A stretch of DNA of 64,000 bases from Desulfobulbaceae bacterium (lineage in GTDB: Bacteria; Desulfobacterota; Desulfobulbia; Desulfobulbales; Desulfurivibrionaceae). The notes under the pieces were generated by a model, which worked only from the letters and a program-made list of their open reading frames with translations, did no database searches and was not told the origin of the DNA. Below, piece by piece: positions 1-64,000 of the stretch; position 1 is the first letter of the stretch, and every line of letters starts with the position of its first letter. A program made the translations under genes and the position numbers. The DNA lies in the NCBI GenBank assembly GCA_004332195.1, contig SJBG01000007.1, positions 1 to 64,000 on the forward strand. Reading direction: 5' to 3'.

Positions 1-638
1 TTTGCCCCTTCGTTCTCGGCTACTCACATGCCCAGGATTTCCTTGATGCCGTCCATGGTGACGCCTAGGGCTAGGTAGACCGCTTTGTTGCTGACATGGC
101 CGTTATCCCGCACCTTGACCCGGATAGCGTCCATATAGACGATGGGATAAAGGGCTTCAAGCGGGCGATTCTGCCAGATCTTGACTTCTTCGGCGACGGT
201 TTCGGTCACGCTGGAAATCAGGCTGGAAGAGACATCGACGCCGTAAATCTCTTCCAAATGCCCCTGTATCTCCCGAGTAGTCATCCCTCGGGCATACAGG
301 GAGATGATCTTGTCATCAAACTGAGGTGAAGCGGGTCTGCCCCTTCGGGATGATCATCGGCTCAAAAGTGGCGTTCCGGTTGCGGGGAACCTCAATCGGC
401 AACTTGCCGAATTCGCCCTTGACGGTTTTTGCGGATTTGCCATTGCGGGCATTGCCACCTTGGGTCAACCGGGGGGCATGTTTAGTATGCCCCAGGTGTT
501 CGGTCAGTTCAGTTTCCAGAGCTCGCTCCAAAAGAAGCCCTGGTGAGTTGTTTGAGTAACTAAGGTTTCCCCTATAAGGTCTTCGGGTTTCTTGTAGTCG
601 GCAAGCAGGCGGTCCAACAGATCTTTTTCGATGGCCAT
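1..638 (-). pseudogene. IS256-family transposase, two frameshifts and one nonsense codon, partial
   Basis: Three fragments in different frames join into the N-terminal half of a mutator-type transposase. The first starts with MAIEKDLLDRLLADYKKPED at 638. The second holds the LLERALETELTEHLGH and NARNGKSAKTVKGEFG motifs. The third holds [16 protein letters not shown] and [15 protein letters not shown], which contains the first catalytic aspartate (YMDA). Frameshifts lie near 545 and near 318. A TGA at 24-26 replaces the Trp of the usual GMW motif, and the reading frame continues past it as VAENEGAK to the window edge. The intact family protein is about 400 residues; the rest is outside the window. 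Three independent lesions make this a fossil. Confidence 0.85.
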
Positions 639-707
639 TTGGTCTCCTTGAGGGTGGCGGGCTGGTGTACCCCGGAATGACCATTTACACAAACTTTTTA
701 CACCCTC
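1..707 (-). mobile_element. Decayed IS256-family insertion sequence, one end
   Basis: This is the 5' part of an IS256 (mutator-type) element; the rest lies beyond the left edge. The transposase reads on the minus strand from about 638 to the edge. The sequence at 681-707, which contains acaaactttttacaccctc, looks like the outer inverted repeat of this family and sits just upstream of the transposase start. Its partner end is outside the window. Because the transposase is broken in three places, the copy cannot move on its own. IS256 elements normally make 8-9 bp target duplications, so this one is not an obvious source of the 4-bp-duplicating MITE-A copies elsewhere in the window. Confidence 0.8.
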
Positions 708-797
708 ACTCGTTCCACTGAGCGGGATTTTTTGTTTGACCGTTTAGCCCTTGGCCGTGGTGCTTTTTTGTTTGCTTTTTATTCTTCAAAGCTCCGG

Positions 798-1853
798 TTA
801 TGCTTTAAGAATTTCTATAATCTTTTGCCAGTCACAATACAGCTCGATATTTTCCAACGCCAGAGCAATCGCTTTTTCTTCACCGGGTCGGATACGGCGA
901 GAAACTTCCGAAATCCGGTCAATGGTCGTGACGGTATCGTAGTGGACCAGGATTATCGGCACCCCTTTCTCTTTAGCCCTGGTAATTACATGGATGTGTG
1001 GATAAAGGCCTCCGGTCAAAATCAACACCGAAGTGCTCGTCTCCAACGCCGCCAGGGCGTAGTCGGAGCGATCCCCTCCAATAACTACCGCTTTATTTAA
1101 GGCCCGGCGCAGTGTATCAAAGGCGCTTTCGATGGTCATCGCCCCAATGAGTACGTCTTCGACCAGCAGATCCAGCCGGTCCTCTCCGGCCAAAATCTCA
1201 CCCCCGAGTACCTCATAGTACTCGGCCACCGTGGGAGAGTGAATCTCCGGCCGACTCGGAATCGCCCCCAGCCACCGGTAACCGAAGCTGCTCAGTAAAT
1301 TAGCATACACTCCCTGGGTCTTGGCAAGCATTGGTCGGGGAATGTTATTGAAAACATTACCCACCAGGGGCAAGCCTTTGCAAACTACGTAACGGTTGAA
1401 GAACAGAATCTCGTCAAAATCGAAATCATTTTTAACTTGCATGGTACCAAGCACCCCGGCCCCAACGTCACGGGCGATACTAATGGCATCCAGGCCGTAG
1501 CTGGCCATCACCCAGGGGAAACGGGTTCCGTCGATGATCACGGGATCGAACTTGTCGGCAATCTGCCGGTAAGATTCCAGTATCCGGTCACGGGACTTTT
1601 TAGGGTCGTGGTACCCGGACACGTAGAAACTTCCCACAGTAAGTGGTACGATCGTGTCTAAATCTTCGGTCATCCCCAAAACCGCTTTCATCAAGACGCC
1701 GTCTTCGTCAAGGTGCCCCAGCACCCCGGTCGTACTGCCCACCGGCTTGAAATAACCGGGGTTCAAGCCCTCCTGGCGCAACTTGAGCGCCAAGCCAAGC
1801 GCCACGGCCGTTTTTCCGCTCCCCGGGGTACCAACCAAATAAAGACTTTTCAC
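798..1853 (-). CDS. BioD-like P-loop/DRTGG-domain protein (phosphotransacetylase N-terminal-like)
   Basis: The 351-residue protein has a P-loop GTPGSGKT at about residues 8-15 and a dethiobiotin-synthetase-like ATPase fold to about residue 210. A DRTGG-type domain follows (about 215-320), the arrangement found in the N-terminal regulatory part of long phosphotransacetylases (COG0857). The catalytic phosphotransacetylase domain is absent, so it is probably not an acetyltransferase itself. It lies 11 bp downstream of the ADP-forming acetyl-CoA synthetase gene on the same strand and is very likely co-transcribed. A regulatory or accessory role in acetyl-CoA/acetate interconversion is inferred from that pairing. 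The exact biochemical function is not known from sequence. Confidence 0.75.
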   Translation of the reverse strand: MKSLYLVGTPGSGKTAVALGLALKLRQEGLNPGYFKPVGSTTGVLGHLDEDGVLMKAVLGMTEDLDTIVPLTVGSFYVSGYHDPKKSRDRILESYRQIADKFDPVIIDGTRFPWVMASYGLDAISIARDVGAGVLGTMQVKNDFDFDEILFFNRYVVCKGLPLVGNVFNNIPRPMLAKTQGVYANLLSSFGYRWLGAIPSRPEIHSPTVAEYYEVLGGEILAGEDRLDLLVEDVLIGAMTIESAFDTLRRALNKAVVIGGDRSDYALAALETSTSVLILTGGLYPHIHVITRAKEKGVPIILVHYDTVTTIDRISEVSRRIRPGEEKAIALALENIELYCDWQKIIEILKA

Positions 1854-1864
1854 CGTTTACTACC

Positions 1865-3976
1865 TCACGAAATGGTAATTTTCACGTCCAGGGCCTGCGC
1901 CCCCGACGGATATGCGAACACTGGGTTGATGTCCATCTCCATGATTTCCGGAAAATCAGTTGCCAATCGGGCCACCCGACCGATAATGTTGACCAAGGCG
2001 GCGATATCCGCCGGCTTTTGCCCCCGGTAGCCCCGCAACAGGGTGTAAGCTTTGGTTTCGGTGATCATTTTCTCGATTGCTCGCGTGGACAGCCCTTGGG
2101 CGAGGCGGAAAACCACCTCCTCCAACAGGTTCACGTAGATCCCGCCCAGTCCAAACGCAATCAAGGGACCAAAATGAATATCCCTAGTCATCCCGACAAT
2201 GACTTCGATCCCCTTGGGTGCCATACGCTGAACATCGATTCCATGCGGAATAACGTCAGGCAAAGAACGCTGCACGTTACTCATCACCGCCCAGAAGTTG
2301 GCCATCACCTCACCCGGAGTGTCCAACCCCAACCGCACGCCCCCGACATCGATCTTGTGGATGATTCTGGGTGAAGCCACCTTCAGCACGATCGGATAAC
2401 CGATTTCCTCAGCAATGGCCACCGCTTCCTTGGCCCTGGTGGCCAATTTGGTGGGGGCCGCCGGAATCCCGTAGGCCTCAACTACTGCCGTCCCTTCACT
2501 TCCCAACAGCACCAGCCGATTGTCTTCCTTGACGGACTTGAAAACTGCGCGGACTCGCTCCCGGTCCAGATCGTCATAATCCGGTAGGGACTGGGCAGGC
2601 TCGGCATTAACGGTCCGGGCATAATGAGCCAGCCCACCCATCGCGCTTACAGCCACCTCGGGAAAAGTATAGCATGGAATATTCCCTTCGGCCAGGATAT
2701 CGGCACCCGCTTTCATGATCTTACCGCCCATATAAACCCCAAAAACCGGCTTTTCCGGCACCTTCCCGGCAACCTCCACGATCACCCCAGCGGTCTCCCC
2801 CGGCTCCGCAGTAGCCGTCGGACAAACCAACACCACCACTGCATCCACGTTATCGTCCTCCAGCACCTTGGACAGCACAAAGCGATACCGATCAGCCCGA
2901 CCGTCCCCCAATACATCCACCGGATTGTAAATGTTGGACTCCGGCGGCAACTCGGCCCTCAGGGCGTCCAGAGTCGATTTACTAAACCGCGCAATAGTAA
3001 GACCCTGCTGTTCGGCGGCATCAGTGGCCACGATCCCGGGACCACCGGAATTGGTTACAATCGCCAGCCGGCCCCCTCTCGGAATCGGCTGCTTGGCAAA
3101 AGCAACCGCCAAATCAAAAAGTTCGGACATACTCCGGGCCCGAATAACCCCGGCCTGGCGAAAAGCCACCTCGTAGGCCAGATCACTTCCGGCCAGTGCT
3201 CCAGTATGGGACGAAGCCGCTTGGGCCCCGGCTTGGCTGGTACCCGACTTCAGAACCACAATCGGCTTTTTCCGACTGGCCCGGGTAGCCACATCCAGGA
3301 AACGCGATCCGTCCAAAACATCCTCGATGTAGCAAAGGATAACTTTAGTCGCGGGATCCTCGGCAGCAATGGCGATAAAGTCAGATTCGTTCAGATCGGA
3401 TTTGTTTCCCAGGCTAACGAACTTACTGAAACCCAGGTCGCCATCCAAGCTCCAGTCCAGGATCGCCACCAACATGGCACCACTTTGAGAGATGAAAGCG
3501 ATCTCTCCCTTGTGAGGAAAGCCAGCCGCGAAAGACGCATTCAGGGGAGTATGGGTATCCATTATCCCTACGCAGTTAGGACCAACTACACGCATTCCGT
3601 ACCGCCGGGCAATGGCCACCAGTTCCTTTTCAAGGGCCATGCCCTCGGCGCCCGTTTCCTTGAATCCGGCACTGATCACAACCAAATATTTAACCCCGGC
3701 TTGCCCACACTCCTCAGCCGCCAGCAAAACTCCGCGCGCCGGAACAGCGATCACGGCTACGTCCACCGGTTCAGGCACCTGGGTAACTGATGAATAAACG
3801 AGACAGCCCTCAATTTCCTTATCTTTAGGGTTAATCGGAAAAATACGACCACCATATCCGCACGCGAGCATGTTTTTTAAGATGATATTTCCTATTTTAC
3901 CCGGATTGCCGGAGGCCCCGATAACAGCTACCGAAGCCGGACGAAAAAGGAGCGCTATGTTTTCCAATCCGGTCAC
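1865..3976 (-). CDS. acdAB: Acetate--CoA ligase (ADP-forming), fused alpha-beta
   Basis: The 703-residue protein has the alpha-beta fusion order of NDP-forming acyl-CoA synthetases. A CoA-binding Rossmann domain with VAVIGASGNPGKIG comes first (residues 1-130). Two succinyl-CoA-ligase-like domains follow (about 150-460), then a C-terminal ATP-grasp domain (about 480-700). The phosphohistidine loop SSHTGALAGSD lies near residue 257. The enzyme converts acetyl-CoA, ADP and phosphate to acetate, CoA and ATP, and is reversible. It is typical of archaea and anaerobic bacteria that conserve energy by acetate formation or activate acetate. The partner gene follows after 11 bp. The acyl substrate range cannot be read from sequence; propionyl- or aryl-CoA forms are alternatives. 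Confidence 0.9.
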   Translation of the reverse strand: MTGLENIALLFRPASVAVIGASGNPGKIGNIILKNMLACGYGGRIFPINPKDKEIEGCLVYSSVTQVPEPVDVAVIAVPARGVLLAAEECGQAGVKYLVVISAGFKETGAEGMALEKELVAIARRYGMRVVGPNCVGIMDTHTPLNASFAAGFPHKGEIAFISQSGAMLVAILDWSLDGDLGFSKFVSLGNKSDLNESDFIAIAAEDPATKVILCYIEDVLDGSRFLDVATRASRKKPIVVLKSGTSQAGAQAASSHTGALAGSDLAYEVAFRQAGVIRARSMSELFDLAVAFAKQPIPRGGRLAIVTNSGGPGIVATDAAEQQGLTIARFSKSTLDALRAELPPESNIYNPVDVLGDGRADRYRFVLSKVLEDDNVDAVVVLVCPTATAEPGETAGVIVEVAGKVPEKPVFGVYMGGKIMKAGADILAEGNIPCYTFPEVAVSAMGGLAHYARTVNAEPAQSLPDYDDLDRERVRAVFKSVKEDNRLVLLGSEGTAVVEAYGIPAAPTKLATRAKEAVAIAEEIGYPIVLKVASPRIIHKIDVGGVRLGLDTPGEVMANFWAVMSNVQRSLPDVIPHGIDVQRMAPKGIEVIVGMTRDIHFGPLIAFGLGGIYVNLLEEVVFRLAQGLSTRAIEKMITETKAYTLLRGYRGQKPADIAALVNIIGRVARLATDFPEIMEMDINPVFAYPSGAQALDVKITIS

Positions 3977-4069
3977 CTTCCCGTATAAGCTACAATTACT
4001 CGGTGCTGATTACTCAATAAGCACTTTCTCCGCCCATTGTCCCAGTCCTTTTTTTTGGCAAAAAAAACG

Positions 4070-4091
4070 GGGGCGACCGGCCGGTCGCCCC
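4070..4091. repeat. Perfect 22-bp palindrome (GGGGCGACCGG and its inverse)
   Basis: The arms GGGGCGACCGG and CCGGTCGCCCC meet without a spacer. T-rich and A-rich runs lie just to the left (4049-4067). It could be a REP-type element or a bidirectional terminator upstream of acdAB; the sequence does not decide between these. Confidence 0.7.
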
Positions 4092-4187
4092 TACGCCTTA
4101 AATGTGGGTGGCAAAGACATGGTCCCCAATCTTGGTTACTACCGGAAGGATCCGAATCCACATGTAGAAGAACAGTGACCCCTGAGT

Positions 4188-4258
4188 AGAATTAATTCGG
4201 AGACATAATACCTGATTGCTGTTTTTTACGCCGAATTAATTCGAATTAATTCGGGGAC
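4188..4258. repeat. Cluster of GAATTAATTCGG(A/G)GACATA repeats
   Basis: The word GAATTAATTCGG appears three times, two of them followed by (A/G)GACATA. Each word contains the palindrome GAATTAATTC. Similar sequences accompany REP-associated tyrosine transposases in other genomes, but no such gene is in this window. It directly abuts the truncated MITE-A copy. Confidence 0.55.
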
Positions 4259-4266
4259 ATACAATA

Positions 4267-4372
4267 CCGATTTCTAATTTGTGCTCAAAAAAATATCCTC
4301 GGAATATCAGCCATATGCCTGCGGTATTTTTTCGCAGGCCTCGAATAAAATAGCTGATTTTTCAAGGTGGCC
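4267..4372. mobile_element. MITE-A copy 1, left end missing
   Basis: It matches the MITE-A consensus from the motif ATTTCT..GCTCAAAAAA through TCCTCGGAATATCA and CCATATGCCTGCGGTA to the terminal TTTTTCAAGGTGGCC. The first roughly 30 bp, including one terminal repeat, are missing, and the central hairpin is absent. Only the right flank (TTAC) is available, so no target duplication can be shown. Confidence 0.8.
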
Positions 4373-4389
4373 TTACGTCACGTCAGGAC

Positions 4390-5106
4390 TCAATCGGATG
4401 AGCCGCTCAACGCAATCGCGGCTCGCAGTTCAGCGATGATCCCGGGGTAATCATCCCGGCCAAAGATGGCCGAACCGGCCACAAAGACGTTGGCGCCGGC
4501 TGCCCGGACCGCCCCAATGGTTTCGAGGTTGACCCCCCCATCCACCTCAATCCCGGTTGTCAACCCGCGGTCATCGATCATTCGCTTGAGAGACCGTATT
4601 TTATCCAGGGTCGAGGGGATGAAGCTCTGGCCACCAAATCCCGGATTGACGCTCATTAACATGACCAAATCTACCTCCGCCAGCAGGTATTCCACACTGG
4701 ACAAGGAAGTTGCCGGGGTGAGGACCACCCCGGCCTTTTTGCCCAGGTCTTTAATCTGGTGGACAGTGCGGTGAAGATGATAGCCGGTTTCGACATGAAC
4801 GGTAATCCAGTCGGCCCCAGCCTGGGCAAAGGATGCCACCAGGCGCTCCGGATTTTCCACCATCAGGTGTACATCCAGTGGTAACGAGGTAACCCGGCGC
4901 ACCGCAGCCACCACCAAAGGACCGATGGTGATGTTGGGTACAAAATGTCCATCCATAACATCGACGTGAATGATATCAGCCCCCGCCGCCGCCACCGCCG
5001 TCACTTCCTTGCCCAGTCGGGCAAAGTCGGCGGACAAAATCGAAGGGGCGATCATGATCCGTCGCATGTCATTTGTGTCGTTCGTGTTATTCAGGTCATT
5101 CACCAC
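4390..5106 (-). CDS. rpe: Ribulose-phosphate 3-epimerase
   Basis: The enzyme interconverts ribulose 5-phosphate and xylulose 5-phosphate in the pentose phosphate and Calvin-type pathways. The TIM-barrel motifs are all present: [57 protein letters not shown] and EVDGGVN, with the metal-binding histidines and aspartates they contain. The family starts with M(R)xxIAPSIL, so translation could begin at ATG 5067. The longer frame from GTG at 5106 has a GGAAG ribosome-binding site just upstream and would add a 13-residue Asn/Asp/Thr-rich leader encoded by a degenerate AAYGAC repeat. The region upstream contains a separate palindromic element (5230-5396). Confidence 0.92.
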
Positions 5107-5229
5107 TATCTTCCGGCAATTCGTCTAAGGTTATTAAATTCAGCAAAGTTCGGAGCCGTAACAACTCACCAATGCCTCAACTTTGTTTATTCGGATCCCG
5201 CGCTTACCGGGATTTCGCGGCATAGTGTA

Positions 5230-5396
5230 CTAGTGTCTGTCAAGGCTGAGATGTCGTAATATCGCGCCGTCATTTTTTACGCCTGCCAGGCACGGCTTGA
5301 TGAGCATAGCCTGGGCTATGTGAGTCAAGTCGTAACGCAGCAGGCGTGAAAAAGGGCAAGCGAGCTGCGTCATCTTAAGCCTTGACACGACACTAG
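5230..5396. mobile_element. Palindromic MITE-like element B
   Basis: A 167-bp interrupted palindrome bounded by CTAG. The left end CTAGTGTCTGTCAAGGCT and the inverse of the right end CTAGTGTCGTGTCAAGGCT match over about 18 bp, and further in GAGATG pairs with CATCTT. Nested arms TTTTTACGCCTGC and GCAGGCGTGAAAAA and a central hairpin CATAGCC-TG-GGCTATG follow. The bounding CTAG may be a target duplication or part of the repeat. There is no coding capacity, so it is probably a non-autonomous transposon or a large REP-type element. Confidence 0.7.
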
Positions 5397-5458
5397 GCTG
5401 CGAAGGCCTTTGTCTGCGCAGGCTCCAAAATGGGCGCGGATGGGGCGCTGACAAACTT

Positions 5459-8074
5459 TTAGATCGCGCCGCCTACCGTTACCGTGATATGCCGTTTAAG
5501 ATGGAGATAGCGCTTTGCCGCTTCCAGGACGGCTGCGGCTGAGATCGCCTCCAGGCGGGCCGGATAGCGCTCGGCAAAGTCAATTCCCAGGTCGTAAATT
5601 TCATTTAAGGCCATTTCCATGGCCTGGGCACCGTTAGTCTGCATCCCCAGACGATAATTGCCAATCAGGACGTTGCGGGCCCGCTCCAGTTCGGCCTCAC
5701 TCACCGGGAAGTTGCGGACCCGATATATTTGCTGCCAGATTTCCTTGATCGCCTCGTCTCGCTGCTCCGGGCTGGTGCCGATATAAATGCCGAAAGCCCC
5801 GGTATCGGTCCCCAGCATGGAAAAGGAAGAGAGGCTATAAGCCAGGCTTTGCCGATCCCGCAGTTCGCTGAAAAGCCGACCGCTCTGCCCGGAGAGCACC
5901 TGGTCCAGAATCTCCAGGGCGTAGCGATCCGGGCCGGTCAAGGTGGTGCTGAGAAAACCGATGATGATATGGACCTGGGCCCGATCACGGATAATCTCGA
6001 TAGTCTCCGGGCTGGCCGGAGGTTCCGGCGGCAACCGGCTTTCCTCTATCAGCGAGACGACCGCGGATGGCGGCTGCCAGTCGCCGAAGAGCTCTTCTGT
6101 CTGCAACTTGACCCCATCGGCATCGACGTCACCGACCACCGCTAGCACCAGACGATCGGGGCGGGCGTGTTGCCGGTAGAGCTCGCGCAATTCATCTTCG
6201 ACCTTTAGCGTCCGCAGGGCATCGGCTGCGCCCAGGGTGTTGAGGGCGTAAGGATGTCCACGGAAGAGGATCCGATTGAACTCGCGAAAACCCACCGAGA
6301 TTAGGGAATCCTCCTGACGGTTAAGGTTGGCCAGCAGTTCAGCCCGAACCCTTTCCGCCTCGTCCTTAGCAAAAGTCGGTTCCCGAATCATGTCGCGCAA
6401 CAAAATCAAACCCGGATCGAAAAAACGAGCAAGAAAATCACCACTCAGGCCAAAGGTGTTCTTTCCGCTAAAGCCATCAATGTCCCCGGCCATATCGGCC
6501 ACTGCCCTGGCAATCTGGCGGGAGTCCAACTTTCCGGCTCCCTTGGGCAGTAATTCGGCAATAAAAGCGAAAGCGCCGTTTATTGCCGGAGTTTCCCCAC
6601 GCAAACCACCGGGAAAAACGGCCCGCACCGCCACCGTGGGCACATCGCGCCGCTCCCGGACCAATAAAATGATGCCATTGGTCAACTTAAAGCGATAAGT
6701 ATGGGGCGGCAAAGCCTCTTCCTTGTGGGCTTGGGAGGGAGGCCGGGCGGCCTGGGCGGCGGCCGTTTGCAAAATAAAGGCAAGCTCTTCCTGGGCCAAA
6801 GCGATGGCGGCTCCATCAGGAGCCAGCAGCCCCAGGGTCAACCCGGATGGTTGGAGATAGGCGGCCGCCACTCGCTGAATATCGGCGGCCTCAACCCCCC
6901 GGATGCGCTCGAGATAAGCATGTTCCCGGGGATCACCGGTGCGCAGTTGAAAAGAGCCCAAAACCTGGGCCATCCCCTCGGCTCGTTCCAGATTGAAGAC
7001 AAAATCCGCCTCCAGGTTGCGCTTGGCCCGGGCCAACTCCTCATCACTGACCGGAAAGTGTTGCAGGGCCAGAATTTCGTTCATGGTTTCACGAATCACC
7101 TCACGACTTCGCGTGGCATCAAGTGCCGCCCCGACCAGCAAAAGTCCCGGATCCCGCGAATTGAAAAGCGAGGTGTTGATTCGGTAAACCAAACCCTTTT
7201 CATGGCGCAGTCGCTCGTAAAGGCGAGAGGCGTCCCCCTGACCCAGAATATGACCCAGAACATTGAGGGCCGCCGTGTCCGGATGCTTGAAGGCGGGCAC
7301 GGGAAAGGCCATGAGCAGATGAGTCTGATTAATGTCCTGTTCCTCTAAAAACCAACGGAAGTCCGCTTGGGCCGGTTCCGGGGGCCGCTGACACGCAAGC
7401 GCCCGGCGGCGTGGCAGTTGGCCAAACAACTTACGACTCTGGTCTCGGATTTCGGCGGCCTTAACATCCCCTACCACCACGATGGTGAAATTCTCCGGGT
7501 GATAATGACGCTCAAGATAGGCGACAATATCGTCCCGACTGATCGCCGCAATACTTTCCTTGCTGCCGATAATCGGCAACCGGTAAGGATGCACGGTATA
7601 GGCTCGGCTAAGCGTTTCCTGAAAGAGATGTAACTCCGGTCGATCCTTACGCATCCTGATTTCTTCAAAAATCACCGGCTTTTCTCGTTCCAGTTCATCG
7701 GGATCAAAAAGCGAATTAAGTATCGCATCGGCCAGCACCTCCATGGCCAAAGGCCAGTGCCGAGCATCAAGAGTAGCGTGATAAACCGTGTGTTCAAAGC
7801 TGGTATAGGCGTTGATTCGCCCGCCCACCGCCTCGATCGCCCCGGCCACCTCGCCTGGGCCGCGGGTGGAGGTACCCTTAAAAATCAGATGTTCGATAAA
7901 GTGGGTAATCCCGGCCTCGTGGGGCTTTTCGCAAATACTGCCCGCCTCGACCCAGATCTGGACGGTGGCCACTCCCGTCCCCGGGGTTTCCCTGGTCAAA
8001 ACGGTCAGACCGTTTTCAAGCACATCTTGATAAAGGTGTGGAGCCAGTTGCGCGGCATGAATGGTGGTGGTCAT
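5459..8074 (-). CDS. M16-family zinc protease, double-domain
   Basis: The 871-residue protein has two M16 (pitrilysin/insulinase) units, about residues 15-430 and 455-871. The N-terminal unit holds the inverted zinc motif HFIEH in THFIEHLIFKGT near residue 59, and the downstream glutamate lies in EREKPVIFEEIRMRKD. The second unit lacks HxxEH, as is normal for the inactive half. No signal peptide is evident, so it may act in the cytoplasm, although related proteins are often periplasmic. Its substrate is unknown. Two-domain forms of this kind close into a clamshell around short unfolded peptides. It stands alone between palindromic elements; the stop codon is at 5459. Confidence 0.88.
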   Translation of the reverse strand: MTTTIHAAQLAPHLYQDVLENGLTVLTRETPGTGVATVQIWVEAGSICEKPHEAGITHFIEHLIFKGTSTRGPGEVAGAIEAVGGRINAYTSFEHTVYHATLDARHWPLAMEVLADAILNSLFDPDELEREKPVIFEEIRMRKDRPELHLFQETLSRAYTVHPYRLPIIGSKESIAAISRDDIVAYLERHYHPENFTIVVVGDVKAAEIRDQSRKLFGQLPRRRALACQRPPEPAQADFRWFLEEQDINQTHLLMAFPVPAFKHPDTAALNVLGHILGQGDASRLYERLRHEKGLVYRINTSLFNSRDPGLLLVGAALDATRSREVIRETMNEILALQHFPVSDEELARAKRNLEADFVFNLERAEGMAQVLGSFQLRTGDPREHAYLERIRGVEAADIQRVAAAYLQPSGLTLGLLAPDGAAIALAQEELAFILQTAAAQAARPPSQAHKEEALPPHTYRFKLTNGIILLVRERRDVPTVAVRAVFPGGLRGETPAINGAFAFIAELLPKGAGKLDSRQIARAVADMAGDIDGFSGKNTFGLSGDFLARFFDPGLILLRDMIREPTFAKDEAERVRAELLANLNRQEDSLISVGFREFNRILFRGHPYALNTLGAADALRTLKVEDELRELYRQHARPDRLVLAVVGDVDADGVKLQTEELFGDWQPPSAVVSLIEESRLPPEPPASPETIEIIRDRAQVHIIIGFLSTTLTGPDRYALEILDQVLSGQSGRLFSELRDRQSLAYSLSSFSMLGTDTGAFGIYIGTSPEQRDEAIKEIWQQIYRVRNFPVSEAELERARNVLIGNYRLGMQTNGAQAMEMALNEIYDLGIDFAERYPARLEAISAAAVLEAAKRYLHLKRHITVTVGGAI

Positions 8075-8163
8075 AAATTAGTGCCAAAATACCCGGTAGA
8101 AGGAAAAGAATAAGGAGTTGGGCCAAAAAGCGGCGATCAAGCATACTTGACCTCATTGGTTCG

Positions 8164-8276
8164 ATGGTAAAAGTTTGCCGGCACCCCATCTTCGCCCCTT
8201 TTGGCCTTCTTGCGTAGCAAACTATGCTTCGAAGTCCCAAATGAACGAAGTTGAGGCACCGGCAAACTTTTACCAT
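8164..8276. repeat. Palindromic element C
   Basis: A 113-bp palindrome between the M16 protease and lgt. Outer arms ATGGTAAAAGTTTGCCGG match their inverse exactly over 18 bp and imperfectly for about 15 bp more. The centre holds the hairpin GCGTAG-CAAA-CTATGC. The design (long arms, central GCRTAG hairpin, no coding sequence) resembles element B at 5230-5396. No target duplication is obvious. Confidence 0.7.
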
Positions 8277-8346
8277 TCTTACCGTTCCGAATTTCGCTAA
8301 ACGTAATAGCCCCGGTGAATTACCTGCGGTGTGCGGTGAGCGGGAT

Positions 8347-9147
8347 TTATTGCCGCTTGCGCTGCCGAACAGTTAAAACTTGCCAGAGCAGAATTCCGGT
8401 AACAATCATCAGAAGGCTTAATACCTGACCCAGGGTGAAAACACCGAAAAGCAGGGACAGATTTGCATCGGGCTGGCGGAAAAATTCCACCGCGAAGCGG
8501 AAGACCCCGTAACCCACCAAAAAAACGACAACCAGACGGCCGGCTGGCCACTGGCGTTGCCAATAAAGCTTGAGGGCGTACCACATAATGACGAAAAGAA
8601 TCAAGCCTTCAAAAAAACTCTGATACAATTGCGAGGGGTGTCGGGGCAGAGGGCCACCACCAGGAAAAACCATGGCCCAGGGCACATCGCTGACCCGACC
8701 GTAAAGCTCGGCATTAATGAAATTACCCAGGCGCCCAAAGATCAGGCCAATGGGAGCGGGCACCACGTAAGCATCGGCGGTGCGAAGAAAGTTCAGGCCA
8801 CGGTAATGGCAGAAAAGCCAGCCACCGCCCAGCGCCCCCAAGAGGCCGCCATGAAAAGACATCCCACCTTGCCAGATGGCCAGGATTTCCAGCGGATTTT
8901 GCCAGTAATAGGGCAGGTTGTAGAGAGCCACGTAACCTATGCGAGCACCAAGAATCAAGCTGACGATTAAAATCAGGTTGAGATTGTCAAAATGTTCCGC
9001 CAAGCCGGGATGAGGATAACGCCGGAACTGATAGCGGACCAGAAAAAAGGCGGCCAGAAAACCCAGGACGTACATCAGGCCGTACCAACGCACGGCCAAA
9101 GGGCCAAGTTGAAAAATTATCGGATCGATATCGGGGTAGGTAAGCAT
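8347..9147 (-). CDS. lgt: Phosphatidylglycerol--prolipoprotein diacylglyceryl transferase
   Basis: Lgt adds diacylglycerol from phosphatidylglycerol to the lipobox cysteine of prolipoproteins in the inner membrane. The protein shows the family signature GRLGNFINAELYGR, the HGGLLGA loop and about seven hydrophobic segments. The chosen start MLTYPDIDPIIFQLGPLAVRWYG fits the family N-terminus; the frame stays open to 9186, adding 13 residues without support. Substrates are visible in this window: the lipobox proteins at 45297 (LTAC) and 61405 (ITAC). No operon partner is evident, and palindromic elements lie on both sides. Confidence 0.93.
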   Translation of the reverse strand: MLTYPDIDPIIFQLGPLAVRWYGLMYVLGFLAAFFLVRYQFRRYPHPGLAEHFDNLNLILIVSLILGARIGYVALYNLPYYWQNPLEILAIWQGGMSFHGGLLGALGGGWLFCHYRGLNFLRTADAYVVPAPIGLIFGRLGNFINAELYGRVSDVPWAMVFPGGGPLPRHPSQLYQSFFEGLILFVIMWYALKLYWQRQWPAGRLVVVFLVGYGVFRFAVEFFRQPDANLSLLFGVFTLGQVLSLLMIVTGILLWQVLTVRQRKRQ

Positions 9148-9234
9148 GGCACTTACAACACTAACCATTCTCGCCGGGAAAGACAATGCTAATCCGCCGG
9201 AAGTTCTCAGTACTCGTGTGGTTTGTACGGTCCC

Positions 9235-9345
9235 GGCTTTTTTCGCGTTTTGCAGAAAAACCTTGAAAAAACATGAAAAAACAGTTTAGCAGCGTAGCAT
9301 GCGCTACTGAAGAACGCTGAAAACCATGATCTTTCAACGAAAACG
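9235..9345. repeat. Imperfect palindrome upstream of ddl
   Basis: Sequences around CGTTTT...CCTTGAAA and TTTCAACGAAAACG roughly mirror each other about a central GTAGCATGCGCTAC hairpin. The match is imperfect, and A-rich composition inflates it. It may be a decayed element like B or C. It covers the first in-frame start codon of ddl, which argues for a later start there. Confidence 0.35.
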
Positions 9346-10504
9346 TATGGCGTCAAATGGAAATTTTCATCTAAACGGCCTAATCTCAGTGGTGGAATCA
9401 AAAAAGATACGAGTGGCCCTGTTGGCCGGCGGCAACTCCAGTGAACGCGAGGTTTCCCTGGCGGGGGCTCGGGAAGTGGAGAAAGCGCTAAACAAAGCCC
9501 GCTACGAGGTCCAACGTTATGATCCGGCTATCGATCTGGCGCGACTGGTAACCGATGCCGGCGCCGGCGCCATTGATGTGGCCTTTATTATACTTCACGG
9601 GTCTTTGGGCGAAGACGGCGCCATTCAGGGATTACTCGACCTGCTAGCCATTCCCTATCAGGGCAGCGGGGTGCTGGGCAGCGCCCTGGCCATGGACAAA
9701 AATCTAACCAAGGAGCTTTACCGGCAGGCCGGGTTAAAAGTGCCGACCTGGGAAATGGCGGTATGGGCTGATCTTGCCGATTCCAACCGCCTGTTTAAAC
9801 GTCTGTTTGAGCGCTTGAGCCTGCCCCTGGTGGTCAAGCCGGTTCACCAAGGTTCCAGCTTGGGGATAAGTATTGTTGATGGCCCGGGCGAGTTGCTTAC
9901 GGCCCTCAAACGAGCCTTTGCCCTGGACGAACAGGTCATGGTGGAACAGTTCGTGGTCGGCCGGGAACTAGCCGGGGGGGTTCTGGGTAATGCCGAACTT
10001 ACTGCCTTGCCAATCGTTGAAATAATTCCCGGTGCGGATTTTCGTTTTTTTAATTATCAGGCCAAATACCAGCCGGGGGCCAGTCGGGAAATATGCCCCG
10101 CCAACTTGACCCCGGAGATCAACGCCGAGGCCCAGCGCGTTGCCTGCCTGGCCCACCGGGTTCTGCGCCTGCGCGGCTACAGTCGGACCGATATGATTTT
10201 GGCCGAGGGCGGACTTTATGTTCTTGAAACCAACACCATCCCGGGCATGACCACCACCAGCCTGCTGCCCCGGGCCGCCGCGGCCTATGGCCTGAGTTTT
10301 GGCGCCCTGCTGGATCGCCTGCTCGCTCTGGCCCTGGAAGATGTCAGCGCTTCCTCCCGTGGCTTTGTCACCCCCACCCTACCCCCGCAAAAACGGGGAC
10401 ATACCATCAAGCCGGCTAGCCGCGAAACCGGATGGGAGCAGGATAAAGTGGTACGGTCGGCCAGCCAAGGTGTTGGAGGTATGGCCGGAAAATCAACCAG
10501 TTGA
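9326..10504 (+). CDS. ddl: D-alanine--D-alanine ligase, with C-terminal tail
   Basis: Ddl joins two D-alanines with ATP to make the peptidoglycan terminal dipeptide. ATP-grasp motifs are present: GGNSSEREVSL near the N-terminus, VVKPVHQGSSLGISIV, EQFVVGRELAGGVLG, YSRTDMILAEGGLYVLETNTIPGMT. Three starts are possible. ATG 9326 lies in a palindromic repeat, ATG 9347 is next, and GTG 9389 just before ESKKIRVALLAGG fits the family best; none has a strong ribosome-binding site. After the usual C-terminus (LLALALED) there is an unrelated tail of about 55 residues, rich in Ser, Gly, Lys and Pro, with no family counterpart. It looks like read-through into non-coding sequence. Confidence 0.92.
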   Translation: MIFQRKRMASNGNFHLNGLISVVESKKIRVALLAGGNSSEREVSLAGAREVEKALNKARYEVQRYDPAIDLARLVTDAGAGAIDVAFIILHGSLGEDGAIQGLLDLLAIPYQGSGVLGSALAMDKNLTKELYRQAGLKVPTWEMAVWADLADSNRLFKRLFERLSLPLVVKPVHQGSSLGISIVDGPGELLTALKRAFALDEQVMVEQFVVGRELAGGVLGNAELTALPIVEIIPGADFRFFNYQAKYQPGASREICPANLTPEINAEAQRVACLAHRVLRLRGYSRTDMILAEGGLYVLETNTIPGMTTTSLLPRAAAAYGLSFGALLDRLLALALEDVSASSRGFVTPTLPPQKRGHTIKPASRETGWEQDKVVRSASQGVGGMAGKSTS

Positions 10505-10544
10505 GGCGTTCAAGGTAGCCTAAAGTCGCAAGAAAACGGATAGC

Positions 10545-11948
10545 ATGATGAAAGATCAGGAACATCTACTGATTGTCGAAAACGACCCGCTTTCCCGTCG
10601 ATTTTTTGAGGACGTGGCAACGGCCGAGGGCGGCTATGTGGTCCACTCCTGCGAGAACGCGGAGGTTGCCTGGGAATTCTTTCAAGAAATCCGGCCGCAG
10701 ATTATCATCCTGGAATGGATTTTAGGTGGCGCGGACGGCTTGAGCTTGGCCCTCAAGATTCGGGAAAGCGAAGACGGTCGTTATGTCACTATCCTGATGA
10801 TTACCGCCAAGGATCAGCCCGAGGCCCTGGAGGAGGCGCTCAAGGCCGGAATCACCTATTATGCAACCAAGCCGATCAGTCGCAAGTTTTTCCGGGCCTG
10901 GCTGGCGGTGGCCCGGAAAAATTGCAAAGATATGCGGCAGTTGCGGCAGTATCGGAGAATCGAGAAGTGTTACCACCAGGAACTTGAGTCGCTCAATACC
11001 CAACTGGAAGACGCCATCGCCCGAGCTAATGAAATGACCGTCGAGGCCTCCCGAGCCTGTATTGAGATCAACCAGGTCTTCGAGACCGTGGCCGGGGGGA
11101 TTATACTCATCGACACCCAGTTCAACATCACCCGCTTCAACGCGGCCTTTCTTCGGATGGTCGGGGCATCCGAAATGAAGGTTAAAACCGGGAAATGTTA
11201 CGATATTGTTCCCTCTGCCCATTGCCACACCCCAAAATGTTTCCTCCGCCAGATTCAGCGAGGGGCCGCGCAAGTGCAATGCGATATTGGTCGCACTGCC
11301 CTCGACGGTGACGATAAGTTCTATTATTACATCCTGGCCACGCCCTTTCGCGAACCAACCGGAGACCTGCTTGGCATCGTGGTGCATTACACCGATATCA
11401 CTGGCCGAGTAGTGGCGGAAAAGGCCTTGCTGGCCAGTAAGCGACGCTACAAAGAGTTGAGTATAGTTGATGAACTGACCGGCCTTTTTAATCGGCGCCA
11501 CTTCAACAAACACCTGGAGCTTGAGGTGGAGCGGTCCCGGCGCCACGACCACCCCCTGACCCTGATGATCATGGATATCAACAATTTCAAGCATCACAAC
11601 GACACTTACGGTCATCAAGCCGGAGATCTGGTGTTGAGCGCCGTGGGACAGATGCTTAGCAAATTGGTGCGGGCCAATGATCTGGCCTGTCGTTTTGGCG
11701 GCGATGAATTCGTGGTGATCCTGCCGGAAACTAAGATGGAAACCGGCCTGAAATTGGCCGAGCGCCTGCGTCGCAGTTTTGCGAAAATGGAGTTTACCCC
11801 CAAGGAAGGGGTAGTGGAACGAAAGACCCTGAGCTTGGGAGTAGCCCAGTTTGAAGTCGATGATAGCATCGAAACCCTGCTGGCTCGGGCTGACGAAAAT
11901 CTCTACAAGGCGAAGGCTGCGGACCGTAACCGCAGTGTTTTGGGTTGA
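10545..11948 (+). CDS. Diguanylate cyclase with receiver and PAS domains
   Basis: The 467-residue protein has a receiver-like domain (about 5-125), a short coiled segment, a PAS domain (about 175-295) and a GGDEF domain (about 300-467). The active site is FGGDEFVVI near residue 385. An intact c-di-GMP inhibitory site RAND lies exactly five residues before GGDEF, so the enzyme should make c-di-GMP and be feedback-inhibited. In the receiver domain the acidic pair (E12, D14) and the TKP lysine are kept, but the phospho-acceptor aspartate is replaced by Glu57 in IIILEWILGG. Glutamate at this site often mimics the phosphorylated state. There is no adjacent histidine kinase. It is one of two intact GGDEF genes in the window; two others are broken. 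Confidence 0.88.
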   Translation: MMKDQEHLLIVENDPLSRRFFEDVATAEGGYVVHSCENAEVAWEFFQEIRPQIIILEWILGGADGLSLALKIRESEDGRYVTILMITAKDQPEALEEALKAGITYYATKPISRKFFRAWLAVARKNCKDMRQLRQYRRIEKCYHQELESLNTQLEDAIARANEMTVEASRACIEINQVFETVAGGIILIDTQFNITRFNAAFLRMVGASEMKVKTGKCYDIVPSAHCHTPKCFLRQIQRGAAQVQCDIGRTALDGDDKFYYYILATPFREPTGDLLGIVVHYTDITGRVVAEKALLASKRRYKELSIVDELTGLFNRRHFNKHLELEVERSRRHDHPLTLMIMDINNFKHHNDTYGHQAGDLVLSAVGQMLSKLVRANDLACRFGGDEFVVILPETKMETGLKLAERLRRSFAKMEFTPKEGVVERKTLSLGVAQFEVDDSIETLLARADENLYKAKAADRNRSVLG

Positions 11949-12023
11949 ATTCCCCTCCTTTTTTTTGAATCAATCGTGTCGGTTAATCGGTCAGATCGGG
12001 AGGATCAGGCCGGGGCGTCAACC

Positions 12024-13295
12024 TTATTTGAGCCTCGCGAAGTAGGGCTTTAAGACCATCGGCAGTCGGATGCTGCCATCGGCCCGCTGGTGGTTTTCGT
12101 AAATGGCGGCCATGGTTCGACCCACCGCCAGGCCGCTGCCGTTTAGGGTATGCAGCAACCTGCTTTTATACTGACCGGTGGGCCGATAACGAATGGCCCC
12201 GCGACGGGCCTGAAAAGAGCCGAAATTGCTGCACGATGAAATCTCCCGGTAGCAGTTTTGGTCCGGCATCCATACCTCGATATCATAGGTTTTGCGGGCG
12301 GAAAAGCCCAAATCGCCGCTGCACAGGGTTACCACCCGGTAGGGCAGCTCCAGGCACTGGAGGATACTTTCGGCGTCGCCCAGCAGTTTTTCCAGTTCCG
12401 CGTCCGAGTTTTCCGGGGTGGTAAACTTGACTAGTTCCACCTTGGAAAACTGATGCTGACGGATCAACCCTTTGGTGTCCCGACCGTATGAACCGGCCTC
12501 GGAACGAAAACAGGGAGTGCAGGCGCAGTAATAAATGGGCAGATTCTTTTCGGCGATGGTTTCGTCGCGGTGGATGTTGGTCACCGGCACCTCGGCGGTG
12601 GGAATCAGCCAAAGGTCGGTATCGGCCACCCGAAAGAGATCCTCGGCGAATTTGGGCAACTGACCGGTGCTTCTCATGCTGGCGGTGTTGACCAAAAATG
12701 GTGGCAAAACTTCGGTGTAACCGTGCTTTTCCGTGTGCAGGTCGAGCATTAAGTTGATCAGGGCTCGCTCCAGACGAGCGGCAAAACCGGTGAGCAGGGC
12801 GAAACGGGTCCCGGAAAGTTTGGCGGCCCGGGCGAAGTCCAAAGTGCCGTCGGCCTCGCCCAGTTCCCAGTGGGCCTTGGGGCTAAAGGAGAATTCCGGG
12901 GGATTGCCCCAACGGTGGGACTCGACGTTATCAACCTCGCCGACCCCCAACGGCACCGAGTCGTGGTAGAGATTGGGGATCCCCAGGGTGATTTCCTCTA
13001 GTTTCAGGTCAATAGCCGTTAGTTGTTCTTCCAGTTTCTTAAGTCGTTCGGCCACCTTCCGGCCGGCGATCACTTTGACCGCCGCGGCCTCTTTTTGGCC
13101 CGCCTTTTTCAGATCCCCGATTTCCTGGGATTCAATCTTGCGGCGATTGCGGCCGCCTTCCAGTTCCCGCAGAATGTCGCGGCGTTGCTGGTCCAAGGCG
13201 CTGAAGTCCTCAAGCGCAGTGATATCCAGACCCCGGCGGGCGGTTTTTTCCTTGACCAGTTCCAGGTTTTCCCGGATGAAGCGCAATTCCAGCAT
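12024..13295 (-). CDS. serS: Serine--tRNA ligase
   Basis: This class II synthetase charges tRNA-Ser (and tRNA-Sec). The N-terminal coiled-coil arm is visible at about residues 25-105 (KTARRG to LEEITLGIPN). Motif 2 reads FRSEAGSYGRDTKGLIRQHQF and is followed by KVEL. Motif 3 is GSGLAVGRTMAAIYEN. The length of 423 residues is normal. The start MLELRFIRENLELVKEK matches the family. The gene is on the minus strand 107 bp downstream of moeA. Confidence 0.96.
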   Translation of the reverse strand: MLELRFIRENLELVKEKTARRGLDITALEDFSALDQQRRDILRELEGGRNRRKIESQEIGDLKKAGQKEAAAVKVIAGRKVAERLKKLEEQLTAIDLKLEEITLGIPNLYHDSVPLGVGEVDNVESHRWGNPPEFSFSPKAHWELGEADGTLDFARAAKLSGTRFALLTGFAARLERALINLMLDLHTEKHGYTEVLPPFLVNTASMRSTGQLPKFAEDLFRVADTDLWLIPTAEVPVTNIHRDETIAEKNLPIYYCACTPCFRSEAGSYGRDTKGLIRQHQFSKVELVKFTTPENSDAELEKLLGDAESILQCLELPYRVVTLCSGDLGFSARKTYDIEVWMPDQNCYREISSCSNFGSFQARRGAIRYRPTGQYKSRLLHTLNGSGLAVGRTMAAIYENHQRADGSIRLPMVLKPYFARLK

Positions 13296-13402
13296 TTTTT
13301 CTCCCCAGTAACAATTAAACTTTATGATGGCGCTAAATGACTCATAAACAGTAGGTTACGGCTTGTTTTGAAAAACAACATCTTTTCATGTAAGTGTACG
13401 GT

Positions 13403-14656
13403 TTAGCAAAAACCGGTGGAAATTGGTTGCACCGTGACCAGTTCATCTTTTTTTAACTCCCGGCGCTTGGCCGGTGCCAGGATGATGGCGTTGTGTACCT
13501 CACCAGGGCCAATCTGGCGAACCAACAGTCGCCCCCGCGCCGTTTCGAGGATTGCCCCTTTTAATTGCACAATCCCGCCCTGGCATCGTAATTTCAGAGG
13601 TTGACTAAGGTGGGCCTTAACCATGACCGGCCGGGGTTGCCGGTAACCCTGCGCCCGGCGCAGGGCCGGAGCGATCAGCAGATAAAAGAGGAGACACACG
13701 ACCGGTGGCGGCCCCGGCAACCCGAAAAAAAGGGTTTGGCGACAATCACCCAAAAGTGCTGCCAAAGTGGCCTTACCGGGACGCAGCCGCAATTGATGGT
13801 AAAGCGTCTCACTCTTAAGGCTCGCCAGGGCTCGGGCCACCAGATCATACTTGCCCGGCCCCATGCCGCCGGTGGAAATAATAAGATCCAAACCACCATT
13901 AGAACAACAAGAGGACCGATGTGTTGCTCCACTCATTCGAGCGACCAGGGCCGCGGCAATGGCCGAGGCATCGTCCTTGACGATCCCTAAGTTTACCGGT
14001 TCCCCCCCGTAGCGGCGAATCAATCCGGCGAGCAAAAAACGATTACCACCGATTAAATTGCCAGGCTCGGGGTTTTCGGCGGGATCTTCCAACAGTTCAT
14101 TTCCGGTGCAAAGCAGGCCCACCCGTGGCCGGGCGTAAACCGGCAACTCATCCACCCCGGCGGTGGCCAGCCGGGGAAGATGCTCGGGGCTAATCTCGGT
14201 TCCGGATCGAACAATAACCTGATTGCGGCGCAGATCAGCGCCTACCGCTCGAATGTGGGCGCCGCGCGGATAGGGGCCAGACAAGACCACCATTTCGGCC
14301 TCTTCCCGACCAGCCTCTTCAAAGGCAATAACGCTGTCGGCGCCGGGAGGGAGCATCCCGCCGGTCATGATCCGGTAAGCCTGCCCGGGTTGCAGTTTTT
14401 TGGTCGGCCTGGTCCAACCGGCAGGAATTTCGCCTAAAATTTGCAGGTTGACCGGCTCCGAGCCGGTATCCTTGGCTCGCAAGGCGAAACCATCGCGGCA
14501 AGACTGAGCAAAAGCCGGCACAGCCAGGCGGGCCCGGATTGCCACCGTCGGCACTCGCCCCAGGGCCTGATCCAGAGGTACGATTTCTGCGACAGTGCTG
14601 GTCGTATGGGCTAAAATCAGCCGCTGAGCTTGATACAGGGTGAGAATTTTGATCAT
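13403..14656 (-). CDS. moeA: Molybdopterin molybdotransferase
   Basis: MoeA inserts molybdate (or tungstate) into adenylylated molybdopterin. Family motifs seen are ALGRVPTVAIRARLAVPAFAQS, the MTGGMLPPGADSVIAFE loop, LLCTGNELLE and the MPT-binding STGGMGPGKYDLV. A Ser/Cys-rich stretch (HRSSCCSNGG) next to that last motif is unusual and may be a small local insertion. The gene precedes serS and follows mobA on the same strand (26 bp gap), so moeA belongs to a mobB-mobA-moeA cofactor cluster. It serves molybdo- or tungsto-enzymes encoded elsewhere. Confidence 0.93.
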   Translation of the reverse strand: MIKILTLYQAQRLILAHTTSTVAEIVPLDQALGRVPTVAIRARLAVPAFAQSCRDGFALRAKDTGSEPVNLQILGEIPAGWTRPTKKLQPGQAYRIMTGGMLPPGADSVIAFEEAGREEAEMVVLSGPYPRGAHIRAVGADLRRNQVIVRSGTEISPEHLPRLATAGVDELPVYARPRVGLLCTGNELLEDPAENPEPGNLIGGNRFLLAGLIRRYGGEPVNLGIVKDDASAIAAALVARMSGATHRSSCCSNGGLDLIISTGGMGPGKYDLVARALASLKSETLYHQLRLRPGKATLAALLGDCRQTLFFGLPGPPPVVCLLFYLLIAPALRRAQGYRQPRPVMVKAHLSQPLKLRCQGGIVQLKGAILETARGRLLVRQIGPGEVHNAIILAPAKRRELKKDELVTVQPISTGFC

Positions 14657-14682
14657 CGCTGATGGCTGGTGATGCTGAATTT

Positions 14683-15483
14683 TTACGGTAGATTTGTTAA
14701 ATCACGGGTGAAATTGATGTTGGCAAAAACATTTTTCCTGACATTTACGGTAATACTCCCGGCGGTGCCTCCTTTGGCGCCTCCTTCGATATTTCCTTCA
14801 GTATTTCCTGTGTTGTTTCCTGCGGGACTCCCGGTGATATTTCCCGCCCTGGCAGTTAGCCCTAACTCGGCCGCATTCAGGGCGCGAACCCGCAGGGATG
14901 CCAACAGACAACTGATTTTGCCCTCGCCCCGGGCCAGGGCCGCGTCTACAGCCGCCAGAATTCGTCGGTGATAAACGGCGTGTAGCGGCTCCCAGTTCGG
15001 CAAGACCACATCCCAGTCGCCGGGGTAGCGGCAAAGGCGCAGGATCACCGCGGGATCAATCACGGGCATATCGCAGGCTACCACGAAGGCCCGCTTGTGC
15101 TCGATCCGCCTGAGGGCCGCCTGGATTCCCGCCAGCGGCCCGGCTTCTCTGATCAGATCACCGGTCATTGGCCAGCCCAGGAAGGCGTATTGCTCGGGCT
15201 GGTTGGTGACCAGCAGTTTTTCCGAGAACAGTCCGGTCATGGTCCACGCAACATGAGCGATGAGCGGTCGTCCCCGGTAAAGGGCCAGGGCCTTGTTGCT
15301 GCCGAAACGACGGCTGCGCCCACCGGCCAGGATCACTCCCGCCATGGCTTGCGGCCCCGAAAAGACTCGCTCGTCGTCACTTTTTTGCCCGGCCGTGGCC
15401 GGCGGGTGTTTGGCGTTTATTGCCAAGGATTCTCGCGGGCAATGAGCCTTGGAGTGGCGCTGGTATTGGGATGATCCGGTCAT
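14683..15483 (-). CDS. mobA: Molybdenum cofactor guanylyltransferase
   Basis: MobA transfers GMP from GTP to Mo-molybdopterin, giving the bis-MGD type cofactor. The nucleotide-binding loop LAGGRSRRFGSNKAL, RPLIAHV and the VVACDMPVI motif are present. The start at 15483 overlaps the mobB stop codon as ATGA, pointing to translational coupling. This gives a 46-residue N-terminal extension before the usual MAGVILAGG start, so an internal start at the family position is possible. The C-terminal region carries a degenerate Gly/Asn repeat (GNITGSPAGNNTGNTEG and onward) encoded by a local tandem expansion at about 14750-14850. Length is 266 residues versus about 200 usual, with both additions accounting for the difference. 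Confidence 0.88.
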   Translation of the reverse strand: MTGSSQYQRHSKAHCPRESLAINAKHPPATAGQKSDDERVFSGPQAMAGVILAGGRSRRFGSNKALALYRGRPLIAHVAWTMTGLFSEKLLVTNQPEQYAFLGWPMTGDLIREAGPLAGIQAALRRIEHKRAFVVACDMPVIDPAVILRLCRYPGDWDVVLPNWEPLHAVYHRRILAAVDAALARGEGKISCLLASLRVRALNAAELGLTARAGNITGSPAGNNTGNTEGNIEGGAKGGTAGSITVNVRKNVFANINFTRDLTNLP

Positions 15484-16211
15484 GATCGCCGATCCGAAGG
15501 TCCTTGCGGGGACTGCTCATCGTCGCTGATGATGATCCGGATATGGCGGGGCCGGTCACAGCCCCTAAGACTGGTAATCATTCCTTTAAGACTGCGGCGC
15601 ACGAAGGAGGCAACAAAGCGATTTAAGGGGATGGGTTTGCCGTTGACCTCCAATTGGATAAAGGAACGGCGGCAGGCCGCACCTGATGATGACGGGCGGC
15701 CCAGAAATCGGCCGGCCAAAAAGTCGGCGATTTCCCGAACCTGACCGGAGCCAAAACAAGGGAGGCCACTCTCGAGCGTGCCGGCGGCCTCAGGATCATC
15801 GGTCACCATGGCGATCCAGGACTGATTCCGACCAGCCAGTGGTTCGGGGTGGATCTGTCGGCGATAAACCTCGATTTTCGGCAGGTTGCTCCGCTTGTAA
15901 CCCTCGGCAATCACCAAATCGACCTCGCTGAAATAACGGGTAACAAGTTCATCAATTCCCAGATCACGCTCGGTGTCGCAAACCACGCCAATCCCGATGG
16001 GCGAGGAAAGAACCACGGTATGGGCCCCGGCCTGTTTATGACGCCAGGTGTCCTTACCAGGAGTATCCACGGGGAAGGAAAACTCGTGGACATGGTGCTT
16101 AATCGTGCCGATCCGATAGCCGCACCCATTGAATTCCGGGATCAGTTTTTCCAGCAGGGTGGTTTTGCCGCAGTCGGGCTTGCCGACCAAGGCCACAACA
16201 GGAGCACTCAT
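15480..16211 (-). CDS. mobB: Molybdopterin-guanine dinucleotide biosynthesis protein B
   Basis: MobB is a GTP-binding partner of MobA. The P-loop GKPDCGKTTLLEKL is at residues 10-23, followed by the characteristic IGTIKHHVHEFSFPVDTPGKDTWRH and HKQAGAHTVV. The protein is 243 residues; the C-terminal 70 residues form a small domain common in deltaproteobacterial MobB. Its TGA overlaps the mobA start codon. It is the first gene of the mobB-mobA-moeA group; a 96-bp palindrome lies upstream. Confidence 0.9.
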   Translation of the reverse strand: MSAPVVALVGKPDCGKTTLLEKLIPEFNGCGYRIGTIKHHVHEFSFPVDTPGKDTWRHKQAGAHTVVLSSPIGIGVVCDTERDLGIDELVTRYFSEVDLVIAEGYKRSNLPKIEVYRRQIHPEPLAGRNQSWIAMVTDDPEAAGTLESGLPCFGSGQVREIADFLAGRFLGRPSSSGAACRRSFIQLEVNGKPIPLNRFVASFVRRSLKGMITSLRGCDRPRHIRIIISDDEQSPQGPSDRRS

Positions 16212-16269
16212 CGTTTACTCTCTTGTACTTTCTTGATCTTCAGGGCGCACGCAGAGACAACTTCACATT

Positions 16270-16365
16270 GCGAGGCGCCGATTAATCCCCCATGACGGCG
16301 TTACTCGTCGGCTAAATAGCCCCTGCAACATAACCTCCACGTGCCTGGTCATACGGGCGCCTCGC
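16270..16365. repeat. Palindromic element E
   Basis: A 96-bp sequence bounded by perfect 10-bp inverted arms GCGAGGCGCC and GGCGCCTCGC. An inner GACGGCGTTACTCGTC segment could form its own hairpin. It lies in the otherwise empty gap between mobB and the HIT gene. It may be a short non-autonomous element; only one copy is in this window and no target duplication is clear. Confidence 0.5.
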
Positions 16366-16413
16366 TCCCTCAAAATGTAAAATTGTTTCCGGGCAAGCCC
16401 TTAAGTCCATTTT

Positions 16414-16755
16414 TCAGCCCAGAGGCCAGGGTAGTGGGCGGCCACCAAGGACGTGCAGGTGCAGATGAAATACGGTTTGCCCCGCCGCCGCCCCGTTGTT
16501 CATCACCAGGCGGCAGTCGGGAATTCCATTTTCCGCAGCCAGTTGAGCGCCTTTGCCGACCAAGGCCCCGATGATTTCCTGGTCAGTCGCGGTTATGGAG
16601 CTCGGCCCGCTGATATGTTTTTTGGGAATAATCAGGAAATGTTTGGGGGCCTGGGGAGCGACATCCCAAAAGGCCAAAAGTTGATCATCCTCGTAAATTT
16701 TCCGGGCGGGCACTTCACCCTTGATGATTTTACAGAACAGACAGTTGTCCAACAT
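16414..16755 (-). CDS. HIT-family nucleotide-binding protein (HINT/PKCI type)
   Basis: The 113-residue protein has CLFCKIIKGEVPARKIYEDD at the N-terminus and the histidine-triad motif HLHLH in TVFHLHLHVLGGRPLPWPLG at the C-terminus. This subgroup hydrolyses purine nucleoside phosphoramidates and related adducts. The start at 16755 is preceded by a clear ribosome-binding site (GGAGGG); the frame upstream to 16800 is not needed. It is a single gene; MITE-A copy 2 lies about 150 bp upstream. Confidence 0.93.
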   Translation of the reverse strand: MLDNCLFCKIIKGEVPARKIYEDDQLLAFWDVAPQAPKHFLIIPKKHISGPSSITATDQEIIGALVGKGAQLAAENGIPDCRLVMNNGAAAGQTVFHLHLHVLGGRPLPWPLG

Positions 16756-17193
16756 GGCTAACCCTCCTTCATGTTTATCAGCGTTACGTGTCAACCCCAT
16801 TTATCTGTTACTTGGCGAACCTGGCGGCCAAGTTACTTCTCGACAGCCGATTCCCGTTGCTCACCTTGGGCGGGACGTCCTCTTTTGCGCTCATTGTTAT
16901 CTTCAGGCCACCTTGAAAAATTGCTCTTTCGCCCGATTTCTGCGTTATGCTCAAAAAATTATCCTCGGAATATAAACCATATGCCTGCGGTAATAAGTTC
17001 CATTGTTGACCGGCATCGGTCAACATTTTTTTTACGTGCCGTAAACTCGAACAAAATAGCAATTTTTCAAGATAGCCTTCATTAGGTTTGATTATTTTTT
17101 ATAATTTTTGTATTGCCTCTAAGGTAATACGTATCGTATAAAAAACAATTCATTAAAACCGTCTTCGGCCATAATATTTTTAAGGAAATAAAT
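16756..17193. other. 438-bp intergenic region between divergent genes
   Basis: Apart from MITE-A copy 2 (16906-17077) no gene is seen. Both neighbours point outward (HIT protein to the left, small ORF at 17194 to the right), so promoters for both should lie here. The stretch 17082-17160 is very AT-rich. Confidence 0.6.
16906..17077. mobile_element. MITE-A copy 2, complete, TSD TTCA
   Basis: A 172-bp element from GGCCACCTTGAAAAATT to its inverse ending AAGATAGCC, flanked on both sides by TTCA (16902-16905 and 17078-17081). It is the long form with the central hairpin TTGACC-GGCATC-GGTCAA. It has no coding capacity. Confidence 0.92.
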
Positions 17194-17525
17194 ATGCGTC
17201 AACTGGTGATCGATCAACTAGGTCGGGAAGAGTGGTTGAGCCTTGAAAGTTATTTGAAGCGCACCTTACGCACCGGGGCCATGGAGGGCTTGTTCCGGCT
17301 GGAGCTTCCCCCAGCTTTATGGGGCAAGACTCAGCGGGGGCATGAAGACTGCGCGCCTTTTTTTTCGCCGCTGAGCTGGAGAAAAATCGCCTTGTTTTTG
17401 AGCTGCTGATTCGCAGCGCGGTCAAGCTGCACTGTAGCTGCATCGCTTATCCCGCACCTGAACAGCGGGCATTTCTTCTCGACTTCTTTGACCAGATGTT
17501 GATTGCCGAAATGATCCGGGCGTGA
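17194..17525 (+). pseudogene. Small conserved-looking protein, frameshifted at a T8 run
   Basis: The frame starts at ATG 17194 with a good AAGGAA ribosome-binding site (MRQLVIDQLGREEWLSLESY). It stops at 17409. Shifting frame at the eight-T run near 17359-17366 restores an uninterrupted protein (FAAELEKNRLVFELLIRSAV and on to DQMLIAEMIRA) ending at the TGA at 17523-17525. The restored product is about 110 residues, soluble and of unknown function. It lies just upstream of a hook-length-control-like gene, so a flagellar or secretion link is possible. The homopolymer makes slippage, sequencing error and real mutation all possible. Confidence 0.55.
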
Positions 17526-17631
17526 AAATGGTCCTGATGAGTATTCTGATTCTACGATGAGAATTGACGAACTTGCCACTTTGATGCCCCAAACGGCGGG
17601 AGCTTAAGGAGCTAAGCAAAGCGAAGGCTCT

Positions 17632-18771
17632 TTGGTGACCCGAGGGGGAGGGATAAGGGAAACAGTGGTAGAGGTGGGGAAAACCGGGGTAGAGGTAGAA
17701 AAAACCGGCGCTGGCGCGGGGGCAGGGAAAACCGGGGTCGGCGTGAGGACCACCGGAAGCCCCGGAGAGAGCGGCGACCCCAGGGCAGCCAACCCACCCC
17801 TGGAACCTGGACGCTTGATCCAGGGAAAAGTGCTGAGCTTTAGCGCTGATGGTCGAGTGGTGCTGCAACTGGCCGGTCAGCAGATTGTCGCCCGCAGCGC
17901 TATACCCTTGACTCCAGGCCAGGAGTTTTGGTTCGAGGTGCGACAGGGGAGCGCCGGGCTTCAACTGGCCCTGGCCGACAAACAAGGGGCAATGTACCGT
18001 TTTTTGCAACAGGCCATGGGAGGATTGCGAGATCTCGGACACTTAAACGAGTTGCTCGGAAGTCTCAAACAATGGCCGACGGGAGCTTTGCCGACCGAAA
18101 TGGCCGAGCAGTTGGCCAGGTTGACTCTGGGCTCAAGTCCGGCCCCGGAAAAAATCATCCAACTGCTTTCCTGGTTGAATGCCGACGGCTCAGGTCATCA
18201 GGGCAAGTCCGCCACCTCGTTAGCCGCTCAACTGCAAGCCTTGTTGGTCGCCATGCGCCAGACCCAGCGCCAGGCTCAGGCCCGGTCTTATCAGGGCATC
18301 CATGAAATCATGAACGTGATGAGCCGGATCAGCGGCGTGCTGGAGGCCATGGTCGGCATGAATGAGCAACCAGCTCCCCCCCAGCAGTCCTCATTCTGGC
18401 TGTTTCCCTGCTTTTTCTCCCTGGGCGCCGGCGGGGGTAGTTGGTTGTTCAGTCGACAAGCACAGTTGGTCGATGACCAGGAAAGCAGTTCCCTGGTGTT
18501 TTTTCTGGAAATGAGTCGTCTGGGGGAATTACAACTGCAGGTAAAACAGCGGGGAAATCGTCTCGATGGCGATTTTGTTTTAGCCGAGACCGCCGCTGCC
18601 GAGTTTCTGCAAGGGCGCCTGGAAGAATTGCGGCAGCGCTTGGAAAAACTGGGCTACCAGGCCACTTTCCGCTGTCGGGGCGGGGCCACTCCTCTGCTGT
18701 CGGCCATTAAAGACGCCCTGGAAAAGGCCATCTGTGTCGCCCCCCGCAAGCTCGTAGACATCAAAGCGTAG
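17632..18771 (+). CDS. FliK-like (flagellar hook-length control C-terminal domain) protein
   Basis: The C-terminal part (about residues 270-365) resembles the Flg_hook domain: a short strand motif SSLVFFLEMSRLGELQLQVKQ followed by a long helix and GYQATFRCR. The middle is helical and Gln-rich. The N-terminus is a Gly/Val/Lys/Thr repeat (units like GKTGVEV) from a local tandem expansion. The listed start is TTG 17632. Upstream in the same frame is ATG 17557 (MRIDELATLMPQTAGA) followed by a TAA at 17605-17607. The original gene probably began at 17557 and now carries a nonsense codon. No other flagellar gene is in the window. Function (hook or needle length) is inferred only. Confidence 0.55.
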   Translation: MVTRGGGIRETVVEVGKTGVEVEKTGAGAGAGKTGVGVRTTGSPGESGDPRAANPPLEPGRLIQGKVLSFSADGRVVLQLAGQQIVARSAIPLTPGQEFWFEVRQGSAGLQLALADKQGAMYRFLQQAMGGLRDLGHLNELLGSLKQWPTGALPTEMAEQLARLTLGSSPAPEKIIQLLSWLNADGSGHQGKSATSLAAQLQALLVAMRQTQRQAQARSYQGIHEIMNVMSRISGVLEAMVGMNEQPAPPQQSSFWLFPCFFSLGAGGGSWLFSRQAQLVDDQESSSLVFFLEMSRLGELQLQVKQRGNRLDGDFVLAETAAAEFLQGRLEELRQRLEKLGYQATFRCRGGATPLLSAIKDALEKAICVAPRKLVDIKA

Positions 18772-18777
18772 ATCTAA

Positions 18778-18951
18778 GGCTACCTTGAAAAACTAGCTGT
18801 TCTGTTCGAGTTTACGGCACGTAAAAAAAATGGTTGACCGATGCCGGTCAACAAGGGAACTTATTACCGCAAGCATATGGTTGATATTCCGAGGATATTT
18901 TTTTGAGCCTAACGCAGAAATCGGGCGAAAGAGCAATTTTTCAAGGTGGCC
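18778..18951. mobile_element. MITE-A copy 3, reverse orientation, long form
   Basis: A 174-bp complete copy with both terminal repeats and the central TTGACC/GGTCAA hairpin. Flanks are CTAA (18774-18777) and CTTA (18952-18955), a 4-bp duplication with one later change. Its left flank begins 2 bp after the stop codon of the FliK-like gene. Confidence 0.9.
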
Positions 18952-18962
18952 CTTAGAAGGTC

Positions 18963-20324
18963 CTACTTTTTGAGGCCGAAGATGCCGCCATTGGCAAAGG
19001 CCGGGGCCCGCCCCACCCGACGAGAGCCGGAGCGGGATCGACTTTTTTTAGGCTTGACCACGGGTGGAGCCGCAACCCCAATGCCGGTGCCGACCGGCAA
19101 TTCAGTGCCGGAGACGGCGGCCAGATAAAGCTCGTAAAAAACCTGGCAACGGGGAAAATAACCTTTGCTGGTCAGCCAGCGGGGCCACTGCCGGCCACCT
19201 TTTCCTTCCGCGACGGGCTGAGCGCCATGGGTCAACAGCAAAGGCAGGTTGGCCAGCAAGGTCGCCATCAACTCCTTGATGTGGCGCTTGATATTAAAGG
19301 GAACCAGGATCTCTTCCAGGTTTTCTCGCAACTGGCGGGAAAAGCGATAAGCCTCAGCCCGATCCGGCTTGCCGTGCAACAAGCCAAAACGAGCTTCAGC
19401 CCAAGGCAGCAGCAGCAGCGCAAGCAAGATATCCTCCGTCGGGGTTTTGCCCATGGCCACCAACCGATCAACCACCGTGAGCAGTTGAAACAACAGATCG
19501 GTCAGGGGGCTGACTTGTTCGACTGTTTGTCGATCCAGGGCCTTAGGATCGGGAGCCGGCAACACTGAGCGATAAAAAGGGAACAGCTGAAAAAAAATGC
19601 CGCTGGCCAGGGCCAGCTCAACCCAGGCCCGACTGGCGCCGGCCTGAAGATCCTTGGTCAACTCGTCGCGCAAACGGGAATCCGGACACAAACTCAGCTT
19701 GTCAACATGACGCAAAATGGCCCGCCAGGTTTGCTCCTCGATGATAAGGGCGGCCCGGGCGGCGTGGCGAATGGCCCGCAACATCCGCACCGGATCGCGG
19801 ATCAGGCGGCGATCAGGATCCCCGATCAGCCGCACCAGCCCTCGGCGCAGATCTTCAACCCCGCCAGTATAGTCGATGATCGAAAAATCCGCGATCTCGT
19901 AAAAAAGGGCGTTGATCGTCAGGTCGCGGCGAAAGGCATCTTCGGCGGGGCTGCCGAAGGTATTATCTGAAGCCAGGGTTTCAATCTCGCTGCCATTGAT
20001 CTCAAACTCGCTGCGGCAGCGAAAGGTGGAGACCTCAACGATTTTGCCGCCATGAAAAAAAACCTGAACCAGACGAAAACGGCGACCGATTATCCGGCTG
20101 TTGCGAAAAATTTTGCGCAGCTCGCCAGGTTTAGCGTCGGTGCTGATATCAAAATCCTTGGGGGTTTTGCCTAACAGCAGATCACGAACCCCACCCCCCA
20201 CCAGATAGGCGCAAAAGCCCTCGTCCCGTAGACGGTGCATAACCTTGAGGGCCTCACGATCGATATTGGCGCGGGAAATGGGATGATCGGAACGGGGAAT
20301 TACGCGGGGTTCAGGATAAGACAT
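18963..20324 (-). CDS. pcnB: Poly(A) polymerase / tRNA nucleotidyltransferase family protein
   Basis: The nucleotidyltransferase core is clear: VGGGVRDLLLGKTPKDFDIST with the metal-binding DFD, RRDLTINALFY and the RRGLVRLIGDPDRRLIRDPVRMLRAIRHAAR segment. The long C-terminal region and basic tail (KPKKSRSRSGSRR) fit PcnB-type poly(A) polymerase better than a CCA-adding enzyme, which is shorter. It would add 3' A-tails that promote RNA turnover. ATG 20324 is 2 bp after the stop of the upstream gene; an in-frame TTG at 20330 overlaps it. The two genes are an operon. Confidence 0.88.
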   Translation of the reverse strand: MSYPEPRVIPRSDHPISRANIDREALKVMHRLRDEGFCAYLVGGGVRDLLLGKTPKDFDISTDAKPGELRKIFRNSRIIGRRFRLVQVFFHGGKIVEVSTFRCRSEFEINGSEIETLASDNTFGSPAEDAFRRDLTINALFYEIADFSIIDYTGGVEDLRRGLVRLIGDPDRRLIRDPVRMLRAIRHAARAALIIEEQTWRAILRHVDKLSLCPDSRLRDELTKDLQAGASRAWVELALASGIFFQLFPFYRSVLPAPDPKALDRQTVEQVSPLTDLLFQLLTVVDRLVAMGKTPTEDILLALLLLPWAEARFGLLHGKPDRAEAYRFSRQLRENLEEILVPFNIKRHIKELMATLLANLPLLLTHGAQPVAEGKGGRQWPRWLTSKGYFPRCQVFYELYLAAVSGTELPVGTGIGVAAPPVVKPKKSRSRSGSRRVGRAPAFANGGIFGLKK

Positions 20325-20326
20325 TG

Positions 20327-21295
20327 TCAACGGGTGCCGGTATAAACGGATTCGGCCTGAGCGACAAACTGATCAAAAACTTCCCGAACCGTCATGATTT
20401 TTTTCATTTTCCAGACATTTTCACCGGTGAAGTAAAGTCCATCCTCCAGGTCGCCCTCGCAGGCCTTATGCAGACGATCGCTAATGCAGTAGAAGTGATC
20501 ACATTTTTTCAAACACTTCCAGCGGCACTCCTTGGCCTTCATCGCAACCTTGGCGGCCAAGCGCTGGGTAAACGGAGTCATCAGGGCCCGGCCGGGCAAA
20601 CCCACCGGTGAGCGGACCAGACCGACATCTTTGGGCCGGGCCTTGAGCAACGCCTGTTTAAAACTGTCATTAACCGAACATTCTTTGGTAAGAAGAAAGC
20701 GGGTGGCGATTTGGATCCCGTCGGCTCCGTATTTATCCATCATTTCCGCCATTTCAAAACCGTCGGTAATTCCGCCGGCGGCAATCAACGGCACCTTTTT
20801 TACCACTTTGCGAATCTCGGGGAAAAGATCGCGCAGGGCCCGGTTGGTGCCAAGATGCCCGCCGGCCTCCTTGGCCTCGACCACGATGGCCGCCGCCCCC
20901 AGCTTTTCCGCCAGACAAGCAAAAGCCGACGAGGAAACAATGGAGACAATCGGAGTATCGGTATCCCGGCCGATCTTGAAGATATCTCGAGAAAAACCGG
21001 CTCCGGTGATAATCATGTCCACCCCGGCCTCAATGGAACCAATGACCAGATTATAAAAATTTTTCATGGCGAACATGATATTCACCGCAATAACTCCAGT
21101 GGTTTCGCTTTTGGCCTTGCGAATATCAGCCTGCAACTCATCGACCGGCAGCGCGGAACCACCGATGGTCCCGATGCCGCCGCATTGGGCTACGGGCACC
21201 GCCAGGGCCGAGGTGGAAACCCGAATGGACATGCCCCCCTGAATCAGAGGAATCGGGGCCGTATAAGGACCAATGGTAAGAGGGGGAAGCTTCAT
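20327..21295 (-). CDS. Nitronate monooxygenase / FabK-like FMN protein
   Basis: This TIM-barrel flavoprotein has the family landmarks IPLIQGGMSIRVSTSALAVPVA, GGIGTIGG, AGGHLG with its active-site histidine, IAAGGITDG and the ADGIQIATRFLLT FMN-phosphate loop. It belongs to the NMO/2-nitropropane dioxygenase family, which also includes enoyl-ACP reductase FabK. In anaerobes the substrate is usually unknown. The C-terminus carries an unusual Cys cluster (CRWKCLKKCDHFYC and a further Cys at HKACEG) that could bind a metal or Fe-S cluster. The pcnB gene follows directly. Confidence 0.82.
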   Translation of the reverse strand: MKLPPLTIGPYTAPIPLIQGGMSIRVSTSALAVPVAQCGGIGTIGGSALPVDELQADIRKAKSETTGVIAVNIMFAMKNFYNLVIGSIEAGVDMIITGAGFSRDIFKIGRDTDTPIVSIVSSSAFACLAEKLGAAAIVVEAKEAGGHLGTNRALRDLFPEIRKVVKKVPLIAAGGITDGFEMAEMMDKYGADGIQIATRFLLTKECSVNDSFKQALLKARPKDVGLVRSPVGLPGRALMTPFTQRLAAKVAMKAKECRWKCLKKCDHFYCISDRLHKACEGDLEDGLYFTGENVWKMKKIMTVREVFDQFVAQAESVYTGTR

Positions 21296-21618
21296 GGTAA
21301 GAAAAGTACTCCAATTTAATGTGTTGCGCTTGCCATCCAGTGCCTGTAATAGGAAACGCTAAACTCAAGGTTGATTAAGGATTTCAGCTTACTCTTCATG
21401 GCGAAGATTTTGAAAAGCCGGCGGCAAAAAACTTCGTTTTTCCGCCGCCAGACCTAATTATTGTTGTCATTTTCACCGCAATCATAGTACGGTCAAGGCG
21501 CGGACGACCGGACGGACACTAGGATAAAAAGCCTCAAAAGGCAATGATTTTTCACTAACATAATTTTTCGCCGTTGCGGGCAAATCAACTGACATTGGCA
21601 ACCGAGAAACCATACCTC
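21296..21618. other. 323-bp divergent intergenic region
   Basis: It separates the minus-strand flavoprotein gene from the plus-strand broken cyclase. The only structure seen is the hairpin at 21421-21450. Promoters for both neighbours are expected but none stands out. Confidence 0.55.
21421..21450. terminator. Hairpin GGCGGC...GCCGCC, possible terminator
   Basis: GGCGGC pairs with GCCGCC, and inside it CAAAAA.C pairs with GTTTTT around a TTC loop. A T-rich tract does not follow closely, so a regulatory hairpin is as likely as a terminator. Confidence 0.45.
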
Positions 21619-22429
21619 ATGACTAATTTTTCAGATCATCCATCACCGTCGGCCGGGCTGGACCCCGAATCAGCGGTCAAAATCCTGGCGGTTGACGATA
21701 GCCCCGCGGTCCTCAAGCTGCTTGAGCGTACGCTAATCTCCATTGGCATGCAATGCCTTACCGCCCGGGACGGGATAGAGGCCCTGGAGCAACTCAAGCA
21801 GGGTGGAGTTTCCCTGGTTATCACCGAAAGGTATGACGCTCTGACCGGGCTTTACAACCGACGCGGCTTTGAGACCAAGCTGCGCGAGGAAACCTTCCGG
21901 GTCCACCGCCAGGGCTACCTGATTTTTCTAGTCATAATCGATCTAGACAAATTCAAACCCTATAACGACGAGTTCGGCCATCCGGCCGGGGACGAACTTT
22001 TGCGGGCCGTCAGTCAGCTACTGCTCGCCAGCACTCGAGAAAACGTCGATCACTGCTGCCGCCATGGCGGCGATGAATTCGCCATCATCACTGCCCGAGA
22101 CCACCCACGAGCAAGCGCTGATCGTGATTCAACGAATCCTGGAACAACACCGCCTATCCCTTTTTGGCGACATCACTTTAAGTATCGGCTTTGCTCACTT
22201 CATCCGCCACCCGGATCGATCCTGGGCCAAAGACATCCAAGATTTGGTGGAGCGAGCCGATCAGGCCATGTACCGGAGCAAACGGGACGGCGGCAACCTG
22301 ATACACTGCGACGACTGCTCCTTAAGAGCTTCCGACGGCGACCCCGCTACTCAAACGGCGACAAAACCGCCAGGGCCTTCATTAGTTCTTTTCCCTCCGA
22401 CGTCAGGCGAACGCCAGGCGACAAAATAA
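21619..22429 (+). pseudogene. Receiver-GGDEF diguanylate cyclase, internally deleted and frameshifted
   Basis: The gene starts at ATG 21619 with a receiver domain (VKILAVDDSPAVLKLLERTL). The domain stops at its third strand: SLVITE runs straight into the GGDEF start RYDALTGLYNRRGF. About 70 residues, including the phosphorylation-site region, are therefore missing. The GGDEF motif RHGGDEFAIIT is present, but a frameshift near 22100 follows. The rest of the domain (THEQALIVIQRILEQH to ERADQAMYRSKRDGG) continues in another frame to 22429. The I-site arginine is not in place (ENVD). Two lesions suggest a dead gene. Confidence 0.8.
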
Positions 22430-22430
22430 T

Positions 22431-22459
22431 TTGTATTTCTCCAACCCCTCTGGTATATA
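22431..22459 (+). promoter_or_regulatory. Predicted sigma-70 promoter for rpsA
   Basis: TTGTAT at 22431-22436 and TATATA at 22454-22459 are separated by 17 bp. They lie about 40 bp before the rpsA start, which has the strong ribosome-binding site AAGGAGG at 22484-22490. The promoter overlaps the last codons and stop of the upstream pseudogene. Confidence 0.6.
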
Positions 22460-22499
22460 AGCGCATCATATTCCAACAAGTCTAAGGAGGATTGTCAAC

Positions 22500-24215
22500 A
22501 TGGGAAACAGCCCAGACACAACAACAACCGCAACAGAGGCAGAGGGTGGATCTTTTGCCGATCTGTTCGAACAGAGCATCCGGGTGGCGGATGTCGGCTC
22601 CGTGGTTGACGGCAAGGTCATTGCCGTAAGCAAGGATTTTGTCCTCGTTGATATTGGGGACAAAGCTGAAGGTGAAATCGACATCAGCGAATTCAAGAAC
22701 GAAGAGGGCCATATCGAAATCAAGATTGGCGACCGCTTTGAAGTTTTTGTGGAAAAACGTGAACCGGACGGCGGAATCAAGCTTTCCCGGGAACAGGCCA
22801 TCGGCATTAAGGTCTGGGAGAAGATCGCCAGAATCCATGAGGCCAATGACACCATCAATGGTCGAATCGACAGCCGGGTCAAAGGGGGGCTATCGGTGGA
22901 TATCGGCGTGCCGGCCTTTCTCCCCTACTCCCAGATCGATCTGCGGCCAGTCCGCGACCTTGATGCCCTGATCGGTGCAAGCTTTGATTTTAAGATCCTT
23001 AAATATAACCGACGGCGCAACAACGTGGTTATCTCCCGGCGGGCGATCATGGAAGAGGCCCGCGAGAAGCTGCGCTCAGAGATGCGATCCACCCTGGAAG
23101 AGGGCCAGATTCTCACCGGCTCGGTCACCAACATCACCGACTACGGCGTCTTTATCGATCTCGGGGGCATGGACGGCCTTTGTCATATCACCGACCTTTC
23201 CTGGGGACGGATCTCCCATCCTTCAAAGATATTCAAGGTGGGCGATGAGATTCAGGTCAAGATCCTCAAGTACGACAAGGAACACGATAAGGTTTCATTA
23301 GGGGTCAAGCAGCTCAAAAGCGACCCCTGGGAAACCATTCAGCAACGCTACCCGGTGGGCGCCAAGATCCCCGGCAAGGTGGTCAGTCTCACCGATTACG
23401 GCGCTTTTGTCGAATTGGAGGAGGGCGTTGAGGGCCTGGTTCACATTTCAGAGATGTCATGGTCCAAGAAGTCCCGTCATCCCTCAAAAATTGTTGCCGT
23501 CGGCGACCAGGTCGAGGTGGCGGTCCTCAACGTCGATCCCACGGCCAAGCGGATTTCGCTGGGAATGAAGCAGCTTCAACCCAATCCTTGGGACATGGTG
23601 GCGGGTAATTATCCGGTAGGTTCGATCATTGAAGGCAAAATTAAAAATATCACCGACTTCGGTATTTTTATCGGGATTGAGGAAGGCATCGACGGCCTGA
23701 TTCACGTTTCCGATTTTTCCTGGACCGAGCGGATCAAACATCCCGGCGAAAAACACGTCAAGGGAGAAATTATTCAGGCGGTGGTTCTAAAAATAGATAA
23801 GGAAAACGAGCGCTTCTCCCTGGGGATCAAGCAGTTACAGCCTGATCCCTGGGGGGCGGTGGCGGAAAAATACGCCGTCGGTACCAAGATCAGCGGCAGA
23901 ATCACCAACGTCACCGACTTCGGGGTTTTTGTCGAGCTGGAAAAGGGCATTGAAGGCCTGATTCATATTTCCGAGCTGAACAAGGAAAAAACTGAAACCC
24001 TGGTAGGGTTATACAACATCGGCGACACCATTGAGGCCCGGGTTATCAACGTCTCGGCCCTAGATCGCAAGATCGGCCTTTCACTTAAAGCCCCAAACGA
24101 TGCCAGCAGGGCGACCAAGATCGAAGAATACCAACAAAAACAGGCAACAAGCGGCCCCTCCACTCTGGGCGATCTGCTTAAGGGGCAAGTGGAAGGCCGG
24201 GACAAGCCGGAGTAA
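22500..24215 (+). CDS. rpsA: 30S ribosomal protein S1
   Basis: The 571-residue protein has six S1 RNA-binding repeats, at about residues 30-95, 115-180, 200-268, 285-355, 372-442 and 459-530. Repeats 3-6 show the classic pattern ITDYGVFIDL/ITDFGIFIGI followed by GLIHISE or GLCHITD. S1 brings mRNA to the 30S subunit for translation initiation. The start has a near-perfect Shine-Dalgarno sequence (AAGGAGG, 9 bp before ATG). The next gene, sppA, begins 2 bp after the stop; rpsA-sppA-HU is a conserved order in related deltaproteobacteria. The length matches the six-domain form of proteobacteria. Confidence 0.97.
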   Translation: MGNSPDTTTTATEAEGGSFADLFEQSIRVADVGSVVDGKVIAVSKDFVLVDIGDKAEGEIDISEFKNEEGHIEIKIGDRFEVFVEKREPDGGIKLSREQAIGIKVWEKIARIHEANDTINGRIDSRVKGGLSVDIGVPAFLPYSQIDLRPVRDLDALIGASFDFKILKYNRRRNNVVISRRAIMEEAREKLRSEMRSTLEEGQILTGSVTNITDYGVFIDLGGMDGLCHITDLSWGRISHPSKIFKVGDEIQVKILKYDKEHDKVSLGVKQLKSDPWETIQQRYPVGAKIPGKVVSLTDYGAFVELEEGVEGLVHISEMSWSKKSRHPSKIVAVGDQVEVAVLNVDPTAKRISLGMKQLQPNPWDMVAGNYPVGSIIEGKIKNITDFGIFIGIEEGIDGLIHVSDFSWTERIKHPGEKHVKGEIIQAVVLKIDKENERFSLGIKQLQPDPWGAVAEKYAVGTKISGRITNVTDFGVFVELEKGIEGLIHISELNKEKTETLVGLYNIGDTIEARVINVSALDRKIGLSLKAPNDASRATKIEEYQQKQATSGPSTLGDLLKGQVEGRDKPE

Positions 24216-24217
24216 TC

Positions 24218-25156
24218 ATGAGCGAAAAACCCTCGCTGCCGCAAAGACATCCCCTGCTCAGTGGCTGCCTGCTGTTGCTGGTGGTCGGACTACTGTTCTG
24301 GGCGGGAGTGAGTTTTTTGCTCGGCTCACTGCTGCGCGACGATTCTTCAGGTTTTTTTATCTCCGACGGCGCCCGTCAGGTCGGAATCGGGGTTATTGAA
24401 ATTCGGGGAGTGATCACTTCCGCCGACGAAATCATCGCTCAACTCACTAAATTTCGGCAACAGGAGCGGATAAAGGCCATCGTCCTGCGGATTGACAGCC
24501 CCGGGGGGGCGGTTGGCGCCACCCAGGAGCTGTACGCCGAAGTACGGCGAACCAACGCCGTTAAGCCGGTGGTGGCTTCCATGGCCTCGGTGGCCGCCTC
24601 CGGCGGTCTGTACGTCGCTTTGGGCGCTGAGAGGATCATCGCCAACCCCGGGACCATCACCGGTAGTATCGGGGTGGTTATCAGGCTTGCCAACATCGAA
24701 GAATTGCTGGCCAGAATTGGCTATCGCAGCGAAACGCTCAAAAGTGGCGAACTCAAAGATAGCGTCGCCATTGATCGGTCCATGCGGCCGGAAGAGCGGG
24801 CAATGCTCCAAGAGATGATAACCTTGGTTCACGACCAATTTATCACGGCGATTGTCAATGCCCGGAATCTGCCGCTGGAGACGGTGCAAGAATTCGCCGA
24901 TGGCCGGATTTTTACCGGAAGCCAAGCTTTGGAGTTGCAACTAATCGATGGCCTCGGCAATCTTAACGACGCGGCTTTGGTCGCCGCCGAGTTGGCCGGA
25001 TGGGACGAAGGAAGGGTCCCCACCCTAATTTATCCGCCCCGCCGAAGTTTTTCCCTGCTCCCCCTATTGCTTGGTGGTAGAGTGGAAAGAGGGCTTGCTG
25101 CTTTCCCGCTCAGCATCACGCCGGTACTGGCTTACGAGTGGACTATTGCCCCATAA
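24218..25156 (+). CDS. sppA: Signal peptide peptidase, S49 family
   Basis: This inner-membrane serine protease degrades cleaved signal peptides. One N-terminal membrane helix is visible (LLSGCLLLLVVGLLFWAGVS). The catalytic domain shows LRIDSPGGAVGATQELY, the nucleophile serine in VAASGG near residue 127, TGSIGVV, and the catalytic lysine in SGELKDS near residue 179. The size of 312 residues is that of the short (single-domain) bacterial SppA. It follows rpsA after 2 bp. MITE-A copy 4 starts right after its stop codon (target duplication 2 bp downstream). Confidence 0.94.
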   Translation: MSEKPSLPQRHPLLSGCLLLLVVGLLFWAGVSFLLGSLLRDDSSGFFISDGARQVGIGVIEIRGVITSADEIIAQLTKFRQQERIKAIVLRIDSPGGAVGATQELYAEVRRTNAVKPVVASMASVAASGGLYVALGAERIIANPGTITGSIGVVIRLANIEELLARIGYRSETLKSGELKDSVAIDRSMRPEERAMLQEMITLVHDQFITAIVNARNLPLETVQEFADGRIFTGSQALELQLIDGLGNLNDAALVAAELAGWDEGRVPTLIYPPRRSFSLLPLLLGGRVERGLAAFPLSITPVLAYEWTIAP

Positions 25157-25162
25157 ACATGA

Positions 25163-25336
25163 GGCCACCTTGAAAAATTGCTCTTTCGCCCGATTTCTAC
25201 GTTATGCTCAAAAAATTATCCTCGGAATATCAACCATATGCCTGCGGTAATAAGTTCCCTTGTTGACCGGCATCGGTCAACCTTTTTTTTCGCATGCCGT
25301 AAACTCGAACAAAATAGCTAATTTTTCAAGATAGCC
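25163..25336. mobile_element. MITE-A copy 4, long form, TSD ATGA
   Basis: A 174-bp complete copy flanked by ATGA on both sides (25159-25162 and 25337-25340). It separates sppA from the HU-like gene and ends about 15 bp before that gene's start codon, directly against its ribosome-binding site. It has therefore replaced the former spacer and upstream control region of the second gene. Confidence 0.93.
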
Positions 25337-25351
25337 ATGAAGGAAAAAAAC

Positions 25352-25630
25352 ATGCTCAAGCGGGATCTCATCAACGCAGTCGCTGAGACAATGCCGGGTT
25401 TTCTAAAAAAAGATCTAGATCAGACCGTGGATATCATCCTGGAAAGCATTCTACAGGCCTTGAAGGAGAATCGCCGCGTGGAAATCCGGGGGTTTGGCAG
25501 CTTCTCGGTACGTGAACGTAAGGCCCGGACCACCAAAAATCCCCGAACCGGCCAGGCAATGCACATCCCAGCCCGCAAAAATATTCACTTTACCATGAGT
25601 AAAGCGCTCAAAGACGGCCTGATTAGTTGA
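25352..25630 (+). CDS. HU/IHF-family DNA-binding protein
   Basis: The protein binds and bends DNA as a dimer. MLKRDLINAVAETMPGFLKKD, the helical region, the VEIRGFGSFSVRERKARTTKNPRTG signature and the C-terminal beta arm IPARKNIHFTMSKALKDGL are all present. It resembles IHF-beta or HU; the position after rpsA and sppA favours an IHF-beta-like role, but the sequence does not settle this. ATG 25352 is preceded by AAGGA; the ATG at 25337 comes from the MITE target duplication and is unlikely to be used. Confidence 0.92.
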   Translation: MLKRDLINAVAETMPGFLKKDLDQTVDIILESILQALKENRRVEIRGFGSFSVRERKARTTKNPRTGQAMHIPARKNIHFTMSKALKDGLIS

Positions 25631-25720
25631 TCACTCCACCCGGCTCGCGGCAGGGCTGCTCACCGGATATTTTCTCGTAAGAAGGTGAAACCTGCCCCCC
25701 TGACACTTGACCCATAACAC

Positions 25721-26341
25721 TCACAGGCCCAGGTTTTCGAGATTGCCCTTACCCAGGCGCAGCACCTTCAACTCGGCTTCTTCCAGAGCGACCACCGTGG
25801 AAGAGGCCGAATATGACAGGGGGCCACCATCGATGATCCAGTCAACTTGCTTGCCGTAACGTTCTTCAACCTCGCAGGCGTTAATCAACGGTGAATCGTC
25901 AAGATCATCGGGGGTGGCGCTGGTGGTCAGGATCGGATTGCCCAGACCCCGGACCAGATCCATGCAGATCTGCTGTTCGGGAACCCTGATTCCCACGGTT
26001 TTCTGCTTGGTCATCATAATTTTGGGCACCAGCTTGGTCGCCCCCAATACGAAGGTGTAAGGACCCGGCAGGCATTTCCGCATTACTCGATAGCCGGCAT
26101 TGGAAACATGGGCATAGACGCTGACATCCTTGAGATCAGCACAGATAAAACTGAAGGGCTTTTTCATGGGCCGCTGCTTGATCTGATAGATCCGCTTCAC
26201 CGCCTTCTGGTTAAAAATATCACAACCGATTCCGTAAACCGTGTCGGTAGGATAACAAATCACCGCCCCCAGGCGGAGCGCCTCCACCACCTGTTTGATC
26301 AAGCGCGGCTGGGGATTATGCGGATTAATCGCAAGCAGCAA
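25721..26341 (-). CDS. YciO/YrdC/Sua5-family threonylcarbamoyl-AMP synthase-like protein
   Basis: The YrdC fold is recognised from AVICYPTDTVYGIGCD, KRIYQIKQRPMKKPFSFI, CLPGPYTFVLGATK and IRVPEQQICMDLV. Family members make threonylcarbamoyl-AMP for the t6A37 modification of ANN-decoding tRNAs. The 206-residue single-domain form with KKPFSFIC resembles YciO, whose activity is weaker or uncertain, so the Sua5 role is only likely. The gene is convergent with the HU gene and divergent from guaB. Confidence 0.85.
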   Translation of the reverse strand: MLLAINPHNPQPRLIKQVVEALRLGAVICYPTDTVYGIGCDIFNQKAVKRIYQIKQRPMKKPFSFICADLKDVSVYAHVSNAGYRVMRKCLPGPYTFVLGATKLVPKIMMTKQKTVGIRVPEQQICMDLVRGLGNPILTTSATPDDLDDSPLINACEVEERYGKQVDWIIDGGPLSYSASSTVVALEEAELKVLRLGKGNLENLGL

Positions 26342-26375
26342 TCTTTTTTCTCCTGCGGCTGAATTGGCTGATGCT

Positions 26376-26405
26376 TAATGTTCGACGTTCAACGTTCGAC
26401 TCTTC
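26376..26405. repeat. Short quasi-palindromic repeat GTTCGACGTTCAACGTTCGAC
   Basis: A GTTCGAC/GTTCAAC word is repeated three times and mirrors itself imperfectly. It lies between the divergent YciO-like gene and guaB. It is one of several degenerate word repeats in this window. Confidence 0.5.
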
Positions 26406-26543
26406 GTGCTACTTTACAAAGTGGGGTTTGACCCCTATCATCATTATTTCACTCGGTAAAAAAGCGATGCTAATCTATCGGGGACCAAGACGCAAAAAGT
26501 AAATTTACGCCTCGACGCAAAACAGTTAGCAAGGAGATCAACC

Positions 26544-28004
26544 ATGCCTTTTAAAAACATGGAAATTGCCTATACTTTTGACGATTTACTGCTGATTCCC
26601 GCCGCTTCCCAAGTCCTGCCGTCAGAGGTGAATCTTAGCGCCAATCTTACCCCGGACATCACCCTGAAAATCCCCCTGATGAGCGCCGCCATGGATTCGG
26701 TAACCGAACATCGCACCGCCATCACCATGGCCCGGGAGGGAGGCATTGGGATTATTCATAGGAACATGAGCAGCATCGATCAGGCCAAAGAGGTGCGCAA
26801 GGTTAAAAAATCCGAATCGGGGATGATCGTTGATCCAATCACCGTGGAGGAAGAACGCACCGTCCGTGAGATTACTGCAATCATGCGCAGCCACCAGATT
26901 TCAGGGGTTCCAGTCCTGCGGGGAGAAAAACTGGTGGGAATCGTCACCAACCGCGATCTGCGCTTTGTCACCGACGAAAATCTCAAGGTGCGCGACGTAA
27001 TGACCAGCAAGAACCTGGTCACCGCCCGACCCGGGATATCGTTAGAACAATCTAAAGCCTTACTGCACGAGCACCGAATTGAAAAACTGCTGGTGGTGAA
27101 TGAGAGTGGCTCTTTGCAAGGCTTGATCACCATCAAGGATATTGAAAAAATCAAGCGCTACCCCAACGCCGCTAAAGATAAAATGGGGCGTTTGCTGGTC
27201 GGGGCCGCCATCGGGGTCAATACCAGTCTGGATGAGGTGGAGCAACTGAAAAATGTCGGGGTGGACGTGGTGGCGCTGGATTCGGCTCATGGTCACTCCA
27301 GGAACATCATCGACGCCTTGATCAGGATCAAAGACGCCTTCCCCCAACTGCCGGTAATCGCCGGCAACGTGGCCACCGGCGAGGGAACCGAGGCCTTGAT
27401 CAAGGCCGGGGCCGACGGAATCAAGGTCGGGGTGGGACCAGGCTCAATCTGCACCACCAGGATTATCGCCGGGGTCGGAGTACCCCAAATGACAGCCATC
27501 CACAACTGTGCCCAAATCGGCGACCGCTACGGGATTCCGGTTATCGCTGATGGCGGCATCAAATATTCCGGCGAGATCACCAAAGCCATCGGCATCGGCG
27601 CCAACGTGATCATGATCGGCAGCCTCTTTGCCGGAACCGATGAGGCCCCGGGAGAAATCTTCCTCTACCAGGGTCGAACCTACAAGGGTTACCGGGGGAT
27701 GGGCTCGCTGGGAGCCATGCAGCAAGGCAGCAGCGACCGCTATTTTCAGGATAACGCCGAAAGCCAGGCCAAATTGGTGCCGGAGGGAATTGAAGGTAGG
27801 GTGCCCTACCGCGGGTCGCTTTCAATCATGATCTACCAACTGCTGGGGGGCTTGCGCTCGGGGATGGGCTATGTCGGGGCGGCCAGTGTCGCCGACCTGC
27901 GGGGTAAGGCCAGGTTTGTCCGAATCACTCAGGCCGGGCTTAGGGAAAGCCACGTCCACGATGTGATTATTACCAAAGAGGCGTCCAATTATCGTTTAGG
28001 TTGA
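26544..28004 (+). CDS. guaB: IMP dehydrogenase
   Basis: GuaB oxidises IMP to XMP with NAD, the first committed step to GMP. The TIM barrel is split by two CBS domains (about residues 95-210: [41 protein letters not shown]). The catalytic cysteine lies in [10 protein letters not shown] near residue 303, and the mobile flap in [18 protein letters not shown] is intact. The start has the ribosome-binding site AAGGAG eight bases upstream. guaA follows after about 15 bp, a standard guaBA operon. Confidence 0.97.
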
Positions 28005-28019
28005 AATAGGTTGAAAAAA

Positions 28020-29576
28020 ATGGGTATCCACCAAGAAAAAATTTTAATTCTCGATTTCGGCTCACAATACAGTCAGCTTATCGCCCGTCGGGTGCGCGAG
28101 GCCCACGTTTATTGCGAGATCCATCCTCATGATTTAAGTTTTGCGGCGATTAAACAGTTCGCAGCCAGCGGAATTATCCTCTCCGGCGGACCCAAATCGG
28201 TGTACGAGGACGGGGCCCCCGAACTTGACGAACGCCTGCTGGAGCTGGGGATACCGGTATTGGGGATTTGCTATGGGATGCAAGTCATGGCCCGCCATTT
28301 CGGGGGTGAGGTGGTGACGGCCGGGAAAAGAGAATACGGTCACGCCGAGCTGGAGCTTAGAGGCGAGCGCGGATTGCTCTTTGATGGTTTTTTCGTCGAA
28401 GGGAAATCTTCGGTCTGGATGAGCCATGGCGACCATGTTTCCCGGCTGCCCCCGGGTTTCACGGTGACGGCGGCCACCGCCAACGCCCCGGTGGCGGCCA
28501 TTCAGCATCATCATCGCCGACTTTACGGGGTTCAGTTTCATCCCGAGGTCGATCATACCCCCCGGGGAGATATTTTGATTGACACTTTTGTTCGCAAAAT
28601 TTGCGGCTGCCATGGGCGCTGGACTTCCGGTCGGATTATCGAAAACGCCATAGCCCAAATCAAACGGCAGGTCGGCGATGACCAGGTGATCCTCGGACTT
28701 TCCGGCGGGGTGGATTCCTCAGTGGCCGCCGCCCTGATTCACCGGGCCATCGGTGCACAGCTTAGCTGCGTCTTGGTTGACCACGGGCTTTTGCGGGAGG
28801 GCGAGGGCGATCAGGCCATGGCCACCTTCGCTGAAAACATGGGAATCAAAGTGATCCGGGTCGACGCGGCAGCGCGCTTGCTGGCGGCGCTGGCCGGCAT
28901 CAAGGATCCGGAAAGTAAACGCCGGGTGATCGGTAATCTCTTTATCAAAATTTTTGAAGAGGCGGCCGGCCAGATCAAAGATGCTCGATGGCTGGCCCAG
29001 GGCACTATCTATTCCGATGTGATCGAGTCGGCCGGGGGTGGTACCGGCAAGGCTCAGAGCATCAAAAGTCATCACAATGTCGGCGGATTGCCCGAGCAGA
29101 TGAAGCTCAAGTTGCTGGAACCCCTGCGCGAACTCTTCAAGGATGAAGTCCGGGCTCTGGGCGAGGAACTGGGCCTGCCCCGATCCATGGTTTGGCGCCA
29201 CCCCTTCCCCGGCCCCGGCCTTGGCGTCCGCATCTTAGGCGAGATCAAAAAGGAATATGTCGATATACTCCGCCAGGCCGATGCCATCTACATCGAAGAG
29301 TTGTACCGGAGCCAGTGGTATGATAAAGTCAGCCAGGCGTTTACCGTGTTTCTGCCGGTCAAGAGCGTCGGGGTCATGGGGGACTCTCGAACCTACGAGT
29401 ATGTGGTGGCCCTGCGAGCCGTGATAAGCAAAGACTTCATGACCGCCGACTGGTCACAACTGCCCTATGAACTGTTAAGTAAAATTTCCGGGCGGATCAT
29501 CAACGAAGTCCGCGGGGTCAACCGGGTGGTTTACGATATCTCCTCCAAACCCCCCAGTACCATCGAGTGGGAATAA
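28020..29576 (+). CDS. guaA: GMP synthase (glutamine-hydrolysing)
   Basis: GuaA aminates XMP to GMP. The class I amidotransferase domain has the catalytic Cys in [10 protein letters not shown] near residue 84 and the His/Glu pair in [11 protein letters not shown]. The synthetase domain has the PP-loop [13 protein letters not shown], and the C-terminal dimerisation domain ends [20 protein letters not shown] 28020 is taken as start; a TTG nine bases earlier is in the same frame. The ribosome-binding site is weak, consistent with coupling to guaB. Confidence 0.97.
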
Positions 29577-29588
29577 CATGCTAACGAC

Positions 29589-31259
29589 ATGGCACTAAAA
29601 AACATGCAGAAAATCACGGACCAGGAGCAGGCTAGTCGCCTCCTGGAAAGTTTTTCTCGGATCACCGAAATAATCAACACCCCCGGTTTAGCCTTGCTCG
29701 GTGCAGCCGGGAGATTCTTGCAATCATCCTGGCGTACCTGAGGGTAGAACACGGCTCAACCATGATCCGGGAAGGACGCAATCATTTGGTAGTCCGGGCC
29801 GCCAGTCGCCCGGAACTTATCGGTTGCCGCCAACCCCTGTTCAAAGGCTCGGTGGCGGCCTGGGTGACTCAGCGCCGCCAACCGCTTTACATCCCGGATA
29901 TCGTAACCGATCCCCGTTTTAACCAATCGGCAGTCGACGGCCAGTATCGCAAAAACTCGCTGCTTTCGGCCCCGATTATCCATAAGAGCAAGGTCGTGGG
30001 CGTCATCAACGCCACCGACAAAATCGGCGAGCGAGATCTGCTCAAGCAGGATATCAACCGCCTGCTGAACTTTAAAAAAATGAACCACCTCGACCCCAAG
30101 AAAATGAACTTCCTCATCGTGGATGACGCGCAAAATATGCGCCGTTCCATCCGGGCCATGCTTAAGTTACTCAATTACGGCAAAAATTTTTATGAGGCGT
30201 CCGACGGCCAGGAAGCTTGGCAACTGCTGCGGGACGAAAACATCACCATTGACTTTGTCATTTCCGATTATCGTATGCCCCATACTTCGGGAACCGAACT
30301 ACTCAATATGATCCGTCACAACCGTCGGATTCGCGATACCCCTTTCCTGATGATCACCGCCGAGGCCAACATGGATGTCGTGGCCGAAGCCGCCGAACTC
30401 GATGTCGACGCCTATCTGACCAAGCCTTTCACCACCAACATTTTAGAGCGAAAAATAGCCGAACTGCTTGAGCGGATTCGCAATCCGACCCCACTGACCG
30501 TTCATCTGAACAGATCTCGGGAACTGGAGGAAAAAGGCGACCTGGACGGCGCCATTATTGAGGCCCAAAAATCCGCTGACCTTGACTCCCGCTCATCCCG
30601 ACCTTGGCGCGAACTTGGTCGTCTTATCACCCAGAAAGGCGATCTAGCCAAAGCCCAGTCCTGTTTCGAGCAAGCAGTGCGGCATAGTCGCCTTGATGTC
30701 GGCTCCTATCATGCCTTAGGCCAAATCGCCTTTCGCTTAAACAACCATAAAAAGGCCTTCGGCTATTTTCCCGGGCCACGGAGATCAGCCCCCGTCATTC
30801 CGCCCGGGCCTTACAGTTTGCCAAGCTATTGTTAAAGAAAAAAATGCCACAGGAGGCAGAAAAAATATTGCGGCTGGTACTCCGTCACCAGACCAACGAC
30901 CTTGACCTCAAGGAAAGTGTGGCCGAAATCTCCTTGCAAGCCGGGTTCCTCGACCTGGCCGTCAAGTCTTTTCAAGGGGTGATCAGAGCCGACCCCCAGC
31001 GCAAGCATCTCAACAAGAAAATTGGCATCGGCCTGATCCAACGCCGGGGCACACATGGACGGCATCCACATTCTGGAAGCAGTGGCGAACACCTCCCCCC
31101 CCCAAAAAAAAATGTCCGGATATCGAACTGCTCCTCACCATCTCCCGCGCCTACCTGGCAATAAAAATGCCTATACGGGCCGACAAGTGGGTGGTCCGAG
31201 CGCTTAGCCTCGACCCGCAGAACAGCGACGCCCGGGAAATCCTACGGCAATGCACTTAA
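29589..31259 (+). pseudogene. GAF - receiver - TPR signalling protein, at least three frameshifts
   Basis: Beginning at ATG 29589 (MALKNMQKITDQEQASRLLE), the coding sequence changes frame near 29690. It then continues as a GAF domain (LAYLRVEHGSTMIREGRNHL to INATDKIGERD). This is followed by a receiver domain with phospho-acceptor in FVISDYRMPHTSGTEL and a TPR-like helical tail (ELEEKGDLDGAIIEAQKSAD). Another frameshift near 30770 moves the tail to the frame of 30829. A third near 31094-31110, in a C9-A9 run, restores the last segment (DIELLLTISRAYLAIKMPIR to LRQCT) ending at 31259. The GAF-to-receiver join (LLNFKKMNHLDPKKMNFLIV) is abrupt and may mark a deletion. Confidence 0.75.
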
Positions 31260-31309
31260 AGACCAAGGGCTTCGTCAGCCAGGATCCGTTTGTCGCCCCC
31301 TTGCTGGCC

Positions 31310-31897
31310 TTAATTTATCCGATCTGGCGTATTTTGAAGCCTTAAAACTAACTCCGGTGGCGTCCCTGGAACCGGCATCACCACGGTAATGGCCGGCTCC
31401 ACGGGACGAAAAATCTCAACTTTGCCCTCATCTTGAATCCAGCTCTTAAGCAAACGGGCCCCGGATTCCAAATAGGGATGGAAATAAGAATTCTGCCAAG
31501 CTGACATCGTAGCCACGGCGGGAGCGATGGCCGTAAGCGCCAGATAAACCAGCACCAGCAACAGGTAGGCCTTGGCAACGCCGAAGACCCCACCCAGCGC
31601 GCGATCAAACCAGGGGTTAAGGGCCAGGGTGACCACCCGGCGCAAAGCAATAGCCAGCAGCCTGATCACCAGGTAGACGATCACCACCAGCAGCAGGTAG
31701 CTTAGCAGAAATATAAAGCGGGGCGACAAGCTCAGGGGGGCAAGCAGTTGCTGAGTTTCGCCGACATAAGTTCCGGCCACAACAAAGGCGGCCACCAGGG
31801 CCAACATCCAGGACACTTGCCGAACAAGACCAAACCAGCAGCCCCAGACAACAAAAAAAACTAAAATTGCAACGATCCCGATATCGATTACGGTCAT
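31310..31897 (-). CDS. cvpA: CvpA-family membrane protein
   Basis: The 195-residue protein starts MTVIDIGIVAILVFFVVWGC and has four hydrophobic segments. The family loop FDRALGGVFGVAKAYLLL lies at about residues 98-115. CvpA proteins are inner-membrane proteins linked to colicin V export and envelope stress; the molecular role is unsettled. The C-terminal 55 residues are soluble and proline-rich. The gene is convergent with the broken GAF-receiver gene. Confidence 0.85.
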   Translation of the reverse strand: MTVIDIGIVAILVFFVVWGCWFGLVRQVSWMLALVAAFVVAGTYVGETQQLLAPLSLSPRFIFLLSYLLLVVIVYLVIRLLAIALRRVVTLALNPWFDRALGGVFGVAKAYLLLVLVYLALTAIAPAVATMSAWQNSYFHPYLESGARLLKSWIQDEGKVEIFRPVEPAITVVMPVPGTPPELVLRLQNTPDRIN

Positions 31898-32109
31898 GGC
31901 AAAATCTTCAGGTTGAGATCCCGGACTAGTCAGGAATCAGGGGTTATCCATACTTCATAATCTCAAAAAGCAAAACTTTGTTCTTGCTATAGTTGCATAC
32001 TTCCTTCGCAGACTGCCCTTTCAGCCCAGGCTGCGGGAAGATGACAATGCTGGCAGCTAAGCGCGTTTCAGGGAAAAATACAAGCATTTTCAGTTAACTA
32101 AGGGCCTGT

Positions 32110-32800
32110 ATGAATATCACCAATTTTCTGGCCACCATTCCCCTGTTTAAGGGGCTCAGTCAGGCCCAGTGCGACGAGCTGGCGATGATCGCCACCGACC
32201 AGGAGTTTGCCAAAGGCCGGACCATCTTTGACGAGGGCGAACCCGGCGTCGGCTTTTTCCTGGTAATGACCGGACTGGTCAAAATCTACAAGCTTTCCCC
32301 CGATGGCAAGGAACAGATTATCCACATCTTTGGCCCCGGAGAACCCTTTGCCGAGGCGGCGGTTTTTATCGGCTCCTCTTATCCGGCCCACGCTATGGCT
32401 TTGGCCGACAGCCGGGTACTTTTCCTGCCTCGTCAGGGCTTCATCAACTTGATCAACCGTCATCCGGAACTGGCCCTGAACATGCTGGCCACTCTGTCCC
32501 TCCGGTTGAAAAAATTTGCCACAATGCCATAATGATTGAAGAGCTGTCACTCTAAGGAGGTTCCCGGTCGCCTGGCCGCCCATCTGCTGCACCTCAGCGA
32601 ACAACAGCAGAGTCGGAATCTGCGACTGCCGGTGAGCAAAAAATCAGTTAGCCGCGCTGCTGGGCACCATCCCCGAAACCCTTTCCCGGATTCTGGGTAA
32701 AATGGCCAAAAACGGGCTGATCAGCGGGACCGGAGCCAGCATAATCATCAACGACCGTCAAGCTCTGGCGGCCCTGGCCGCCGGTGAGACCAAATTGTAG
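32110..32800 (+). pseudogene. Crp/Fnr-family regulator, frameshifted in the helix-turn-helix half
   Basis: The cyclic-nucleotide-binding-like sensor domain is intact (MNITNFLATIPLFKGLSQAQ, GEPGVGFFLVMTGLVKIYKL, HIFGPGEPFAEAAVF) but the frame stops at 32532. Downstream, in shifting frames, lie MIEELSL, KEVPGRLAAHLLHLSEQQQ and, after a six-A run, the recognition region QLAALLGTIPETLSRILGKM, which ends at 32800. That is a full Crp-type DNA-binding domain broken by at least three frameshifts. The intact gene would be about 230 residues. It has no Cys cluster typical of FNR. Confidence 0.82.
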
Positions 32801-32861
32801 TGGGCGCCTGGCCGTGCCACAAGATCTGGGCCTCAGCGATTCCCGAGGTATTGATTGAAAT

Positions 32862-33449
32862 ATGATGGGTATTGTCAGCATTTTATTAATCGCGGTGGCG
32901 CTGGCCATGGACGCCTTCGCCGTGGCCCTGGCGACTGGAATGCGCCTTGGGGTGGTGTCCCGCCGCCAGGTTTTCCGGCTGGCCTGGCACTTCGGCTTTT
33001 TCCAGACGGCCATGACCATCCTGGGCTGGATAGTGGGGATGGGAGTGGAGGCGGGGGTGGGAGTCATCAGTTATATCGAGGATTTTGGCAAACCGTTGGC
33101 CGCGGGTTTGCTGCTGCTGGTGGGCGGTCGAATGATTTACGAAGCGCTCAACAAAAACCGAAATCAAGCAAAGCCCCTGGACCCCACCCGAGGCAAAACC
33201 CTAATCATCCTGGCCGTGGCCACCAGCATTGACGCCTGGGCTGTCGGCCTGAGTTTCGCTTTCCTGATTCAGACAATTTGGTGGCCAGCCCTGCTAATCG
33301 GAATAACCGCCGCCCTGCTGACCATCTTCGGCCTGCGCCTGGGCTGTCGGCTAAGCAACAGTGCCAGGATGGGCCGACGGGCCGAAGTCATCGGCGGTGT
33401 GATCTTGGTCATTATGGCGCTCCGTATCCTGGCCGACGAAGCTGTTTAG
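32862..33449 (+). CDS. mntP: Manganese efflux pump MntP
   Basis: A 195-residue, six-helix inner-membrane protein with two repeats carrying the acidic motifs LAMDAFAVALATGM and TSIDAWAVGLSFAF. These define the MntP/YebN family that exports manganese. No manganese riboswitch or MntR site is recognised upstream. The stop codon TAG (33447-33449) is formed jointly by the MITE-A copy 5 target duplication and the first base of the element; the inferred pre-insertion sequence would also have given TAG. Confidence 0.92.
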   Translation: MMGIVSILLIAVALAMDAFAVALATGMRLGVVSRRQVFRLAWHFGFFQTAMTILGWIVGMGVEAGVGVISYIEDFGKPLAAGLLLLVGGRMIYEALNKNRNQAKPLDPTRGKTLIILAVATSIDAWAVGLSFAFLIQTIWWPALLIGITAALLTIFGLRLGCRLSNSARMGRRAEVIGGVILVIMALRILADEAV

Positions 33450-33622
33450 GCCACCTTGAAAAATTAGCTATTCTGTTCGAGTTCAAGAGATGCGAAAAAA
33501 ATTACCGCAGGAATATGATTGATATTTCGAGGATAATTTTCAGGCATATGGTTGATATTCCGAGGATAACTTTTTGAGCATAACGCAGAAATCGGACGAA
33601 AGAGCAATTTTTCAAGGTGGCC
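33449..33622. mobile_element. MITE-A copy 5, reverse orientation, internal duplication, TSD TTTA
   Basis: A 174-bp copy flanked by TTTA (33445-33448 and 33623-33626). It lacks the central TTGACC hairpin. Instead a unit of about 34 bp (GCAGG.ATATG.TTGATATT.CGAGGATAA) occurs twice in tandem with mismatches. The first base of the element completes the mntP stop codon. Confidence 0.92.
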
Positions 33623-33671
33623 TTTAGTGTTCAGCGGCTGGCACTTACGGGGGTGAGTTTACTGTTTTGCG

Positions 33672-33701
33672 TTGACAGCGGCGAAAACAGCCTGGTAGAT
33701 T
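33672..33701 (+). promoter_or_regulatory. Predicted sigma-70 promoter for thiC-like gene
   Basis: TTGACA (33672-33677) and TAGATT (33696-33701) are 18 bp apart, about 40 bp before the start codon. That leaves too little leader RNA for a TPP or cobalamin riboswitch, and no such element is recognised. Confidence 0.6.
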
Positions 33702-33739
33702 GATGGTTTTCCTAAAATGCGACAGGAGACTTTTTGATC

Positions 33740-35053
33740 ATGAGTATTCGTGAAGATGCCATCAACGGCAGGCTAACCTCGGTATTTAAGCAGTGTGCCA
33801 TTAACGAAGGGATCGCGGTCGAAACCCTGATGGCCGGGGTGGCGGCCGGGACCATTTGTATTCCCAAAAATCATCATCACGATTTTTCGCGCGTCACCGG
33901 CATCGGCAAAGGGCTCAAAACTAAGGTCAATGCCAATATCGGATCCTCCCTGGATCATCCGGAACAGGCAAACGAGTTGCAAAAGCTTTGCGTCTGTCTC
34001 AAGGCCGGGGCTGACGCGGTAATGGATCTGAGCATGGGTGGCGAGATCAGCGCCATCCGCCGGGAAATTCTCAAAAATTGCCCTATCCCTCTGGGGACCG
34101 TGCCGATTTATCAAAGTATTGCTCAGTTCGTCGAAAAAGAAAAAAAGAAGATCGGTGATGTCAGCATTGATCATATTTTTCAGGTCGTTGAAGAACAGGC
34201 CATCGACGGGGTGGATTTCATGACCATCCACTGCGGCATTACCCGCGACACCTTACAGAGAGTCGACAATCATCAACGACTGTTGGGGGTTGTCAGTCGG
34301 GGCGGATCATTCATCATTGAGTGGATGGCCCATAACAATCAGGAAAACCCGCTCTACGAGCGTTTCGACGACCTGTTGGCGATTCTGAAGGAACATGAGG
34401 TAACTCTAAGCCTGGGTGACGGCATTCGTCCCGGCTGCCTGGCCGATGCCACCGATCGCGGCCAGATTCAGGAGTTAATCCACTTAGGCGAGCTGACCCA
34501 ACGGGCTTGGGCGGCCGGGGTCCAGGTGATGATCGAAGGCCCGGGTCATATGCCCTTAAACCAGATCGAGGCCAATGTCCTGCTGCAAAAAAGGCTCTGT
34601 CACCACGCCCCCCTCTACGTCCTGGGGCCGCTGGTCACCGATATTGCGCCGGGTTACGACCATATCACCGGGGCGATCGGCGGGGCCATTGCCGCGGCAG
34701 CCGGGGCCGATTTTCTTTGTTACGTAACTCCGGCGGAGCACCTCAGGCTGCCGCTCCCGCAAGATGTTCACGACGGAGTCATCGCTTCGCGGATTGCCGC
34801 CCACGCCGCCGATATCGTCAAGGAAGTGCCCGGGGCCATGGGACGCGACATTAAGATGGCTAAATGCCGCGGCGCCTTGGACTGGCAGGGCCAGATTGAA
34901 TTATCCATTGACCCGGAAAAAGCCCGACGCTACCGTGAGGAAGGAAACACCTATATCGGCGACGCTTGCAGCATGTGCGGCTCGTTTTGCGCTATCAAGG
35001 TTTACGCTCAGGCCAGCCGGACCAGAAAGCGTCAAGCTAACAACAATCAATAG
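33740..35053 (+). CDS. thiC: ThiC-family radical SAM enzyme (HMP-P synthase or 5-hydroxybenzimidazole synthase)
   Basis: The 437-residue protein rearranges aminoimidazole ribotide, in ThiC to the HMP-P pyrimidine of thiamine. Landmarks are GIGKGLKTKVNANIGSS, AGADAVMDLSMGG, DFMTIHCGIT, SRGGSF, LSLGDGIRPG, MIEGPGHMP and GPLVTDIAPGYDHITGAIGG. The C-terminal cluster motif reads CSMCGSFC, a CX2CX3C spacing, one residue shorter than the CX2CX4C of E. coli-type ThiC. The short length and this spacing occur in the anaerobe-type subgroup, which also contains BzaF (lower ligand of cobamides). The two cannot be separated here. Ribosome-binding site AGGAG at 33724-33728; TTG 33734 is an alternative start. 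Confidence 0.85.
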   Translation: MSIREDAINGRLTSVFKQCAINEGIAVETLMAGVAAGTICIPKNHHHDFSRVTGIGKGLKTKVNANIGSSLDHPEQANELQKLCVCLKAGADAVMDLSMGGEISAIRREILKNCPIPLGTVPIYQSIAQFVEKEKKKIGDVSIDHIFQVVEEQAIDGVDFMTIHCGITRDTLQRVDNHQRLLGVVSRGGSFIIEWMAHNNQENPLYERFDDLLAILKEHEVTLSLGDGIRPGCLADATDRGQIQELIHLGELTQRAWAAGVQVMIEGPGHMPLNQIEANVLLQKRLCHHAPLYVLGPLVTDIAPGYDHITGAIGGAIAAAAGADFLCYVTPAEHLRLPLPQDVHDGVIASRIAAHAADIVKEVPGAMGRDIKMAKCRGALDWQGQIELSIDPEKARRYREEGNTYIGDACSMCGSFCAIKVYAQASRTRKRQANNNQ

Positions 35054-35113
35054 ATTTACCAGGGTTATTAAATTTAGCAAAATATTGACCAACTACGGTT
35101 GGGGGCCCTTGCC

Positions 35114-35443
35114 ATGGATTTTTTCGCCACGCTCATCGAGCTGTTCGGCAAAACCCGAATTCCGACCCAAGTCAGCGAAGTCGATATCCGCGGCCTGTTC
35201 ACCAACCCCTGGTTCCTGATACCTTTCATCACTTGGGTCAGCTACAAGCTTTACCGGCAGGCCGTCACCGCCTTGGCGCTTACCGCTCTGGTTGTAACCT
35301 TGTGGATTTTTTCAGGCAGTCCGATGATGGACGGACTGATCATCAACGGCGAGTTGCAACCAGGCAAGATTCTGCTGGTGGCGGGAGTCGGCCTGGTGGC
35401 GGTGATAATCGCCGTCTATTTTCTCTTTGTCCGCCCCAAATGA
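35114..35443 (+). CDS. Small membrane protein of unknown function
   Basis: The 109-residue product begins MDFFATLIELFGKTRIPTQV and has three hydrophobic segments (about residues 30-45, 52-68 and 85-104) ending in FVRPK. No family is recognised. Its TGA overlaps the start of the downstream endonuclease gene as ATGA, so the two are probably translated together. The GTG/ATG frame opens at 35099, but ATG 35114 is the more natural start. Confidence 0.65.
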   Translation: MDFFATLIELFGKTRIPTQVSEVDIRGLFTNPWFLIPFITWVSYKLYRQAVTALALTALVVTLWIFSGSPMMDGLIINGELQPGKILLVAGVGLVAVIIAVYFLFVRPK

Positions 35444-36240
35444 GCTTTCACCCCCTGAGGGAAGTTTACGAAAAACTAATGATATTTTTCGGCTCCCAAA
35501 ACTGGTGGCCCGGAGAAACCCCTCTAGAGATCACGGTCGGAGCCGTGCTAACCCAGAACACCGCCTGGGTCAACGTTGAAAGAGCGATCAACAATCTCAA
35601 GACCGCCGGTTTGCTGCCATCTCCCGCCACCGTCGCGAACCCGGATCAGAGGACCGGGGACCAAGGACCGCAGACCGAAATCAGGAGCCAGGAGTCAAAG
35701 GACCGAGCACATTCATCAAGTCTCGATCCTCGATCCTCGGTTTTCGGTCCCCGGTTCCCTGATGAGCAGTCGTGCCTGATCGCCCTGGCCGCGTTGCCCC
35801 GCGCAAGTCTGGCCGCCTATCTCCGCCCGGTCGGCTACTACAATGTTAAGGCTCAGCGCCTCCACAATCTCATCCATCATGTCCACTACGAATACGGCAA
35901 CCTGGCGGATTTTCTCGCCTTGCCAGCCTCTAAGTTGCGGCGGGAGCTCCTGGGCATCAAAGGAATCGGTCCGGAAACCGCCGATTCCATCATGCTTTAT
36001 GCCGCGGGCTTAGCCATCTTCGTGGTCGACGGGTACACCCACCGGATCTTCAGCCGTCATCAACTTTTGCCGGAAGATACGGATTATCACAGCATCCAGG
36101 CAATATTCACCGACGCCCTTCCAGCCGACCCGCAACTCTACAACGAATACCATGCCCTGATCGTCAAAACCGGCAAGGAGTTTTGTCGCAAGATCAAGCC
36201 CCGTTGCTCGGACTGCCCCTTGCGCGACCTGCTCCGATAA
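35440..36240 (+). CDS. Endonuclease III-like DNA glycosylase with [4Fe-4S] cluster
   Basis: The helix-hairpin-helix motif LLGIKGIGPETADSIMLYA is followed by the catalytic aspartate in VVDGYTHRIF, and the cluster cysteines are visible at the C-terminus (C-KIKPRC-SDC and an earlier FCR). The enzyme excises damaged bases; this HhH-GPD subgroup (about 220 residues) resembles 3-methyladenine glycosylase III-like proteins. At 266 residues it is about 45 longer because of an in-frame insertion at about residues 67-108 (35641-35765) made of a quasi-palindromic repeat. The start overlaps the upstream stop (ATGA). Confidence 0.85.
   Translation: MSFHPLREVYEKLMIFFGSQNWWPGETPLEITVGAVLTQNTAWVNVERAINNLKTAGLLPSPATVANPDQRTGDQGPQTEIRSQESKDRAHSSSLDPRSSVFGPRFPDEQSCLIALAALPRASLAAYLRPVGYYNVKAQRLHNLIHHVHYEYGNLADFLALPASKLRRELLGIKGIGPETADSIMLYAAGLAIFVVDGYTHRIFSRHQLLPEDTDYHSIQAIFTDALPADPQLYNEYHALIVKTGKEFCRKIKPRCSDCPLRDLLR
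35641..35765. repeat. In-frame quasi-palindromic insertion inside the endonuclease gene
   Basis: The left arm is built of GGACC/AGACCG words (ggaccggggaccaaggacc). The right arm (cctcggttttcggtccccgg) is roughly its inverse. It keeps the reading frame and encodes a Gln/Ser/Arg/Asp-rich segment with no counterpart in the family, placed between the first helices and the YYNVKAQRL region. Confidence 0.7.
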
Positions 36241-36344
36241 AGAGCAAAAGCAGGCTCGTCCCATTTTCTGAACAACAAATATATTCGGGGCCGCTATTCT
36301 TGTTTTTTCGGCTGATGCCGATAAGTTGTTTATAATGTTCTTTA

Positions 36345-36491
36345 GGCTACCTTGAAAAATTAGCTATTTTGTTCGAGTCCAAGGCACGTAAAAAAAATGG
36401 TTGACCGATGCCGGTCAACAAGGGAACTTATTACCGCAGACATATGGTTGATATTCCGAGGATATTTTTTTTGAGCATAACGCAGAAATCG
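36345..36491. mobile_element. MITE-A copy 6, right end lost
   Basis: The left flank is TTTA, the left terminal repeat GGCTACCTTGAAAAATTAGC is complete, and the central hairpin TTGACCGATGCCGGTCAA is present. The match ends after GCAGAAATCG, so the last roughly 30 bp and the second terminal repeat are missing or decayed. Confidence 0.88.
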
Positions 36492-36727
36492 TGGGAAAGC
36501 ATCAGCGGAGTCCTGCCCGCCAAGGCTGCCGAAGCGGTCTACCATGCGGAGGAACAGAAAGAGTTTGCAGCCCTGCTAAGCAACAAGTCACTGGTTCACA
36601 GCCCCGATGGGTGTTTCAGCGAAGCCCAAATCGCGGCGACCGACATCTTTTTGCCATTCGCTATGCCCCATCTCCACATCCCCCGGCCGAGAGCTTCATC
36701 GACGGTCGCTGGGTTGGAAGGTAGCCC
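36492..36727 (+). pseudogene. 3' fragment of an unidentified gene upstream of the GGDEF-EAL gene
   Basis: Two overlapping frames look protein-like. The first reads SISGVLPAKAAEAVYHAEEQ to SEAQIAATDI. After a shift at a five-T run, the second reads FAIRYAPSPHPPAESFIDGRWVGR and stops at 36724, 3 bp before the next start. Together they resemble the C-terminal end of a longer protein whose front was lost where MITE-A copy 6 now ends. The family is not recognised. Confidence 0.4.
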
Positions 36728-39484
36728 GTGAAAGAGCGCTTGATCACTCCGGCGATACCGCCGCAAGCAACCGACCGGCAACCGACGACGATTCGTCGCC
36801 AAGCTCTGCTGCGGATAATCGCGACCATAGCCCTGCTAACCATCGGCAGCGCCCTGGCCGGCACCTACAGCCTTATGGTGGACAGGGAGCGCGATATCGC
36901 CACAAGTAAAATATTCCTTGCCCGGCATTATACCCAAAAACTACTCCAGTTGGAGTCATCATGGCTTGATAAGACTGCGCAGATCCGCCAGAGCATCGAG
37001 TATCTGCGCAACCTGGAAGAATCAGAAGCCACCCGTTGGGCCACGGTAAGAAGCTACCTGACCACTCAGGCGGAGTTTCAACCTTTTTTCAATCTCATAG
37101 TTCTGGCATCCGACGGCGCTACGCTTTTTCGCCACGGTCCCATCGCTCATGACTTTGGTGACTTCGGCGCGGCCATCGACTCCGGCTGGCACTTTTCCGC
37201 CACCAATCATAATTTTTATCGGATCCTGACCACTGCGCTCCGGCTTGGTCCGGACGACCCAGGGCAAATGGTGCTGTTTTATCCCCTGACTACCGCCATG
37301 CTCGCAAGTCTGCAAATCCCCGATGTCCAGCTTTCCCTCGAACATAACGATAAGCTGATCGTCAACCTCCATTCCGGGCAGGGAGGGAGCCGAACGGACC
37401 GTTCCATTCTGAGCCTGATCGGCTCTAAGCAGATTACGCAAGTCCGCTTGCCCTGGCCGTACGACCACCCCTCGGCCCCGACCTTAATTATTCAGTACGA
37501 GTTCGAGTCTAGCGTTTCATTCGTTGATTTTGTGGTGCAACCGCTGGTGGTCGTCGTCATTCTCATGACGGCGCTGCTTTGGTTAAGCTTAGGTCGGTGG
37601 CTGACGCGCTTGACGCGACGTCTCGAGTCTCTGGGCGCGGCCGGCCGTACTTTTGCCATCGACGGCCAACCGGCAGCCGCCACCCGCCTGCTTGCTCCGG
37701 CCACGGCAATTGCCGACGAAATAGGTCAGGTTGCCGCCACCTGGTCGGATCTGGTTTACCAGGTAGATGAGCGCGAGCATGAACAGCGGGCCCATCTGAA
37801 CACCCTGGCGATCCTCAATGAAGCGGTGCTGGAACTCGACAACACCGGTCTGATCGTGCGCGCTAGTCCAGGTTGGCGGCAAATCACCGGCAGTGATCAA
37901 CCGCTTGACCTGCCGCTGGCCTGGTTCATCCACCGCCAGGACCGAAAGAGCCTAGATTCCGCTCTTGTCGCTTTACGCGCCGATGAAAGGCCACAGGCCA
38001 ATCTGCGGTTACGTCTACACATTGATTCAGAGGAGGGGCAGAATGAAAAAAACGCAACATGGCTGGAATGCCGTCTGGTTCCCCGCCGCGACTTGAAGGG
38101 AAAGATTACGGGTTTTTGCGGAGTGCTGCGCGACGATACCCAAACCAATCTGCACAAGAAGCAAATCAATCACATGGCCCTGCACGATACCCTGACCGAC
38201 CTGCCCAACCAAGTCTTGCTTGAGGATCGCCTCAAGCTTGCCCTTCTCATGGCCAAGCGCCGCCGGCAACACGTCGCGGTTTGTTTTATTGACCTTGATC
38301 ACTTTAAGCGAGTAAATGACAGCCTGGGCCACAAGGCTGGCGATCGCCTGCTAATCGCCTTTGCCGCCAGACTGCGCGACCAGCTCCGCGCGGGTGATAC
38401 CGTGGCCCGCTGGGGCGGCGACGAGTTTGTTCTATTGCTGTCGGAAATCCACCAGGCAGAAGATACTTATAAAATTACAGACAAGATCGCCGAGGCTTTG
38501 CAATTTCCGTTTAAAATCGGAGATGGCGAATATACGATAACTTACAGTATGGGGGTGGCGATCTACCCCGACGATGCCACCGAGGTCGATCTTTTGCTTT
38601 CCCGGGCTGATCGCACCATGTCCTACGCCAAATCCCAGGGACGTAACCAAACCTGCTTTTTTAGCGCGCTTAGCGATCATGATCGCGACCGGCAGAAGTT
38701 CCATCTCCAAAACAAGCTGGTCGAGGCGGTGACGGCCAAGCTGATTGAGGCGTGGTTTCAGCCGATCGTGACCGCCGCCGATAACCGCTGCCTGGTAGCG
38801 GAGGTGCTGGCTCGTTGGCACGACCCCGATTTGGGCTGGATTAGCCCGGCAACCTTTATTCCCTTAGCCGAGGACACCGGAGTGATCAACGCGCTCGGTC
38901 ATCAGATCTGGCTGCAGGCCCTGGCCGCGTTGGCTAAATGGCGTGAGCGCGGGCACCCGCTCAAGCTGGCGGTGAACATTTCCAAGCGCCAACTATTGTC
39001 ACCAAAATTCACCGAGCAACTGGTTAACGAGCTTGAGCTGGCGGGCCTTGCTCCCACGGATATTGCACTTGAGCTCACCGAAAGCATCGCCATCCTTGAT
39101 GCTGCCAAAACCGCAATCCGACTCGATGAAATCCGCCAGGCCGGGTTTAAGATCGCCATCGATGATTTTGGCACTGGTTATTCAGCCTTGTCACGGTTGC
39201 ACGAGATACCGATCAACGCGCTCAAGATCGATATTTCCTTCGTCCGTCGTCTCCACGAGGAAAGCGGTCACGCGATGATCCGAACCATCGTCCAACTGGC
39301 CAAACTCCTTAATTTGCAGACCACCGCCGAGGGGGTTGAGGACGCGGCTACTGCTGACAAGCTGCGCGTTATGCGTGTGGACTTTTTGCAGGGCTATCAC
39401 TTCGCTAAGCCCATGAACCGCAACGATTTCACCAACTGGCTTTTCAGCCGGGAGGATCAGGACTCCAGGTCTGGACAAAGCTAA
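36728..39484 (+). CDS. Membrane GGDEF-EAL protein with periplasmic sensor
   Basis: The 918-residue protein has a membrane helix (about 27-48), a periplasmic sensor of about 200 residues, a second helix (VVQPLVVVVILMTALLWLSL, about 262-282), a linker, a PAS-like region (about 350-470), GGDEF (about 475-640) and EAL (about 655-905). The cyclase site WGGDEFVLLL near residue 562 and the I-site RAGD five residues before it are intact. The phosphodiesterase half keeps EVLARW (EAL variant), NISKRQL, LELTES, DDFGTGYSAL and AEGVED. Both c-di-GMP synthesis and breakdown are possible; the direction is not predictable. The start is GTG. The stop codon lies in the terminator-like hairpin 39479-39518. Confidence 0.9.
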   Translation: MKERLITPAIPPQATDRQPTTIRRQALLRIIATIALLTIGSALAGTYSLMVDRERDIATSKIFLARHYTQKLLQLESSWLDKTAQIRQSIEYLRNLEESEATRWATVRSYLTTQAEFQPFFNLIVLASDGATLFRHGPIAHDFGDFGAAIDSGWHFSATNHNFYRILTTALRLGPDDPGQMVLFYPLTTAMLASLQIPDVQLSLEHNDKLIVNLHSGQGGSRTDRSILSLIGSKQITQVRLPWPYDHPSAPTLIIQYEFESSVSFVDFVVQPLVVVVILMTALLWLSLGRWLTRLTRRLESLGAAGRTFAIDGQPAAATRLLAPATAIADEIGQVAATWSDLVYQVDEREHEQRAHLNTLAILNEAVLELDNTGLIVRASPGWRQITGSDQPLDLPLAWFIHRQDRKSLDSALVALRADERPQANLRLRLHIDSEEGQNEKNATWLECRLVPRRDLKGKITGFCGVLRDDTQTNLHKKQINHMALHDTLTDLPNQVLLEDRLKLALLMAKRRRQHVAVCFIDLDHFKRVNDSLGHKAGDRLLIAFAARLRDQLRAGDTVARWGGDEFVLLLSEIHQAEDTYKITDKIAEALQFPFKIGDGEYTITYSMGVAIYPDDATEVDLLLSRADRTMSYAKSQGRNQTCFFSALSDHDRDRQKFHLQNKLVEAVTAKLIEAWFQPIVTAADNRCLVAEVLARWHDPDLGWISPATFIPLAEDTGVINALGHQIWLQALAALAKWRERGHPLKLAVNISKRQLLSPKFTEQLVNELELAGLAPTDIALELTESIAILDAAKTAIRLDEIRQAGFKIAIDDFGTGYSALSRLHEIPINALKIDISFVRRLHEESGHAMIRTIVQLAKLLNLQTTAEGVEDAATADKLRVMRVDFLQGYHFAKPMNRNDFTNWLFSREDQDSRSGQS

Positions 39485-39518
39485 GCAGCCACCGATTAAA
39501 ACCGGTGGCTGCTTAGCT
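39479..39518. terminator. Perfect 16-bp hairpin between convergent genes
   Basis: AGCTAAGCAGCCACCG and its exact inverse flank an 8-bp loop. The stop codons of the GGDEF-EAL gene and of the opposing broken cyclase both lie within the arms. It has no clear T tract, but the position suits a bidirectional terminator. Confidence 0.75.
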
Positions 39519-40507
39519 TGACTGGGACGCCACCACGACCTTGTTGCCGCGGATCTTCTTGGCTTCATACAAGGCTTTATCGGCATGCTCGAGCAGTTCA
39601 AAGGGGGAGAGGTCGGCGCGGGGTCGCGTAGCCGCAACGCCAACACAAATGGTAAGGTGCTCCGCCACCGTCGAACGGCGATGGGGAAGAGCCAGGCTGC
39701 AAACCACCTCAATCGCCCGCAAGGCTACGTGCCGACCCCCGGTCGCGTCGGAGTCGGGGAGAACAAAGATGAATTCCTCGCCGCCAAAACGGGCCACCAG
39801 GGTCGCCGGGTCGATTGATTGCCGACTGAAAGGCGGTGGCCACCTGTTTAAGGGCCTCGTCGCCCTGCAAGTGGCCGTACGTGTCGTTATAAAGCTTAAA
39901 GAAATCAATATCGGCCAGACAAACCGCAAGTGACTGGCGGTCTCGCTGACAACGCCGCCATTCCCGCTCGAAAAACTCGTCGAAACGATAACGATTAGCA
40001 ATTCCGGTCAAGCCGTCGACCATGGCTATCTGCTGTAAACGCTGATTGGCTTGCTCCAGTTGCTGAGTCAAAACCATCCGCCGGTCCATCTCTCGTTTGA
40101 GTCGCAAGGCCAACTTAACCCGAGCCCGGAGTTCTATCTTTTTGATCGGTTTACGAAGGTAATCGACCACGCCCAGCTCAAAACTTGCGCACAGCTTGTC
40201 GTAGGCGTGGCTCGCCGTGATCATGATGATCGGAATATCCTTGAGAAGGGGGTGAGCCTTGAGGCGGCGACAAACTTCGATGCCGTCAATTTCAGGCATG
40301 ATAATATCAAGCAGCAACAGATCCAGGTCGAGATTGCGGTTGGGGGGTGCCTTCGCCTTGAACATCCAGGCCAAAAAAGGTAAAAGTATCGGCAGCTCCT
40401 TGGGCCTCGTAGATATCGCCATATTCCCTGCCTTCCAACATTCGGAGCATCAACTGTCGGCATTCCGCCGCATCATCGACAACCAACATTGTTACTCGTT
40501 TATTCAT
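39513..40507 (-). pseudogene. Receiver-GGDEF response regulator, two frameshifts
   Basis: The start MNKRVTMLVVDDAAECRQLM at 40507 is followed by a frameshift near 40340. The receiver domain then continues with phospho-acceptor DIIMPEIDG and KPI, followed by a linker and the GGDEF half (VDGLTGIANRYRFDEFFERE). A second frameshift near 39820 moves the active-site segment FGGEEFIFVLPDSDATGG and the rest to the frame ending at 39513. The rejoined protein would be about 330 residues, a PleD/WspR-like cyclase. As it stands it cannot make the enzyme. Confidence 0.85.
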
Positions 40508-40556
40508 CGGTGATCCTGCATCCATACCGTGCGGCCCCTGATTGTTGCGCTAACCA

Positions 40557-41605
40557 CTAACTGCGCGCATCATGATATTTACGGAGTTTGTCAAGATAAA
40601 TATTCAATTTTTTAAAAATTGCCCAACTCGACTGTTTATCGGCTTTGCCGGCCGCCACCTCCAACTCAGCCCCCAGTTCACTTAAGTCGATCAAAACCGT
40701 AACCACCACCGGAGCCTTTAATGATATGGGCCAAGGAGTAGACAGTGGCAAAATCATCGCGATTGAGAGCTGTTTATTTTCTCCAAATAGCCGGGAATCA
40801 AGTCGATCAGACAGGGATCCACCCACCCCATCGCAATTTCGTTCGCCGCGCTCACCGACGCCCCTGATCTGGCATAACGGCGCACTGCCCGAAGAAAACC
40901 GTCCAGCTTGATGGGCTTCACCAAGTGGCCGTCGCAACCGGCCTCGCGACTTTTTTGGATATCCTCCTGAAAAGCGTGAGCGGTGAGGGCCACCATCGGG
41001 GTGGGCTCAACCCCTCGGCCAATCTCTAAAGGCGCGAATAACCCGGGCGGCGGTATAGCCGTCCATGCCCGGCATCTGGGTATCCATCATCACCAAGTTG
41101 TAACAACCCGCTTGGAACTTGGCCACCGCCTCCGCCCCGTCGTTGGCAATCTCCAACCGATAGGGCCAAGAGCGCCGATACTCAAAAGCCAAACCTTTAT
41201 ACCGGGCGCGCAAGGCCATAATTTCGCAGGTTTGACGCAACAAGAGATCAAGGTCAAACTTCACCACCTCAAGCTCCAGTTTACCGGCCTTAACCCTGGC
41301 AACATCGAGAAGCCCGTTAATCAAATCGAGCAAGTTTTCACCAGCGACCCGAAAAGCCTCCACATAATGACGCTGTTCCGGGTCCAAAGGGGTTTTCTTT
41401 AAGAGGTCGGCCATTCCGAGAATGGCGGTTAGCGGAGTCCTAACTTCATGACTCATGGTGGCCAAAAAGTCACTCTTGGCCCGGGAGGCCCGCTCGGCCT
41501 CCTCCTTAGCCGCCACCTGGTTTTGCTGGGCTTCCCGTTCCCGGCTGGTGTCACGAAAGACAAAAACGCTACCGATGATCCCGACAAAACTAACAGTAGG
41601 GGGCC
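40557..41605 (-). pseudogene. Hybrid histidine kinase remnant without ATPase domain
   Basis: A PAS end (GSVFVFRDTSREREAQQNQ) leads into a HisKA domain with the phospho-histidine in FLATMSHEVRTPLTAILGM. After about 100 residues the kinase runs directly into the middle of a receiver domain (RLEIANDGAEAVAKFQAG, MMDTQMPGMDGYTAARVI). The whole HATPase domain and the start of the receiver are deleted. Frameshifts then separate the receiver end (MVALTAHAFQEDIQKSREAG, HLVKPIKLDGFL) and an Hpt domain around 40600-40760. The N-terminus is also missing; homology stops near 41605, next to the 3' end of ettA. Confidence 0.8.
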
Positions 41606-41656
41606 ATCTTACTTACCGCCGGAGGGGGTATGCCGGGCGAGCCGGTGTTAAGACCA

Positions 41657-43342
41657 TCAGGCCCGGGTCAGGTGGCGATATTTTATCCGATGGGGCTGCT
41701 CAGCCTCGGCCCCAAGTCGCCGCCGCCGATCCTCCTCGTACTCGGAATAGTTGCCGTCGAACCAAACCACCTGGGAGTTGCCCTCAAAGGCCAGGATATG
41801 GGTGGCAATGCGATCGAGAAACCAGCGATCATGGCTGATCACCACCACGCAACCACCAAAATTCTCCAGGGCCTCTTCCAGGGCCCGCAGGGTGTTGACG
41901 TCAAGATCGTTGGTGGGCTCATCAAGCAGCAGGACATTGGCCCCGGACTTGAGCATTCGGGCCAGATGAACCCGGTTGCGTTGACCGCCGGAAATCACCC
42001 CCACTTTACGTTGCTGTTCGGAACCGGAAAAATTAAAGCGGGCCACGTAAGCTCGGGAGTTGATCTCCCGATTGCCCAGACGCATGACTTCTTCACCTTC
42101 GGTAATCGCCTGCCAAATGGTGTCATCGGGCTTAAGGAGGTCCCGCTCCTGGTCAACGCAGGCCAGTTTAACCGTTTCCCCCAGCTTGATCTGCCCGCCA
42201 TCGGGTTGCTCCCGACCGGTGATCAACTTAAAGAGCGTGGTTTTACCAGCCCCGTTGGGGCCGATTACCCCGACAATGCCGCCGGGCGGCAAGGAAAAAG
42301 ATAAGTTTTCAAAGAGTAACTGATCGCCAAAAGACTTGCCTAGTTTTTCGGCCTCAATTACCGTTTTGCCCAGACGTGGCCCAGGCGGGATATAAATTTC
42401 CAAGTCCCGGGTTCGCTTTTCTCCCTCCTGGCCCAACAGGTCATCATAGGCCCTGATCCGGGCCTTGGCCTTGCTGTGCCGCCCCTTGGGCGTCATGCGG
42501 ATCCACTCCAACTCGCGGGCCAAGGTCTTCTGCCGCTCGCTCTCCTGCTTTTCCTCCCGGGCCAGGCGTTTTTGTTTCTGCTCCAGCCATGAAGAATAGT
42601 TGCCCTGCCAGGGAATGCCCACCCCTCGATCCAACTCCAAGATCCAGCCCGCAACATTGTCGAGGAAATAGCGATCATGGGTGACGGCGATGATGGTCCC
42701 GGCATAACGCCGGAGGTGATGCTCCAGCCAGGCCACAGTTTCGGCATCAAGATGGTTGGTGGGCTCGTCAAGCAGCAGAATGTCCGGTTGCTGCAGTAGT
42801 AGGCGGCAGAGACCCACCCGCCGCTTCTCACCACCGGAAAGAACCTTGATCGGGGTATCTTCGGGCGGACAACGCAGGGCATCCATCGCCATTTCCAGCC
42901 GAGCATCCAAGTCCCAGGCATCGAGGGCATCAAGTTTTTCCTGAACCGCGGACTGGCGCGCGATAAGCTTGTCCATCGCCGCATCATCCATCGGTTCGGC
43001 AAATTTGAAATTGATCTCATTAAACTCGCTGACCAGATCGACGGTTGCCTGGACCCCCTGTTCAACCACCTGACGAACGGTCAGATTGTCGTCCAGCCGG
43101 GGTTCCTGGGGTAAATGCCCCACGGTGTAACCCGGCGCAATGTGGGTCTTGCCGTTAAACTCCTGGTCCTCTCCGGCCAGAATTCGCAACAGCGAGGATT
43201 TACCGGAACCGTTCATCCCCAGCACCCCGATTTTGGCGCCATAAAAATAAGAGAGGCTGATATCTTTGAGGATCGGTTTTTTATCGTAAAACTTGCTGAC
43301 CTCGATCATCGAATAAATTATTTTGTCCGGCTCACTGGCCAT
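41657..43342 (-). CDS. ettA: Energy-dependent translational throttle protein (ABC-F ATPase)
   Basis: EttA binds the ribosomal E site and gates entry into elongation according to ATP/ADP level. Two ATPase domains are seen: Walker A GMNGSGKSSLLR with signature LSGGEKRRVG and DEPTNHLD, then GPNGAGKTTLFK with ISGGQRNRVHLARML and DEPTNDLD. Between them is the arm and PtIM linker (EWIRMTPKGRHSKAKARI). ATG 43342 (MASEPDKIIYSM) has GGAGG nine bases upstream; an ATG at 43366 falls in the MITE end and is not needed. Length about 560, as in E. coli. Confidence 0.93.
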   Translation of the reverse strand: MASEPDKIIYSMIEVSKFYDKKPILKDISLSYFYGAKIGVLGMNGSGKSSLLRILAGEDQEFNGKTHIAPGYTVGHLPQEPRLDDNLTVRQVVEQGVQATVDLVSEFNEINFKFAEPMDDAAMDKLIARQSAVQEKLDALDAWDLDARLEMAMDALRCPPEDTPIKVLSGGEKRRVGLCRLLLQQPDILLLDEPTNHLDAETVAWLEHHLRRYAGTIIAVTHDRYFLDNVAGWILELDRGVGIPWQGNYSSWLEQKQKRLAREEKQESERQKTLARELEWIRMTPKGRHSKAKARIRAYDDLLGQEGEKRTRDLEIYIPPGPRLGKTVIEAEKLGKSFGDQLLFENLSFSLPPGGIVGVIGPNGAGKTTLFKLITGREQPDGGQIKLGETVKLACVDQERDLLKPDDTIWQAITEGEEVMRLGNREINSRAYVARFNFSGSEQQRKVGVISGGQRNRVHLARMLKSGANVLLLDEPTNDLDVNTLRALEEALENFGGCVVVISHDRWFLDRIATHILAFEGNSQVVWFDGNYSEYEEDRRRRLGAEAEQPHRIKYRHLTRA

Positions 43343-43360
43343 AGAGCGACCTCCACTAAT

Positions 43361-43501
43361 GGCCATCTTGAAAAATTGCTCTTTCGCCCGATTTCTGCGT
43401 TATGCTCAAAAAATTATCCTCGGAATATCAACCATATGCCTGCGGTAATTTTTTTTACGTGCCGTAAACTCGAACAAAATAGCTAATTTTTCAGGATGGC
43501 C
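43361..43501. mobile_element. MITE-A copy 7, short form, TSD TAAT
   Basis: A 141-bp complete copy without the central hairpin, flanked by TAAT (43357-43360 and 43502-43505). It lies between ettA and the bactofilin gene. The bactofilin stop codon (TAG on the minus strand) is formed by the duplication plus the last base of the element. Confidence 0.93.
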
Positions 43502-44010
43502 TAATGATTATTTTTCGGCGTAATAACCGAACCGGGGCTGGTGGCGCCGGCAGTTTCCGGTTGACAAGATGCGGCGAGCGCCCTGGGGGCGGCGGCCTGA
43601 ATTTGGATCGCGCCTTCATCCTTGGACGGGGAAGACTCGGCAGTCAGCAGCAACTTCTTACTCCGTGATTCAATTTCCCCGCTCAGGGAAGCCCCGGACT
43701 CCACCACCAAATCAGTAGCCTCGACCTTACCGCTGATAACCCCGCCGGTAAAAATCTGAAATTTCTTGGCGCTGACATTGCCCTTAACCCGACCAGAGCA
43801 AAGCAAAGTGTTGACCAGAATATCCCCGATCACTACCCCTTTTTCGCCCACAATTAAATAGTCCCCTCGGATATTACCCTGAACCCGTCCATCCAGCCGC
43901 AACTTACCCTTGAAGGAAACATTTCCCCAAAGGGTCATCTCTTGATCGAAAATACTGGTAATTACGGCTGAATCGCCATCAGCCCCGTCTTTTTTTTTCC
44001 AGAATCCCAT
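43501..44010 (-). CDS. Bactofilin-family cytoskeletal protein
   Basis: Bactofilins form nucleotide-free filaments at the membrane and organise cell-wall enzymes. The beta-helix repeat region is clear at about residues 20-120 (MTLWGNVSFKGKLRLDGRVQ, YLIVGEKGVVIGDI, CSGRVKGNVSAKKF, GASLSGEI) with a flexible Ala/Pro/Ser tail. The M23 peptidase gene lies 11 bp upstream on the same strand; bactofilin-peptidase pairs of this kind occur in many proteobacteria and shape the cell. The stop codon sits on the border of MITE-A copy 7. Confidence 0.9.
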   Translation of the reverse strand: MGFWKKKDGADGDSAVITSIFDQEMTLWGNVSFKGKLRLDGRVQGNIRGDYLIVGEKGVVIGDILVNTLLCSGRVKGNVSAKKFQIFTGGVISGKVEATDLVVESGASLSGEIESRSKKLLLTAESSPSKDEGAIQIQAAAPRALAASCQPETAGATSPGSVITPKNNH

Positions 44011-44021
44011 ATCTTCCTCCT

Positions 44022-44966
44022 TTAATGCACCTGTTGACCACGTCTCGCCACCCCCCCGGCTGGAGCCGTACCATTTAGCACCGCCACCACCATGACAAAA
44101 GGATAAGGATCAATGGGCTTGCCCTTATGCAAAATAGTGTAACACAGGTGCGGCCCGGTACTGCGACCAGTATTGCCCAAAAGGGCGATATCCTGACCGC
44201 GCTCCACCAGCTCACCGGCCCTGACCAGACTTTTTTGCAAATGAAGATAGATGGTCTTAAAGTCATGACCGTGATCGATTTTTAAATAGTTCCCATTATA
44301 TCGGGTGTAGGAAGAGGTGATAACCCTCCCGGCAGCCGGAGCCCTGATCCGGGTCCCCACCCGATTGTGAATATCAAGCGAACTGTGAAAAGCCGGACGG
44401 CCATAAAAGGGGTCCTGGCGCCAACCAAAGGGCGAGGTCACAGTTCCGGGAACCGGGGTTCCCAAGGGTAAGGAATTAACAAAATCAAGATGACGATCTA
44501 CCCTGAAGGTGACATCCTTAAGAGATTCAGTAAATGATTCAGTGCCAAGTTCAACGAAGGGGCCACCGATATTGTCACGTTCAATGAAGGAGCCGCCAAT
44601 ATTGTCACGTTCGTCATCAATTTCAGGGGTTATACCCACCGCGCTAATAATCGACTCGATCACTTCACTCCGCTGCTGCAACTCCTGCATGACGGAGCCC
44701 AACTGAGTCCGATGTTGCTCTTCCTGCTTTGCGACCACAGCCAACACCTGCCGATGTTTTTCTTTAACCGCCGCCAGTCGGTAATCGATCACCACATTCT
44801 TGGCCCGCAGAGCAACATTTTCAACCGCAGCCCACCAACCCACGGCACTGAACACCACCAGGGCCACCGCAATAAAGCCCAAAGTCCAAACACGCCTCGT
44901 CCGCATGGGAAAAGACCTGGTTTTCCCCCTCGCGCTGGTGACCAAAAAGTGTATCCTGCTGTCCAT
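44022..44966 (-). CDS. M23 (LytM-type) peptidoglycan peptidase, membrane-anchored
   Basis: The protein has one N-terminal membrane helix (VWTLGFIAVALVVFSAVGWW), a coiled coil (about 60-115) and a C-terminal M23 domain. Zinc ligands His and Asp are in FHSSLDIHNRVGT, and the catalytic-type histidine is in YLHLQKS. The third ligand position, normally HLH in STGPHLHYE, reads GPHLCYTI: Cys replaces His. Cysteine can bind zinc, so activity is uncertain. A 30-bp tandem repeat (44551-44610) encodes DNIGG(S/P)F twice before the domain. ATG 44966 has GGAGG upstream. It is paired with bactofilin. Confidence 0.87.
   Translation of the reverse strand: MDSRIHFLVTSARGKTRSFPMRTRRVWTLGFIAVALVVFSAVGWWAAVENVALRAKNVVIDYRLAAVKEKHRQVLAVVAKQEEQHRTQLGSVMQELQQRSEVIESIISAVGITPEIDDERDNIGGSFIERDNIGGPFVELGTESFTESLKDVTFRVDRHLDFVNSLPLGTPVPGTVTSPFGWRQDPFYGRPAFHSSLDIHNRVGTRIRAPAAGRVITSSYTRYNGNYLKIDHGHDFKTIYLHLQKSLVRAGELVERGQDIALLGNTGRSTGPHLCYTILHKGKPIDPYPFVMVVAVLNGTAPAGGVARRGQQVH
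44551..44610. repeat. Two-unit 30-bp tandem repeat in the M23 peptidase gene
   Basis: Units 44551-44580 and 44581-44610 differ at five positions and keep the reading frame. Both contain GATATTGTCACG or AATATTGTCACG. It is one of several in-frame local expansions in this window. Confidence 0.8.
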
Positions 44967-45137
44967 GACTATCCTCCTGAGACAAATTAGAAAACAAAAC
45001 TTGAGGCACCACTGTTCCGGCACAAAAAAAACTAAGATAGGTCTTTAGCAGAAAATTCCGGCCCTAACCATAAAAAAATAACATCCAACCAACCCGCCTC
45101 AACCAACCTGCCTCTTGCCAAATGTTTCAAAAAAAAT

Positions 45138-45281
45138 GTATGATTTGAATTGGAACTTTCTTGCCCTTGCTTTTGTCGCCGCTGGTGTTGGTGTTATTGT
45201 TCAGCAGATTCGGGTGCGCATCGACGTTTCAGACGTTTCAATCGTTGCCGTCACCACAAGGAAACGCCAAAACTTCTAACG
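45138..45281 (+). CDS. Possible small membrane peptide
   Basis: A 47-codon frame (MYDLNWNFLALAFVAAGVGV and on) with one hydrophobic segment ends 15 bp before the lipoprotein gene, in the same direction. The ribosome-binding site is weak and no family is recognised. It may be a leader or chance frame. Confidence 0.3.
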
Positions 45282-45296
45282 TTGGAGAACATTAGT

Positions 45297-45698
45297 ATGA
45301 CCACTTTATCCGTTTCCGTTAAACCACGGTCGGTTTCGGCCAAAATGTCGTTGCTCCTGACCCTGATTTTCGTCACCCTGCTGCTTACCGCCTGCGGCAA
45401 GGAAAAATTCGGAGCCAGGGTCGATCCTGCTGCCCCGCAAGTGGCCATTCAAGACATTTTCCTGCAACCGCAACTGCTCAACCAGAAGGTCACGGTCCAG
45501 GGCAAAGTATTTACCCAGTGCGCATCAAACGGTTGCTGGCTGGTCCTCAAAGACGAAACCGCCCAGATTTACGTCGACCTCTCCACCCACAACTTCAAGC
45601 TGCCACCAATGCCCGGCCGTCAGATCCAGGCCACCGGCATCGTAGCTACCCGTCAGAACAATATTTTGTTGATTGCTCAGGGGGTCGAAACGATATGA
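45297..45698 (+). CDS. Lipoprotein with OB-fold-like domain, partner of an ABC exporter
   Basis: The 133-residue product has a lipoprotein signal (SLLLTLIFVTLLLTAC, lipobox LTAC). After processing it is a small beta-rich domain (DIFLQPQLLNQKVTVQGKVF, CASNGCWLVLKDETAQIYVD, RQIQATGIV) of the OB-fold type found in periplasmic metal or heme-associated proteins. Two cysteines in CASNGC are conserved-looking. Its TGA overlaps the start of the ABC permease (ATGA), so it is the first firm gene of a three-gene export operon. Substrate unknown. Confidence 0.75.
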   Translation: MTTLSVSVKPRSVSAKMSLLLTLIFVTLLLTACGKEKFGARVDPAAPQVAIQDIFLQPQLLNQKVTVQGKVFTQCASNGCWLVLKDETAQIYVDLSTHNFKLPPMPGRQIQATGIVATRQNNILLIAQGVETI

Positions 45699-46861
45699 GC
45701 GGCATTTTCAATCTTTCGGTACAAAACCTGCTGCGCCACCGGACCCGCAGTTTTTTGACCATGTTGGGAATTGCGGCCGCCGTCGGCGTCCTTTTTTCGG
45801 TCTTTTCCTTCAATCGCGGTTTTGAAGAGGGGCTGGCCCGCGAACTACAGGCCACCGGCCTTCATTTTATGGTGACGCCTGCGGGCTGCCCCCACGAGGT
45901 GGCATCCCTGGTCCTGCACGGGTCGGTCACTCCCAATTATCTCGACACCGGGGTGATGGAAACCATCCGCAATATCGTCGGCGTTAACCTGGCAACCCCC
46001 ATCCTGGTGGCCCAACTGCCCAACCCCGACCGTCAGAGAGTCGATCTGATCTACGGAGTGGATACGAATCTGCTGCCCAGGATCAAGCCTGAATGGGAGA
46101 TTAGCGGTAACATGCCCAGCGGACCCTACGAAATTCTGCTGGGTTACAACTTGGCCAAGCGCGACAATATCGAGCCGGGGGCCGAATTTCGTTATCCCAA
46201 CCTGGATACCACTTTGACCGTTAGTGGAATTATTGGCCAAACCTACAGCCAGGACGATGTCTTTGTTTTTATGCCCATTGCCACCGCCCAAAGACTGATG
46301 GATAAACCCAATGGAGCCACCGCCATTGGAGTCAAGGTGGACCGCCCGGAACAAATGGAAACCATCATCGGGGAATTGAGGGCTGCGCGCTCTGACCTCC
46401 AGGTTATCACTATGAATCAAGTGATGAACGCGGCGACATCAATAGCCGCCTCGGCCAAGTCTCTGAGTCTGGCCATCGCGCTGGTAGCGTTGATCATCGG
46501 GGCGGTGGGGGTGATGAACTCCATTATGATGGCGGTTTTTGAACGCTCTCAGGAAATCGGGATGATGCGAGCCATCGGGGCTTCACGCTGGAATGTTTTT
46601 CGCGTTATTTTGCAGGAAACCGTAATTTTGACCGTCATCGGCGGAGTCATCGGCATTATCATCGCCATGCTCGGGGGGCGGTTAATCGAAACCTTTATCC
46701 GCCAGGTCATGCCGTATGTCCCCAGCGGCGACATGCTGCGCTTTGATCCGGCCCTGGCCGCAGCCGCGGTGGTCTTTGCCGTGGTGATAGGGCTCAAAGC
46801 TGGACTCTACCCAGCCTGGAAGGCCTCGCGTATCAATCCCATCGAGGCGATCAAAGGCTGA
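45695..46861 (+). CDS. MacB/FtsX-type ABC transporter permease
   Basis: The 388-residue protein has the MacB-like layout. A first helix (about 18-40) is followed by a periplasmic core domain of about 220 residues. Three C-terminal helices follow (LAIALVALIIGAVGVMNSIM, the ILTVIGGVIGIIIAMLGG segment, and AAAAVVFAVVIGLKAG), with the cytoplasmic AIGASRWNVFRVILQE coupling loop and the final KASRINPIEAIKG. Such permeases use mechanotransmission rather than carrying substrate across the inner membrane. The ATPase follows after 31 bp. Confidence 0.9.
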   Translation: MSGIFNLSVQNLLRHRTRSFLTMLGIAAAVGVLFSVFSFNRGFEEGLARELQATGLHFMVTPAGCPHEVASLVLHGSVTPNYLDTGVMETIRNIVGVNLATPILVAQLPNPDRQRVDLIYGVDTNLLPRIKPEWEISGNMPSGPYEILLGYNLAKRDNIEPGAEFRYPNLDTTLTVSGIIGQTYSQDDVFVFMPIATAQRLMDKPNGATAIGVKVDRPEQMETIIGELRAARSDLQVITMNQVMNAATSIAASAKSLSLAIALVALIIGAVGVMNSIMMAVFERSQEIGMMRAIGASRWNVFRVILQETVILTVIGGVIGIIIAMLGGRLIETFIRQVMPYVPSGDMLRFDPALAAAAVVFAVVIGLKAGLYPAWKASRINPIEAIKG

Positions 46862-46892
46862 TAAACCCTGAGGTTAAAGGACAAGGAGAGAG

Positions 46893-47564
46893 ATGATCCG
46901 ATTAAGAGGGGTGGAAAAAAAATACCGCCGGGGGGTCGAGGAAGTACGAGCCTTGCGCAGCGTTGATCTTGACATTCAGATCGGAGATTTTGCCGCGGTG
47001 ATCGGTCCCTCCGGGGCCGGAAAGACCACCTTGCTCCATATCCTCGGCTGCCTGGATCTGCCCAGCGGCGGCGAGTTTGATTTCGACGGGGTGCGGGTAA
47101 ATAAAATGCGGGAATCGGAGCTGGTCACCTTGCGCCGCAAGAAAATCGGTTTTATATTTCAGCAGTTCTATCTGATTCCAGGCTTGAGCGTACTTGATAA
47201 CATTGCCTTACCCCTGCTTTTCAGTAAGGACAAGGGGGCAAACGGGCGGGGGGCCAAAGACCGGGTTACAGAGTTGGCCCGGATGGTGGGTTTAGGTAAG
47301 CGGATGCATCACGTTCCGGCTCAACTCAGCGGCGGCGAGATGCAGCGCACCGCCATCGCCCGGGCCTTGGTCAACTCCCCGGAGCTAATTCTGGCCGATG
47401 AACCCACCGGCAATCTTGACTCGGCCAACAGCAAAAAAATATTTGACATTTTACACCAACTGCATCAAAATGGGCTTACGGTGATTATGATCACCCACAA
47501 TCAGGAACTGGCTGCCCGGGCTGACCGCATGATCCGGATCAAGGACGGCATGATCGAGGTATAA
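46893..47564 (+). CDS. LolD/MacB-type ABC transporter ATP-binding protein
   Basis: The 223-residue ATPase shows Walker [12 protein letters not shown], the Q-loop in [19 protein letters not shown], signature [15 protein letters not shown], Walker [13 protein letters not shown] and the H-loop ITHNQE. It pairs with the permease upstream; a ribosome-binding site (AAGGAG) precedes its start. The operon order is lipoprotein, permease, ATPase. Confidence 0.93.
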
Positions 47565-47602
47565 GGAGCAAGAAGTGACAAGGGGTTAGGGGAGAAATTT
47601 AG

Positions 47603-48487
47603 ATGTTTAAAAGAGTTGGCTTGTTTATCGCTACCAACCTGGCCATCGTACTGGTTCTCAGTGTTGTTCTGAGCCTGCTGGGGGTGGGCCGGATTCTGGA
47701 TGAGTCCGGGATTGGGCTTAATCTGCGCAACCTGATTATCTTCGCGGCCGTCTTTGGTTTCGGCGGCTCCTTCATCTCGCTAGCCATCTCCAAATGGACC
47801 GCCAAACGGCTCACCGGGGCCAAGGTTATCACCTCGCCACGCAATGAAACCGAAGCCTGGCTGGTGGACACCGTGCGCAATCAGGCCCGGATTGCCGGGA
47901 TTGGGATGCCGGAAGTGGCGATTTACGAGGCCTCGGATATCAACGCCTTTGCCACTGGAGCCCGGCGCAACAACGCCTTAGTAGCGGTGAGCACCGGGCT
48001 GATGCGCTCAATGAACCGCGATGAGGCGGAGGCGGTGTTGGCGCACGAGGTCAGTCATGTGGCCAACGGCGACATGATTACCCTGGCTCTGATCCAGGGG
48101 GTGATAAATACTTTTGTCATTGTGGCCTCAAGGGTGGTGGGCCATCTGGTGGACCGGATTGTTTTCAGGACCGAACATGGCCATGGCCCGGCCTTTTTTA
48201 TTACCTCCATCGCCGCTCAGTTGATTTTCGGAGTCCTGGCCAGCACCATCGTTTTCTGGTTCAGCCGTCAACGAGAATTTCGGGCCGATGCCGGGGGCGC
48301 TCGTCTGGCAGGTCGGGAGAAGATGGTGGCGGCCTTGGAAAAGCTGCGCCGGGGTGTAAATCAGCCTCATCTTCCCGACCAGATGGCCTCCTTCGGTATT
48401 TCCGGCGGCGTCGGCCGGGGTTTTAAACGTATTTTCAGGAGCCACCCGCCGCTGGAAGAGCGCATCGCCGCCCTTCATCGCCGGTAA
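47603..48487 (+). CDS. htpX: Membrane zinc metalloprotease HtpX
   Basis: HtpX degrades misfolded inner-membrane proteins. Two N-terminal helices (about 8-30 and 40-60), the zinc motif HEVSH near residue 148 in [14 protein letters not shown], two further helices and the third ligand glutamate in [17 protein letters not shown] are all present. The C-terminus ([15 protein letters not shown]) is typical. MITE-A copy 8 begins about 20 bp after the stop. Confidence 0.94.
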
Positions 48488-48506
48488 AAGTCCAAAGTAT
48501 TCTTTA

Positions 48507-48680
48507 GGCCGCCTTGAAAAATTGCTCTTTCGCCCGGTTTCTGCGTTATGCTCAAAAAATTATCCTCGGAATATCAACCATATGCCTGCGGTAATAAGTT
48601 CCTTTTGTTGACCGGCATCTGTCAACCATTTTTTTCGCATGCCGTAAACTCGAACGAAATAGCTAATTTTCAAGGTAGCC
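48507..48680. mobile_element. MITE-A copy 8, long form, TSD TTTA
   Basis: A 174-bp complete copy with the central TTGACC hairpin, flanked by TTTA (48503-48506 and 48681-48684). It fills the space between the convergent htpX and sodium channel genes; its right flank ends 2 bp from the channel stop codon. Confidence 0.93.
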
Positions 48681-48686
48681 TTTAGA

Positions 48687-49523
48687 TCAGAGTTTTTGGG
48701 CCAGGAGTCCCTTTAGCTCCCGGATTTCGTGGCGCAGCAGGTCGATATCCCGGTGCAGTTCCGATTCTTTTTCCTCAGCGATGGCCTCGATTTCTCTGAG
48801 CTGGCCCGCTTGGGCGTCTTTGGACTGCTTCTGCATGGCCTCTACGATCACGGCAATAAAGAGATTCAACATGGTAAAAGTGGCTACCACAATGAACGGG
48901 ACAAAAAAGACCCAGGCGAAAGGATATTCTTCAAGAATCGGCCGAACAATCCCCATCGCCCAACTCTCCAGGGTCATAATCTGAAAAAGGGTAAACATCG
49001 AAGCCCCGATCGAGCCGAACCACTCGGGGAAGGTCGCACCGAAAAGCTTGGTACTCATCACCGCCGCCACGTAAAAGATCAACAACAACAGGGCAAAAAT
49101 CGCACTTAAACCCGGAATTGCCGTCAGCAGGGACGCAACCACCGCCCGCATTCGGGGAGAGGCCGAGGCCAGCCGCAAAATCCGCAGCACCCGTAAACTG
49201 CGCAACACCGCAAAGGGCCCACTGGCCGGAATCAAGGCTATCCCCACTACGATGAAGTCAAAAACTCGCCAGGGGTCGCCGAAGAAACGCCTCGGCCCCA
49301 TGGCGATCATCGCCAGCGTCAGCTCAATCACAAAAATCGTTAGGCAAAGCCGGTCAATGAAGAGTAATATTTCGCCATACGGCTCTTTGACCCTGGGCTC
49401 CGTCTCCAACCCCAGAGTTATGGCGTTTATAACGATAACCGTAATAACAAAGCGCTGCACCGAACGTTGTTCAAGCCAAAGGTAAAGCATCTCCCGCCAA
49501 CCCTGATTAACCCACGCAGTCAT
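48687..49523 (-). CDS. Bacterial voltage-gated sodium channel (NaChBac/NavAb type)
   Basis: The 278-residue six-helix channel subunit would assemble as a tetramer. The voltage sensor S4 shows arginines every third residue (LRSLRVLRILRL). The selectivity filter reads TLESWAMG near residue 183, where the known bacterial sodium channels have TLESWAS or TLESWSM; the glutamate predicts sodium selectivity. S6 (FIVVATFTMLNLFIAVIVEAM) is followed by a neck and a C-terminal coiled coil (about 245-278), as in NaChBac. ATG 49523 has AAGGAGGG upstream. A link to sodium-driven pH control or motility is only inference. Confidence 0.92.
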   Translation of the reverse strand: MTAWVNQGWREMLYLWLEQRSVQRFVITVIVINAITLGLETEPRVKEPYGEILLFIDRLCLTIFVIELTLAMIAMGPRRFFGDPWRVFDFIVVGIALIPASGPFAVLRSLRVLRILRLASASPRMRAVVASLLTAIPGLSAIFALLLLIFYVAAVMSTKLFGATFPEWFGSIGASMFTLFQIMTLESWAMGIVRPILEEYPFAWVFFVPFIVVATFTMLNLFIAVIVEAMQKQSKDAQAGQLREIEAIAEEKESELHRDIDLLRHEIRELKGLLAQKL

Positions 49524-50107
49524 CGACCCACCGCCCTCCTTAACGTTAACGTTTTGTTTCGTATCGGATTTACCGCAAAGCGCAGATCTACGGTGCAGCG
49601 ACTTGATCGCATTCACCACCGCTTGCTCCTTGCTGCACTTAATTTTTTTCACCAGGATTTTTTTAGGCGAAAACCATTATAAGATGGTATTGTAAAACAT
49701 TACGTATCTTGTTGAAATACCGTTGTTTTGCCCTGAAAAGCTATTTTGCAAGCTTCAACCTAATTACAAAATAGTTACGGCGATCCTTGCAACACCCTTT
49801 ATAATTCTTGAATTTCTATAAGCTAACTTGAAAAATTAGCTATTTTGTTCGAGTTTACGGCACGTAAAAAAATCACCGCAGGCATATGGTTGATATTCCG
49901 AGGATAATTTTTTTGAGCATAATGCAGAAATCGGGCGAAAGAGCAACTTTTCAAGGCGGCCTATAAAATTGTCGAAAAAAATTCCGCATAATCGTTCGGG
50001 CAATCAAGAATACCAAAACAATCGGTTGGCGGCAATCGATGAAATGTGCGATAATGGCCGCAACAGAATCGACACAATAAAACAACAAGTCGAGAGGGGA
50101 GGCTCAA
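49524..50107. other. 584-bp divergent intergenic region
   Basis: It lies between the sodium channel gene and trxB. It is AT-rich, with MITE-A copy 9 (49821-49961) inside and a short hairpin near 49671-49690. No gene is supported; the open frame extending upstream of the channel start to 49652 lacks a ribosome-binding site. Confidence 0.6.
49821..49961. mobile_element. MITE-A copy 9, short form, reverse orientation, TSD TATA
   Basis: A 141-bp complete copy without the central hairpin, flanked by TATA (49817-49820 and 49962-49965). The left terminal repeat has small changes (AGCTAACTTGAAAAATT). Confidence 0.92.
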
Positions 50108-51094
50108 GTGACTTCAACCCAGGAGGTGTATGACCTGATTATTATCGGCGGCGGGCCGGGGGGGCTAACCGCCGGGATTTATGCCAAGCGGGCGGCCCTA
50201 AATACCGTGCTGATCGACAAAGGCTTGCCCGGCGGGCAGATGAACAACACCGCTATCATTGAAAACTGGCCAGGAACCGCATCGATTACCGGGGCCGAGC
50301 TTTCCGTCGCCATGGCCCAGCACGCCACCTCCTACGGTCTGGAAATAAAACAACGAGAAGTGACGGCCATCGAACCGGGGCTCGACCATCATCTGGTCCG
50401 TTTGGATGATGGTGAAAAGATGCGGGCCCTGAGCTTAATCCTCTCGGCTGGTGGCAGTCCTCGTAAGCTGGGGGTGCCGGGAGAGCACGAAAATTATGGC
50501 AAAGGGGTATCTTTCTGTGCGGTCTGCGACGGCTTCTTCTTTCGCAACAAAACCGTGGTGGTGGTAGGGGGCGGAGACACGGCCCTGGAGGAATCCCTGT
50601 ATCTAGCCAAAATCGCCACCAAAGTTTATCTGCTGCATCGGCGCGACCGTTTTCGGGGCGGAATGATCCTGCAAAAACGCGTGCAAGCCCAGGAGAAAAT
50701 CGAAATCCTCCTCAACACGGTGGTTAGGGCGATTAAAAGCGATGACAGCGGAGTCAGGGGAGTTGCCACGGAAAACCTGGCAAGCGGCGAAAAGAGTGAG
50801 TTGGCCTGCGATGGGGTTTTTGTCTTTATCGGCTTTAAGCCGGATAGTTCGCTGGTTCCGGCTGGCACCAAGATGAACGCCGACGGCTACGTGACCACCG
50901 ACGACAAGTGTGAAACCTGCATCTCCGGCATCTTCGCGGTGGGCGATCTGCGAGCAAAGCACGTCAAACAGATCATCACCGCCGCCGCCGATGGTTGCAC
51001 CGCAGCCCAAGCCGCCGCCCGCTACGTGGAAAGTCGCCGGGGTGGGGTGGCTCAGTTTGAGTTTGAGTTTGAGAAAGGGGGTTTGGTGTTTTAG
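50108..51094 (+). CDS. trxB: Thioredoxin reductase
   Basis: This FAD enzyme passes electrons from NADPH (or another donor) to thioredoxin. It shows the FAD loop IIGGGPGGLTAGIYAKRA, the redox cysteines in FCAVCDG (about residues 137 and 140), the NAD(P)-binding loop VVVGGGDTALEESLYL and the C-terminal FAVGDLRAKHVKQI. The residues after the second dinucleotide loop (LLHRRDRFRGG) fit the NADPH-type HRRxxFR motif. GTG 50108 follows a GGGGAGG ribosome-binding site. The Glu/Phe-rich C-terminus (FEFEFEKGG) is a small local repeat. Confidence 0.94.
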   Translation: MTSTQEVYDLIIIGGGPGGLTAGIYAKRAALNTVLIDKGLPGGQMNNTAIIENWPGTASITGAELSVAMAQHATSYGLEIKQREVTAIEPGLDHHLVRLDDGEKMRALSLILSAGGSPRKLGVPGEHENYGKGVSFCAVCDGFFFRNKTVVVVGGGDTALEESLYLAKIATKVYLLHRRDRFRGGMILQKRVQAQEKIEILLNTVVRAIKSDDSGVRGVATENLASGEKSELACDGVFVFIGFKPDSSLVPAGTKMNADGYVTTDDKCETCISGIFAVGDLRAKHVKQIITAAADGCTAAQAAARYVESRRGGVAQFEFEFEKGGLVF

Positions 51095-51209
51095 AGACGG
51101 ATTGCTAGAGAAAGAAAGTTGACAACGCCTTTGGTGCTTCCTAAAATGACAAAACTTTTTGCTAATTGCGTAAGCAATCGTCCACTCAGCCAGCCAGCGA
51201 GGTAGCTTT

Positions 51210-51617
51210 ATGATCAACAAAGTCATGCTCATCGGTAATTTAGGGGCCGACCCGGAAGTTCGTTATTCGCAAAGCGGGGACGCCGTCACCACCTTCCGCA
51301 TTGCCACCACCGAGGTCTGGAAAAAGCAAGACGGCAGCAAGGAAGAGCAGACCGAATGGCATCGCATCGTGGCCTTCAAGCGACTGGGGGAGATTTGCGG
51401 AGAATACCTTGCCAAGGGCTCCCGGGTTTATATCGAAGGCCGGATCCAAAACCGCAAATGGCAAGACAAGGATGGTAACGACCGCTATATCAGCGAAATC
51501 GTCGCCCGCGAGATGAAAATGCTCTCGCCCCGCGGCGCCGGCGGTGATTTAAGCGCTCAAACCACGAACGAACCGCCCACCCCTGAACCACCCATCGGGG
51601 ATGATGTCCCATTCTAA
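51210..51617 (+). CDS. ssb: Single-stranded DNA-binding protein
   Basis: The OB-fold starts [20 protein letters not shown] and includes [20 protein letters not shown] and [20 protein letters not shown]. The acidic C-terminal tail IGDDVPF, which recruits repair and replication proteins, is present. Length of 135 residues is at the short end for bacterial SSB because the linker is brief. The gene stands alone with a leader of about 115 bp. Confidence 0.96.
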
Positions 51618-51786
51618 AAAAAGCGAGACCAGGCAGGATCACGCGAGGACGCGCGGCTATGACGGTTGTGGCCCGCTCAACCACGACAAACCGCGGGGCG
51701 TAGAGCCCCCGCCAAAGTAAACCCCTAATCGATAGCCCCCAGAGCGTTGCCACGACGATGGCTTGCTTTTTTAGGTCGCGCAACCT

Positions 51787-53094
51787 ATGACCACCACTCG
51801 CCGTCACCCCGCCGAAATTCCCCGCCTGGTTTATGCCAATGCCCTGGGAGAAATCAAGGACCTGCCCGAGTTGCTTATGGCGGGGCGCAGCGGCCGTAGT
51901 TTCCAAATGCCGGAGTTGAAGGCCCTGCTCCCCCTGCCGCCGGGCAGTGAACTCTTCCTCCTGCCCGAGCGGCTGCCGGTAGGGTTTGACCCAGACGATG
52001 GACAACCTCGGCTGCTCGAGGATGACCCCGATAAGCCCGGCGCTCCAGTCCAGGCGGTGGCCGCCTTCATGGCCCCGGCCCACACTGCCACCTTATGGGC
52101 TGCTTTTCGGAAAAAAACCCCCGAGGTCGCTCCCTTGCCCCTGTTCGCCTATACCGCAGTGGGGTGGCACGATGACCGGTTCTGGGTCTGCGGCTTTCGC
52201 AGCGATACCGATCAGCGTCAGGATTTTGGCCGTTATCGGGCACAATCTCCGCGGCGGCGAACCAGGGAACGCCTGGCGGCCTTTCCGGCCAATCGCTTGA
52301 TCCAGCACTTGGGCAAATGTTGCCTGACTTACGGTTGCCCAGCGGCGATCAACTATTTCATGGACCACTTCGAGGCTCCTCTGCCCACCTCTCCAAGTTG
52401 CAATGCCCGGTGCCTGGGCTGTATTTCCCTGCAAGCATCGGAGTGCTGCCCGGCCACCCAGGAGCGGATCAAGTTCGTCCCGAGCGCTGCGGAAATTGCC
52501 GAAATAGCCACCGCCCACCTGCAAAAAACCAACCATCTGGTCAGCTTCGGTCAGGGCTGCGAGGGTGAACCCTTGCTCCAGGCCGCAACTATCGCCGCCG
52601 CCATCAAGTTGATCCGTCGCCACACCACCAAGGGCCGAATCAACTGCAACACCAACGCCGGTCGACCGGAAGCGGTGGCCGCCCTGAGCGCTGCCGGTCT
52701 TGATGCCATGCGGGTCAGCCTCAATAGCGCCCAAGGAAAATACCACCAGCGCTATTATCGTCCGGTTGATTTCAGTCTTAACGAGGTCCGGGAATCAATC
52801 CGGATCATGAAAAGGGCGGGAAAATTTGTTTCACTGAATTACTTTATCATGCCTGGTTTCAGCGATGACCCGGCGGAATTTGCCGCCTTAAGCGACCTGA
52901 TCGCCGACTATTCCCCGGATTTTCTCCAGTTACGCAATCTCAACATGGATCCGGACTGGTATCTCGATGAACTGAATTTCCAACCCACCGGTCCGGCTAT
53001 CGGCATTGGCGGCTGGCAGACGGCCCTGGCTCAGCGATTTCCCGATCTCGGCTTTGGTTACTTCAACCCACCCCCCCGACCACGAGGCAGCTAA
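51787..53094 (+). CDS. Radical SAM protein of unknown substrate
   Basis: The radical SAM cysteines are in SCNARCLGC (CX3CX2C) at about residue 205, preceded by an N-terminal domain of about 200 residues. The barrel continues with VSFGQGCEGEPLLQ, NCNTNAG, MRVSLNSAQG and SLNYFIMPGFSDDP. The GEPLL and NTNAG motifs are shared with several SPASM-less radical SAM groups. A further Cys pair (ECC) follows the cluster. Nothing nearby indicates the substrate. The CDF transporter gene begins 26 bp downstream. Confidence 0.85.
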   Translation: MTTTRRHPAEIPRLVYANALGEIKDLPELLMAGRSGRSFQMPELKALLPLPPGSELFLLPERLPVGFDPDDGQPRLLEDDPDKPGAPVQAVAAFMAPAHTATLWAAFRKKTPEVAPLPLFAYTAVGWHDDRFWVCGFRSDTDQRQDFGRYRAQSPRRRTRERLAAFPANRLIQHLGKCCLTYGCPAAINYFMDHFEAPLPTSPSCNARCLGCISLQASECCPATQERIKFVPSAAEIAEIATAHLQKTNHLVSFGQGCEGEPLLQAATIAAAIKLIRRHTTKGRINCNTNAGRPEAVAALSAAGLDAMRVSLNSAQGKYHQRYYRPVDFSLNEVRESIRIMKRAGKFVSLNYFIMPGFSDDPAEFAALSDLIADYSPDFLQLRNLNMDPDWYLDELNFQPTGPAIGIGGWQTALAQRFPDLGFGYFNPPPRPRGS

Positions 53095-53120
53095 TAATCC
53101 TGGAGCATAAAGGCCGCCTG

Positions 53121-54012
53121 ATGAGGCTGGCCGCCCTGGCCTCGGTGACGGTGGCCACAACTCTGATTGTGGTTAAGTTTGTCGCTTGGCACCTCACCGG
53201 TTCGACCAGCCTGCTGGCCTCGGTAGTGGATTCCCTGGTGAATTTTACCGCCTCAATCATCAACCTGGTAGCCATCCACTACTCTCTGAAAAAGTCCGAC
53301 AGTGAGCACCGCTTTGGCCACGGTAAGGCAGAGGCTTTGGCCGGGTTGGCCCAAGCCTCGTTCATCACCGGCAGCGCTATCTTTTTGCTGATCTATGCCG
53401 CTAATCGTCTGGTTGCGCCCCGGCACCTGGAGAATGTTGACCTCGGATTGTTGGTCATGCTTTTTTCCCTGGCCCTGACCTCAGCACTGGTCGCATTTCA
53501 ACGCTATGTAATCCGAAAAACCGGATCTCTAGCCATCCGGGCCGACTCCCTGCATTGCCTCACCGATCTTCTCACCAACCTGGTCATCATCGCCGCGCTC
53601 TATCTCACCCGACTGGGGCTACTCTGGGCTGATCCCCTGCTGGCCATGGGTGTCGCCCTTTACATTCTCCACAGCACTGTCCGGATAGTCCGGGCAGCGC
53701 TCCGACACCTGATGGACCAAGAGCTGGCCCCGGAGGTCAAGGCCCAAATCAGGAAAATCGCCCAGGTTGACCATCGGGTGCTGGGAATTCACGACTTGCG
53801 AACCCGCCAGTCCCGGCCGGACCAAGTTAATCCAGTTCCATCTCGACCTGCAGGCCAATCTTCCCCTTCATGAAGCCCATGCCATTGGCAAACAGGTTGA
53901 AAAAAGCCTGGCAACAATCCATCCCGAGGCCGACATTATCATCCATCAAGATCCCGCCGCCGAACACTCCCCGTTAGATAAACGCCCCACCCAACGGGCA
54001 AAAAGGGGCTGA
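53121..54012 (+). pseudogene. fieF: Cation diffusion facilitator (FieF-like), frameshifted
   Basis: Membrane helices and motifs of a FieF/YiiP-type divalent metal exporter are clear (RLAALASVTVATTLIVVKFV, SEHRFGHGKAEALAGLAQAS, ADSLHCLTDLLTN). A frameshift near 53815 (after GIHDLRTRQS) moves the C-terminal cytoplasmic domain (KLIQFHLDLQANLPLHEAHA and IGKQVEKSLATIHPEADIII) into another frame ending at 54012. In the first metal site the usual DSLVD reads DSLVN, so one of four zinc ligands is lost; the His/Asp pair in helix 5 is kept. It is probably inactive. Confidence 0.78.
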
Positions 54013-54022
54013 CGGCTTCATT

Positions 54023-55294
54023 ATGCGCTCTTTACTACAATCACGCCGCTTTCTGCCTTACTTTGTGACCCAGGCGTTGGGGGCATTCAACGACAATCTG
54101 TTTCGCTTTGCCTTGATGTTCTCCCTGGCTTTCGTATCGGCCCAAGATCTGAATATCAATGTCAACGTGCTGATGAATTTAGCGGCCGGTTTGTTCATTC
54201 TGCCGTTTCTTCTGTTTTCAGGTCTGGCGGGCCTGCTTGCCGATCGTTATGACAAGGCGAAGATGGCCCGGGTCTTGAAGCTGACCGAGTTGTTGCTGAT
54301 GATTCTGGCGGCCGGGAGTTTTCTGCTGGGCTCCTGGTTTTTCCTGCTGGCCCTGCTTTTTTGATGGGAACCCAATCGGCGATGTTCGGACCACTCAAAT
54401 ACGCGATCCTGCCTCAACATTTGGCCCAGGACGATCTGGTCCGGGCCAATGGTTGGGTGGGCCTGGGCACCTTCCTGGCGATTTTATTCGGCTCGGTGGG
54501 GGGCGGCCTGCTTGTCGGCATGGACGAGAACCTCCGCTACTTGATGATCGGCGGGGCGGTAGTGGTGGTGGCGGCTTTAGGTCTATTGGCCTCGCTGTTT
54601 ATCCCCCCGGCTCCCGCCACCCAGCCCGATCAGCCTTGGATAATTAATCCCCTACGGCAAACCTGGCGGGTTATGCGTGACGCGCCCCGCCCCGTGATTT
54701 CGGTCATTTTCGCCATCGGTTGGTTCTGGCTGATTGGATCGGGCTACCTGACTAAAGTTTCCCAATTTTATCCGCGAGGTGCTGGGTGGTGATGAAGGGG
54801 TTGGCACTCTGTTGCTGGCGATGTTTGCCATCGGGGTGGGTTTAGGCGCGCTGCTGGTCGGTTACGGCAGCCGCGGGCGAATCCTGCCGCAAATTGCCCC
54901 GCTGGCTGCCCTGGCGATTGTCCTGATCAGTATAATCTGGCATTTCCTGGCCGTCGGCTTTACCCCTGCCGCGACTCCTTCGCTGCAAGCTTTCCTGCGG
55001 CAGCCAGGCGCATTGGGGATCGTACTCTGCGTGGGGTTTACCGGGGTGGCCGGCGGACTCTATATCGTTCCGCTATACAGCTATTTGCAGCAGCGAGCGC
55101 CGGCCCCAACCCGCGCCCGGATCATTGGCGCGCTGAATGTGGTCAGTTCCCTGTTTATGATCGGTGGCGCGCTGCTGGCCATGGCCCTGTTCGGGGTGTT
55201 TGCCATTAAATTAACGACCTTCTTCCTGTTATTCGGATTAAGTGGCCTGCTCATTGGCCTGGCCGCCATGATCATTCCCAACGACTGGCCCTGA
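54023..55294 (+). pseudogene. MFS transporter (LplT-like), two frameshifts
   Basis: Three frames together give a 12-helix transporter. The first (MRSLLQSRRFLPYFVTQALG, FNDNLFRFAL) ends at 54364 next to a six-T run. The second (MGTQSAMFGPLKYAILPQHL) continues from 54361 to about 54780. The third runs from VLGGDEGVGTLLLAMFAIGV to 55294. The motif FNDN near the N-terminus and AMFGPLKYAILPQ are typical of lysophospholipid flippases related to LplT/Aas. It is broken and lies in a run of three decayed membrane-protein genes. Confidence 0.8.
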
Positions 55295-55309
55295 CCTTAC
55301 CCCCGGCCA

Positions 55310-56067
55310 TCAGCTACAGGCTCGACCTTTGAGACCAAAAAAGAACTTAAGGCCTTTACGCACGGTACTGGAAAAGATCTTTGGCGAAAAAACTGAACCA
55401 ATTACCTTTTTGTTGATCTCGCTCAGGGTTGGGTAGGGGTGAATGGCCGAGGCAATTTTTGCCAATCTCACACCACCGTTCACAATCGCCACCCACTCGC
55501 TTAAGATATCCCCGGCTTGAGGCCCCAGGATCTGCATGCCAAGGGGTTTCCCTTTAAGGTGAACAGGCGCATCCGGGTGAGGCCCATCGCCAGGTTGATG
55601 ACGAAAAAAGGAAAAAGCGGCACCAGGCGAAGGGAAAAAAGATAAAAAGCGCCATCTTTTTCGATGCCGTTGTTGATCGGGACAAGCCGGTCACTAAACT
55701 TACTCTGCACCCATTCCCGCAGCAGGAAACGAGAAACCAGGCAAGCCAGGGTGGCGCCAATGATGCTGGCAAAGGAGACGGCCACCGTGCCGACCCCAAG
55801 CCCAAACAAAGCGCCGCCGGCCAAGGTGAGTACCGCGGCCCCAGGCAGCGACAAGGCGGTTACCGCTATATAAATCCCCATATAGGCGATGACAACAGGG
55901 AAACGGTTTTCTAAATAGAGTGCTTGAAATTTGTCCTGTGAGGCCTTGACGTATTCGAGGGTAAAATACTGCCCCAGATCAAAATACCAAAAGACTATAA
56001 TCCCGAAGGTGATAAAGCAACCAATGAGTATCTTTTGGATAATTTTCCTGTGCTGGTCATCTGCCAT
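55310..56067 (-). pseudogene. TVP38/DedA-like - flavoprotein fusion with central deletion
   Basis: The N-terminal half (MADDQHRKIIQKILIGCFIT) is a TVP38/TMEM64 membrane domain with the loop GAALFGLGVG-like segment GGALFGLGVGTVAVSFASII and FSLRLVPLFPFFVINLAMGL. Right after it, near 55540, the frame shifts into the extreme C-terminus of a pyridine-nucleotide disulfide oxidoreductase (MQILGPQAGDILSEWVAIVN, ASAIHPYPTLSEINKKV). Full-length fusions of these two domains are around 700 residues. About 450 residues between the two pieces, including all FAD- and NAD-binding motifs, have been lost. Confidence 0.8.
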
Positions 56068-56156
56068 AATTTTCTATCCATAGGAGCCCGTGAGGAAGCA
56101 AGGGTTACAAGGTTACGCTGATTTTTTGTTACGCTGATTTTTTGCGCAGCCCTTTA

Positions 56157-56296
56157 GGCTACCTTGAAAAGGTAGCTATTTTGTTCGAGTTTACGGCACG
56201 TAAAAAAATTACCACGGGCATATGGTTGATATTCCAAAGATAATTTTTTGAGCATAACGCAGAAATCGGGCGAAAGAACAATTTTTCAAAGTGGCT
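56157..56296. mobile_element. MITE-A copy 10, short form, reverse orientation, TSD TTTA
   Basis: A 140-bp copy flanked by TTTA (56153-56156 and 56297-56300). The central hairpin is absent. The right terminal repeat carries several changes (CAAAGTGGCT). The glk stop codon (TAA on the minus strand) lies inside the right duplication. Confidence 0.92.
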
Positions 56297-56297
56297 T

Positions 56298-57266
56298 TTA
56301 GTTTAAGCCCTGATCAAGAATTTGCTGGCCATAAAAAGCGGCGCCCCAGAGGCCGCTGTCCTGGTTGTCGATAAGAAAAACCGGAATATTTACCAAGAGG
56401 TGGTTCATGGTGGGTGAATTCAGCAGCTCAGCCCGAAAATTTTCATGGGTCAGGATCTCGGGGTTACTGGCCGCCACTCCGCCGGTGATGTACAGCCCGC
56501 CCAGGGCCAGCATCTTAAGGGCGTAGTCTCGACAAACCCGACCATAGAATCTGGCGAACCACGCCAACGTTTCGGATTCCGGGGTAAAACGGGCGGTGAC
56601 TTCGCGTGGTTCCAACTCCTCGCCGGAGAGAAACCAATGCAGGTAACTCAGGCCACGGCCGGAGACTACCAGATTGCCGGTGATATGATTCCGGCCGCTT
56701 TTTTCTCGGTAGAACTCCTGAAAGGCAAACTCCCGAGGAGCAACAAAGGGGAAATAAGCATGCCCACCCTCAGAGGGCAGGGCCAGCAAGCCATGGCCGG
56801 CAACCGGCACCAGACTGGCCATGCCAAGCGCGGTGCCGGCGCCAAGAACGCCGATGACCCCGTCATCCACGACTTTTCCCGCGAGGATAAGGCGAGCCGA
56901 CTTCCCCACCGGCGAACGGCAAGCATAGGCCTGAGCGACAAAATCGTTGATCAGACACCCCCGGCGCAAAGCTTTTTTGTTTTCTTTGCTACTAAGATCA
57001 AGAGCCCAAGAGATATAGGGCGGAGCGCAGAATATCCCCTGCTCCACCGGGCCGGCGATCGCGATGATCGCGATGTCGATCTGCTCAACCGGAAGGGTAA
57101 AATCACTGAGACGCAGTTGTTCAAGAAGTTGCGGAAATGAGGCGGCCCCTTTGGTTGGCAGCCGCTTCGCGCCAACCAAAGTCAGCGTGCCGTTTTGGTC
57201 AGTCTGAAAATGGGCAAAACGGCTGTTGGTGCCGCCGATATCGGCGGCAAGAATAGTTTTTATCAA
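56298..57266 (-). CDS. glk: Glucokinase
   Basis: A ROK-independent, Glk-type glucokinase (Pfam Glucokinase family) that phosphorylates glucose with ATP. The phosphate-1 motif LAADIGGTNSRFAHF, the sugar-site NDF (CLINDFVAQAYAC), GVLGAGTALGMA, LPSEGGHAYFPF with the conserved Glu/His, SGRGLSYLHWF and GGLYITGGVAA are present. The length of 322 is normal. The gene has no same-strand neighbour. Its stop codon lies inside the MITE-A copy 10 target duplication. Confidence 0.93.
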   Translation of the reverse strand: MIKTILAADIGGTNSRFAHFQTDQNGTLTLVGAKRLPTKGAASFPQLLEQLRLSDFTLPVEQIDIAIIAIAGPVEQGIFCAPPYISWALDLSSKENKKALRRGCLINDFVAQAYACRSPVGKSARLILAGKVVDDGVIGVLGAGTALGMASLVPVAGHGLLALPSEGGHAYFPFVAPREFAFQEFYREKSGRNHITGNLVVSGRGLSYLHWFLSGEELEPREVTARFTPESETLAWFARFYGRVCRDYALKMLALGGLYITGGVAASNPEILTHENFRAELLNSPTMNHLLVNIPVFLIDNQDSGLWGAAFYGQQILDQGLN

Positions 57267-57596
57267 TATTTTTCCGTTTTTTTTGCCCTGGAGTCAAACT
57301 TCGTCCGTACTTGCGAGGATATATTGCCATTGCCCTTCGGGCAAAAGGGTTGAGAGTTGGGGGTGATTCATAATTCAAAAAAAGCAAAAAAATGTTTTTC
57401 CGCCACGCTAACCTACTACCGTCAAGTTGAGTTGCGCAAGGATTAATCACCCGAAAAACCGTTGTTAAACCTTATTTTCTTGAAAAACCACATCGCACAT
57501 GGCATGTATGGATATTCGTCTGGTCGGAAACTGTGGTAAAATTCAAAAAAAACAATGCCGATTTTGGTGCCCCGGCAAAATGTGGAGCAGAATAAC
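57267..57596. other. 330-bp divergent intergenic region upstream of the sulfur-carrier operon
   Basis: It lies between glk and the ThiS-like gene. A short hairpin TTGCCC-TTC-GGGCAA is seen near 57334-57348. No SAM, cobalamin or TPP riboswitch motif is recognised. Promoters for both directions should lie here; none is clear. Confidence 0.5.
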
Positions 57597-57824
57597 ATGC
57601 GAATTACGGTTAATGGTGAGGTCCGAGATTTTCCCGGCGATGAAGTAACAGTGTCTCAGGTTCTGGCTCAACAGCAAGTGGAATCGCCGGACATGGTGGC
57701 GGTGCAGGTCAACGGCGCCTTTGTTGACAAGGGGGAATTTGCCGGTTCACATCTGCAAGATGGCGACAGCGTGGAATTTCTCTACTTCATGGGCGGCGGC
57801 GCGGAGGTTGACCACACTTCATGA
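57597..57824 (+). CDS. ThiS/HcyS-like sulfur carrier protein with C-terminal tail
   Basis: The 75-residue beta-grasp protein (MRITVNGEVRDFPGDEVTVS, VAVQVNGAFVDKGEF, LQDGDSVEFLYFMGGG) ends not at its di-glycine but seven residues later, in AEVDHTS. Carriers of this kind are adenylated at the terminal glycine and converted to a thiocarboxylate, so the tail must first be removed. The JAMM protease gene in the same cluster fits that role, as in the HcyS/HcyD system of Wolinella. The stop codon overlaps the start of the PLP enzyme gene (ATGA), so the tail may also partly reflect this overlap. ATG 57597 is chosen over 57555 because it fits the fold. Confidence 0.85.
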   Translation: MRITVNGEVRDFPGDEVTVSQVLAQQQVESPDMVAVQVNGAFVDKGEFAGSHLQDGDSVEFLYFMGGGAEVDHTS

Positions 57825-59104
57825 GCGGATTTGCCACCAGGGCGGTGCATGGCCCAACAATCGCCGCCCCTGGGGGTGCCCCTGGGGGTGCCCCTGGGGC
57901 CAAACCTGGGGCCGACCCTAGCGGGGACCCGCACGGCTCCCTGCGTCCACCGGTCTATGACACCGTCGCCTTTGCCTTCGCCAGCGCCGAGGATATCGCC
58001 GCCGCCTTTGCCGGACGCAAGGCGGCTCACGCCTATTCGCGAATAACCAACCCCACCGTAACCGAGCTTGAGCGTCGGGTCCAGGCCCTAGCGGGCGGGC
58101 AAGGGGTGATGGCCCTGGCCTCGGGGATGGCGGCGATCTCAACGACCATCATGGCCCTGGCCGAGGCCGGCGCCAATATTGTCGCCGCCCGTTCCCTGTT
58201 TGGTAATACCACCTCGCTGCTGGCCCATACTTTGGCTCCCTGGGGGCTGGAAGCACGATTTGTCGATATGAACGATCAAGAGGCGGTAACGGCGGCTATT
58301 GACAACCATACCCGGGCCGTTTTCTGCGAAAGTATTACCAACCCCCAGCTCGAAGTCGCCGATATTCCAGCCCTGGCCGCCCTGACCCGGAAACGCGGCG
58401 TACCCTTGATCATTGACAACACCGCCCCCACCTTTTACCTCTGCCGGGCCGGGGAGCTGGGGGCCGATATTGAAATCATCTCCAGCACCAAGTACATTTC
58501 AGGGGGCGGCTCGACGGTGGGGGGGCTGATCATCGATCACGGCACCTTTCCCTGGGCCCGGGCCCCCCGTATGGCCAAGTTTGCCGAGAGCTTCGGCCCC
58601 TTTGCCTTCCTGGCGGCCCTGCGCCGGGAAATTTCCCGCAATATTGGGGCCTGCCTCGCCCCCCACAACGCCTACCTCCAAACCCTGGGTTTGGAAACTC
58701 TGGCCCTGCGAGTGGAAAAAAGCTGCCAAAATGCCCTTGATCTGGCTCATTACCTGCGGCATCAGCCAAAAGTGGCAGAGGTAAACTACCCAGGACTGAC
58801 CGACAATCCTTTTCATCTGCTGGCTGACCGCCAATTTTCCGGGCGCTACGGGGGTATCCTAACCTTTGACCTGGGCGAGAGGGCGCGCTGTTTCGCCTGC
58901 CTGAATAAACTGCGTTTGATCAAACGGGCGACCAACATTAATGATAACAAAACTTTAGCCATCCACCCGGCCTCCACCATTTTCGCCGAATTTACCCGCC
59001 CGGAATTAGAGGTCATGGGGGTGGGAGAAGGAATGATCAGAATCTCAACGGGCATCGAAGACCCCGCGGACCTGCAACAGGACCTGGCGCAGGCTATCAG
59101 CTAA
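57821..59104 (+). CDS. O-acetylhomoserine sulfhydrylase-like PLP enzyme (MetY family)
   Basis: This Cys/Met-metabolism PLP enzyme shows AYSRITNPTVTELERR, SGMAAISTTIMALA, IIDNTAPTFYL and the PLP lysine in SSTKYISGGGSTVGG. Its C-terminal half has RISTGIEDPADL. The 427-residue length fits MetY. In the Wolinella-type pathway MetY uses the carrier thiocarboxylate and O-acetylhomoserine to make carrier-bound homocysteine. Residues 16-38 form a Pro/Gly/Ala repeat (units APGG) from a 12-bp tandem expansion. Translation is coupled to the carrier gene. Cystathionine gamma-synthase/lyase is an alternative without the context. Confidence 0.88.
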   Translation: MSGFATRAVHGPTIAAPGGAPGGAPGAKPGADPSGDPHGSLRPPVYDTVAFAFASAEDIAAAFAGRKAAHAYSRITNPTVTELERRVQALAGGQGVMALASGMAAISTTIMALAEAGANIVAARSLFGNTTSLLAHTLAPWGLEARFVDMNDQEAVTAAIDNHTRAVFCESITNPQLEVADIPALAALTRKRGVPLIIDNTAPTFYLCRAGELGADIEIISSTKYISGGGSTVGGLIIDHGTFPWARAPRMAKFAESFGPFAFLAALRREISRNIGACLAPHNAYLQTLGLETLALRVEKSCQNALDLAHYLRHQPKVAEVNYPGLTDNPFHLLADRQFSGRYGGILTFDLGERARCFACLNKLRLIKRATNINDNKTLAIHPASTIFAEFTRPELEVMGVGEGMIRISTGIEDPADLQQDLAQAIS

Positions 59105-59122
59105 ATGGGGGCTGCGGCGTTT

Positions 59123-59164
59123 AGCGGTTAGTCGTTAGTTGCCGACAGCTAACAGTTAATCGCT
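59123..59164. repeat. Quasi-palindrome of GTTAG words between metY-like and E1 genes
   Basis: Two 19-bp arms around a 4-bp loop (CCGA) pair at about 15 positions: AGCGGTTAGTCGTTAGTTG and the inverse-like CAGCTAACAGTTAATCGCT. It lies inside the sulfur operon and could act as an attenuator or 3' processing hairpin. Confidence 0.65.
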
Positions 59165-59231
59165 ATTGCAAATCCGATCATCACTAAAAAGTCGGCCATA
59201 ATTACCTGTATTGCCGACGGGGAACTCGAAG

Positions 59232-60035
59232 ATGGAATACTCAGCCGCACAACTGGAACGTTACAGTCGCCATATCATTTTGGCGGAAGTGGGAGTGGAG
59301 GGCCAGGACAAAATCGCCGCGGCTAAAGTGCTGATCATCGGGGCCGGGGGCTTAGGTTCACCGGCGGCCCTTTATCTTGCCGCCGCCGGCATTGGCACCA
59401 TCGGAATCGTTGACGGCGATGTGGTCGATCTTTCCAATCTCCAACGCCAGATTGCGCACCACACCAGGGATGTGGGCCGGGACAAGGTGTTATCTGCGGC
59501 CGAAAAAATGACCGCGATTAACCCCGATATCCGAGTGCGGCCGCACCAGATGCTGCTCGATGCCGCCAATATCCGCGAAGTGATTCGGGATTACGATTTC
59601 GTCATCGACGGTACCGATAATTTTCCCACCAAGTTCCTGGTCAATGATGCCTGCGTGCTGGAAGACATCCCTTTTTCCCACGGCGGCATTCTCCGTTTCG
59701 ACGGCCAGACCATGACCGTGGTGCCAGGCAAATCTTCCTGTTATCGCTGCACTTTTCGCCAACCCCCGCCGCCGGATGCCGTACCCACCTGCTCCCAGGC
59801 CGGAGTGCTGGGGGCAATCGCCGGGATGCTGGGGACCATTCAAGCGACCGAGGCCTTAAAATACGTCACCGAGATCGGGCAACTGCTTACTGATACCCTG
59901 CTCAGCTTCGACGCCCTCAGCATGCGCTTCCGTCGCGTTCCCCTGCGACGTCAGAGCAGTTGCCCCTTATGTGGGACCAACCCGACCATTACGGAGTTGG
60001 TCGATTATCAACAAAACGCCTGCGCCCTCAAGTAA
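59232..60035 (+). CDS. MoeB/ThiF-type E1-like sulfur-carrier adenylyltransferase
   Basis: The enzyme adenylates the C-terminal glycine of its carrier. It shows YSRHIILAEVGVEGQ, the ATP loop IGAGGLGSPAALYLA, the DLSNLQRQIAH arginine finger region and DGTDNFPTKFLVND. Its cysteine in AVPTCSQAGVLG is at the position that carries sulfur in MoeB/ThiF relatives. Two CxxC pairs (CYRC and CPLC) bind structural zinc. In this cluster it is the counterpart of HcyF. ATG 59232 has GGGGA upstream. The JAMM gene follows after 13 bp. Confidence 0.9.
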   Translation: MEYSAAQLERYSRHIILAEVGVEGQDKIAAAKVLIIGAGGLGSPAALYLAAAGIGTIGIVDGDVVDLSNLQRQIAHHTRDVGRDKVLSAAEKMTAINPDIRVRPHQMLLDAANIREVIRDYDFVIDGTDNFPTKFLVNDACVLEDIPFSHGGILRFDGQTMTVVPGKSSCYRCTFRQPPPPDAVPTCSQAGVLGAIAGMLGTIQATEALKYVTEIGQLLTDTLLSFDALSMRFRRVPLRRQSSCPLCGTNPTITELVDYQQNACALK

Positions 60036-60048
60036 AACGGATTGACCC

Positions 60049-60450
60049 ATGGCTTTGAAAATTACCCAAAAAATCTTAAACGCCATCTTGACCCACGGCC
60101 AACGGGAACTGCCCAACGAGGCCTGTGGCTACCTGGCGAGCCAAGACGGGGTGATCTGTCGCCATTTCGAACTGACCAATAAAGACGCGGCCCCCGACCA
60201 CTTTACCATGGATCCGGCCGAACAGTTTGCCGCCATCCGCCAAATGCGGGCGGATGGCCTGCAAGTGGCGGCAGTTTATCATACCCACCCAGAGACCCCG
60301 GCCCGACCCTCGGAAGAGGATGTCCGACTGGCCCACGATCCGGGACTGGTGTATGTTATCGTCAGCCTGGTGCCGGGGGTGGACCCGATCCGGGCCTTCA
60401 AAATTGACCAAGGCACGGTGGTGAAGTTGCCCCTGGAAGTGCTGGCGTGA
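60049..60450 (+). CDS. JAMM (Mov34/MPN) metalloprotease, HcyD/Mec+-like
   Basis: The full JAMM signature is present: the upstream glutamate in LPNEACGYL and HTHPETPARPSEED, which is exactly HxHx7Sx2D for zinc binding. Short bacterial proteins of this family cleave residues attached to the C-terminus of ubiquitin-like sulfur carriers (Mec+ with CysO, QbsD, HcyD). Here it may both trim the carrier's AEVDHTS tail and release the bound homocysteine. It is co-directional and close to the E1 gene (13 bp) and the TusA-like gene (15 bp). Confidence 0.9.
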   Translation: MALKITQKILNAILTHGQRELPNEACGYLASQDGVICRHFELTNKDAAPDHFTMDPAEQFAAIRQMRADGLQVAAVYHTHPETPARPSEEDVRLAHDPGLVYVIVSLVPGVDPIRAFKIDQGTVVKLPLEVLA

Positions 60451-60465
60451 TTTAAGGAGAGCGTG

Positions 60466-60732
60466 ATGATCAACCCTGAACGTGAAATTACCGCCACCAA
60501 AAATCTGCGGGGAGTCAATTGCCCGATGAACCTGGTCTACACCAAAGTCGCCATGGCCGCGCTCAAGCCGGGGGAGGTGCTGGAAATTATCCTCGATAAC
60601 GGCCCGCCCATCAACAACGTGCCTGGTTCGGTGAAGAAAGAAGGCCATGAGGTGTTATCGCAAACTCAATTGACAGACGGCGCCTGGTCGGTATTGGTCC
60701 GCAAATCCCCGCAGACTCCCAAAAGTCCCTGA
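60466..60732 (+). CDS. TusA/SirA-like sulfur-transfer protein
   Basis: The 88-residue protein has the family cysteine in GVNCPMNLVYTKVAMAAL; the usual CPxP reads CPMN, a variant seen in TusA-like proteins linked to sulfur-carrier clusters. The fold ends with VPGSVKKEGHEVLS. It probably passes persulfide sulfur to the E1-carrier complex, the job done by sulfite-reductase-derived sulfide or a rhodanese elsewhere. ATG 60466 has AAGGAGA upstream. It is the last gene of the operon. Confidence 0.85.
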   Translation: MINPEREITATKNLRGVNCPMNLVYTKVAMAALKPGEVLEIILDNGPPINNVPGSVKKEGHEVLSQTQLTDGAWSVLVRKSPQTPKSP

Positions 60733-60875
60733 TCGACACGAAGAACATTGGCTCTGTCCGTAAAATTTACCGAAAGTTAACCACAATTTTTGCAAACAAT
60801 CTGCTAGACTGCCGCGCAGCAGCGACGGTTGGACGGTTGGAGGTGTCGCTTGGCACCGTGTCAAACCCCATAAAC

Positions 60876-61408
60876 ACTTATTTTTTGTCAACCAAGGAGA
60901 GGATTTCAAGTTCATCGACTTCCGCAACAAGATAACCAGTGCTGATCAGATGAAGATCCAGCATCCGGAACTGGAAGTTTTCTGGGGCTCCAAAATGGAA
61001 CAGGCCGGCGTCGAGTGTAAGGACTGCCATATGCCAAAGGCTGTTTCCGCGGCCGGGATTGAATACACTTCGCACTTCCAGACCACCCCGCGCGTCAACA
61101 TCAAAGGGACCTGTCTGCGGTGTCACACCGATTGGAGTGAAGAGCGGGCCCTGTACACCATCGGCTCGGTCATGGCCTAGACCCGCGGCAAGATCAACAA
61201 GGCTGAGTTCTGGCTCTCCGAGTTGATCGGCACCTTCGTTCGTGCCATGGATCTTGGGGTCTCCGAAAAGGTGCTGGCGGAAGTCCGGCCCATTCACACC
61301 GAAGCCAACACCCACTGGACATGGTGGGCGGCCGAGAACTCCGACGGTTTCCATAACCCGAAGCAGGCTCGAGCATCGCTGACTCACTCGATAACTGATT
61401 TATTATGA
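60876..61408 (+). pseudogene. nrfA: C-terminal fragment of cytochrome c nitrite reductase NrfA
   Basis: The frame reads FKFIDFRNKITSADQMKIQH, then two heme sites, CKDCH and CLRCH. It has the C-terminal region with WTWWAAENSDGFHNPKQARA that resembles the HAQWRW..SHGIHMHAPEE region of NrfA. An in-frame TAG at 61178-61180 interrupts it. Only two of five hemes are present; the N-terminal half, including the CxxCK active-site heme, is not found. The stop codon overlaps the start of the next gene (ATGA). The upstream boundary is approximate. Confidence 0.75.
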
Positions 61409-62062
61409 AGAGACTCATCGTTGTTTTGTTTATTATGCTCCTGATCACAGCCTGCGGATCGGAACAGCAGAAACAGAAAGTCATCGGGCAAACACTTCCT
61501 CCCGCACCCGATAAGGGATACATTGTTCAAGTCGGAGATAGTTTCATTACCAAACGGGCTATGGAAAACGAGCTAGCCGGGATGCCGGAGAACCGAAGAA
61601 TGAGATTCGATGTTCCCGGTGGCGAGGATCGACTGCTGGACGAAATGATCAAACGGGAAATGTTCCGCCAAGAAGCAGTGCAGGCCGGAATGGATCAGCG
61701 CGAAGACTATCGGCTCCGGGTGGAATACCTGGGTCGGCTGGGCCCTGGTGGAAATGTTTCTTGAGGAGAAAATCAAGCTCGACAGTCAGGTCAGCGATCA
61801 AGAAATCAGGGCGTACTACGAAGAACACAAAGAAGACGAGTTTACAAACCCCATTAGTGGCGAAACCGTGTCGCTCAGCAGTGTTCGGGAAAATATCCGC
61901 AATTTTTTGGTCATGGAAAAACAACGTGCGGCTTTCGATATATATATGGAGCAGCTCTTCAATAGATATGTAGTGCGCTTTGCCCAGGAATCCAGCGCCG
62001 AAGAGGAATTGACCCAAAAAAAAACACCAGAGATCCCCAGTAAACCTCAACCAACCGAATAA
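61405..62062 (+). pseudogene. SurA-like lipoprotein, frameshifted, PPIase domain absent
   Basis: A lipoprotein signal (LIVVLFIMLLITAC) is followed by a SurA-N/PpiC-associated helical region (GDSFITKRAMENELAGMPEN, LDEMIKREMFRQEAVQAGMD). A frameshift in a G-rich run near 61740 moves the rest (EMFLEEKIKLDSQVSDQEIR to IYMEQLFNRYVVRF) into another frame ending at 62062. The peptidyl-prolyl isomerase domain normally found between the two helical parts is missing (EDEFTNPISGETVSLSSVRE). The gene would have made a periplasmic or outer-membrane chaperone. Confidence 0.7.
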
Positions 62063-62086
62063 ACCCAAAACCAGCGGCCGCTATAG

Positions 62087-62146
62087 GGCTTGACTGCAAA
62101 TATCGCTCTGATCAAAGCCCTGGGCGGCGATTGGCAAAATCTTTAA
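62087..62146 (+). pseudogene. Fossil C-terminus of a TolC/NodT-type outer-membrane factor
   Basis: Nineteen codons read GLTANIALIKALGGDWQNL followed by a stop. This ending (ALIKALGGGW) is typical of efflux outer-membrane factors. Nothing else of that gene is present upstream, so it is a leftover of a deletion. Confidence 0.6.
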
Positions 62147-62191
62147 CTGCCTGAGCAAATAGACAAAGAACCGGACAAAGCGGTCCTGTTA

Positions 62192-62220
62192 TTGACATGG
62201 TCCTGTTCGTATCTTAGAAT
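62192..62220 (+). promoter_or_regulatory. Predicted sigma-70 promoter upstream of yqgE
   Basis: TTGACA (62192-62197) and TAGAAT (62215-62220) are exactly 17 bp apart, near the consensus. It lies about 200 bp before yqgE, leaving a long leader with no recognised structure. Confidence 0.55.
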
Positions 62221-62428
62221 AGGGCCATGATTGATTTGGGGCTACCTTGAATATTGACAAGGCAAAGATCCATCTCTTAGGTTATCTTGCCAATGCCTGC
62301 CGCTGGCCCCTCACCTGCTCCAGGGACTGGTAGCCGAGGTTTTCCCGTAATCATGGCCCGGTAAACCTCAATTTACCGGGAAAGTGATGTTTTTTCCGTA
62401 AACTTTATGTCACCAAAGCGGGAGTATC

Positions 62429-62980
62429 GTGGAAAGCCTGCAAGGATATTTCCTTATTGCCACCCCTATGATGTTGGACCCCCGTTTTGCCGAAACGGTG
62501 GTCTACATCTGCGCCCATAATCACGAGGGGGCCATGGGGTTGATTATCAATCAACCCCTTAAAGATCTCAGCTTGAAGGATATCTTGAGCAATACCGAGA
62601 TTCCTCTGCCGGCGGAGCCCTTGCCGCCAGTATACTTGGGGGGACCGGTGGAAACCAACAATGTTTGCATGCTTTATTCCACCGACTATACGCTGGCCAA
62701 TCATCTAGCCGTCAGCCCCCTGGTCGCGTTCTCTCGGGATCCCCGCTTGTTGCGTGATCTGGCCGTCGGTCGAGGACCGCGTGAGCTGTTAGTTACTCTG
62801 GGCTACTCCGGCTGGAGGGCCGGTCAATTGGAAGCTGAACTGAGCGTAGACGGCTGGCTGGCCTTGCCCGCCATCCAAGAAATTATCTTCACCACTCCTC
62901 CGGCTCGACGTTGGCGTCAAGCTGCCGCCGCCCACGGTATCGATATCGGACTTTTCGGTAATGTGGTCGGCTCCGCCTAA
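62429..62980 (+). CDS. YqgE/AlgH family protein
   Basis: The 183-residue protein starts LQGYFLIATPMMLDPRFAET after a GTG start codon and includes the family motifs YICAHNHEGAMGLIINQPL, PVYLGGPV and LGYSGWRAGQLE. The family is widespread in proteobacteria (AlgH in Pseudomonas) with no settled biochemical role. It is a single gene, convergent with valS, with a near-consensus promoter about 200 bp upstream. Confidence 0.92.
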   Translation: MESLQGYFLIATPMMLDPRFAETVVYICAHNHEGAMGLIINQPLKDLSLKDILSNTEIPLPAEPLPPVYLGGPVETNNVCMLYSTDYTLANHLAVSPLVAFSRDPRLLRDLAVGRGPRELLVTLGYSGWRAGQLEAELSVDGWLALPAIQEIIFTTPPARRWRQAAAAHGIDIGLFGNVVGSA

Positions 62981-63048
62981 CCTAAATGGTTACATTTATT
63001 TCTGAGTGAACCCTAAGTCAAAGGTGATCAGTTTAGCAACTATTTCGC

Positions 63049-64000
63049 TCACAATTCGGCCAAGCGCTTGCGGTTTTCGGCGATGGTGCTCAGGTCGGCC
63101 AACAGCTCCGTTTTCTTGACCTGTTCCTTGACCACTACTGCCGGCGGGGCCTGAGCCAGAAACTTATGGTTGTTAAGCTTGCCTTGAATACGGCTTAATT
63201 CCCGGTCGATCTTGGCCTGTTCCTTGTCCAGCTTGGCCCGTTCCGCGGCTACGTCAATCAGACCGGCTAAGGGGACGAAAATCTCAAGACCAGTTAAGAT
63301 GTTGACGGCCGTCGCCTTAGGGCGCACTCCCTGGGCCTTGATCTCTAGATCTTTGCTGCGAGTCAAACCCTTGATGGCCGCGCTTAGTTCGCTTAAAGCC
63401 GCGGCCTTAATCTGGTCAGGGCAGATGATGCCGACCTTGATCATGATCGAAGGATGCAGCATGTAAGCGCTGCGGATGTTGCGAATGCCACCGACCACCT
63501 CCATAAGCAGTTCGGCTTTTTGTTCGGCTTCATCATCTTGATAAACGTCGGCGGGGCCGGGGAAGGGTTCAATCATGATTGATGAGCGCGCGCCAGGCAG
63601 GGCATGCCAGATTTCTTCGGTGGCGAAGGGAATCATCGGGTGCAGAACTTTCAAAATGTCCTCCAGCACCTGCAAGAGTACCGCCCGACTTTGTTGTTTA
63701 ACCGCCGGATCATCGCCATAAAGGTCGGGTTTGATCCATTCCAAGTACCAATCACAAAATTCCCGCCAGACAAACTGATAGGCTGTTGACGCGGCGTCGT
63801 TGAAGCGATAAGCGTCAAGGGCCAAGCCAACTTCACGGGCCACCTTGCTTAAGCGACTCAGGATCCAGCGATGAGGCAGAGACAGTCCGGCCGATTCAGT
63901 CTTGATCGCGGCGCCATTCCCGATCGCGACATCATTTTTGATCACAACATCATTTTCACTCACATGCATCAGGGTGAAGCGAGCGGCGTTCCAGAGTTTG
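63049..64000 (-). CDS. valS: Valine--tRNA ligase, C-terminal part (5' end outside window)
   Basis: This class I synthetase charges tRNA-Val. The piece holds KLWNAARFTLMH at the edge, the anticodon-binding domain (FVWREFCDWYLEWIKPDLYG, LHPMIPFATEEIWHAL) and the C-terminal coiled coil (LAGLIDVAAERAKLDKEQAK) that grips the tRNA elbow. Between them, about 20 residues (VSENDVVIKNDVAIGNGAAI) are encoded by a degenerate repeat at 63900-63965 in a region where family members are shorter. The reading frame is open to the window edge. Confidence 0.95.
   Translation of the reverse strand, partial: KLWNAARFTLMHVSENDVVIKNDVAIGNGAAIKTESAGLSLPHRWILSRLSKVAREVGLALDAYRFNDAASTAYQFVWREFCDWYLEWIKPDLYGDDPAVKQQSRAVLLQVLEDILKVLHPMIPFATEEIWHALPGARSSIMIEPFPGPADVYQDDEAEQKAELLMEVVGGIRNIRSAYMLHPSIMIKVGIICPDQIKAAALSELSAAIKGLTRSKDLEIKAQGVRPKATAVNILTGLEIFVPLAGLIDVAAERAKLDKEQAKIDRELSRIQGKLNNHKFLAQAPPAVVVKEQVKKTELLADLSTIAENRKRLAEL

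Follow-up and report, generated by a model that had tools for sequence, protein, structure and literature searches.

A MagIII/endonuclease III-type (HhH-GPD) DNA glycosylase is encoded on the plus strand at 35440..36240 of the window, the 64,000-nucleotide stretch of DNA analysed here. The ORF located directly upstream (35099-35443) ends in a stop codon that overlaps the ATG of this gene, and the glycosylase ORF matches PF00730 in Pfam (4e-14). The closest solved relative is the 3-methyladenine glycosylase MagIII of H. pylori, which provides the best match in phmmer (1pu6/1pu7) and also in Foldseek (1pu7). The alignment with MagIII covers query residues 20-61 and resumes from residue 110; in the phmmer alignment the query has approximately 48 residues where MagIII passes from residue 63 to residue 66. 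An inserted or expanded segment occupies this gap. Alignments with eight orthologues, L032 and MagIII delimit it as residues 68-110 (codons PDQ...PDEQ; 35641..35769, plus strand), in frame with the remainder of the gene. An earlier note on this DNA had placed an in-frame insertion at 35641-35765; the ORF and the position both agree with this placement and with a length of approximately 40-42 codons.

The segment is composed of two opposed repeat tracts and a spacer. The left tract (35643..35707, plus strand), recognized by its lag-7 identity, reads AGGACCG GGGACCA AGGACCG CAGACCG ... GGAGCCA GGAGTCA .. AGGACCG and is degenerate, with register slips of 1-2 nt. A central spacer without clear heptads follows in the sequence (35708..35719, no strand assigned). 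The right tract (35720..35764, minus strand), recognized by its lag-7 identity and its opposed partner score, reads CTCGATC CTCGATC CTCGGTT TTCGGTC CCCGGTT on the plus strand, which is the reverse complement of the heptad type of the left tract (AGGACCG). Together the two tracts form a quasi-palindrome (35645..35763, no strand) with the ends ATCAG...CTGAT, whose 34-nt arms at 35645-35678 and 35730-35763 are 76% complementary. The insert DNA folds with z = -2.4, and 4 of 200 shuffled sequences fold equally well; the signal is weaker in a wider frame. The quasi-palindromic character ascribed to the insert is borne out by the inverted repeat, with a fold somewhat better than that of shuffled sequences. 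Its description as a repeat of GGACC/GGTCC words is a simplification, since GGACC occurs four times and exact GGTCC only once. CCGGATCAG at 35641..35649 (plus strand) and CCTGATGAGCAG at 35758-35769 form a weak, imperfect direct repeat, of which CCGGATCAG is the left copy. From the sequence this pair is a candidate insertion footprint that may also be due to chance; no clean target-site duplication was observed in the sequence at the insert.

The organizing feature of the insert is a 7-nt period. Lag-7 identity is 0.57 in the left tract and 0.67 in the right tract, compared with mostly approximately 0.2-0.3 at other lags, and longer multiples of seven are also raised (0.52 at lag 14 in the left tract; 0.56 at lags 14 and 21 in the right tract). 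The insert has the top lag-7 score in the window, and each arm contains approximately 6-9 degenerate heptad units. The palindrome exists because the same heptads recur in the left and right tracts in opposed orientation, and the opposed partner score of the right tract (18) is the joint highest among 68 tracts of the genome. A tandem array of 7-mers has a particular coding property. As 7 and 3 have no common factor, the array encodes one identical seven-codon cycle in all three frames, as in GGACCAA, which gives GPRTKDQ. A single stop-free heptad is therefore open in every frame, and the sole coding requirement is a net length divisible by three. In the decayed tract of the glycosylase, both other plus-strand frames are still almost entirely open.

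Protein conservation in distant orthologues had been named beforehand as evidence contrary to an insertion, and none was found: the segment is missing from the orthologues outside the genus, at the family and order levels. The figure of 42 extra residues holds against these orthologues and roughly against the same-genus genome G004, which has a 12-residue linker at this site. It does not hold against two other members of the genus, G002 and G003, which carry low-complexity linkers of 46 and 59 residues of unrelated sequence that lack the 7-nt period (lag-7 identity 0.31 and 0.28). The ends of the linkers seem alignable (PDEQSCL / PDQNQCL / TEQDHCL). The branching order among the G002, G003 and G004 lineages is not settled, and judged from these sequences part of the insert length may derive from an older linker. 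The variation among these linkers (46, 59 and 12 residues) indicates that the site tolerates length. An AlphaFold2 model, which was built on a two-sequence alignment and is weak overall (mean pLDDT 59.5), is consistent with the claim of a frame-preserving insertion at a tolerated site. Residues 63-106, between the helices 43-55 and 107-118, are modelled as disordered with pLDDT below 50, and residues 110-180 exceed 80. The insert is thus predicted to occupy a flexible, disordered loop that is probably exposed to solvent.

Similar tracts were observed throughout the 1.66-Mb genome, which was read in stretches and in which lag-k tracts were counted. Codon structure raises the lags that are multiples of three, and lag 7 was compared with the other lags. 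After merging, 68 tracts were found at lag 7 and 55 at lag 14, compared with 22-25 at lags 8, 10, 11 and 13. At an equal threshold the lag-7 rate is 44 tracts per Mb here versus 15 in G002, 10 in G003 and 0 in G055 (same order), with the comparison genomes sampled at 200-400 kb. Exact tandem 7-mers number 47 in intergenic and 21 in coding DNA and 8-mers 11 and 7, the coding and intergenic counts resting, like the genes outside the window, on a home-made dicodon scoring. Predicted genes contain approximately one-quarter of the tracts, and a certain background is to be expected there. The heptads are diverse (CCTCTGA, CTGTCCC, GGGGCAA, TTAGCTG, TAACTGA-like and others), and heptad words recur between tracts, with 142 similar pairs versus 25-41 in phase-permuted controls. 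An opposed complementary partner within 150 nt was observed for 8 tracts versus 1.6 expected, with no excess of partners in the same orientation (1 versus 1.6 expected). The heptad-tract population is species-specific, and the glycosylase insert is one of its members. An intergenic element at C1:116731-116869 displays an opposed-heptad architecture like that of the insert. The genome, rated 100% complete at 1.66 Mb, has a G+C content of 54%; near-complete genomes of the same genus are approximately twice as large (2.8-3.1 Mb) and have 60-61%. Genome reduction may have proceeded alongside the accumulation of repeats.

Several tracts lie in frame in other genes, and the cleanest case is an essential gene, that of alanyl-tRNA synthetase (C15:123885-126647). 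A heptad insert (GRQGRQGGQGAGDRGQEGQGGQSRQ...) follows the motif IHVDQG in frame within the catalytic domain and adds 41 residues. These residues are missing from nine relatives, in which IHIDQG is directly joined to the next cysteine motif and sequence identity is 73-83% in one flank and 65-78% in the other. A DUF6079 protein (C17:114397-115077) with a quasi-palindromic tract has 225 residues on 201 profile positions, or 24 residues beyond the positions spanned. The linker tract GQGSEVRGQGSE of an ETF-family protein on C12 is a further in-frame case. A heptad tract is also present in a DegT-type aminotransferase, whose sequence around it is too variable for an insertion to be called. The earlier note had advised a search for the repeat inside other genes; in-frame inserts of the same class are present, most clearly in the alanyl-tRNA synthetase, and no second copy of the sequence itself exists, as a DNA search of the genome with the insert returned only the insert.

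In relatives, matches of the pattern GGACCNNGGACCNNGGACC in 58 relatives did not rise above those of the reversed-pattern control. A triple GGACCRA heptad was present in 1 of 395 genomes of the phylum, and a distant-mode BLAST search of the insert against phage and plasmid records returned no match. In viral contigs (L059, L057, L070 and others), GGACCRA heptads occur at 27 loci, mostly as short simple arrays; in L057 they form an opposed pair just 5´ of an ATG.

The features of the insert are individually familiar from other bacteria. Geobacter metallireducens, traditionally grouped with the deltaproteobacteria, contains 49 alignable elements of four tandem GGGACCG/GGACCGG heptads at inter- and intragenic positions, and in another of its classes five heptads in tandem are drawn on both strands (PMC2700814). 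Compared by description, the GGGACCG elements resemble the insert in a near-identical heptad and an intragenic location. They are multicopy, in contrast to the single GGACCG locus and the many tracts of other heptads found here. Rickettsia palindromic elements (RPEs) and intragenic REPs are located in frame in genes, often DNA-repair genes and tRNA synthetases, and lengthen proteins that probably still work by 20-80 residues (PMC3733652). The insert is likewise quasi-palindromic and in frame inside an otherwise conserved gene. Each RPE or REP, however, belongs to a sequence family whose many related members have a fixed palindromic core, whereas the insert is single-copy and defined by its 7-nt period. 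Many bacterial genomes are enriched in heptanucleotide repeats, for which polymerase slippage over approximately 7 nt has been proposed (PMC4679880, PMC4692102). Examples are the GGGAATC heptameric simple sequence repeats of Xanthomonas and Nostoc (PMC4692102) and the TAACTGA repeats of Beggiatoaceae and Cyanobacteria (PMC4679880), which are 7-nt tandem units, mostly intergenic and variable in copy number; TAACTGA-like tracts also occur here. Those systems have one main motif per genome and are under-represented in genes, unlike the present genome, which has several motifs and has tracts located in frame within genes, part of them with opposed arms. In the P6b element of the Nostoc tRNA-Leu intron, the two sides of the stem consist of mutually pairing 7-nt repeats and the length changes in steps of 7 (PMC4476775), a heptad stem that resides in intron RNA and not in a protein-coding loop. 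The insert unites heptad-repeat and in-frame palindromic-insert features that were each already known and is not a copy of the RPE type.

Taken together, the insert is probably a degenerate two-armed heptad tract that grew or was copied in frame into a loop of the MagIII-like glycosylase, apparently without harm. Short tandem 7-mers would arise by polymerase slippage during replication and then expand, hairpin-mediated template switching would add the inverted arm, and point mutation would subsequently decay the tract. Selection would purge tracts that break the frame or the structure and spare those located in loops. Slippage with template switching as the origin, and neutrality of the added peptide, are what we infer from the periodicity and the opposed arms of the insert, the genome-wide enrichment of heptad tracts, and the in-frame position and absence from relatives of the segment, together with the modelled disorder of the loop. 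Slippage by itself leaves the opposed arms and the vocabulary common to unlinked tracts unexplained, and dispersal would also fit these features. Hairpin energy was considered as a property common to the tracts and rejected; because most tracts fold no better than intergenic controls, hairpin formation is not supported as a general driver.

Alternatively, a transposase could have put a mobile palindromic element akin to an RPE or a MITE in frame into the gene; the earlier note had likened the insert to RPEs. The ATCAG...CTGAT ends, the possible CCGGATCAG/CCTGATGAGCAG flanking repeat, the same opposed architecture at C1:116731-116869 and the heptad words common to several loci would agree with such an element. 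We nevertheless consider it unlikely: the insert has no other copy in the genome, a clean target duplication is missing, and what the loci share is the 7-nt period and the heptad vocabulary instead of a dispersed palindrome. A RAYT-type transposase was also considered as the mobilizer and rejected, since the sole Y1_Tnp match in the search was a partial one in an ORF of 99 residues, and a full-length transposase of this type did not turn up. In addition, the genome does have a real MITE, which is 141 bp long, differs in sequence, is flanked by 4-bp target duplications and is unassociated with the tracts. If the length is instead ancestral and protein-driven, the segment would be a fast-evolving linker typical of the genus that drifted into repetitiveness, as the low-complexity linkers of G002 (46 residues) and G003 (59 residues) at this site and their seemingly alignable end motifs would suggest. 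This explanation is rather improbable, because those linkers are unrelated in sequence and aperiodic, G004, whose branching position is unsettled, has just 12 residues, and a 7-nt period is not expected under selection on the protein. Moreover, a like tract splits the alanyl-tRNA synthetase, which is linker-free in the genus members examined. A functional nucleic-acid signal that lies in the gene by chance, such as a regulator or RNA-binding site of tandem heptads, has been proposed for the heptad elements of Geobacter metallireducens (PMC2700814) and Beggiatoaceae (PMC4679880). For the insert it is very improbable given the many different heptads among the tracts, folding that does not exceed that of intergenic controls, and a location within conserved genes that would be odd for a regulator site; Rfam returned no match within 33300-36700.

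An in-frame heptad tract in the glycosylase bridges two literatures that are usually separate, namely heptameric simple repeats, the majority of them intergenic, and palindromic insertions that keep the frame and make proteins longer. With dozens of tracts in one genome, some of them cleanly located in core genes whose relatives lack them, the origin of such inserts by slippage and template switching or by transposition becomes directly testable by strain comparison. More speculatively, heptad tracts could generally serve as a source of new protein loops that is indifferent to frame, and this species could be in a burst that adds disordered loops of 25-45 residues to core enzymes (the glycosylase, the alanyl-tRNA synthetase, the ETF and DUF6079 proteins and possibly the DegT-type aminotransferase); we regard this only as a tentative suggestion.

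A separate MITE-like family is abundant in the genome, with approximately 107 complete copies of 141 bp and a second class of approximately 174 bp, and the heptad tracts exhibited no association with this family. Copies in the window are located at 16906-17077, 18778-18951, 25163-25336, 33449-33622, 43361-43501 and 48507-48680, with a diverged copy near 36351-36510; the copy at 33449-33622 contains a 33-nt internal duplication. The ends form 16-bp inverted repeats (GGCCACCTTGAAAAAT), and 68 of the 107 copies are flanked by a 4-bp A+T-rich target duplication. The sampled genomes of the same genus and the same family contain no match. Relatives that are approximately 80-88% identical are present in other families of the order, with 26 in G029, 18 in G031, 6 in G033, 2 in G027 and 1 in G028.
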